DNA of 29,560 nucleotides, taken from positions 1 through 29,560 of IMG/VR virus record IMGVR_UViG_3300009128_000097; one strand, given 5' to 3'. Origin of the DNA: a virus. Made by a program: the position numbers and the translations under genes. This document shows, in pieces, positions 1 through 29,560 of the stretch. The first letter of the stretch is position 1, and each line of letters begins with the position of its first letter. The notes below the pieces were generated by a model, which was given only the letters and a program-made list of their open reading frames with translations, made no database searches and was not told the DNA's origin.

Positions 1-156
1 CAAACGGAGGTAGATGTTAAGAAACGATACGAAAAACGTATGCAGCAAGCCGGAATAAAGTCAGGGGACGAAGCCGGCGACGGAGCAGAGGAACAGGAAT
101 GGCAGGCGTCAACCTGGCATCTGCGTGAAAAATTACGGTTTAAGGAGGAAGAATGA
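1..156 (+). CDS. 3' end of a head gene, possibly prohead protease (partial)
   Basis: The frame is open from the first base and ends in TGA at 154-156, giving the last 51 residues of a protein that starts outside the window. The visible tail is hydrophilic and rich in Lys, Glu and Gln, ending in a charged stretch with Arg-Glu-Lys-Leu-Arg. No domain can be recognised. In HK97-type phages the gene directly before the capsid gene is usually the prohead protease, or the portal if the protease is fused or missing, so this is an inference from position. Its stop codon overlaps the first ATG of the capsid gene (ATGATG with TGA inside), which suggests translational coupling. Confidence 0.6.
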   Translation, partial: QTEVDVKKRYEKRMQQAGIKSGDEAGDGAEEQEWQASTWHLREKLRFKEEE

Positions 157-1370
157 TGAACGTACTAGAAATGAAAGAAAAACGGGCAACGCTGATCAAC
201 AACGCCCGTGATCTGCTCGACCGCGAAGAAAACGAAAAACGTGATCTGTCGCAGGAAGAGTTCAACCAGTATAATCTGATGTGGGAAGACATCGAAAAAC
301 TGGCCAAAAAGATCAAGACGCACGAACGCCAGGAATCAGCCGAAACTGAGCTGCGTTCCCCGGTAACGCCCGGCACCCGGCCGCCTGTAGGTGGTCCCCC
401 GGGAGTCACCGACGAAAACAGGGCAGAGGTGCAGATGCAGGAATACCGCAACTATTGCCTGGGCCGCGGGATCGGTCCGGAGCTTCGCGCCCTGCAGGTC
501 GACAAGGATATCCAGGCCGGATACCTGGTCCCGCCCATCGAGTGGATCGACAAACTGATCAAAGAGATGGACGACGAGGTATTTATCAGGCAGTTTGCCG
601 ACGTCTACCAGGTAACGAGTTCCGACAGCCTGGGCTGTCCGGCGCTTGACAACGACCCGGCGGACGCCACCTGGACCAGCGAGATCGGGACCGTGACCGA
701 AGATAGCACGATGAGCGTGGGCAAACGGGAACTGAAACCGCAGCCTTGCCGGAAACTACTCAAGGTTTCCAAGACGCTGCTGCGCAAGGTTCCCAGCGCC
801 GAAGAACTGGTAAGGTCGCGTCTGCGTTACAAGTTCGCGATCACTCAGGAGAAGGGGTTCCTCACCGGTACCGGCGCCAACGAACCGTTGGGCGTGTTCA
901 CTGCGTCTGCTAACGGGATCAGTACTGGCCGGGACGTATCCACCGGTAACAGCGCTACTGAAATCGGTGCCGATAACCTGTTCGAACAGAAATACAACAT
1001 CAAGGCCAGTTATCGGCCGCGTCTGCGCTGGGTGTTCCATCGCGATGCAGTCAAACAGATCGCCAAGCTCAAAGACGGCGAAAGCCGTTTCCTGCTGCGG
1101 CCAGATCTGCGGGTTGGCCAGGATCTGGACACCCTGCTCGGCTATCCGGTGCATGAATCGGAATACGCACCGAACACGTTTACCACCGGCTTGTATGTCG
1201 GTATCCTCGGCGATTTCAGTTTCTACATGATCGCGGAATCGTTGCAGTTTGAAATCCAGCGCCTGGTCGAGCTCTACGCAGCCACCAATCAGGACGGATT
1301 CATCGGCAACCTGGAGTGCGACGGGCTGCCTACTTTGGAGAGCGCATTCTCCAGGGTGAAATTGGGTTAG
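156..1370 (+). CDS. Major capsid protein, HK97 fold
   Basis: This protein forms the icosahedral head shell. The first ~70 residues are a charged, helical, coiled-coil-like segment, as expected for the delta (scaffold) domain that the prohead protease removes in HK97. A Pro/Gly-rich linker at about 70-90 follows, then a domain with features of the Phage_capsid family: a GYLVPP-type segment near residue 125, a central acidic stretch, and the segment around FLTGTGANEPLG, which is typical of these capsids. The length (~404 aa) is normal for the family. There are two in-frame ATGs, at 153 and 156. The Shine-Dalgarno AAGGAGG at 142-148 sits 4 nt from the first and 7 nt from the second, so 156 is preferred. 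The position just before the connector and tail genes agrees. Confidence 0.93.
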   Translation: MNVLEMKEKRATLINNARDLLDREENEKRDLSQEEFNQYNLMWEDIEKLAKKIKTHERQESAETELRSPVTPGTRPPVGGPPGVTDENRAEVQMQEYRNYCLGRGIGPELRALQVDKDIQAGYLVPPIEWIDKLIKEMDDEVFIRQFADVYQVTSSDSLGCPALDNDPADATWTSEIGTVTEDSTMSVGKRELKPQPCRKLLKVSKTLLRKVPSAEELVRSRLRYKFAITQEKGFLTGTGANEPLGVFTASANGISTGRDVSTGNSATEIGADNLFEQKYNIKASYRPRLRWVFHRDAVKQIAKLKDGESRFLLRPDLRVGQDLDTLLGYPVHESEYAPNTFTTGLYVGILGDFSFYMIAESLQFEIQRLVELYAATNQDGFIGNLECDGLPTLESAFSRVKLG

Positions 1371-1388
1371 GGACGGAGGCGAAATAAT

Positions 1389-1811
1389 ATGAACATGCAT
1401 CCTAACACGAAAGTTACCAAAGTTCTCGATTATGCCGCCGCCGGGACCGGGACCACCAACGGCACCGAAATAGATATGCAGGGTTTCACCGGTGTCGTGT
1501 TTGTGGGCGCAGCTGTTGGAACGGCTGATTCCGGGAACTATGTCAAGGCGCAGCAGGATACCGCGACCGGTATGGCCAGCGCTGCCGATCTCGAGGGTAC
1601 GAAAATTACTCCCGGGGACGATGGCGACGCGATCAAGATGGACATCTACAAACCGCTCGAGCGTTATGTGCGGATCGTGGCTGTCCTGGGCGCGAGCTCT
1701 ACCCTGGGCGATTGCTATGCGATTCAGTATGGTCCGGTCAAGGCACCGACCAGCGACGCATCGACCATTGATGCTGAACTGAACGTATCCCCGGCCGAAG
1801 GCACGGCGTAA
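1389..1811 (+). CDS. Small capsid-associated (decoration-like) phage protein
   Basis: This 140-residue protein sits 18 bp downstream of the capsid gene, with a good ribosome site (CGGAGG at 1374-1379). It is rich in Ala, Gly and Thr and predicted to be mostly beta. The C-terminal part holds an AIQYGPVKAP segment followed by a short tail ending in SPAEGTA, a pattern I recognise from uncharacterised proteins placed right after the capsid gene in many siphophages. It has no signal peptide, unlike the next three genes. A head decoration or head-stabilising role is inferred from position only; no enzyme motif is visible. Confidence 0.75.
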   Translation: MNMHPNTKVTKVLDYAAAGTGTTNGTEIDMQGFTGVVFVGAAVGTADSGNYVKAQQDTATGMASAADLEGTKITPGDDGDAIKMDIYKPLERYVRIVAVLGASSTLGDCYAIQYGPVKAPTSDASTIDAELNVSPAEGTA

Positions 1812-1890
1812 ACAAGGTATGCGGCACCCGGGCGGGTAGTTTCCAGACCTGGAGGTTATCCGCCTGGAACCGCAACGAAAGGAAAAAACT

Positions 1891-2874
1891 ATGCGAAAAA
1901 TAGCATACGCTGTCCTGGCGGTGTTCCTTGTTTGCGGTATCGCATACGCGGCAGGGTACCGGCCTGGGACAAACTACAACGAACCGGGCGGCGAACGAAC
2001 CGTGATACAGGGTTCGCTTGACGTTGTTTCCGGTGGCGATATGGACATCGAATCGGGTGCCACGCTGGTTGTAAATGGTACTCAAACGTTTGGCTCGGCG
2101 CCTGTTCCTGCAACGGCCGACGGTGCTGCTGTTGGGTCCGCCACGTTGGAATGGTCAGGTTTCTATCTGGCCGACGGCGGGATCATTTATTTCGGCGACG
2201 ACCAGGACGTGACAGTGACCCATGTAGCTGATACTGGAATACAGATCAATGCGGCCATGAAATACGGTATACGCGATTCTGCAATCTACATCAATTCCAG
2301 TACAGACGGGCAAATGGACATCGATGCGGATACCGAAGTGGAGATCGCAACAACTACGCTCGATGTCAATGCGAATGCCGACGTATCGGGGACTATGGCC
2401 ATCGGAGGTATTACCACTGTCGGAGCTGCTATCATATCGGATACCACCAATACCGACGCGCTGGGATCTGCAGAGGTAACATTTGCTGATGCGTTCCTGG
2501 GCGACGGCGGGGTATTGAACTTCGGCGAAGATCAGGACGTCACGCTGACCCATGTCGCTGATGTCGGTCTGGACCTGGTGGGCGAATTAGACGTTTCCAC
2601 TAATGTATATATGGGGACGAACAGTTATGGTGCAGCACATGGTGTCTCAACTACTGCACTACTTCAAATCCAGCATGGTACAGCAGCATTGTCCGGAACG
2701 ACTGTCGAAGTCGATATCCCGATTGATTACTCAGCGGCGCCGACCATCGTTCTGACGAACAAAGATGGAACCGGAGGCGTTCAGGTATCAGCAAACGCAA
2801 CCGGGGCAACCTTCGAGGTCACTGTCGAAAACAGCGGCAACGATGTATACTGGGTTGCTGTTGGCGCACCTTAA
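1891..2874 (+). CDS. Secreted repeat protein with fibre-type GDDQDVTLTHV repeats
   Basis: This 327-residue protein begins with a clear Sec signal peptide: n-region MRK, a hydrophobic core, and an AYA site giving cleavage after about residue 21. The mature part is Thr/Ala/Gly/Asp-rich and probably all beta. Two copies of a ~21-residue repeat (at about 94-114 and 204-224) carry the core DGG-[IV]-x-[YN]-FG-[DE]-DQDVT-[VL]-THVAD. This repeat is familiar from phage tail or head fibre proteins. The C-terminal ~70 residues look like a separate beta domain. Fibre-like repeats behind a signal peptide are odd, because virion proteins normally assemble in the cytoplasm. It may be a cell-surface protein carried by the phage or an exported fibre component. 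The ribosome site is AAAGGAA at 1877-1883. Confidence 0.8.
   Translation: MRKIAYAVLAVFLVCGIAYAAGYRPGTNYNEPGGERTVIQGSLDVVSGGDMDIESGATLVVNGTQTFGSAPVPATADGAAVGSATLEWSGFYLADGGIIYFGDDQDVTVTHVADTGIQINAAMKYGIRDSAIYINSSTDGQMDIDADTEVEIATTTLDVNANADVSGTMAIGGITTVGAAIISDTTNTDALGSAEVTFADAFLGDGGVLNFGEDQDVTLTHVADVGLDLVGELDVSTNVYMGTNSYGAAHGVSTTALLQIQHGTAALSGTTVEVDIPIDYSAAPTIVLTNKDGTGGVQVSANATGATFEVTVENSGNDVYWVAVGAP
2170..2562 (+). repeat. Diverged direct repeat (two 63-bp copies) in the secreted fibre-like gene
   Basis: Copies at 2170-2232 and 2500-2562 are in frame and encode the DGG...FG-D/E-DQDVT..THVAD unit. Many differences fall at third codon positions, so the protein pattern is kept while the DNA has drifted. 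This points to an old internal duplication rather than an assembly error. Confidence 0.8.
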
Positions 2875-2955
2875 CCAATCAACCCGGCCAGGCGGGGGAC
2901 CAGGCCGCGTACCTGGCAAAATCGCGGTCATGGCCAATAATTGGAGGTCATGAAA

Positions 2956-3408
2956 ATGAAGTATAACAAGATACTCCTGGCGGCGGTACTGTTGGCCGTA
3001 TGTATTATACCCGCCGTCAAAGCTGACACAATCGTTCCCCTGGTAGAAAAAAATCAGGGCATGATAATGATTACGTTTGATTGGACCAGCGACGCCAGCG
3101 GGGACGCAACCGGCACAACTACGCTCGCATTCACCGGTTGTATCCAGGAAATCGATTTTATCCCGGACAGCGGCGGTACGCAGCCGACATCGTTATATGA
3201 TGTCGTGGTCGAAGACGAAGACGGAGTTGATAAGGCTCTCAGCCAGGGCGCGAACCTGAGTAACACAGTAGCAACGCAGCCGGGCGGCCTGGGCGGGTTG
3301 ATAATGATAGGATACTCGCAGATCACTGTAACAGTTTCAAACGCCGGAAACGCCAAAGGCGGCAAAGTAAAAGTTTACATCGATGGTACCGCGCACGGGG
3401 ACCAGTAA
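2956..3408 (+). CDS. Small secreted beta-rich phage protein
   Basis: The Shine-Dalgarno GGAGG at 2943-2947 is 8 nt from the ATG at 2956, while the ATG at 2950 is only 2 nt away, so 2956 is chosen (150 aa). The protein starts with MKYNK, a ~15-residue hydrophobic stretch and an AVKA cleavage site at about residue 23, a typical signal peptide. The mature part resembles a small family of structural-region phage proteins: a Trp-Thr-Ser-Asp start, a central PTSLYDVVVEDEDGVD segment, and a C-terminal AGNAKGGKVKVYIDG strand pair. Family members known to me mostly lack a signal peptide. The function is unknown. It lies between two other signal-peptide genes and is probably co-transcribed with them. 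Confidence 0.78.
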   Translation: MKYNKILLAAVLLAVCIIPAVKADTIVPLVEKNQGMIMITFDWTSDASGDATGTTTLAFTGCIQEIDFIPDSGGTQPTSLYDVVVEDEDGVDKALSQGANLSNTVATQPGGLGGLIMIGYSQITVTVSNAGNAKGGKVKVYIDGTAHGDQ

Positions 3409-3434
3409 ACAATAAACGGAAAGAGGACATAAAA

Positions 3435-5981
3435 ATGCGACGGTTTAATGCTCTGATAATCGGAGTCATACTATTAATGGCGTCCGCTTCGAGTGTCGGG
3501 GCGGAACCGCGTCTGATGGGGCCGGGCGACAAGTTCGTGGACGGCGCAGACACTATCCTGGACTGTGACAGCGACAAAGTATTATTCGGCGTTACAATAG
3601 AGATCGAAGCCGGCGGGATCAAGTTTGCCGATGATACAGAGATGACAACGGCAGCTACCGGGACAATTGGCGGATCCACCGGGGCAACCGATAACGCAGT
3701 GCTCCGGGCCAACGGTGTCGGTGGTTCAACGTTACAAAGCAGTGGGCTGATAGTAGACGACAACGCTGATGCTACCGGCCTGCGGGATCTGACAATTACC
3801 GGCAACCTGACTACCGAAAGCGTATACACGGGCGATATTGCCCTGGGCGCTACGATCGAACATACCATGTCGACAGCAGGGACCGGCAATTATCCAATGG
3901 CGGCGTATCGTATGGGATCTGTCACGCATGGAATAACGTCAAACGATATCACCACAAACGATTTTATCAATATACAGCCATATGATCGCACCGATGGCGG
4001 CGTCCAAATCAGCGGTTTAAGTAGCACGGCATTAATTACCGGCCTGGGCTTAACTGGTGTAATAGGCAGCGACAACCCGCAGGATTCCATACCAGCTATC
4101 CTGATGAAAGCGGCGAAAAAGAATGGCGCATCAGTACAAAACCTGGGGGCAGCCGAAACCGTTTTTAAACTAAAAAACAATTCCGTAGATATGCTCACGT
4201 TTATCGGTGATGGAACGGCGACGTTCACCTGGAACGCTATTATTCAGGGAGCAAGTTTAGAAGTAGGCACGACAACACAGGCCGGGGCTATTGAAATCTA
4301 TGACGGGTCGAACCATACCACGCAGATTAAAACGCAGGGGCAGGCGGCCGATGTCGTTTATACGCTCCCTGCCAACGACGGTGATGCAAGTCAATTCTTA
4401 CAAACGGACGGTTCCGGGACACTCACCTGGGCGGCGGCTAGTGCTTCGTTAAAACTGAACGAGATAGATAATCCTGATGGCAGTAAAACGTTTGATTTAG
4501 ATGGACAATACGAAATCGGGTTCACATCAAACGAGGATACTAATGCAACCAACATAGTTTCAATTGCAAATACCACGGCGAACCAGACAGGCAACGTGAA
4601 TTACTTGTATATATCATCGGCTGATAACAGAGATGCCAATTGCCATTTTATCAATATTGAAGATGGTGGCGGGGGGTTATTTCATGTTGACGGTATCGAG
4701 GTCGTAGTCAATGAAGGTAGCCAAAATTGGCCTGATTTTCGTTGTGAAGGCGCAACAGATAGCAGTTTACTTGTGACTGATGCTAATGCAGATAAAGTCG
4801 GCATAGGTGTCGGTATCCCAGGCGCAAAACTAGAAGTAGAAAGTTCTGATGCTTTAAATACTATAACTTTATTGTTAGATCAAAATGATACAGGAACATC
4901 AGCTTTATTAGTTGGTCAAAATTCTGGGACGGGCGATCATATGCAATTTGATACTAATGAATTTGTGGTATCAAGTACTGGTGCTGTTAGTGGTACCGGT
5001 TTGGCGTTTACTCGGGCATCAGGAGATATGGATTTCACTGCATCAGCAGACGGATTCAACTTCACTCTCGGTGGTGCTGCTGGTGATGACTTTATAGTAG
5101 ACACATCTACTCTTGTGGTGGAGAGTGATAATGATAGGGTTGGTATCGGCACTACTGCACCAGCATGGAACTTCCAAGTAGAAGAAAGTCAGAACGCCGG
5201 AACAACCGGCCAGGTAAGGAACCCCAACGGCGGGACAGCGGCGTATGCTCAACAGATAGTGTCTAATTCCACAAATGAAGCCGATAGCATTAAGCTTATG
5301 TGTATGGGTACAGCCTACACTACAAACGGAGCGTTTGAACAAGACGCTGGACTGTTATTAGCCGATGCTAATCTTTCTGGTGGATTGAACATCGTGACCC
5401 GCGCCGCTTCTGATATTGGTTTTTATACTGGCGGCTACGCCGCTGGTAATCTTGAAATGACAATAACATCTGATGGTAAGGTCGGCATCAATGACACAAC
5501 TCCAGCACAAGTTTTATCAGTAAATGGCAGAATTGAAATGGCGACCTGGACAGCAGACGGTGACAATGCCGCGTATCAGGATACTGCCACAAACTGTATC
5601 GCCCTGGTAACATCAGATCGACGTAGGAAAAAGGACATAGAACCGATTATATCTGTGCTTGACAGGATCATCGAAGTTCCAGCCGTAAAATATAAAGATA
5701 TCGACGGTAAAAACGATAAAGTCAAGTTCGGTCTGATAGCGCAAGATATCATGCCTTATTTCCCGGAGGCTGTTTTTACCTGGTCGAAACCTGCTGTCAT
5801 GGCAGAGGACGAAAACGGTGACATGATAGAGATAGCGCCCGCAGAAGAGGTATACGGTATCCATTATGACAAACTGCCCGTTATCCTGTGGAAGGGGATA
5901 CAGGAACAGCAGGCAATGATTATGCAGCAGGCCAGGGCGATCACTGCCCTGGAACGCAGGCTATCAGCATTGGAGGAATAA
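3435..5981 (+). CDS. Secreted fibre/adhesin-like protein with C-terminal Peptidase_S74 chaperone
   Basis: This is an 848-residue, fibre-like protein. Residues 1-24 form a signal peptide (MRR, hydrophobic core, SVGA site). The long middle has beta-rich repeats, including two VGIG units (about residues 455-465 and 571-581) of the kind seen in tail fibres and bacterial surface proteins, and a TLPANDGD...FLQTDGSGTL segment common in fibres. The last ~125 residues are a Peptidase_S74 domain, an intramolecular chaperone that trimerises the fibre and then cuts itself off. The catalytic Ser727 and Lys732 of the S-D-R-R-x-K motif are present, and a coiled coil ends the chain. Bases of about 4440-5540 are visibly more AT-rich than the flanks, suggesting module exchange. 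A signal peptide plus S74 suggests display outside the inner membrane, but a virion role is not excluded. Confidence 0.88.
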   Translation: MRRFNALIIGVILLMASASSVGAEPRLMGPGDKFVDGADTILDCDSDKVLFGVTIEIEAGGIKFADDTEMTTAATGTIGGSTGATDNAVLRANGVGGSTLQSSGLIVDDNADATGLRDLTITGNLTTESVYTGDIALGATIEHTMSTAGTGNYPMAAYRMGSVTHGITSNDITTNDFINIQPYDRTDGGVQISGLSSTALITGLGLTGVIGSDNPQDSIPAILMKAAKKNGASVQNLGAAETVFKLKNNSVDMLTFIGDGTATFTWNAIIQGASLEVGTTTQAGAIEIYDGSNHTTQIKTQGQAADVVYTLPANDGDASQFLQTDGSGTLTWAAASASLKLNEIDNPDGSKTFDLDGQYEIGFTSNEDTNATNIVSIANTTANQTGNVNYLYISSADNRDANCHFINIEDGGGGLFHVDGIEVVVNEGSQNWPDFRCEGATDSSLLVTDANADKVGIGVGIPGAKLEVESSDALNTITLLLDQNDTGTSALLVGQNSGTGDHMQFDTNEFVVSSTGAVSGTGLAFTRASGDMDFTASADGFNFTLGGAAGDDFIVDTSTLVVESDNDRVGIGTTAPAWNFQVEESQNAGTTGQVRNPNGGTAAYAQQIVSNSTNEADSIKLMCMGTAYTTNGAFEQDAGLLLADANLSGGLNIVTRAASDIGFYTGGYAAGNLEMTITSDGKVGINDTTPAQVLSVNGRIEMATWTADGDNAAYQDTATNCIALVTSDRRRKKDIEPIISVLDRIIEVPAVKYKDIDGKNDKVKFGLIAQDIMPYFPEAVFTWSKPAVMAEDENGDMIEIAPAEEVYGIHYDKLPVILWKGIQEQQAMIMQQARAITALERRLSALEE

Positions 5982-5986
5982 TAACA

Positions 5987-6238
5987 ATGAAAAAGATCAA
6001 GTTATTGAGTCAATACTGCGGGCCGAAGGGCAGCTACAAGGCCGACACAGAAATCGATATAGCCGTGTTCGGGAAAGCCGAAGCAGAAATGCTTGTCAAA
6101 GGCCGGTACGCGGAATACGTCGGGCAGCCGGTGTTGTCAAAAATGAAAGAAGTCGCATTGGCGCCTGATGATGTCGAGGTAGCCGCAGTAGTCAAACGAC
6201 CGAAACGCAGGAAGAAATCCAAACCAAAGAAGGATTAA
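5987..6238 (+). CDS. Small basic-tailed phage protein of unknown function
   Basis: The ATG at 5987 has GGAGG (5972-5976) 10 nt upstream; a longer reading from 5888 would overlap the S74 gene and has no such site. The product is 83 residues. The first ~55 are of mixed charge, with a LVKGRYAEYV segment like the small phage proteins that sit before the head-tail connector. The last ~17 are almost entirely Lys/Arg/Pro (KRPKRRKKSKPKKD), which would suit binding to DNA or to an acidic surface. It lies 5 bp before the gp6-like connector gene. No function can be assigned. Confidence 0.72.
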   Translation: MKKIKLLSQYCGPKGSYKADTEIDIAVFGKAEAEMLVKGRYAEYVGQPVLSKMKEVALAPDDVEVAAVVKRPKRRKKSKPKKD

Positions 6239-6242
6239 TACT

Positions 6243-6836
6243 ATGTCTGTATTGAACCTGGCAACAGCTCCGGCAGAGGAACCGATAACGACGGCCGAAG
6301 CAAAAGCGCATTTGCGTATTACGCATAGTGACGATGATACCTACGTCGCTACACTGATCAAGGTTGCGCGTTACGTGGCGGAAACCATCACCAATCGAGC
6401 GATAATAACGCAGACCTGGGATTGGTACCTTGACGGGTTCCCGGGTGTCGATACGATCCAGGTGCCGAAACCGGCGCTGCAATCCGTAACATATATCAAG
6501 TACACGGACGAAGACGACACGGTGAACACGTTATCGAGTGACGATTATGTTGTTGACATCTATTCGACATACGGGCGCATCAAACTGTCAGATACAGCAA
6601 CCTGGCCGTCGGATACCTTGACAGAGCTCAACGGGGTCAATATAAGGTTTGTTGCCGGGTACGGGCTGGCTGCTGACGTCCCTGAACCGATCAAACAGGC
6701 CGTGCTGCTACTGATAGCGAACTGGTACGAAAACAGGGAACCGGTCACGTTTGGTAAGGGGATCCCGAAAAACGTCCCGATGTCTGCGAAGTACCTGTTG
6801 TATCCGTACCGTGTCTGGGGGTTGACGCTGCGATGA
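6243..6836 (+). CDS. Head-tail connector (adaptor) protein, HK97 gp6-like
   Basis: This 197-residue protein fits the gp6-like/phiE125 gp8 family that docks under the portal and extends the DNA exit channel. Visible features: the N-terminal pattern EEPITTAEAKAHLRI followed by an acidic D-D-D turn and a long helix with R-Y-V-A-E-x-x-T-N-R, the central YIKYTDED...Y-V-V-D segment, the strand FVAGYG, and the C-terminal helix P-x-x-I-K-Q-A-V-L-L-L-I-A-N-W-Y-E-N-R-E. These are the hallmark blocks of the family and the length is typical. The last bases overlap the next start (ATGA at 6833-6836), so the two connector proteins are probably translated in a coupled way. Confidence 0.9.
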   Translation: MSVLNLATAPAEEPITTAEAKAHLRITHSDDDTYVATLIKVARYVAETITNRAIITQTWDWYLDGFPGVDTIQVPKPALQSVTYIKYTDEDDTVNTLSSDDYVVDIYSTYGRIKLSDTATWPSDTLTELNGVNIRFVAGYGLAADVPEPIKQAVLLLIANWYENREPVTFGKGIPKNVPMSAKYLLYPYRVWGLTLR

Positions 6837-7171
6837 GATCAGGCCTGTTGCGGCACAAAATCATCATCGAAGAGAGCACCCTGGCGGCCGATTCGTTTGG
6901 TGAAATGATCGAAACCTGGTCAACGTATGAAACGACATGGGCGTTTGTTGAACCGTTACAGCAGGGCGATAAGTTTTTTAGCGGGGATCGAGAAATAGCT
7001 GACCTGACACACAAGATTAGTACCAGGTATCAGAGCGGATGGGTGCCGAACACGTTGACACAGATGCGGGTCAATTATAACGGCAGATATTTCGATATAC
7101 AACGTATGGTCAACGTAGACGAACGAAACAACGAGGTAATCTTTTTATGTATTGAACGGGTGACGGCCTAA
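6833..7171 (+). CDS. Head closure / head-tail joining protein (SPP1 gp16-like)
   Basis: This 112-residue, beta-rich protein has the pattern of the SPP1-type head-tail adaptor family: an N-terminal LRHKIIIEE strand, a DSFGEMIETW turn (usually D-x-x-G-g-x-x-x-x-W), A-F-V-E-P-L, a G-D-K-F-F strand, then RYQSGW and R-V-N-Y-N-G-R-Y-F-D-I-Q. It sits under the connector ring, retains packaged DNA and offers the docking surface for the tail. It overlaps the gp6-like gene by ATGA and is directly followed, with no gap, by the gp10-like gene. Confidence 0.9.
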   Translation: MRSGLLRHKIIIEESTLAADSFGEMIETWSTYETTWAFVEPLQQGDKFFSGDREIADLTHKISTRYQSGWVPNTLTQMRVNYNGRYFDIQRMVNVDERNNEVIFLCIERVTA

Positions 7172-7780
7172 ATGGCCAGGCGTTACAACAGCAGCCGCCG
7201 ACGTCGATATAGGAGAAAGCGCAAAGGTGTGTTCCGGACCGGTAAACATGGGTTTGTGTACTCGATCAAGAAAGGCAAACCGAACATCGCCGTATCGGTC
7301 GAAGTGATAAACGATTTACAACAGGCTGCGCTGGCGGCGAAAAAGTCTGTTGTTGCCACGCTGGACGCGTTCAAGGAAATCGAGAAAGAGCTCGGGTATA
7401 TTCAGGTAACTGGCAAACGATTATTGTTAAAAAGATTAGACGATATGCATCGTAAAGAGGCCAGGCGTTCACTAGCAAAAGCAGCAAAAGAAGCAGCATT
7501 GATAGTACAGAAAAGCATGAGAGAAAAGGTACCGGTCAGAAAAGGCCGATTGAAACGCGGAATCATGGTCAGGGTATCGAGATCAAAACATCGCAAGGCA
7601 AAACAGTATTTGATCGGGCCCGGGCAGAACGTATTTTATGGCAGGTTTCAGGAACTGGGGACGATTAATCAGCCGGCGCAACCGTTCATCAGGCCGGCGT
7701 TTGAAGAAACGATCAAACCGATGAAACAAAAAGCAGGTATGATATTTTTTAGCGAGTTCAAAAAGGAAATACTGAAATGA
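7172..7780 (+). CDS. Tail completion protein, HK97 gp10-like, with Arg-rich N-terminal extension
   Basis: Residues from about 85 to the end match the HK97-gp10_like family: a helix with A-K-A-A-K-E-A-A-L-I-V-Q, then VPVRKGRLKRG, a Y-G-R-F-Q-E-L-G strand, and the Q-P-A-Q-P-F-I-R-P-A-F-E block with its closing helix. The role is to terminate or join the tail at the head end. Unusually, the first ~35 residues are extremely basic (runs of Arg and Lys between residues 3 and 18) and are followed by a GKHGFVYSIKKGKP stretch that the family normally lacks. Total length is 202, against roughly 110-150 for typical members. The extension could touch DNA in the connector channel; that is inference. Confidence 0.88.
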   Translation: MARRYNSSRRRRYRRKRKGVFRTGKHGFVYSIKKGKPNIAVSVEVINDLQQAALAAKKSVVATLDAFKEIEKELGYIQVTGKRLLLKRLDDMHRKEARRSLAKAAKEAALIVQKSMREKVPVRKGRLKRGIMVRVSRSKHRKAKQYLIGPGQNVFYGRFQELGTINQPAQPFIRPAFEETIKPMKQKAGMIFFSEFKKEILK

Positions 7781-8169
7781 GTATAATAGAGGAAGCATTG
7801 GTTGCAAAGTTGAAAGCAACGACAGCGGTGACGGACCTGGTGGCAGCCAGGATATTTCCGGTAATCATGCCGCTTGATCCGACGTTTCCCGGGATGACGT
7901 ATGCAAAGGTATTCCCCGGCCGGCAGTATTCACAGAGCGGGCCGTCAGGGTTGGCGCGCGGCCGGTTTCAGTTTACCTGCTGGGGCGCAACATACGCCAG
8001 CGCGAAGAACGTGGCAAACGCTGTCATCAGCACCCTGGACGGTTTAAGCGACACATTATCCGGGGTCAGGGTAGATAGCATAACGAACGCATCAGAGATC
8101 GACGGATACGATAGAGAAGCAAAATCGTATTATGTAGCAGTCGATTTTTACGTATGGCACAATGAGTAG
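7777..8169 (+). CDS. Tail completion protein, DUF3168 family (tail terminator-like)
   Basis: This 130-residue protein starts inside the previous gene (ATGA at 7777-7780). It has the DUF3168 pattern: an N-terminal helix followed by a V-T-D-L-V-A-A-R-I-F-P segment, a P-x-x-P-G-M-T-Y strand, the FQFTCWG strand, a helix A-K-N-V-A-N-A-V, the LDGLSDTLSGV turn, and a C-terminal YYVAVDFYVWH strand. Family members close the head-proximal end of the tail tube, and its place between the gp10-like and tail tube genes agrees. Confidence 0.9.
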   Translation: MSIIEEALVAKLKATTAVTDLVAARIFPVIMPLDPTFPGMTYAKVFPGRQYSQSGPSGLARGRFQFTCWGATYASAKNVANAVISTLDGLSDTLSGVRVDSITNASEIDGYDREAKSYYVAVDFYVWHNE

Positions 8170-8184
8170 GGAGGGGGTGCAGGC

Positions 8185-8400
8185 ATGGCGAAAAAGCGGG
8201 CCGCCAGGAAGAAAGCGGCGGTAGTAGCAAAAGCGATGATCGAGCCAATTCCCGAAATCGAACATAAATACACTGTCGGCAAATGGTGCGGGCTGCCAAA
8301 CTACGAATGCAAATTTTGTGCATACGCGACATTGGACAAAAAGCGGATGATCAATCATGTGGTAAAAAATAAATGCCGAAACGAAGGGACGGTGATTTAA
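8185..8400 (+). CDS. Small C2HC zinc-finger-like phage protein
   Basis: This 71-residue protein has a strong ribosome site (GGGAGGGGG just upstream). Its first ~15 residues are Lys/Arg/Ala-rich. The second half holds Cys42-x2-Cys45-x12-His58-x5-Cys64, the layout of a single C2H2/C2HC zinc finger. Small finger proteins of this kind sit among tail genes in several phages, but their role is not established to my knowledge. It may bind nucleic acid or act in assembly or regulation. Confidence 0.8.
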   Translation: MAKKRAARKKAAVVAKAMIEPIPEIEHKYTVGKWCGLPNYECKFCAYATLDKKRMINHVVKNKCRNEGTVI

Positions 8401-8401
8401 C

Positions 8402-8752
8402 ATGCCTAGAACAGCATTGACGAAATCAACAGCGACCGGATCGTATGCCAGCGCCTGCGTGACGCTCACCAGGACCGCGGCTGATACCTCGAACCAGAAC
8501 AAGTTTACCGCGACCGGTAACGATCTGCTTATATTCGAGAATACCAGTGCAGATACAGCATACACGGTGACGATCACCAGCGAGAATGATAAGTACGGCC
8601 GCAGCGGTGATATCACTACTGAAGCAATCGGGTCCGGGGTTATCAAGTTCTACGGGCCTATGAAAGTACACGGGTGGCGCGATTCCGCGGGTGTTATCAA
8701 TTGTGAAGCAAGCAACGCAAATGTCAAAATCGCAGTGATAGCGTTGCCTTAG
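8402..8752 (+). CDS. Small virion-associated beta protein of the tail region
   Basis: This 116-residue protein begins 2 bp after the previous stop. It is Thr/Ala-rich and beta-rich, with the blocks ARTAADTSNQNKF, ATGNDLLIFENTS, TVTITSENDKYGRSGDIT, FYGPMKVHGW and VKIAVIALP. I recognise this block order from a common family of uncharacterised structural-region phage proteins, usually near the tail tube gene. Whether it decorates head or tail cannot be read from the sequence. It has no signal peptide and no enzymatic motif. Confidence 0.78.
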   Translation: MPRTALTKSTATGSYASACVTLTRTAADTSNQNKFTATGNDLLIFENTSADTAYTVTITSENDKYGRSGDITTEAIGSGVIKFYGPMKVHGWRDSAGVINCEASNANVKIAVIALP

Positions 8753-8772
8753 TTGGGGGGAGGTAAACAACA

Positions 8773-9207
8773 ATGACAGACGCAATTTCATCATTCGGAA
8801 CATTTATCAAGATGGGCGACGGCGGGGCGCCTGAGTCGTTCACTACTGTTGCCGAAGTGCTGGACATCAACGGGCCGAATCTTAGCTGGTCCACGCACAA
8901 CGCGACCACACACGATTCCAGTGACACTTACAGCGAAATACTTGTCGGTATAAAGAGTGGCGGCGAGGTCACGTTTACCGTGCACCTGGTCCCGGCTAAC
9001 GCAACGCACGACGAAAATACCGGGCTGATCTACGAGTTCGAGGAAGGCAACCTGAAAAATTGGGAATTGGTGTTCCCGGACGCCGGATCGCATCAGGACG
9101 CGTTTGCAGCTTATGTCACCGGGTTATCGAAAGCGGCGCCGGTTGACGGCAAGCTCACGATGGACGTCACGCTTGGATTAAGCGGTAAATCAACCTTCTC
9201 TGCGTAG
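8773..9207 (+). CDS. Major tail tube protein
   Basis: This 144-residue protein polymerises into the tail tube. Features fitting long-tailed phage tube proteins: the N-terminal GTFIKMGDGG..E-S-F-T-T-V-A-E-V strand pair, the central WSTHNATTHDSSDTYSE loop (family members often have D-x-T-x-x-D-S-D-G-Y/W here), I-K-S-G-G-E-V-T-F-T-V, a NWELVFPD strand, and AAYVTGLSKAAPVDGKLTMDVTL in place of the usual G-x-V-x-x-x-x-x-x-x-x-x-D-x-V-x-x-x-V-T block. The ribosome site is a run of G with AGG at 8754-8762. It is followed directly by the assembly chaperones and tape measure, the standard order. Confidence 0.88.
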   Translation: MTDAISSFGTFIKMGDGGAPESFTTVAEVLDINGPNLSWSTHNATTHDSSDTYSEILVGIKSGGEVTFTVHLVPANATHDENTGLIYEFEEGNLKNWELVFPDAGSHQDAFAAYVTGLSKAAPVDGKLTMDVTLGLSGKSTFSA

Positions 9208-9239
9208 CAGCGAGGTATCCTTTAAAGGGGCGATAGAGG

Positions 9240-9581
9240 ATGAAAAGTGCAGTAAAAAATATAGATGTCAACCTGAACGGTGAACCGCGGCAATTGCGAT
9301 TCAACCTGTGGGCGTTGTTCCAGGCAGAAAAAGAAATCGGCCGGGCATCTGTGATGGAAATATTGCAGATGGAAAACGTCTTTATAGGTGATATGCTCGC
9401 GCTGCTCTGGGCTGGGCTCATCCACGAAGGCAAGAACGAAACCATCGAGGAATTGGGCTGCAGCCTGGATTTGTCCGATGTACCGGCAATATACGGAGCG
9501 ATCAAAGATGCATTAATCGAGCAATTCGTATCAGGGGACCCGGGAAAAAACGCAGCGGGCCAGGAGGCGGAACAGGAGTAA
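9240..9581 (+). CDS. Tail assembly chaperone, gpG-like (zero-frame product)
   Basis: This 113-residue protein corresponds to the upstream half of the gpG/gpGT chaperone pair that coats the tape measure protein while the tube polymerises. It has an N-terminal beta strand (residues 5-20, I-D-V-N-L-N-G-E...L-R-F-N-L-W-A-L) and helices with F-Q-A-E-K-E-I-G and D-M-L-A-L-L-W-A-G-L. The C-terminal tail is low in complexity (Gly, Ala, Gln, Glu), as expected past a frameshift site. The zero frame ends at TAA 9579-9581, inside the loop of the downstream stem. A fraction of ribosomes should shift to -1 at 9542-9551 and continue into the next feature. Confidence 0.87.
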   Translation: MKSAVKNIDVNLNGEPRQLRFNLWALFQAEKEIGRASVMEILQMENVFIGDMLALLWAGLIHEGKNETIEELGCSLDLSDVPAIYGAIKDALIEQFVSGDPGKNAAGQEAEQE

Positions 9582-9604
9582 TAAACTGGATCCGTCTCCT
9601 GGCC
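9542..9604 (+). promoter_or_regulatory. Programmed -1 ribosomal frameshift signal (slippery site plus stem-loop)
   Basis: In the zero frame the codons are CCG GGA AAA AAC. Two overlapping slippery heptamers are present: G-GGA-AAA at 9542-9548 (close to lambda's GGGAAAG) and A-AAA-AAC at 9545-9551, a highly efficient class. After a 6-nt spacer (9552-9557), bases 9558-9571 pair with 9591-9604 in a 14-bp stem with one G-U pair and a 19-nt loop. The loop contains the zero-frame stop. The -1 frame is open from here to 9889, and no usable start codon with a ribosome site lies in it. Confidence 0.93.
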
Positions 9605-9889
9605 GTTTTGCGCATTGACCTGGGGTTGACAGAATCGGAAGCCTGGGCGCTGGTACCGTATGAAATGGCATCGTTGTTGGAACGATACGATGCTATGGAG
9701 AAACGAGCTGACCTGCGTACTGGTATCCTGGCGTCTTTACTGTGTAATATGTTCAAACAACGCGGGGCGCGATCAGTCAAACCGCAGGAATTCATACTTG
9801 TGAAACAACCGCCGGAAACGCCGCAGGCCAGGGCAAAACGTCTGCGCGATAAATGGCTGGGGATTAAACAAACGCTGGGGATGAAATAA
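9551..9889 (+). CDS. Frameshift extension of the tail chaperone (gpT-like part of gpGT fusion)
   Basis: This frame is made by -1 frameshifting in the upstream gene, giving a fusion of about 104 + 112 = 216 residues spanning 9240-9889. The frame has no stop from 9542 on. The only near-start is a TTG at 9608 without a ribosome site. The extension reads through a short Gly-rich linker into W-I-R-L-L-A-V-L-R-I-D-L-G-L, a helix with A-L-V-P-Y-E-M-A-S-L-L-E-R-Y, and a basic C-terminus (A-K-R-L-R-D-K-W), a typical gpT-like helical module. In lambda, gpGT recruits the tape measure and tube protein. Its stop overlaps the tape measure start (TAATG). Confidence 0.88.
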   Translation, partial: RSGPGGGTGVINWIRLLAVLRIDLGLTESEAWALVPYEMASLLERYDAMEKRADLRTGILASLLCNMFKQRGARSVKPQEFILVKQPPETPQARAKRLRDKWLGIKQTLGMK

Positions 9890-12090
9890 TGGCATTCGGA
9901 AACCAGGTAGGCGAATTAGTTATACGCCTGTCAGGTAAAACTGATCAGATGGCCCGCAGCATGAAACGTCTGGACCGATCTCTGACCGGTGTACGCGGTA
10001 CACTGAAAAACCTTGTTACCACTACAATAGGTTTCGGTGCCGCTATGTTGGGGATCAGGGGTGCATCGCAAGTATTCCGATCACTGACAGCCGGTATATT
10101 CGGTACGAATGCGGCGCTGGAAAAAGCAAACATACAATTCGAGGTATTGACCGGCAGCGTCGATATCGCAGAAAAACACGTCAAATCATTATTCGAGTTC
10201 GCCGCCAGGACGCCGTTTGAAGTAAGGCCGATCATAGACGCATCGAAGTTCCTGACAAATTTCATGGGTGTGCTTGGCCGATCAGAAGACACGCTGCGCC
10301 TGGTAGGAGATGCAGCCGGCGCTATGAACCAGCAAATATCCGAAGTCGCTATGTGGTATGGGCGGGCCTATGCAGCTATTCAGTCTGGTGAACCGTTCGG
10401 GAGGGCAACCCGGCGGCTTATGCAGATGGGTATATTAACAGGTAAAGCCCGCGTTGAAATGAAAAAATTATTTGACGCGAAAGCCGATGGGAGTAAGATA
10501 CTCGACGTACTAAATAACGATTTCCTGCGCCTGTCCGGATCAATGATCAAACTTGCCGGCACCTGGGAAGGTCTGACAACAACCTTAAAAGATAACATCA
10601 ACCTGACGTTATCGCAGGGGTTCAAACCGTTATTTGAAACAACGAAAATAGGGTTTGAAGTAATGATCAAAATGGTCAGGGAAAACAAATCAGAAATCAC
10701 TGCCTGGGCGACGGAACTGTCATCTAGTATGATCGGCACGTTAAAAGACGTCACGCTTGGCACGGCAGGGATACTGGATACGATCATGCCTATATTGGAC
10801 GATGTAAGTTCAGTAGTAAAAGAGCTCTGGTCAGGGTACCAATTACTGCCGACCTGGGTGCAGGAAGTAGGTATACTCGGGGCGTTGATGGGCGGCAAAC
10901 TAGGGTTAGCAGCGATTACGGCAGCAGCAGCAGCGGCCAAAGGCGCGGCGGTATTCGGATCCACCAGTGAACAGGCTGACATCGACCGGGAATATTATGG
11001 CATGTTTGGTCCCGGGCAGGCACCTGGTCCGTTGTTACGCGCCAGGGACGCGGCCAGGAAGAAACGAACGGAGCAGGGCCGGTATGGATTAGGACCGGAA
11101 TTTGACGCAGATATGGGCGCATTGGAAGCTGCGTTGTTCCCCGGGCAGGTCCAGGTCCCGGCGCCGGCCAAAAAGGAACGGGTATCGTTAAAAGATCGAT
11201 TAAATAAGTTCTGGGACGCGTTCGATCAGAGGATGGAAAAAGGGCCCGGACTTGTCACCACGTTACCGAAACCGAAAGCGCCAGGATTTGAAGAGGAAGC
11301 AATTGTTGGGCCGATGATAGATCCGGAACTGCTCGAGGCCAGGACAAAGGCAGCCGAAAGCGCAGCGAAAGACGCCGCCAGAATCTGGAAACAGACCCGG
11401 ACACCGATAGAAAACTATTACCAGACTGTCGCCAGGCTTAACGAACTGCTCGAGGAAGGTTTCATAAACCAGGATACACACTTACGAGCTGTCGATGCCG
11501 CTTGGGAAACACTATCAGAGAAAAGCGAGAAAACCACCGACGATATGAAAAACGGGTTCACTGATCTGCTGAAAGCAATCGAAGGCTGGGGCCGTGAAGT
11601 CGAAGACGTGTTTGTGCGGGCGGCGGAAACTGGCAAGTTCTCATTCTCATCGTTATGGAAATCGATTCAGGCCGGGCTGATCCGTGCCGGGGTACAAAAA
11701 CTGATCACCGGGCCCGGGGGATTACTCGGGGGTTTGTTCAGCGCCAAAGGTAACGTATTCAGTGGCGGCCGTGCGCTCGCATTCGCCAGTGGAGGTATCA
11801 TAGACAGCCTGACAGCGTTTCCTATGGCTAACGGCGGTGTAGGGATCGCCGGAGAGGCCGGTCCGGAGGCGATAATGCCGCTACGAAGGGGTAAGGACGG
11901 CAGGCTCGGCGTTGACGCGACAGCGGGTGGCGGGACCGGAGCAAACAATTATTATATCACTGCAATCGACGCGGCATCGTTTGTTGAGTTCCTTAACAGG
12001 CCGCAGAACGCCCGGGCGGTCCAGGGCGTAATATCGACCGGGATATCCGGGAACGCACCGATCCGGCGCAGCGTAATGACAGGAAGGTAG
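9889..12090 (+). CDS. Tail tape measure protein
   Basis: This 733-residue protein fixes tail length and is later ejected. Residues 1-250 have the usual tape-measure start (L-V-I-R-L-S-G-K-T-D-Q-M), a hydrophobic Gly-rich segment (about 40-60) and the motif LFEFAARTPFEV, which resembles the conserved N-terminal tape measure domain. The middle has hydrophobic helices, an A-rich stretch near 345, and a Pro/Arg-rich low-complexity part (about 375-450). Residues ~560-680 match the lambda tape measure C-terminal domain: W-G-R-E-V-E-D-V-F, SFSSLWKSIQAGLIRAG, LGGLFSAKG and FASGGIIDS, then the GEAGPEAIMPLRRG block. At 733 residues it predicts a tail of roughly 110 nm if the common 0.15 nm per residue relation holds. 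Confidence 0.92.
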   Translation: MAFGNQVGELVIRLSGKTDQMARSMKRLDRSLTGVRGTLKNLVTTTIGFGAAMLGIRGASQVFRSLTAGIFGTNAALEKANIQFEVLTGSVDIAEKHVKSLFEFAARTPFEVRPIIDASKFLTNFMGVLGRSEDTLRLVGDAAGAMNQQISEVAMWYGRAYAAIQSGEPFGRATRRLMQMGILTGKARVEMKKLFDAKADGSKILDVLNNDFLRLSGSMIKLAGTWEGLTTTLKDNINLTLSQGFKPLFETTKIGFEVMIKMVRENKSEITAWATELSSSMIGTLKDVTLGTAGILDTIMPILDDVSSVVKELWSGYQLLPTWVQEVGILGALMGGKLGLAAITAAAAAAKGAAVFGSTSEQADIDREYYGMFGPGQAPGPLLRARDAARKKRTEQGRYGLGPEFDADMGALEAALFPGQVQVPAPAKKERVSLKDRLNKFWDAFDQRMEKGPGLVTTLPKPKAPGFEEEAIVGPMIDPELLEARTKAAESAAKDAARIWKQTRTPIENYYQTVARLNELLEEGFINQDTHLRAVDAAWETLSEKSEKTTDDMKNGFTDLLKAIEGWGREVEDVFVRAAETGKFSFSSLWKSIQAGLIRAGVQKLITGPGGLLGGLFSAKGNVFSGGRALAFASGGIIDSLTAFPMANGGVGIAGEAGPEAIMPLRRGKDGRLGVDATAGGGTGANNYYITAIDAASFVEFLNRPQNARAVQGVISTGISGNAPIRRSVMTGR

Positions 12091-12093
12091 ACG

Positions 12094-12660
12094 ATGGCAA
12101 CCTGGCCGACAGCATTATCACCGTTGTATGAGCGGCCGTATGTGTTCAGCGCCGATGATAATACAGTTATCGAGGATTACGGGGGCCCGGAACAACGGTA
12201 TTACAAAAGCATTTTTATCGAAGGTACGGCCGAAAACGGGACCAGCGACAGCGCCCTGGTCGATACTGACGCGTTTGACGGGTACACGACAGCCGGCCTG
12301 CAAATGGCGAAGGTAGCAGTCATCGATAACGACCGCGACGCATACTATTCCGTTACTACCAGGACAGACGCCAGCAACCTGGTAATAGCCAAAATCTACG
12401 GGACCGGCGGGTTTACTCTCAACGATACCTATACTATCTCTGTTGGAAAGATGGCGTTTGAGCTCACGTTGCGGGTAAACAACGCCAACAGGCAAAAGCT
12501 CTGGACCTGGTGGCTATACCATAAACGATACAAAACGCTCACCTGGATCGACAGGTATGAGTCATCGACCTGGACAGTACGGTTTATGGAGAAACCGCAG
12601 ATCATACGCGCAGCGCCGGCCGTCTGGGAAGCAACGGTCAATTTTATCGAGGTGATCTGA
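12094..12660 (+). CDS. Minor tail protein, gpM-like / distal tail position, with inserted beta domain
   Basis: This 188-residue protein lies between the tape measure and gpL-like genes, the place of lambda gpM or RcGTA gp12. Flanking parts (1-43 and 119-188) look like the parent fold: W-P-x-x-L-x-P at the start, then A-F-E-L-T-L-R-V, a helix with a W-T-W-W-L-Y-H-K block, TLTWIDRYESSTWTVRF, and a closing strand W-E-A-T-V-N-F-I-E. Residues ~44-118 (GTAENGTSDSALVD ... NDTYTI) look like an inserted small beta domain, and a similar block occurs in the next protein. The start is directly behind an AGGAAGG ribosome site. The stop overlaps the next ATG (TGATG). Confidence 0.8.
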   Translation: MATWPTALSPLYERPYVFSADDNTVIEDYGGPEQRYYKSIFIEGTAENGTSDSALVDTDAFDGYTTAGLQMAKVAVIDNDRDAYYSVTTRTDASNLVIAKIYGTGGFTLNDTYTISVGKMAFELTLRVNNANRQKLWTWWLYHKRYKTLTWIDRYESSTWTVRFMEKPQIIRAAPAVWEATVNFIEVI

Positions 12661-13523
12661 TGACTAAATCACTTGACGCCGCGGTGGTCACAGAGGTCGC
12701 AAAAGACGCACTCAACCCGATTATCCTGCTTGATATCCAAACGTCAACGGCCGTTTATTACGCATTGCATCCTGTCGATATCGTGTTCGACAGTCAAACG
12801 TATATCGGCATCGGTGGCAAGCTCGGAGAAATCACAGAATCGTCCAGTATGCAGATCGGATCACTCACCATAGAGATCAACAACGTCAACCGCACGTTTT
12901 CCGCGTTCGTCTGTTCCGACGCTATGACAGAGTTCAGGGGCAAAGATATCACTGTCAAACGTGTATTCGGCGGGCTGCTGGGCAACGCTGCGGCGTTCGA
13001 GTATATATGGAAAGGCACGATTGATACCTGGGATCTGACCGGGCGAAAGTTTACGATGACTGTCAAGGATTGGATCGCCAGCTTGTGGAAAGAATCGCCG
13101 CGTCGTACCTGCCATCGTAATTGTCCCTGGAGGTTTGGCGGTTCCTATTGTGGTTTGACGGATTCGGCTGCACCTGGCGCCGGCGAGTATAAAAAACTAA
13201 CGGGCCAGGTAGCTGACGCCGGTTCGACAGATTCGCGCCTGGTGGATTCAGTATTGACAGAAGCCGATGATTTCTGGCAGCACGGGTTTGTTGAATTTAC
13301 GTCCGGTGATAATTCCGGACTGCCGGCGCGTAAAATTTCTACCAGCAACCAGGCCGGTACATACGTTGACTTAGAAATACCCTGGCCGAACACGATCAGC
13401 GCCGGGGATCAGTACACGATCTGGCAGGCCTGCGATCATTCCCCGGGGACGTGCAAAACAGTATTCGATAACATGGTGAACTATGGGGGCAACCTGAGTG
13501 TACCACGCAAGCCGTACCGATGA
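12660..13523 (+). CDS. Tail tip protein, gpL/RcGTA gp13-like (DUF2163-type) with Fe-S cysteine motif
   Basis: This 287-residue protein belongs to the tail tip hub. The N-terminal ~145 residues fit the DUF2163/BR0599 pattern (L-L-D-I-Q-T ... Y-A-L-H-P-V-D-I-V-F-D-S-Q-T-Y; S-L-T-I-E-I-N-N-V-N; W-K-G-T-I-D-T-W-D). Cys155-x8-Cys164 and Cys258-x6-Cys265 reproduce the spacing of the four cysteines that hold the [4Fe-4S] cluster in lambda gpL (C-x8-C and C-x6-C); Cys151 is an extra cysteine. Between the pairs lies an insertion (~175-256) of a small beta domain like the one in the previous protein. The end, NMVNYGGNLSVPRKPY, matches the family's usual NYGGFP-type close. Confidence 0.88.
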   Translation: MTKSLDAAVVTEVAKDALNPIILLDIQTSTAVYYALHPVDIVFDSQTYIGIGGKLGEITESSSMQIGSLTIEINNVNRTFSAFVCSDAMTEFRGKDITVKRVFGGLLGNAAAFEYIWKGTIDTWDLTGRKFTMTVKDWIASLWKESPRRTCHRNCPWRFGGSYCGLTDSAAPGAGEYKKLTGQVADAGSTDSRLVDSVLTEADDFWQHGFVEFTSGDNSGLPARKISTSNQAGTYVDLEIPWPNTISAGDQYTIWQACDHSPGTCKTVFDNMVNYGGNLSVPRKPYR

Positions 13524-13914
13524 TATAATCGGGAAACCTTTTAAAGCACGCGGACGGGGGCCGGACGCATTCGGGTGCGAAGGTCTGGTATATTATTTTT
13601 ACGATGAAATACTCGAGCGGGTGCTGCCGGCGTTTGATTACGAAACAATGGCCGGATACTGGCAGCAAAGCCGGTATAAGTTCTGGCGGGAATTGCAGCG
13701 ACGGTTCCAGGTACTGAAAGAGGACGGGCGTTTGATCCGGGGCGATATCCTGGTATTTGATTGTCCGGACGCAAACAAACCGCATTTCGGGATCTGGTTA
13801 AATGACGGCAACCTGTTTTTGCATGTGTTAGAAGGGCAGACGGTACAGAAGACGCATTTCGTCCATCCCTGGCGATCATGGTGCGTGATAGTGTTGAGGT
13901 TAAACGATGGGTGA
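13498..13914 (+). CDS. NlpC/P60 cell-wall peptidase of the tail tip (gpK-like)
   Basis: This 138-residue protein probably cuts peptidoglycan peptides while the tip penetrates the wall. It starts with GTG at 13498, inside the previous gene; the frame has TGA just before, and a G-rich ribosome site lies at about 13483-13488. The NlpC/P60 pattern is clear: IGKPFKARGRGPDAF, then Gly-Cys27-Glu-Gly-Leu-Val (catalytic Cys27), a RGDILVFDCPD strand, His96-Phe-Gly-Ile-Trp (catalytic His96), and a third polar residue probably at His109. In RcGTA and lambda this gene always sits between the gpL-like and gpJ-like genes, as here. The end overlaps the next gene by 8 bases. Confidence 0.88.
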   Translation: MYHASRTDDIIGKPFKARGRGPDAFGCEGLVYYFYDEILERVLPAFDYETMAGYWQQSRYKFWRELQRRFQVLKEDGRLIRGDILVFDCPDANKPHFGIWLNDGNLFLHVLEGQTVQKTHFVHPWRSWCVIVLRLNDG

Positions 13915-16900
13915 AGACCTAAAAAAAGCGGTCAAATATATCGCGGTAGGTGCTCTGGCGTTCTACGGGGCCGGCGGTGCAGCTGCGGGGGCGAAAGCCT
14001 GGCTGCTGGGCGGCGCTACTGCTTACGGTGCATACGCGGCAGAGAAAAAACTAGAAGGTATGATGGAGGGCGCCGGGGGATCGCCGCAGCGCCGGTTCGG
14101 GCAACGGTATAACGAATCACGCGAAGATGTAACGAAACCGCTCATTTTCGGTAAGTGTAAGATATGGCCGAACCGCGTATGGGAACACGTCACGGCCGAC
14201 GGGCAAACGCTCTATGGTCTATACGAGATAGGCGAAGGCGAAATACACTCTGTTTCCGACGTCCAGGTGGACGGTAAAGATATCACCGGGCTCACCGGCT
14301 GCAGTTATACCGCGTATATGGGGACCGGTGCTCAAACGCTAGATTCCAGGGTATTCGCTGAAACTACCATCAACGCCTGCGAAGCGACGACGAACTGGAA
14401 CGGGACGTCATTGACTGTATCGAACCTGTGTAAACAGGGCAGCCATTCGTTAAAAGACAGCATCGCATCACCGGTGGCAACAACGGAATATTTCTTTTAT
14501 TACGATTCGCCGCCGGACCTGTCCGCAAAAGATACCTGGAACTTTTGGTATCGTAACGGCCGCGATGATACTGCGTTCACTACTCCCCGGGCGTATGCCG
14601 AAGATAGCGGCGGTAACATATCATATTGGGATCTGGTCTGGACAGCCGATACCTGGACGAAGTTCGAGCACGACCTGACGTCGCCGGACAGCAACAACGG
14701 GACAGACGCCGATCTGTCCGACCTGGTGGCAATAGGGATATCATTAACAGCGGCAGATACAACAGCGTGGAATCATTATTTAGATTATCTGACCAGTAGC
14801 GGCGATCCGGAATCCGTTACCGGCAGTATGAGATACACGGCGTACCTGGCCGTTACCCTGGAGATGTCCGACCAGGTTTCCGGGGATCCGACCATTACCT
14901 GTATTGTCGAAGGTATCGAATGCAAATACTGGAACGGGGCCGCGTTCGTTGTTGATACGGGGTGGACGCATTCGCAGAACATCTGGAACCAGGCAACAGA
15001 GCTCGCGCTGCGTGACGAAGAGATCGGCGGCCTGGGCCTGGCCGAAGCACAGATAGACGGAACAACGTTCAAAGCCGAAGCCGATCATTGTGATGTATCG
15101 GTAAACGGGGCAGCACGATGGGCGTATAACAACGCTCACGATCAGAAGAAACCGGCCGTTGATTGGTTAAACGCCATGTTAAGCGTATGTCATGGTGTCA
15201 TCAAACCGGGCGCTGACGGGGTATTGTACGCGGCGTCTGAACGATCAGCCAGCAGCCAGCAGACGTTTACTTTCTCTGATACGCAACCTGAGAGCAACAA
15301 CGTTGTCGATGAATCGTTCGGGGTACATATCAACAGTATCAACGAAGAGTGGAACAGCGTCAAGATCGGGTATGTGGATACAAACCAGGGGTACACGATA
15401 CAATACGCGACAGCGATGGACAGCGCCGATATATCGGCAAACGGGTTACGAGAAATCGTGCTTGATAAACCAGGTTGCCCGACATACGACCAGGCGTCAC
15501 GGGATGCGTGGTTCACTCTGTACGAGCTCATGAGCGCCCGCCGGCTGGTAACATTTGCATCCGGGATAAAGGGTACTGCACGAGAAGTGTTCGACAGAAT
15601 CGCGTTGACACATTATGTCCCGGGCTGGTCAGGTAAGGATCTGCGCATAGTAGATATCGGCCGGGCCGACGAACACATGGTGTTCCTGTGCAAAGAGTAC
15701 GATGCGAACCTGTACGGCGATACATCTGCCGGCGCCGAACCAACAAGTTATGCATCAACGCTGCCGGATCCCTGGGCGATACCGCAGGAAGTAACGAACG
15801 TATCCGCGACGGAGGGCAGCCGAATACAGGGCGATGGGACGTATGTACCGACAATAGTATTAGATTGGGACGAACCGACGAATTACGGCGGTCTGTTGTC
15901 CTACAGTATATGGATATCCGAAGGCGATGCGCTCTCTTATGAGATGGTGGATAGCAACGTGCGCGATACGGCTTATACGCACAACGCTCATGCTGATCAA
16001 ATCTATTACTACCGGATCCAGCCTGTATCGATGACACCGATAGCGCGGGCGTTCAGTGATTGTACCGAATACAACATCACCACCAGCGGCAAGGATACGG
16101 CCTGCAGCGATGTATCGTTTGACGCGGGGTTGTCGTCCTTTGAAAGAGAGCTGCGCGTATTCTGGGACGCAATCGCCGACAAGGATCTGGCGTTTTACGA
16201 GGTACGTGACGAGGGCGCCAATTGGGGCACGATTGACAGTCATCTGATATACCAGGGCAAGGCCACGAACTATATCAAGACGGATCCGGCTGTCGGCACA
16301 ACATCATACACTTTCTATATCAAAGCTCGGGATTGGTCCGGGAACTATTCAACCAACAGCGACAGCATAGTATTGACGAACGCGGTCCCGGCCAACGTGG
16401 GAGCATTGACGACGAATCCATTATATCGAGCAGTCATGTTCTCCTGGCCGCGGAACACAGAGAAAGACCTGGCAGGGTACACGTACAGAACAAAAGTAAC
16501 AGCCGGCGGGTCGTTCTCAAGCTGGGCAGACGTTAAAACAAACAACCTGACCAGGGAGCTCACCGACGCCGAAGTTGTGGCCAGCGGGCCGACAGCAGCC
16601 ATATACATCGAAGTGAAAGCAAAAGATATCTACAATCAGGAAAGCGCAGCAGCAACGGCCGCCAATGATAACGGCCAGGACACCACCAGTATAAGCGTAG
16701 AAAACATTTTTGCAAAAGACGGTGATGGTCTAAACCTAATGGACGATGGCGGGACGTTGGGCGTCGATATAATAGACGGTGGCCAGGTAGGTATCGGGAT
16801 CGCCGCCAATGGCAGTTATGCGTTGACTATCGGGGACCACGTATCAATACCGCTTGACAAAAATATATATATGGGCGGAATTGCTGTCATGCGCTTAGAT

Positions 16901-17557
16901 GATCCCGCCAACGATATATTCTTCGGTACTGGTTCTGGTGGAGAATATAACTTCTATGGAAACGGCATGTCTGGTTGGGGGGTAATTAAATCAGGGAGTT
17001 TTTATTCCTATGGTAGCGTTGGAATAGGGACAACCGGGCCTGATAACTTGTTGCATGTCTATGATGATGATGCCGCTTGCGGTATACACATAGAGGCAGA
17101 TAACGCTTTTGATGCGTTTATCGAAATTGATTCCGGCAGTGAAGATTCGATAATATCACTGCAGGAAAGCGGGACTCCGGAATTTACGATATTACATGAT
17201 CAGTCTGAAAGCGAGTTTCAAATCAGGGCAGGGTCCAGCGCCGGTACAAAGATATTCATTGCTGATACATCGGGCAACGTCGAGTTATTTGGTGCCTGGG
17301 ATAACTCGACGTATTCAGACAATACGGCGTATCAAGCACCGTCAGATGGGCTTGTTATTGCCCGCAATACTGATACTTACGCCGCCCCGCTTGAGGGCTA
17401 TACTGACGGAAGTAACCCGCCGACAACAATGAGGGCCGATACTCATACCGGTGCGGCGGGCCAGTTTACCATTACCTTCCCGGTTAAAAAGGATGATTAC
17501 TGGAAAACTGTTGGTGCTGATGTCATCAACTTCATACCATTTGGGGCTGATCAATAA
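13907..17557 (+). CDS. Tail tip / host specificity protein, gpJ-like
   Basis: This 1216-residue protein forms the central tip and receptor-binding fibre. Residues ~10-50 are Gly/Ala-rich and hydrophobic, like the gpI or gpJ N-terminal segment. Residues ~60-140 hold the hub start (RFGQRYNESREDVTKPLIFGK, then a GEIHSVSDVQVDGKDI block). Residues ~145-295 look like an inserted jelly-roll, carbohydrate-binding-like module (W-N-G-T-S-L-T-V, SHSLKDS, F-F-Y-Y, W-N-F-W-Y-R). About 330-620 is the remaining gpJ core. From ~625 to 915 come about three fibronectin III-like domains. The last ~250 residues carry a VGIGTTGPDNLLHV unit and fibre-like repeats but no S74 domain. DNA of about 16920-17300 is more AT-rich. 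No separate gpI-type gene is seen. Confidence 0.9.
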   Translation: MGEDLKKAVKYIAVGALAFYGAGGAAAGAKAWLLGGATAYGAYAAEKKLEGMMEGAGGSPQRRFGQRYNESREDVTKPLIFGKCKIWPNRVWEHVTADGQTLYGLYEIGEGEIHSVSDVQVDGKDITGLTGCSYTAYMGTGAQTLDSRVFAETTINACEATTNWNGTSLTVSNLCKQGSHSLKDSIASPVATTEYFFYYDSPPDLSAKDTWNFWYRNGRDDTAFTTPRAYAEDSGGNISYWDLVWTADTWTKFEHDLTSPDSNNGTDADLSDLVAIGISLTAADTTAWNHYLDYLTSSGDPESVTGSMRYTAYLAVTLEMSDQVSGDPTITCIVEGIECKYWNGAAFVVDTGWTHSQNIWNQATELALRDEEIGGLGLAEAQIDGTTFKAEADHCDVSVNGAARWAYNNAHDQKKPAVDWLNAMLSVCHGVIKPGADGVLYAASERSASSQQTFTFSDTQPESNNVVDESFGVHINSINEEWNSVKIGYVDTNQGYTIQYATAMDSADISANGLREIVLDKPGCPTYDQASRDAWFTLYELMSARRLVTFASGIKGTAREVFDRIALTHYVPGWSGKDLRIVDIGRADEHMVFLCKEYDANLYGDTSAGAEPTSYASTLPDPWAIPQEVTNVSATEGSRIQGDGTYVPTIVLDWDEPTNYGGLLSYSIWISEGDALSYEMVDSNVRDTAYTHNAHADQIYYYRIQPVSMTPIARAFSDCTEYNITTSGKDTACSDVSFDAGLSSFERELRVFWDAIADKDLAFYEVRDEGANWGTIDSHLIYQGKATNYIKTDPAVGTTSYTFYIKARDWSGNYSTNSDSIVLTNAVPANVGALTTNPLYRAVMFSWPRNTEKDLAGYTYRTKVTAGGSFSSWADVKTNNLTRELTDAEVVASGPTAAIYIEVKAKDIYNQESAAATAANDNGQDTTSISVENIFAKDGDGLNLMDDGGTLGVDIIDGGQVGIGIAANGSYALTIGDHVSIPLDKNIYMGGIAVMRLDDPANDIFFGTGSGGEYNFYGNGMSGWGVIKSGSFYSYGSVGIGTTGPDNLLHVYDDDAACGIHIEADNAFDAFIEIDSGSEDSIISLQESGTPEFTILHDQSESEFQIRAGSSAGTKIFIADTSGNVELFGAWDNSTYSDNTAYQAPSDGLVIARNTDTYAAPLEGYTDGSNPPTTMRADTHTGAAGQFTITFPVKKDDYWKTVGADVINFIPFGADQ

Positions 17558-17853
17558 TGAATACACATCTTGAAACGGTACGTTATTACGACAAATCGGG
17601 CGATTACCCCGAAACATTGGAGAATAAGCACGGCACATATACCAAGAGTCCCGACCTGGACCCCGACGGTGCGGCAGTTTATGATATATCAGAACCAACC
17701 GAAGCATATACTCAAGACCATGCCATTGACACCCGCCGGCGGGGTGAGTCAAGAGTGAGGACAGAGATAGAAATTATATTACAGGAACGATATCGCAAGG
17801 ATGCAATCAAGCGGTTGAAGGATCGCGGCGAATTACCGGACGATTATGCATGA
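17557..17853 (+). CDS. Hypothetical acidic/basic small protein after the tail tip gene
   Basis: This 98-residue protein starts at the ATG that overlaps the gpJ-like stop (TAATG at 17555-17559). It is hydrophilic, with a Tyr/Asp/Pro-rich first half (Y-D-K-S-G-D-Y-P-E-T-L; P-D-L-D-P-D-G) and a helical, strongly charged second half (I-I-L-Q-E-R-Y-R-K-D-A-I-K-R-L-K-D-R). There is no signal peptide or membrane segment. I recognise no family. Position suggests a fibre assembly or tip accessory protein; that is a guess. The -35 element of the lysis promoter overlaps its stop codon. Confidence 0.65.
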   Translation: MNTHLETVRYYDKSGDYPETLENKHGTYTKSPDLDPDGAAVYDISEPTEAYTQDHAIDTRRRGESRVRTEIEIILQERYRKDAIKRLKDRGELPDDYA

Positions 17854-17878
17854 CGTAATATATTAATTATAGTATAAT
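17850..17878 (+). promoter_or_regulatory. Likely sigma70-type promoter for the lysis cassette
   Basis: There is a perfect -10, TATAAT, at 17873-17878, with ATGACG (4 of 6 to TTGACA) at 17850-17855 and a 17-nt spacer in a very AT-rich stretch. It is the only such element between late genes that I found, and it sits just before the coiled-coil membrane protein and amidase genes. It could let lysis genes be controlled separately from the tail operon. Confidence 0.55.
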
Positions 17879-17904
17879 AGATATAAAAGGATGGTGATAT
17901 CTGA

Positions 17905-18273
17905 ATGCCTGAAAAAGTAAAAGCATTCTTTAACCCGGAGCGAGTAGTCACGTCTGTTATTATTTTAGTGTTATCTACCTGGTTGATCTGGTCGATAGGT
18001 AATATCGTCACCAGTGCGGAGTTACAAAAAGTAGTAGTCAAAGTGGACGATAACACAGAGCATATCGCTGATATCAAGGTGACACTGACGAAGTTTCTCG
18101 AATCGCAGGAAGCAATGAACGCGTTACTCGCCAAACAGATCGCCGGTCATACGTTGGAAATCTCGGAGCTGGCCGGGAAACTGGACAAACTGAAAGCAAC
18201 GCAAGCATTACAGATCGAGCACATAAACGAATCACTGGTAGACATAAAGAAACTGCTGGAAAAACTGGATTGA
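17905..18273 (+). CDS. One-pass membrane coiled-coil protein of the lysis region (spanin- or holin-like)
   Basis: This 122-residue protein has one membrane segment (about residues 14-34) after a short N-terminus, then ~85 residues of heptad-like coiled coil (I-A-D-I-K-V-T-L-T-K-F-L ... L-A-G-K-L-D-K-L; I-K-K-L-L-E-K-L). An N-terminal anchor with a long helical domain is the layout of an inner-membrane spanin (Rz-like) and also of some holin-associated phage membrane proteins. It lies just before the endolysin gene, which supports a lysis role. No matching lipoprotein (o-spanin) with a lipobox is seen nearby. The gene is preceded by AAAGG at some distance (14 nt) with GGTGAT closer. Confidence 0.7.
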   Translation: MPEKVKAFFNPERVVTSVIILVLSTWLIWSIGNIVTSAELQKVVVKVDDNTEHIADIKVTLTKFLESQEAMNALLAKQIAGHTLEISELAGKLDKLKATQALQIEHINESLVDIKKLLEKLD

Positions 18274-18279
18274 TGAGCA

Positions 18280-18870
18280 ATGGATGAACCTATACGGGTA
18301 TGGATTGACGAAGGGCACGGGTTCTATCGGCCGAACGGATGGCACGATTGCGGGGCGAAATACGACAACCTGGAAGAATGGGAGTTAAACCGGCGCCTGT
18401 CCTACCTGCTGCGGCAAAACCTGTATAGTCACTGCTACGATATCACTCTCGCATCAACCGATAAGACGTTCCCGCATCGCCTGCAGCCGGTATCGAAAGA
18501 CGAAGACCTGAACCGGCGCTGCATCGTGGCGAACGCCTGGAGAGCTGACCTGTTTGTATCCCTGCATTTTAACCGATCTTTCAACCATGCCGCTCACGGC
18601 GGGCTGGTCCTGCTGCACAACGATAACAACGCCTGGATAGGGCAGACGTTCCTCGAGCGGTTGCCGCGGTCTCGGTGGTCGCGGATCCATTACAAACCGC
18701 GAACCAGGGTACTGCTCAAAACAAAGATGCCGGCGATCCTGGTCGAAACGATGTTTCTGTCGTCTGTCCTGGACCGCACGTATATTGTAACAGAAGGGCT
18801 TGAGTTCGTCGCCTGGAACCTGTCAATAGCTGTGCGCCAGGTCGCGGATAGAATGGCCAGGGACAGATGA
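18280..18870 (+). CDS. Endolysin: N-acetylmuramoyl-L-alanine amidase (Amidase_3)
   Basis: This 196-residue zinc enzyme cuts between N-acetylmuramic acid and L-alanine of peptidoglycan. The Amidase_3 residues are all visible: His13 in DEGHG, Glu33 (E-W-E-L-N, the usual E-x-x-x-N) and His96 in SLHFN as zinc ligands, and Glu156 in ILVETMF as catalytic acid. It is a bare catalytic domain with no signal peptide and no cell-wall binding domain, as is common for endolysins of Gram-negative hosts that leave through holin holes. It starts at ATG 18280, 6 bp after the coiled-coil gene, and overlaps the next start (ATGA at 18867). Confidence 0.93.
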   Translation: MDEPIRVWIDEGHGFYRPNGWHDCGAKYDNLEEWELNRRLSYLLRQNLYSHCYDITLASTDKTFPHRLQPVSKDEDLNRRCIVANAWRADLFVSLHFNRSFNHAAHGGLVLLHNDNNAWIGQTFLERLPRSRWSRIHYKPRTRVLLKTKMPAILVETMFLSSVLDRTYIVTEGLEFVAWNLSIAVRQVADRMARDR

Positions 18871-19352
18871 AAGAGTTATCAATGCCTGTCCTGAAACCGA
18901 TTCCCATACCAACAAAGAAAGCGCCATACCTGGTCGCATTGTGGCGTTGGCTTACTTCGATACGTCGATGGGAACTACAGGCCGATTGGTACTGGTATTT
19001 TGATACAGATAACATCGAGGTCATTGTACCGGCAGGGTACATATTCGACGGGGCAAGTATACCGCGCATATTCTGGTTTGTGCTGTCACCAACGGGGTTA
19101 TTGTTGATCCCGGGTTTGATACATGATTATGCTTATGAGCATGATTATATTCTGACATCGGCCGGGGACAAATACAGAGAAAACGCCGGCCGCTTCTATT
19201 GGGACAGGGTATTTAGGGACACGGCCATCAAGATCAACGGATTCCATATCATCAACTATATGGCATGGTTCGCGTTGGTCCTGGGCGGTTGGGCCGCCTG
19301 GTGGTCACATCGGAGAAGGGGAAACGAGGTAAACAAAGATGAAACGATATAG
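18867..19352 (+). CDS. DUF1353 family protein with C-terminal membrane segment
   Basis: This 161-residue protein has the two DUF1353 signatures: FDGASIPR at 60-67 and the HDYAYEHD block at 86-93. A hydrophobic segment lies at about 130-147, followed by a basic tail (HRRRG). DUF1353 genes are found next to endolysins in many phages; their function is unproven, though the conserved Asp/His residues suggest a metal site or enzyme. It overlaps the amidase gene by 4 bases and the next gene by 14, so it is firmly part of the lysis cassette. Confidence 0.85.
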   Translation: MKELSMPVLKPIPIPTKKAPYLVALWRWLTSIRRWELQADWYWYFDTDNIEVIVPAGYIFDGASIPRIFWFVLSPTGLLLIPGLIHDYAYEHDYILTSAGDKYRENAGRFYWDRVFRDTAIKINGFHIINYMAWFALVLGGWAAWWSHRRRGNEVNKDETI

Positions 19353-19722
19353 TTGTGCATTAGTATTGGTGTTACTAGTGGTTTGCGCTATACCTGCTAT
19401 GGCGGTGCAGTTGGATATCAAAGGTAACGCCGGATATTTCCATACTTTCGGCGGTGAAACTTATCGCGGGATAGCTGTCAAGTTTGCAGAGAAAATGATG
19501 TTCGGTATGCCGTTCACTTTTTCACTGGCAGGTATCGAAGAGTCCACCGAAATAGGTGATCTGGATTCAAGCATCGTCGCATCGACCAGCGTAAAAGAAC
19601 TGATGAACAAAGCCGGGTTCGATTACATATTCCCTGAACAGGTAGAAATCGGTTTTTTCTACAGCAGGGCGCAGGGCGACGATAAGGCAGGTATCTTTTT
19701 CGCCATCGGGTATGAGTTTTAA
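19339..19722 (+). CDS. Small secreted, outer-membrane-like protein
   Basis: This 127-residue protein starts inside the DUF1353 gene. Residues 1-22 form a classic signal peptide (MKRYSC, a Leu/Val core, AMA site). The mature ~105 residues have alternating beta-type strands (V-Q-L-D-I-K-G-N-A-G-Y-F; I-F-F-A-I-G-Y-E-F) and end in Phe, the terminal residue the BAM machinery prefers for outer-membrane barrels. At this length it could make only a small barrel or part of one. It could alter the host surface (for example exclude other phages) or act in lysis. I recognise no family. It is the last gene before the terminator. Confidence 0.72.
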   Translation: MKRYSCALVLVLLVVCAIPAMAVQLDIKGNAGYFHTFGGETYRGIAVKFAEKMMFGMPFTFSLAGIEESTEIGDLDSSIVASTSVKELMNKAGFDYIFPEQVEIGFFYSRAQGDDKAGIFFAIGYEF

Positions 19723-19775
19723 TAAGAGCATCGTCGTATCAGGCGTTGCGAAGTAGTACCCTAAATTCCCTCATT

Positions 19776-19835
19776 ATACCCTGGCCGGCCGCCCTGAGTT
19801 TTACTCTAAGCTCCCGCTGGTTGGGGTATTTTTTT
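19776..19835 (+). terminator. Rho-independent terminator of the late/lysis operon
   Basis: Bases 19776-19788 pair with 19817-19829 in a 13-bp stem that includes several G-U pairs, with ATACCC/GGGTAT at the base. A run of seven T (19829-19835) follows. The 28-nt loop has a small inner GAG/CTC helix. The T-tract overlaps the stop codon of the convergent minus-strand gene, so the two transcription units meet with no spare DNA. No matching T-tract is present for the minus strand. Confidence 0.72.
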
Positions 19836-20097
19836 ATTTATTGAGCAGAGTCAATACGCGATCCGCTTTTATACCTGTCATCCTTGACAATATCTTACCC
19901 TGGACGTCCTGCACCTTTAAATAAGGATTATCAATGGGTGCTCCTGTCCGCGGATGGGCTACTATAGCGCCGTTTGCCTTGATATTGCTTATTGCTTCCC
20001 GGTATATGGTCAGGGCGTCGGCAAACACTGTCAACAACGTCTGCGGCATCCCCGGGTTATCTTTGATCAGCTCTTTTACGATATCTATTTGCGCCAT
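19834..20097 (-). CDS. Short protein like P27-family small terminase C-terminus
   Basis: This 87-residue protein has the pattern of the second half of P27-family small terminase subunits: a helix with A-D-A-L-T-I-Y-R-E-A, NGAIVAHPRTGAPIDNPYLK (family: G-x-x-V...G-x-x-x-x-N-P), then a long helix and TGIKADRV (family: L-G-x-x-P-x-x-R). The N-terminal DNA-binding helix-turn-helix of full small terminases (usually ~140-170 aa) is missing. The start is supported by GAGGGG placed 8 nt before the ATG. It overlaps the phospholipase D-like gene by 13 bases and is the second gene of that unit. It might be the phage's small terminase, a regulator of packaging or a remnant. The large terminase is not in the window. 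Confidence 0.68.
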   Translation of the reverse strand: MAQIDIVKELIKDNPGMPQTLLTVFADALTIYREAISNIKANGAIVAHPRTGAPIDNPYLKVQDVQGKILSRMTGIKADRVLTLLNK

Positions 20098-20708
20098 GTT
20101 CGGATCCCCTCAAAGAACGATAATTGATCTGCCGTGAATGCGTCGTTTACTTTACTGGCGTTGTATATACTCTTCCCGTCTGTATCGTCCGGCAGGTCAA
20201 GCAATTCGTTTTCGATGTCGCGTACCAGGTAGAAATCGTCGCCGCCCTCTGTCAAGTCGAACTGCTCAAACCTGGGGTTCATATTGAGATTCATGCTACC
20301 GCGCAGCAATAGGCAATAATGTGACGATTCTATTGTAGCGATCTTGGCATGGTTGCGCACGTACCGGACAGAATCAGCGCCGTAGTTCGATTTCCATTGC
20401 CGTATTAGGCCGGTATTCTTGCGCCTGGCGCCGCCGTCTATTACGAGGATTCCCCCGGTTACGCGTTTGTCGATCATCAGGCGGGTAAAGCATTCTATTT
20501 CGTATTCGGCTATCGTCCATGTCCAGACGGATATCTTAGCGGGCCCGGTCTGGTCCAGGCAGGCAAGTATCGCGTCAATCATCGAAAACTGGCCGCGGGT
20601 AATAGCGAACAGGGATATTCCCGGGTAGAGCTCACCGATACAATCGCGGGCCGTCTTGAAACACTCTTTTGACATTATCCGGCGGGCGGCCGGGCTTGCG
20701 TAACGCAT
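20085..20708 (-). CDS. Phospholipase D-like protein with a single HKD motif
   Basis: This 207-residue protein has one HxK motif: His120-Ala-Lys122, with Glu127 where Asp is usual, followed by G-S-M-N-L-N (137-142), the second part of the HKD signature. Single-motif members act as dimers, and several are nucleases (Nuc/BfiL type) rather than lipases. The motif pattern V-R-N-H-A-K-I ... G-S-M-N-L-N-x-N-P-R-F-E-Q-F-D resembles a family of phage proteins often coded near terminase genes. With the small terminase-like gene downstream, a role in packaging or DNA processing is plausible. AGGAGG lies 10 nt before its ATG, and a strong extended -10 promoter lies upstream. Confidence 0.82.
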   Translation of the reverse strand: MRYASPAARRIMSKECFKTARDCIGELYPGISLFAITRGQFSMIDAILACLDQTGPAKISVWTWTIAEYEIECFTRLMIDKRVTGGILVIDGGARRKNTGLIRQWKSNYGADSVRYVRNHAKIATIESSHYCLLLRGSMNLNMNPRFEQFDLTEGGDDFYLVRDIENELLDLPDDTDGKSIYNASKVNDAFTADQLSFFEGIRTWRK

Positions 20709-20730
20709 AAATTATCATCCTCCTGGTACC

Positions 20731-20759
20731 ATTATACCATGCAATAACAGAATGGTATA
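20731..20759 (-). promoter_or_regulatory. Minus-strand extended -10 promoter overlapped by an inverted-repeat operator
   Basis: On the minus strand TGG-TATAAT (plus-strand 20739-20731) is a perfect extended -10; the -35 is weak, as is common with extended -10 promoters. It drives the phospholipase D-like gene. TATACCAT (20733-20740) and ATGGTATA (20752-20759) form a perfect 8-bp inverted repeat with an 11-nt spacer over the -10, so a bound repressor would block RNA polymerase. Confidence 0.68.
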
Positions 20760-20772
20760 GAATTATCTGTAT

Positions 20773-20808
20773 ATATCTGTTGACATATACAGATATGTTA
20801 TGTATGCT
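20773..20808 (+). promoter_or_regulatory. Plus-strand early promoter with a second inverted-repeat operator
   Basis: TTGACA at 20780-20785 and TATGCT at 20803-20808 with a 17-nt spacer make a good sigma70 promoter for the early operon. ATATCTGT (20773-20780) and ACAGATAT (20789-20796) are a perfect 8-bp inverted repeat with an 8-nt spacer that encloses the -35. An extra TATCTGT half-site lies at 20764-20770. The palindrome differs in sequence from the one over the minus-strand promoter, which suggests two regulators. Confidence 0.7.
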
Positions 20809-20830
20809 TATATGGAAAGGGGTTGATACT

Positions 20831-21019
20831 GTGGCTGCAGGGACCATCGTGATCGATAAGGAAGAGTATAACAAGCTTGTGAGGGATAACACTGATCTGC
20901 GCAACCGTAACGCGTTTTTGATGTCTGTTGTCGGGGCGGCGATCCACGAACTGAAACAGGTCAACGGGCGCCTGGGGCAGCAGATGAAACAATATAACAC
21001 GATGGGCGGCCAGGTATGA
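20831..21019 (+). CDS. Small early protein with a helical middle, unknown function
   Basis: The start GTG at 20831 has AAAGGGG (20816-20822) 8 nt upstream; a longer reading from 20780 would begin inside the -35 element and is rejected. The 62-residue product has a short strand (T-I-V-I-D-K-E-E-Y-N-K-L) and then a helical stretch with R-D-N-T-D-L-R-N-R-N, ending in Gln/Gly-rich residues. The opening resembles many tiny phage early proteins of unknown role. It is the first gene behind the early promoter, a place often held by a regulator. Its stop overlaps the next ATG (ATGA). Confidence 0.68.
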   Translation: MAAGTIVIDKEEYNKLVRDNTDLRNRNAFLMSVVGAAIHELKQVNGRLGQQMKQYNTMGGQV

Positions 21020-21168
21020 GCTCACCGGACGAATACGAAGGATGGCCGGGGTTCCAATGGCAGGAAGACATCACACCGGAATCGGCGCAGGCGGATATCG
21101 ACATGATCCTGGCGCTCGAGGCAGATAATCCGGAATACGATACATATTACGGGAGGGTTGAAATATGA
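21016..21168 (+). CDS. Tiny acidic protein (50 aa)
   Basis: This 50-residue frame starts with an ATG overlapping the previous stop (ATGA, 21016-21019) and ends with a TGA overlapping the next ATG (21165-21168). The product is very acidic (many Asp/Glu, with E-Y-E-G-W-P-G-F and a D-I-D-M-I-L-A-L-E-A-D helix). Perfect stop-start coupling on both sides is the best evidence that it is translated. No family is recognised. Its acidic, DNA-mimic-like composition is noted but proves nothing. Confidence 0.62.
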   Translation: MSSPDEYEGWPGFQWQEDITPESAQADIDMILALEADNPEYDTYYGRVEI

Positions 21169-21356
21169 AGGTAGAACTTGAGAAAAGGGTGCAGCCGAAA
21201 ACAGTGGCTGAATACCTGAACATCTCCAGGCAGATGGTGATGAAAGCGATCAGGGAGGAACGGCTGCCGGCTGACAAGGTTGGTGGTATCTGGTTGATTA
21301 AGATTAAGGACGTCGAGGCCTGGGTTGAATCCGGCGGGGATCTACGCAAACAGTGA
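21165..21356 (+). CDS. Excisionase-like MerR-type helix-turn-helix protein
   Basis: This 63-residue protein has an HTH_17 pattern: T-V-A-E-Y-L-N-I-S-R-Q-M-V at residues 13-25, then helix and wing residues ending in G-G-I-W-L-I-K-I-K-D-V-E-A-W. Proteins of this size and pattern directly before an integrase are usually recombination directionality factors (Xis). GGGAGG before the ATG is a good ribosome site. Its stop overlaps the integrase GTG (GTGA at 21353), so the two are probably made together, which is unusual because int and xis are often controlled separately. Confidence 0.83.
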   Translation: MKVELEKRVQPKTVAEYLNISRQMVMKAIREERLPADKVGGIWLIKIKDVEAWVESGGDLRKQ

Positions 21357-22003
21357 AAGCACGATACTGGACAATAACCGAAGACAAGTTCCTGCTCCAG
21401 GCCGAAGTCGAACAGTTATTCGATTACCTGGGGGCACGTACTCGGAGCTTGCGCGGGTTGATGAATTATTTCATTATCGACCTGATGATCAATACTGGGT
21501 TGAGGGCGTCGGAGGTCTGTACCTTGCCGGTCAACAATACGCCAGCGGTCAGGGACCGCGATATAATCCACGTGATAGGTAAAGGCCGTAAACCGCGCCA
21601 GGTAAGCGTAACGGGCCATTTTTCGCAGCGCTTACGGCGCTATACGGAGCAGGTAAGGCCTGCATACATACCTGTGGGTGTCTCAAAAAGCGATTATAAA
21701 ACCGCACCGTTACTGCTTTACACGGAATACCGGACAGCGTTCACCAGGCGCAATTTGTGGAAACGTATTGCCGGGATCGGGCGCCGGGCCGGGATCAAAC
21801 TGGCGTTGTATCCGCACCGGCTGAGGCACACCTATGCGACGCAATTGTATTGGGCGACGAACGATATATTGCTGGTGCAGGCGCAGCTCGGGCATTCGTC
21901 TGTTGATACCTCGAGCGTTTACGCAAAGATCGATAACGGGGCCCGGTCCAGGAAACTGTTGGAAGTTGGAATATTGAATATGGGGGCGAGGGCTAAACAA
22001 TGA
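21353..22003 (+). CDS. Short tyrosine recombinase (integrase/Xer-like, catalytic domain)
   Basis: This 216-residue protein has all tyrosine recombinase active-site residues: Arg51 (T-G-L-R-A-S-E-V), Lys78 (G-K-G-R-K), His155-x-x-Arg158 (HRLRH), His181 (L-G-H-S-S) and Tyr190 (S-V-Y-A-K). Only ~30 residues precede the catalytic fold, so both the arm-binding and most of the core-binding (SAM-like) domain of normal ~330-400 aa phage integrases are missing. It starts with GTG, overlapping the Xis-like gene. Possible roles are integration with a simple site, resolution of genome multimers or inversion of a fibre segment. No attachment site could be identified. Confidence 0.88.
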   Translation: MKARYWTITEDKFLLQAEVEQLFDYLGARTRSLRGLMNYFIIDLMINTGLRASEVCTLPVNNTPAVRDRDIIHVIGKGRKPRQVSVTGHFSQRLRRYTEQVRPAYIPVGVSKSDYKTAPLLLYTEYRTAFTRRNLWKRIAGIGRRAGIKLALYPHRLRHTYATQLYWATNDILLVQAQLGHSSVDTSSVYAKIDNGARSRKLLEVGILNMGARAKQ

Positions 22004-22566
22004 AGAAAAAAATAACGAGGGAATGGTTAAACAAAATAGGGGCATGTCATGAGGCGATTGATTGGATAATGGAACGCCAGGAAAGAGACAGCATAAAAAT
22101 AATGACTGCTCTCATGGCAGATAAAAAATATGAGTGGGCGAATTGGGGGATTGTGCGGTTGATGAACAAACGCCAGCGGGTTCAATATGCAATATTTGCT
22201 GCTGAGAGTGTCCTGCACATATTTGAGAAAACCCACCCAAACGATAAAAGTGCAGCAAATGCGATCAATGCGGCGAAAGCATATCTAAAAAGACCGTGTA
22301 AACGAACTAAGGCCGCAGCCAGGGCCGCAGCCAGGGCCGCAGCCTGGGCCGCAGCCAGGGACGCAGCCAGGGCCGCAGCCTGGGCCGCAGCCTGGGACGC
22401 AGCCTGGGACGCAGCCTGGGCCGCAGCCTGGGACGCAGCCTGGGCCGCAGCCTGGGACGCAGCCTGGGACGCAGTCTGGGACGCAGCCAGGGACGCAGCC
22501 TGGACCGCAATGATGAAAAAGATACTAGAATACGGTATGTCTTTATTGAATATGGGGGCAGAGTGA
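22000..22566 (+). CDS. Imm-5-like phage protein with an Ala-rich tetrapeptide repeat
   Basis: Residues 1-100 resemble the Imm-5-like family of putative phage immunity proteins: A-C-H-E-A-I-D-W-I, then K-K-Y-E-W-A-N-W-G-I, F-A-A-E-S-V-L-H-I-F-E and the N-A-I-N-A-A-K-A-Y-L helix. Residues ~104-169 are about 16 copies of a four-residue unit A-[RW]-[AD]-A, which should form one long helix or stacked helices with Trp/Arg on one side and Ala on the other. The last ~20 residues return to normal sequence (M-M-K-K-I-L-E-Y-G). Despite the family name no toxin-immunity role is shown for phage members. It overlaps the integrase stop (ATGA at 22000). Confidence 0.78.
   Translation: MKKKITREWLNKIGACHEAIDWIMERQERDSIKIMTALMADKKYEWANWGIVRLMNKRQRVQYAIFAAESVLHIFEKTHPNDKSAANAINAAKAYLKRPCKRTKAAARAAARAAAWAAARDAARAAAWAAAWDAAWDAAWAAAWDAAWAAAWDAAWDAVWDAARDAAWTAMMKKILEYGMSLLNMGAE
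22311..22509 (+). repeat. 12-bp in-frame tandem repeat, about 16.5 copies
   Basis: Units of the form GG[CA]CGCAGCC[TA]GG run head to tail, each coding four residues of the Ala-rich protein. Variation is mostly confined to the AGG/TGG (Arg/Trp) and GCC/GAC (Ala/Asp) codons, so the copies stay nearly identical in DNA. Being a multiple of three, gain or loss of units keeps the frame. Copy number is likely to vary between relatives by slippage. Confidence 0.93.
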
Positions 22567-22742
22567 TGAGCATATATTTGTTACTGGTTGGCATCGCCCT
22601 GGGCTGGGGGCTGGCCGGGCTGGTTGGTTACATCGGGACACTGAACAATAAGCCGGCCAGTACAGTAACGATCAAGGCAGTGGATCCGGAATCGTTCGAG
22701 GCTTATGTGCAGGCGCAGGTTAAGAAACCGGAGGATGGCTGA
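22566..22742 (+). CDS. Small one-pass membrane protein (58 aa)
   Basis: A 58-codon frame starts at ATG 22566 behind a G-rich site and ends in TGA overlapping the next ATG. Residues 4-25 are a hydrophobic Gly/Leu-rich membrane segment (L-L-L-V-G-I-A-L-G-W-G-L-A-G). The rest is a hydrophilic tail with V-T-I-K-A-V-D-P-E-S-F-E-A-Y. The layout suggests an inner-membrane protein with a short soluble domain. No family is recognised. Confidence 0.66.
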   Translation: MSIYLLLVGIALGWGLAGLVGYIGTLNNKPASTVTIKAVDPESFEAYVQAQVKKPEDG

Positions 22743-22960
22743 TGCAGATATTCAGCGACGGCGAAATCGATTTAGATTTAACCGATATGTCTATTTGCAA
22801 TCATTGCAGAAAACTGGTACCGGAATTGGAAACGCATCGTTGTTTTTGCGGTACACGGCTATGCTCTGATTGTGTTCACAGGGTTGAGGTTCGCATAGGC
22901 AATGGTATTTTTTATCAGTACAGGTGCAGAAAACATGCTCCTGGCAAACATGCAGAATAA
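22742..22960 (+). CDS. Cys-rich zinc-binding (RING/ribbon-like) small protein
   Basis: This 72-residue protein has Cys19, Cys22, Cys34, Cys36, Cys41, Cys44, Cys62 and His65: enough ligands for two zinc ions in a crossed layout (C-x2-C ... C-x-C-x4-C-x2-C ... C-x2-H). The N-terminus is acidic (D-G-E-I-D-L-D-L-T-D). GGAGG lies a few bases before the ATG, inside the upstream gene. It may bind nucleic acid or a host protein; no known family can be named. Confidence 0.74.
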   Translation: MQIFSDGEIDLDLTDMSICNHCRKLVPELETHRCFCGTRLCSDCVHRVEVRIGNGIFYQYRCRKHAPGKHAE

Positions 22961-23024
22961 GGTATGCATACTAACAGTATTAAGACCATAAAGCAAAAAG
23001 GTCTACGTTACGAGGGGTGATTAT

Positions 23025-23315
23025 ATGATGGGAATCAAGTTGCAACGTGAAACCGATCCGTGGAAAATCAAATTGAAGGCGTTCCTTGTGTCACTCGAAA
23101 TGCAGGAAATTGATGATCTACTCGAACGCGGTAAGACAATCGACTATATACTGCTGGCATTTGAATGTAAAAAGACGTGGAAACGTTATCGCGCTGCCCT
23201 GGAGGATATCGCAAAACAACATAAAAGCAATGAATGGGAACAAGAAGGCGATACCATTGATGGTTATGACACGATAATTGAAATAGCCAGGGCCGCATTG
23301 AAAGGCGATGAGTGA
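23025..23315 (+). CDS. Hypothetical helical early protein (96 aa)
   Basis: This gene starts at ATG 23025, 7 nt behind GAGGGG; a second ATG follows at 23028. The product is helical and charged, with L-K-A-F-L-V-S-L-E-M-Q-E-I-D-D-L-L-E-R and a second helical half (K-K-T-W-K-R-Y-R-A-A-L-E-D-I-A-K). The C-terminal I-E-I-A-R-A-A-L-K-G-D-E ending resembles many small phage early proteins. The 64-bp gap before it contains only a weak AGACC/GGTCT hairpin. The stop overlaps the next ATG (TGATG). Function unknown. Confidence 0.7.
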   Translation: MMGIKLQRETDPWKIKLKAFLVSLEMQEIDDLLERGKTIDYILLAFECKKTWKRYRAALEDIAKQHKSNEWEQEGDTIDGYDTIIEIARAALKGDE

Positions 23316-23479
23316 TGGCCACCTGGAAACAAGTCAAGGATATCATCGATAAAAAGATCGAAGAACAGAACATCGATCCCGATACTGATTTATGGTTTAT
23401 TGATATACACGAACCTTTGATATCTGAATCGGATATTGATGTATCCGTCGATGAGCTTGGATTATGGATAGTGACATGA
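23315..23479 (+). CDS. Small acidic hypothetical protein (54 aa)
   Basis: This 54-residue frame starts with ATG at 23315, overlapping the previous stop, and ends in TGA at 23477-23479, inside the next gene's start (ATGATG). The product begins M-A-T-W-K-Q-V-K-D-I-I-D-K-K-I and continues acidic with L-W-F-I-D-I-H and S-E-S-D-I-D-V-S-V-D-E. That pattern, a short Trp-containing helix then an acidic strand region, is seen in many tiny phage proteins of unknown role. Coupling to both neighbours supports translation. Confidence 0.68.
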   Translation: MATWKQVKDIIDKKIEEQNIDPDTDLWFIDIHEPLISESDIDVSVDELGLWIVT

Positions 23480-23637
23480 TGAAACGCTGTCCCTGGTGCA
23501 GGCGCTGGCGCATTGACGGTAAGATAAGACCGGAATGCAAAGAACTATACGACCTGCACAACAAGCTCATCAGGACAGGCAACAGGCTTTACAGGCACGC
23601 TATTGAAGTCAAGGTCAAGGAATTGAGGGCAGAGTGA
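23476..23637 (+). CDS. Small basic zinc-ribbon-like protein (53 aa)
   Basis: The ATG at 23476 overlaps the previous stop (ATGA); a second ATG follows at 23479. The product begins with Cys5-Pro-Trp-Cys8 and has Cys21 and His28, a possible single zinc site, followed by a Lys/Arg-rich helix (N-K-L-I-R-T-G-N-R-L-Y-R). It is small and basic, so nucleic-acid binding is possible. The stop overlaps the next ATG. Confidence 0.66.
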   Translation: MMKRCPWCRRWRIDGKIRPECKELYDLHNKLIRTGNRLYRHAIEVKVKELRAE

Positions 23638-23891
23638 TGATTTTGTATCATGTGACAACAGCGAAGAAAGCTAAAAGGTACGGTCAAAGTGGCTATATTA
23701 AAGCGCCAGTACGTGGATTCGATACCTTAATAGCTGCGATGGCATGGGCAATGAGGACGGGCCGCAAAGTGATATATAAAATTGAGGCAACGGAACCGCA
23801 CAAATTGCCTGATCATCACAATGCGTATGGTAACGCATGGTGGAATGATGGCGATGTGACAGAGTATAAATGCGAATATTCCGCGTATTAG
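23637..23891 (+). CDS. Conserved small phage protein with LYHVT and LPDHHN motifs
   Basis: The ATG at 23637 overlaps the previous stop (TGATG); a GTG at 23634 would add one residue. The 84-residue product has the order I-L-Y-H-V-T-T at the start, a G-Y-I-K-A-P-V-R-G-F segment, A-M-A-W-A-M-R-T-G-R-K-V-I-Y and K-L-P-D-H-H-N-A-Y-G-N-A-W-W-N-D. I recall this block order from uncharacterised proteins in several phages. The opening Y-H-V-T resembles the start of ADP-ribosyltransferase-like folds (KptA, DarT), but the protein is too short to claim that activity. Confidence 0.72.
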   Translation: MILYHVTTAKKAKRYGQSGYIKAPVRGFDTLIAAMAWAMRTGRKVIYKIEATEPHKLPDHHNAYGNAWWNDGDVTEYKCEYSAY

Positions 23892-23904
23892 GGGCATTTA
23901 AAAA

Positions 23905-24480
23905 ATGAACACATCAATAATAGTCGCCAGCCTGGGCCGTTGCGGATCTACTCTGTTATTTGACGCTCTGGGCGGCCAGCGGGGGCATTTCGTCCATACG
24001 TTGACTGATCAGGTCTATGAGCCCGGGTACGTTTACAAGACGCACGATCACGCGCCTGCGGAACTGCCGGCCTACTGTAAAGCCGTATACCTGTTCGATA
24101 ATCCAGTTGATATCGTCCTGTCAAACTACGAAAAGAGCAAACAACAGGATATCAGCCAGCACATTATCAATATGCACGGGGATCCGGGGCGTATCGATCT
24201 GATGTTCTACGAAGACATCATGCGATTAAAAGCTAATTTCGATAGCTGGTTCCAGGCGCAAACGTATCCTGTCATGGCGATGAATTATCGATCAATGTGG
24301 CGCAACAAGTTTCTGATCGAGGATTTCACCGGCCGCAGTATCAGTCTGCCTGAGTACGTCCCCCGGGCAGACAGGCGTAACATGATAAGCGGGTACGAGC
24401 GATTAATGATAGATGGGACATACGGGCTGCTGCGGGCCAGGATCAGGCGCGTAGGTATGGCGGCGACGTTGTATTTGTGA
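23905..24480 (+). CDS. Sulfotransferase-like P-loop protein
   Basis: This 191-residue protein has the sulfotransferase 5'-PSB loop in residues 9-18 (S-L-G-R-C-G-S-T-L-L; family R-S-G-S-T-L/W-L), the Y-K-T-H segment (44-47) and the 3'-phosphate motif region A-V-Y-L-F-D-N-P-V-D-I-V-L-S-N-Y (60-75), where the usual first Arg of R-N-P-R-D is Asp. Enzymes of this fold move sulfate from PAPS to sugars, lipids or proteins. It is shorter than typical members (~250-300 aa), and the C-terminal half is poorly conserved. Possible roles are modifying the host surface or a virion glycan. It is a single gene among early genes, so a cargo gene is likely. Confidence 0.75.
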   Translation: MNTSIIVASLGRCGSTLLFDALGGQRGHFVHTLTDQVYEPGYVYKTHDHAPAELPAYCKAVYLFDNPVDIVLSNYEKSKQQDISQHIINMHGDPGRIDLMFYEDIMRLKANFDSWFQAQTYPVMAMNYRSMWRNKFLIEDFTGRSISLPEYVPRADRRNMISGYERLMIDGTYGLLRARIRRVGMAATLYL

Positions 24481-24493
24481 AAGGGGCAGCATG

Positions 24494-25093
24494 ATGAACA
24501 TAGCGGCGATGTTAGAACTTGAACACGGGGTATCAAGATTGAAGTTTGGGGGCATTCTCCAGTACGTCAAGAAACCGTCTATAGTGACGGGCACAACGAA
24601 ACAGAGCGAAAGTTTCTCCTATTATACGCAGTTTTTAATCATCGATGATGGTAGCGCCGGCGTTCCGGTTGTTCTGAACATAGGGGCGGACACAGACAAG
24701 GCGTTGACTATTGCTGATCGAGGTAAAGCTATCAAGTGCTGGTCAGGTAAGATCGAGCGCTACACGAAAGATGGCGAGAATAAAATGCACGTATGCGCCT
24801 ATGGTGAGCTGGTGGGCGCTATTGTAGAATGCGATCCCCCGAAACCTGAAACGGTCGAGGCATCGATAACGGTTGAACATCTGGGGCTAACAAACGAGAA
24901 ACAGGCGCACAGGTTCGCAAAACGTGTCCTACTTGATGAAGTAAAACAACAGATACCACTGATCGAAAACGCAAACCTATGCGCTGCTATCGTTGCCGCC
25001 GGCTGGTTGATGTCAGGCCGCAACCTGAAAACAGCAAAAGAGGAAATCCCCGGGCTGGTCAAACTGTTTCTTGATACGGGGTTGCCTTTTTAA
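24494..25093 (+). CDS. Possible OB-fold / single-strand DNA-binding-like protein
   Basis: There are two in-frame ATGs, 24491 and 24494; AAGGGG (24481-24486) is 7 nt from the second, which is chosen (199 aa). The first ~120 residues look beta-rich and OB-like: F-L-I-I-D-D-G-S-A-G-V-P-V-V-L-N-I, then A-I-K-C-W-S-G-K-I-E-R-Y and M-H-V-C-A-Y-G-E-L-V. The last ~75 are helical. An OB-type protein two short genes before a RusA resolvase suggests a recombination or replication role, possibly as an SSB; no aromatic/acidic SSB tail is present. The identification is tentative. Confidence 0.6.
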   Translation: MNIAAMLELEHGVSRLKFGGILQYVKKPSIVTGTTKQSESFSYYTQFLIIDDGSAGVPVVLNIGADTDKALTIADRGKAIKCWSGKIERYTKDGENKMHVCAYGELVGAIVECDPPKPETVEASITVEHLGLTNEKQAHRFAKRVLLDEVKQQIPLIENANLCAAIVAAGWLMSGRNLKTAKEEIPGLVKLFLDTGLPF

Positions 25094-25200
25094 TGACAAG
25101 CGCTGATCTCGAAACAGTATTTGATCATCCTCTGACCTGGGTCGTTATCCTCTTTCTATGGGGGATTATAGGCGTTGTCCTGGAGGAACTAAGGAAATGA
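25093..25200 (+). CDS. Tiny membrane protein (35 aa)
   Basis: A 35-codon frame starts at an ATG overlapping the previous stop (TAATG). It has an acidic start, a hydrophobic segment (about residues 14-30: L-T-W-V-V-I-L-F-L-W-G-I-I-G-V-V-L) and a short E-E-L-R-K end. It is paired with another tiny membrane gene that begins before this one ends (ATGA). Stop-start coupling and the clean membrane segment support it; function unknown. Confidence 0.58.
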   Translation: MTSADLETVFDHPLTWVVILFLWGIIGVVLEELRK

Positions 25201-25292
25201 TGAAACGATTTCTTGTTTACCTGGCGATCAGCGCTGTCCTGGTGTTCGGGACCGTGGCGCTATTACTGGCATACATCAAGGGGGTTATTTGA
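25197..25292 (+). CDS. Tiny membrane protein (31 aa)
   Basis: The frame starts with ATGATG at 25197 overlapping the previous stop and ends in TGA, which overlaps the resolvase ATG (TGATG). After M-M-K-R comes a ~25-residue hydrophobic segment with L-A-I-S-A-V-L-V-F-G-T-V-A-L-L-L. It could be a signal-anchor peptide. Two adjacent mini-membrane genes could form a pair that acts on the host envelope or another membrane target. Confidence 0.58.
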   Translation: MMKRFLVYLAISAVLVFGTVALLLAYIKGVI

Positions 25293-25729
25293 TGATACAT
25301 TTTTTCGTGCCCGGGTTGCCTGCCACGCAAGGCAGCAAACGCTCTTTTCGACATTATCATACCGGTAAACAGGTCACTGTTGACAGCTGCAAACGTAACA
25401 AACCGTGGCGCCAGGACGTCGGATTCATGGCCAGGGACGCGTACAAGGGCGATCTGCTGCGCGGTCCAGTGTCGTTATCGTTGGTGTTCTTCCTGCGCCG
25501 GCCGAAGTATCATTATGGGACAGGGCGTAACGTCGGTAATCTGAAACCGTCTGCGCCTGCGCATCATATCAAGACGCCGGACCTGATCAAGTTGGCCAGG
25601 GCCGTGGAGGACGCCATGAAAGGGATCATATACCAGGACGATAGCCAGGTATGTCGCGAACATCTGTCGAAAGTGTACGCCGATGATGGGCGTACGGGTG
25701 TCGATGTTATCGTCGAGGCGCTTGGCTGA
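25292..25729 (+). CDS. rusA: RusA-family Holliday junction resolvase
   Basis: This 145-residue protein starts at ATG 25292 (TGATG overlap with the tiny membrane gene). It matches the RusA family: V-P-G-L-P-A-T-Q-G-S-K-R-S-F at the start, then the core T-P-D97-L-I-K100-L-A-R-A-V-E-D107-A-M-K-G-I-I-Y-Q-D116-D117-S-Q-V. RusA resolves branched DNA as a dimer using Asp70/Asp72/Asp91 (E. coli numbering). Here the second Asp of the D-x-D pair is Ile, a variant common in phage RusA (D-L-T/L-K-L), so activity is not ruled out. Typical length. In a phage it would clear junctions before packaging. Confidence 0.9.
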   Translation: MIHFFVPGLPATQGSKRSFRHYHTGKQVTVDSCKRNKPWRQDVGFMARDAYKGDLLRGPVSLSLVFFLRRPKYHYGTGRNVGNLKPSAPAHHIKTPDLIKLARAVEDAMKGIIYQDDSQVCREHLSKVYADDGRTGVDVIVEALG

Positions 25730-26130
25730 TGGTTAAACCGCGCCGGCGATATCGTAGAAAGAGCCACAAAGCCGAACAGGGCGTTCGTAACCTGGAGATG
25801 AGCGTAACAGAGAAACGCCGATACTTGCGCCAGCTCCCCCGGCATCGTAATACGCGCAATACGGAGGGCAAACGATATCAGGACATAGGTACGCTGCGGC
25901 CGTGGGATTCCTCGAGTATATATTTCCTGGTGGACGAACTGCGGGCCGGCGCCGGGGTGACAGATATCGCGTTCATGGCAAGGCGGGATCCCGACGACGT
26001 GTATGCTATGGTGGCGATAACGAAGTTCGTGTTGACGCAGTTACCTGATCCTGACGATGATTCGTTCCTGCGTTCGTTTATGGATTTCAGGTATAGGATG
26101 AAACTGAAAGGGGTTAAGGTGCAATGGTAG
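25729..26130 (+). CDS. Hypothetical protein with very basic N-terminus
   Basis: This 133-residue protein starts at ATG 25729, overlapping the resolvase stop. Residues 1-15 are almost all Arg/Lys (P-R-R-R-Y-R-R-K-S-H-K), and a second basic stretch lies at 29-50. Residues ~60-105 may include a helix-turn-helix (F-L-V-D-E-L-R-A-G-A-G-V-T-D-I-A-F-M-A-R-R-D-P-D-D-V), so DNA binding is likely, perhaps as a late regulator (small phage activators are often near rusA and methylase genes). It overlaps the methyltransferase start by 7 bases. Confidence 0.66.
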   Translation: MVKPRRRYRRKSHKAEQGVRNLEMSVTEKRRYLRQLPRHRNTRNTEGKRYQDIGTLRPWDSSSIYFLVDELRAGAGVTDIAFMARRDPDDVYAMVAITKFVLTQLPDPDDDSFLRSFMDFRYRMKLKGVKVQW

Positions 26131-27536
26131 GACCGTATGCGCTTGATATGGTACATTGCGGCGATTCACTGGCGTTGTTGCGCCGGCTGCCTGACAAATG
26201 TATCAATACCTGTGTAACATCGCCACCGTATTGGGGTTTGCGTGATTATGGGCTGCCTCCGACGATATGGGGCGGGAATAGTGGATGCTGGCATCAGTGG
26301 AATGAGGAGGAATTAATTACAAATAGAAGTGGTGGGTTTTCAGAAAAACAATGTAGTAACGCCGGTGCATATAATCCAGATGGGATCAATTCAAAATATG
26401 GATTTTGTAGCAGTTGCGGCGCTTGGCGTGGATGCTTTGGGCTTGAACCAACACCGAAACTATTCGTAGAACATATCGTATTGATCTTCCAGGAAGTTAA
26501 GCGGGTGCTGCGGGATGATGGGACGTTATGGTTGAACCTGGGTGATAGTTATTCTGGATCATGGGCAAGATCAGCGAACCCGGGCGGCATCGATAATTCA
26601 CCTATGCAATGCGGCAATAAAGGCAGTTATGTCAAGGATGGCCAATGCACAATAACGCCTGCAGGGTTGAAACCGAAAGACCTCTGTGGTATTCCCTGGC
26701 GCGTCGCATTCGCCCTGCAGGCTGCCGGCTGGTATCTCCGTTCCGATATCATCTGGCACAAACCGAACCCAATGCCTGAATCGATCAAGGATCGCCCAAC
26801 GAAAGCTCATGAATACTTATTTTTAATGAGTAAGTCTGCACGTTATTATTATGATTGCGAGGCTATTATGGAAGAAAGAGACTCCAATGAGAAGAGAGCA
26901 GACGGTGTATGTAGAGAATTAACCTATGGTGATAAATGCAAACAAAATCTGCTGCATAAAAGAACTTACACCGGTTTCAATGCTAGATGGGATAAGTCCC
27001 CGACTGCAAAACGCAATCGTCGTTCAGTCTGGACAATAGCAACAGCACCCTACAAGGGCGCACACTTCGCCACGTTCCCACCGAAACTGATCGAGCCGTG
27101 TATCCTGGCCGGCACAAGTGAAAAAGGATGTTGCCCTGAATGCGGATCTCCGTGGGAACGGATAGTGGAAAGGCTAACTGGTTTTTCAAAAGAATGCCCA
27201 AAAACACAAGCAGCACATGATGCAAGAGGGGGAACAGGCACCCCAAAAGGGACTGTGGGCAAGTCTGGAGGCGGCAGAACGGATGGCCGGAGCAAGACAA
27301 TAGGTTGGCAACCAACCTGTTCCTGCCCTGAACATGAGCCGGTGCCTTGTACCGTGCTGGATCCGTTCGCGGGTTCGGGTACTACCGGGATAGTGGCGAT
27401 TAAACACGGGCGCCGGTTCCTGGGGTTTGATCTGAACCAGGAATATTGCGACACGTTATCCAATCCACGGTTGGCAGCAGCCACGCAAGGGTTGACGTTA
27501 AAAGAGTATGAAGCAGGTCAATTACCATTATTCTGA
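26124..27536 (+). CDS. DNA methyltransferase, beta class (N4-cytosine or N6-adenine)
   Basis: This 470-residue S-adenosylmethionine enzyme has motif IV first (T-S-P-P-Y-W at 32-37, catalytic) and motif I near the end (D413-P-F-A-G-S-G-T-T), the beta-class order. S-P-P-Y is more typical of N4-cytosine than of N6-adenine enzymes (D-P-P-Y/W), so N4mC is favoured but unproven. Three cysteine clusters (C95/C98/C104; C336/C337/C340; C399/C401/C409) interrupt the fold and may bind zinc. AT-rich insertions at about residues 60-95, 245-290 and 350-395 look like target-recognition or loop segments. No restriction enzyme is adjacent, so it is probably an orphan used to escape host restriction. The start overlaps the previous gene. 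Confidence 0.92.
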   Translation: MVGPYALDMVHCGDSLALLRRLPDKCINTCVTSPPYWGLRDYGLPPTIWGGNSGCWHQWNEEELITNRSGGFSEKQCSNAGAYNPDGINSKYGFCSSCGAWRGCFGLEPTPKLFVEHIVLIFQEVKRVLRDDGTLWLNLGDSYSGSWARSANPGGIDNSPMQCGNKGSYVKDGQCTITPAGLKPKDLCGIPWRVAFALQAAGWYLRSDIIWHKPNPMPESIKDRPTKAHEYLFLMSKSARYYYDCEAIMEERDSNEKRADGVCRELTYGDKCKQNLLHKRTYTGFNARWDKSPTAKRNRRSVWTIATAPYKGAHFATFPPKLIEPCILAGTSEKGCCPECGSPWERIVERLTGFSKECPKTQAAHDARGGTGTPKGTVGKSGGGRTDGRSKTIGWQPTCSCPEHEPVPCTVLDPFAGSGTTGIVAIKHGRRFLGFDLNQEYCDTLSNPRLAAATQGLTLKEYEAGQLPLF

Positions 27537-27549
27537 AAGGGGAATAATA

Positions 27550-27720
27550 ATGCTCACGATCTACACGATGAAATGGTATGAAGGCAGACAGATGGAGTAC
27601 AAGGACGCAACAAAGGTTATTCTCTGGTGTATGGAGCACGACATCAATTTCCTGGTGTCTGGTCCTGATGGGCGCCGGCTGTCCAGGCAGGAAGTCGAAC
27701 AGTTTGTGAAGGGGCATTAA
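27550..27720 (+). CDS. Small hypothetical protein (56 aa)
   Basis: The start ATG at 27550 has AAAGGGG (27536-27542) 7 nt upstream; a longer reading back to 27508 would overlap the methyltransferase and lacks a ribosome site. The product starts M-L-T-I-Y-T-M-K-W-Y-E-G and has D-A-T-K-V-I-L-W-C-M-E-H-D, then a G-R-R-L-S-R-Q-E-V-E end. Mixed alpha-beta, no known family. Confidence 0.64.
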   Translation: MLTIYTMKWYEGRQMEYKDATKVILWCMEHDINFLVSGPDGRRLSRQEVEQFVKGH

Positions 27721-27724
27721 TGCG

Positions 27725-28189
27725 ATGTATTCATACAAGACAGATGAACAGAAACGTAGCCGGTATGGTACTGGTCCGCTATTCTCTGGTATACCAAAAG
27801 ACAAGGGGCCATTCACTGATATGATACCAGAAACAGGCGAGATCGAACCGGGCCCGGCAAAGAGATATCATGTTGTCTATGTTGCAGAGGACGAAAACGG
27901 CAAGGAACAAACCTATGCCTGTGTCGTATACGACTATAACCTGACAGACATACCACCGGAGAATATCAAGCAAATGACACCGGTCGATGATGAACCGACA
28001 GGTTACCCGAAGGTTGAGCGGGTCATGCTGGCCAACGATAGGCGCCGCGTCTACTGCTGTCCTGATGCTATTCAGCAATTGATCTATAAGGATGGTGTCA
28101 TCGTCCTGGTGTATGGGGATTATGAGTTGACAGAGCTCAATCTCAAGTATTGTCCCTGGTGCGGGGCGGAGTTGGTGATAGTGAAATGA
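27725..28189 (+). CDS. Hypothetical protein with C-terminal zinc ribbon half
   Basis: This 154-residue protein ends in L-K-Y-Cys143-P-W-Cys146-G-A-E-L-V, with Cys110-Cys111 upstream (V-Y-C-C-P-D), so a zinc site is possible. The middle is acidic and beta-rich (Y-H-V-V-Y-V-A-E-D; A-C-V-V-Y-D-Y). The CPWCGA ending is very common in small phage proteins of unknown role. The start at 27725 lies 5 bp after the previous stop in another frame. The stop overlaps the next ATG (ATGA at 28186). Confidence 0.68.
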   Translation: MYSYKTDEQKRSRYGTGPLFSGIPKDKGPFTDMIPETGEIEPGPAKRYHVVYVAEDENGKEQTYACVVYDYNLTDIPPENIKQMTPVDDEPTGYPKVERVMLANDRRRVYCCPDAIQQLIYKDGVIVLVYGDYELTELNLKYCPWCGAELVIVK

Positions 28190-28416
28190 ATAAACCTGAG
28201 AGACCGTGGGCGCCTGTCTCTGATCGTTTCCCCTCTACATCTGGGTTGTTGCCTTTACTGTCAGCACTACACCAGGCGGATGATGAACCAGAGCAGGCCG
28301 ATATCACTGGTAAATACCTTGTTACATCAACACCGATACCAGGTTATGGACGGATCGTTGATATCAAGCGTATCGAGCAGCACGGGACATTGTACGTAGT
28401 CAAAGGAAAGGTATAG
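28186..28416 (+). CDS. Hypothetical protein (76 aa)
   Basis: The start is set at ATG 28186, coupled to the previous stop (ATGA); the longer frame from GTG 28150 overlaps the zinc ribbon codons and has no ribosome site. The product has a Pro/Ser-rich first third (R-P-W-A-P-V-S-D-R-F-P), a helix L-L-P-L-L-S-A-L-H-Q, and a C-terminal beta part (G-K-Y-L-V-T-S; T-L-Y-V-V-K-G-K-V). No family recognised. Confidence 0.6.
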   Translation: MNKPERPWAPVSDRFPSTSGLLPLLSALHQADDEPEQADITGKYLVTSTPIPGYGRIVDIKRIEQHGTLYVVKGKV

Positions 28417-28419
28417 ATA

Positions 28420-28824
28420 ATGCCATTGTATCAATATATATGTAAACGATGTGGCAAAGTTACCAGCACGGATCGACCTGAGAAATGGAAAGATAACGGG
28501 CCGTCGTGCGGGTGCGGGGCTGGTGGGCCTATGGTGCTGGTTGACGGCGTCACAGATCTGGAATATGAATTAATCGATCCCGACCACCTGGGTTATGCGT
28601 TCTGTGATTCATATATATTCGTAGCAGCCAGGGAAAGAAAAGAAACGCATTCATTATATCGATGTACTTTCCGATATCTGGGAGAGCGTGTAACCAAACT
28701 ACACCTAATACCAAACAAGATCACAGGAGCGATCATCACTACTTTTGAGGAATACATGGAATGGCGGGCGCTGTCCTGGGCTCGGGCGAACTGGCCACCA
28801 CCTAACAGTAAGGATGATGAATGA
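28420..28824 (+). CDS. Hypothetical protein with N-terminal FmdB-like zinc ribbon
   Basis: The first ~35 residues are a zinc ribbon of the FmdB/CxxC_CxxC_SSSS kind: M-P-L-Y-Q-Y-I-Cys8-K-R-Cys11-G ... Cys30-G-Cys32. The second pair is C-x-C rather than C-x2-C. The remaining ~100 residues are mixed (Y-E-L-I-D-P-D-H-L-G-Y; C-T-F-R-Y-L-G-E-R-V-T-K-L-H; E-Y-M-E-W-R-A-L-S-W-A-R-A-N-W-P) without a known fold. Zinc-ribbon heads of this type often mediate nucleic-acid or protein contacts. The stop overlaps the next ATG (ATGA). Confidence 0.7.
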   Translation: MPLYQYICKRCGKVTSTDRPEKWKDNGPSCGCGAGGPMVLVDGVTDLEYELIDPDHLGYAFCDSYIFVAARERKETHSLYRCTFRYLGERVTKLHLIPNKITGAIITTFEEYMEWRALSWARANWPPPNSKDDE

Positions 28825-29201
28825 TGGATATTAAGTATGAAGACCTGCGCACTGCCTGGGATCTGATACATAAAGGCAAAGAGCAGTATAAACGTGCTGC
28901 ATTCATCCCTGCCGATGTCATGGAACAAAACCTGTTCGTTGCGTTCTCTTATGGGTTCATGATAACGCGTGAAGGGTTCAATGCTGAATGCGCTTATGAT
29001 CACTGTGCGCCGACGTCGTATCAGTCATTGCAACGTGATTTCGATAACATCATGCATCAGATGGAGTCAAGCGAGAAATTCATGGAATATGCTCGCATGT
29101 TCGTGCGGTTGATTATGGAAGATTTGGGGTATAGCTTCGAGATACTCACGGTTCCCGGGGTCGATGGGCAGGTTATGGTCGATGTAAAGGATGGTGTGTG
29201 A
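28821..29201 (+). CDS. Hypothetical helical protein (126 aa)
   Basis: The start at ATG 28821 overlaps the previous stop; a second ATG follows at 28824. The product is helical: L-R-T-A-W-D-L-I-H-K-G-K-E-Q-Y, then F-V-A-F-S-Y-G-F-M-I-T-R-E-G-F-N and an amphipathic C-terminal half (F-D-N-I-M-H-Q-M; A-R-M-F-V-R-L-I-M-E-D-L-G-Y). Similar helical proteins are common in phage early regions and have no assigned role. Its stop overlaps the start of the last gene (TGATG). Confidence 0.66.
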   Translation: MMDIKYEDLRTAWDLIHKGKEQYKRAAFIPADVMEQNLFVAFSYGFMITREGFNAECAYDHCAPTSYQSLQRDFDNIMHQMESSEKFMEYARMFVRLIMEDLGYSFEILTVPGVDGQVMVDVKDGV

Positions 29202-29560
29202 TGAGTGACACACCGAGACAGTATTATGATATGGACGGTAATCCAGTCACATTGGACAAACTATGTGAGACTGAGCCTAAGTGGGCCGCAAGTAGACTGA
29301 GAGTACAAGAGCGGGAACTAGCCCAGGCCCAGGCGAGGATAGCCGAGTTGGAGAGTGATCTCACTCAAGAAATACATCAAATTGCTGAAATACTGGCCAT
29401 AGCAAAGGAAGATCAAGCCTGTGCCGAGCAAGCAGAGCGGGAGCGGGATGAGTTCAAACGCCTCTACGAGTTCCGAGGTAAGTGCCTCAAGCGACCCTGC
29501 ATACACTGTGGCTATGAGCCTAAAACAATTAAAATATCACCGTTGGAACAGGCAGGGTTC
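29201..29560 (+). CDS. Coiled-coil early protein, 3' end outside the window (partial)
   Basis: The frame starts with ATG 29201 (TGATG overlap) and is still open at the window edge after 120 codons. The first ~25 residues are hydrophilic, followed by a long coiled coil (R-V-Q-E-R-E-L-A-Q-A-Q-A-R-I-A-E-L; E-R-E-R-D-E-F-K-R-L-Y-E-F) and then a possible zinc pair Cys-Ile-His-Cys near residue 105. This build is common in phage early-region proteins of unknown role. Confidence 0.68.
   Translation, partial: MSDTPRQYYDMDGNPVTLDKLCETEPKWAASRLRVQERELAQAQARIAELESDLTQEIHQIAEILAIAKEDQACAEQAERERDEFKRLYEFRGKCLKRPCIHCGYEPKTIKISPLEQAGF

Follow-up and report, generated by a model that had tools for sequence, protein, structure and literature searches.

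The cytoplasm is regarded, to our knowledge, as the sole site of tailed-phage assembly. Virion proteins of filamentous phages (pIII and pVIII) do have signal peptides and join the particle outside the cytoplasm; these phages are extruded through the membrane, have no icosahedral capsid and cause no lysis, and their coat proteins are unrelated to the three proteins considered here (P1, P2 and P3). Other phage-encoded proteins are exported or lipidated and act at the envelope in superinfection exclusion, such as Llp of T5 and Cor of the phi80-like phages, but unlike P1-P3 they are neither homologues of virion proteins nor encoded in the head operon. The open-access literature searched yielded no account of a phage head fibre or decoration protein that carries a signal peptide.

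The RcGTA head spike is a capsid-surface spike and fibre, composed of a base (Rcc01079; NF048002) and a head fibre (Rcc01080). Cryo-EM shows that pentamers of the base attach to the capsid pentamers via their N-termini and carry the head fibre, which in turn plugs into the base pentamer by a hydrophobic, Leu-rich N-terminal peptide (PMC7296036). One of the loci compared below (L162) encodes a homologous base which differs in having a signal peptide, a feature unmentioned in the RcGTA head-spike literature searched. The phage head fibre-like proteins (phrog_12102 and, weakly, phrog_6994) resemble P1 in their N-terminal domain and in occupying the slot that follows the capsid gene, but most start at that domain while P1 carries an extension in front of it. 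Tail and head fibres of the S74 endosialidase type (PF13884) have, like P3, a complete C-terminal S74 domain in which Ser and Lys are present; P3 differs from them in its head-operon location and its signal peptide.

Signal-peptide genes in the head operon

The window, i.e. the whole stretch of DNA analysed, is a linear IMG/VR record of 29,560 bp, probably a fragment. It carries head, tail and lysis genes of a siphovirus of the HK97/lambda-J type, and the presence of an integrase (21353-22003) suggests that the phage is probably temperate. From left to right, the genes for the major capsid protein, a cementing-like protein, P1, P2, P3, a small protein (5987-6238) and the adaptor Ad1 are followed by those for head closure, neck, terminator, another small protein (8402-8752), major tail protein, tape measure and tail tip (Table 1). 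The cementing-like gene takes the position of a gene annotated as 'capsid cementing protein' in Streptomyces phage Chymera. The product of 5987-6238 matches (34%) that of a gene at the equivalent place in L012, and its positional counterpart in L013 matches phrog_2616. The same locus is present in two more metagenome contigs (99.97% identity over 13,978 bp and 99.79% over 5,720 bp) and is therefore not an assembly accident of a single record. Genomes around the Chloroflexi OLB13 prophage, searched for the window's host, gave nothing useful, while the C-terminal GYEF of the fourth signal-peptide gene resembles that of an outer-membrane barrel and weakly hints at a host with an outer membrane.

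Table 1. Features of the window, with the evidence for each.
Feature	Coordinates	Strand	Evidence or remark
HK97-fold major capsid protein (slot anchor)	153..1370	+	PF05065 2.8e-48, phrog_10 1.3e-60
Cementing/decoration-like protein, no signal peptide	1389..1811	+	phrog_5707 8.4e-7
P1, predicted exported head-fibre-like protein, 327 aa	1891..2874	+	signal, phrog_12102 domain and two fibre repeats
P1 signal peptide, 20 residues, AYA/A	1891..1950	+	rule-based call and start check
P1 domain common to signal-less head-operon proteins (phrog_12102)	1969..2085	+	E 2.8e-4; alignment
P2, predicted exported homologue of small head-operon beta protein, 150-152 aa	2950 or 2956..3408	+	
P2 signal peptide, VKA/D	2950..3024	+	rule-based call and start check
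P3, predicted exported fibre with C-terminal S74 chaperone/peptidase, 848 aa	3435..5981	+	
P3 signal peptide, ASA/S or VGA/E	3435..3503	+	rule-based call
P3 Peptidase_S74 (intramolecular chaperone) domain	5613..5774	+	PF13884 7.3e-11, motif SDRRRKKDI
Small gene, usual Ad1 predecessor, no signal peptide	5987..6238	+	see L012, L013
Head-tail adaptor Ad1 (second slot anchor)	6243..6836	+	phrog_442 4.7e-34, PF05135
Small protein before major tail protein, no signal peptide here	8402..8752	+	L137 homologue with signal
Fourth signal-peptide gene in the window, after amidase	19339..19722	+	C-terminus ...FFAIGYEF

An earlier note on this DNA had pointed to three consecutive signal-peptide genes between the capsid and connector genes, and this is confirmed, with good ribosome-binding sites. 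P1, P2 and P3 all have a basic n-region at the start, followed by a core of 12 residues with a mean hydropathy of 2.8-3.4 and by an AxA-type site, the small residues at -3/-1 and the other sequence features of Sec/SPI signals being present in all three. The predicted signal/mature junctions are MRKIAYAVLAVFLVCGIAYA/AGYR (P1), MKMKYNKILLAAVLLAVCIIPAVKA/DTIV (P2) and MRRFNALIIGVILLMASASSVGA/EPRL (P3). The calls were made by a simple sequence rule, not by SignalP; the same rule is positive in 11 of 715 genes (1.5%) up- or downstream of the slot in related loci, a background at which three consecutive signals would arise by chance with a probability of about 4e-6. Genes within the slot are enriched in signals (19/323) relative to these flanking genes. 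Judged by their sequence, the signal peptides of P1-P3 are real, and export and cleavage of the proteins are predicted.

Among the ATG/GTG/TTG starts available to P1, 1891 alone has a Shine-Dalgarno sequence. P2, which had been placed at 2956, may equally start at 2950, these two starts having the best Shine-Dalgarno sequences. The start and signal of P3 are the least certain of the three, because translation could also begin in frame at the ATG of 3477, whose GGAG lies farther away, and the signal would then be lost. Its cleavage had been assigned to VGA, while ASA/S, preferred by our rule, is equally plausible.

P1 combines its signal with the domain Y..E.GG....V..G (residues 27-65, aligned with 19 relatives), a fibre repeat that occurs twice (..VGSATLEWSGFYLADGGIIYFGDDQDVTVTHVADTG.. 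and ..LGSAEVTFADAFLGDGGVLNFGEDQDVTLTHVADVG..) and a C-terminal beta domain. It lies directly behind the capsid and cementing-like genes and before Ad1, a slot for which gene 35 of Azospirillum phage Cd is a cultured example. As its signal peptide precedes the domain, P1 is a variant and not a plain phrog_12102 member. The homology to signal-less proteins starts right after the cleavage site with an unbroken alignment, and the near-invariant Y and G columns are identical in signal-bearing and signal-less forms, as expected if both share a binding partner. The repeat was rejected as a guide to role: a query with P1 alone returned mostly other phages' fibres having only the ...LADGGVIYFGDDQDVTLTHVADTG repeat in common, and the fibres matching by it are without signals and outside the slot. 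AlphaFold2 gave no usable model of P1 (pLDDT 42).

P2 is homologous over its mature length to signal-less beta proteins of head operons. It is 51% identical over 105 aa to the product of L301:4950-5318, also located between the capsid gene and Ad1, and it matches the signal-less family of the nearest relatives (hhalign 94%, 1.2e-7). Its AlphaFold2 model is mostly beta at a modest pLDDT of 69 and had no significant PDB match and one viral match (8e-6, 32%), to a 125-aa protein. Profiles of the P1 and P2 types, searched against PDB sequences, returned nothing notable, and none of P1-P3 matches NF048002.

The Peptidase_S74 domain of P3, considered working-looking in the earlier note, holds up: residues 727-780 cover positions 1-57 of the 58 in PF13884, with the Ser and Lys present. 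A tblastn search of 50,697 phage records gave no match to P3, and an S74 counterpart is absent from the other capsid-type loci examined. Long signal-bearing proteins also follow the P2-type gene in L305, where the product matches a virion structural phrog (8e-9), and in L312 (1,368 aa).

Signal-bearing and signal-less forms in related phages

Capsid-based searches retrieved 140 loci containing the capsid gene. In the nearest relatives (L110, L117, L119 and L134) the genes run capsid, phrog_5707, P1-type, P2-type, 5987-type and Ad1, with P1- and P2-type proteins lacking signals (MSYQPKVYRDNGGDRQVIAGG... and MTYIERHIINLVSDSSGDATGYTP...), and L110, L117 and L134 cluster with the window on the capsid tree. 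The description of the trio as inserted genes is thus retained for P3 only, as P1 and P2 fill ordinary head-operon slots of these four phages.

A pattern scan combined with an HMM search over all loci gave 142 non-redundant proteins with the P1 domain. Short forms, starting 0-8 residues before the domain, account for 106, while 36 are extended by 17-57 residues with a strongly hydrophobic core and nearly always a basic n-region, a ratio that reflects sampling by pattern and capsid similarity and is not an unbiased frequency. The extensions are of several kinds: AxA signals (the window, L258, L272, L137, L116, L104), lipoboxes (L123 LSGC, L249 LAGC, L251 MAGC, L218 LAGC, L253 AVAC, L187 LPGC) and the look of an uncleaved anchor (L147, L163, L193, L282), a Cys late in the core or just behind it being found in 12 of the 36. 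The extended P1-type proteins of L213 and L258 had no match among cultured phages. A signal recorded for L073 in the first survey was rejected as an internal start within a cementing-like gene.

Extended and short forms never occur together in any locus. A quick capsid tree with 126 rows requires 13 changes of the signal character, at least 10 of them forced by well-supported branches, and places the window among signal-less phages; part of the switches may be whole-gene swaps rather than signal gains. The occurrence of signal peptides in homologues, which the earlier note had proposed to check, thus has a divided answer. Divergent relatives do carry them, and the mature domains of many relatives bear cysteine pairs, but homologues in the slot come in both forms, the signal having been repeatedly gained or lost. 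Nor is the exact trio kept as a block outside near-identical contigs, while exported pairs do recur: a further extended gene follows in 10 of the 23 loci with an extended P1-type protein against 3 of the 95 with a signal-less one.

Disulphides arise in oxidising compartments. At least two cysteines within the first 35 domain residues are found in half of the extended forms (18/36) and in none of the short ones (0/106; Fisher 3e-13, a value inflated by the relatedness of the proteins). Their spacings differ (C.VY.EQGC, CY.PQGGASFVC, CY.EQGGAK.VAASGC), and the pairs therefore probably do not stem from one ancestral event. Such pairs, independent of the signal itself, would be an expected sign of an oxidising compartment; P1 of the window is without one.

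Signals also precede other virion-protein families. The product of L162:4298-4627, in the head operon, consists of a signal peptide followed by a complete RCAP_Rcc01079 spike base (NF048002, 85/85, 2e-30), and removal of the signal is probably needed for capsid binding if, by analogy, it attaches by its N-terminus as the RcGTA base does (PMC7296036). L137, which also encodes an extended head fibre, carries at 10397-10813 a signal and a full-length homologue (42%) of the window's signal-less 8402-8749 product. In the P2 family, residue 19 of the L309 protein, just after its signal, aligns to residue 2 of the signal-less L305 protein (43%), and two consecutive signal-bearing genes are found in L303/L304.

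Where the proteins, predicted to be exported, may act

We tentatively favour, at somewhat less than even confidence, the reading that fibre and decoration proteins of the capsid surface undergo export or membrane anchoring and come into contact with virions outside the cytoplasm. P1 (head-fibre type) and P2 (small decoration type) would be ordinary capsid-surface proteins with a signal peptide prefixed, and P3 an added S74-type fibre with a signal of its own. Late in infection all three would be exported via Sec and cleaved, while extended forms of other phages would be lipidated or left anchored. Folding of the exported proteins would take place outside the cytoplasm and would in some phages involve disulphides, the S74 domain allowing P3 to fold as a trimeric fibre without cytoplasmic helpers; they would bind the capsid only at lysis, upon exit of the virions, a step proposed because the capsid-facing domain is retained. 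The signal peptides, the common domain, the one-for-one replacement, the repeated gain or loss and the cysteine pairs of relatives are shown by the sequences; that export takes place and, more so, that the proteins dock on virions outside the cytoplasm is what we infer from them. Virion membership of the signal-less phrog_12102 and P2 families is putative, being drawn from position and family labels, with the exception of the spike base.

An alternative, which we consider less likely, is that the exported proteins are never found on virions, a head gene having been recruited by an added signal for periplasmic or cell-surface display as an adhesin, a receptor-binding decoy or a superinfection blocker. 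Extended forms having a lipobox and a long linker or anchor (LPGC...EEPVARSY, ...APRPPEAAPTPVATVAAQ...) would suit membrane display, and a caspase-like gene near 10 of the 36 extended forms and none of the 106 short ones hints at a distinct module. However, the genes sit in the late head operon, several distinct virion families are exported together, and, the two forms being mutually exclusive, the head fibre would have been lost each time. Docking is preferred to such a role because both forms retain the domain with its conserved residues, because the exported form replaces the cytoplasmic one, and because removal of the spike-base signal would restore a capsid-binding N-terminus. Against docking, the lipid- or membrane-anchored versions would tie fibres to the membrane, which fits a cell-surface use equally, and a protein with an AxA signal would stay in the periplasm if the host is diderm, so that its contact with virions would be brief.

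That the hydrophobic N-termini are anchors within the particle and not export signals has a precedent in the N-terminal peptide of the RcGTA head fibre (PMC7296036) but appears improbable, as that peptide has nine residues whereas the cores here have at least 12, with a basic n-region and AxA sites or lipoboxes; moreover, the cysteine pairs of the adjoining domain are confined to extended forms, and like extensions precede different families (spike base, P2 type, 8402 type). Still less probable is a membrane-tethered assembly, in which fibres with an anchor or lipid keep capsids or released virions on membranes, leaving membrane patches on virions or causing them to cluster: anchored and lipoprotein forms do make up a large share of the extended set, but the positive-inside rule places the mature domain across the membrane from the assembling capsids, and the three signals in the window look cleavable. 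Mis-called starts or chance hydrophobic N-termini, to which the alternative P3 start and the rule-based calls lend some room, are very improbable given three consecutive signals at a 1.5% chance per gene and the presence of such N-termini, behind good ribosome-binding sites, in about 35 divergent phages.

It may be, though at somewhat less than even odds, that tailed dsDNA phages of several lineages have, independently of one another, shifted part of virion assembly outside the cytoplasm, with capsid fibres, spike bases and decoration proteins exported, matured by disulphides or lipids, and attached to heads already completed, either in the envelope or at lysis. Export signals occur on homologues of capsid-surface proteins in roughly one quarter of the family as sampled, with repeated switches. 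Either the particles are finished outside the cytoplasm or parts of the virion are reused to act at the infected cell's envelope; either would be new and is directly testable, and the matched signal-less and signal-bearing pairs are built-in controls.

A caspase-like gene beside extended head-fibre genes

A caspase-like gene was found in 10 of the 36 loci whose head-fibre gene encodes a hydrophobic N-terminal extension (L147, L163, L164, L193, L212, L219, L231, L251, L253 and L282), as against none of the 106 signal-less loci. In its product, of 165-205 aa, the His and Cys motifs (LLYFDLHG ... VVFAxSCF) resemble those of caspases, and the gene usually lies directly 3' of the extended head-fibre gene. 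Comparison of the L219 copy with Pfam, PHROG and NCBIfam gave no match.

Coordinates of the features in the window and in related phage loci
Locus	Position	Feature	Remark
L164	3652-4146	caspase-like gene	
L219	3593-4138	caspase-like gene	
L162	4298-4627	GTA-type spike base protein, signal peptide	NF048002
Window	8402-8752	small gene before major tail protein	
L137	10397-10813	same family, signal peptide	
L175	4625-5116 (-)	possible member of same family, signal peptide	weak link
L305	5353-6738	long fibre-like protein with signal	directly 3' of P2-type gene
L312	5376-9482	long fibre-like protein with signal	directly 3' of P2-type gene
Window	19339-19722	fourth signal-peptide gene	adjoins amidase and DUF1353 genes

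Signal peptides on other proteins

Signal peptides also occur on other virion-type families (Table). The product of the window's fourth signal-peptide gene is beta-rich, with a C-terminus (...FFAIGYEF) resembling outer-membrane barrels.

Long signal-bearing proteins

Two lipobox-type relatives of the head-fibre-like protein P1 are very long (L246, 655 aa; L249, 817 aa), and the C-terminal end of the former matches the phage depolymerase C-terminal domain PF25692. Long fibre-like proteins follow genes of the type of P2, the window's small beta protein, in L305 and L312; since the capsid genes of these phages lack a match to that of the window, the signal-bearing theme may extend past the window's capsid family.
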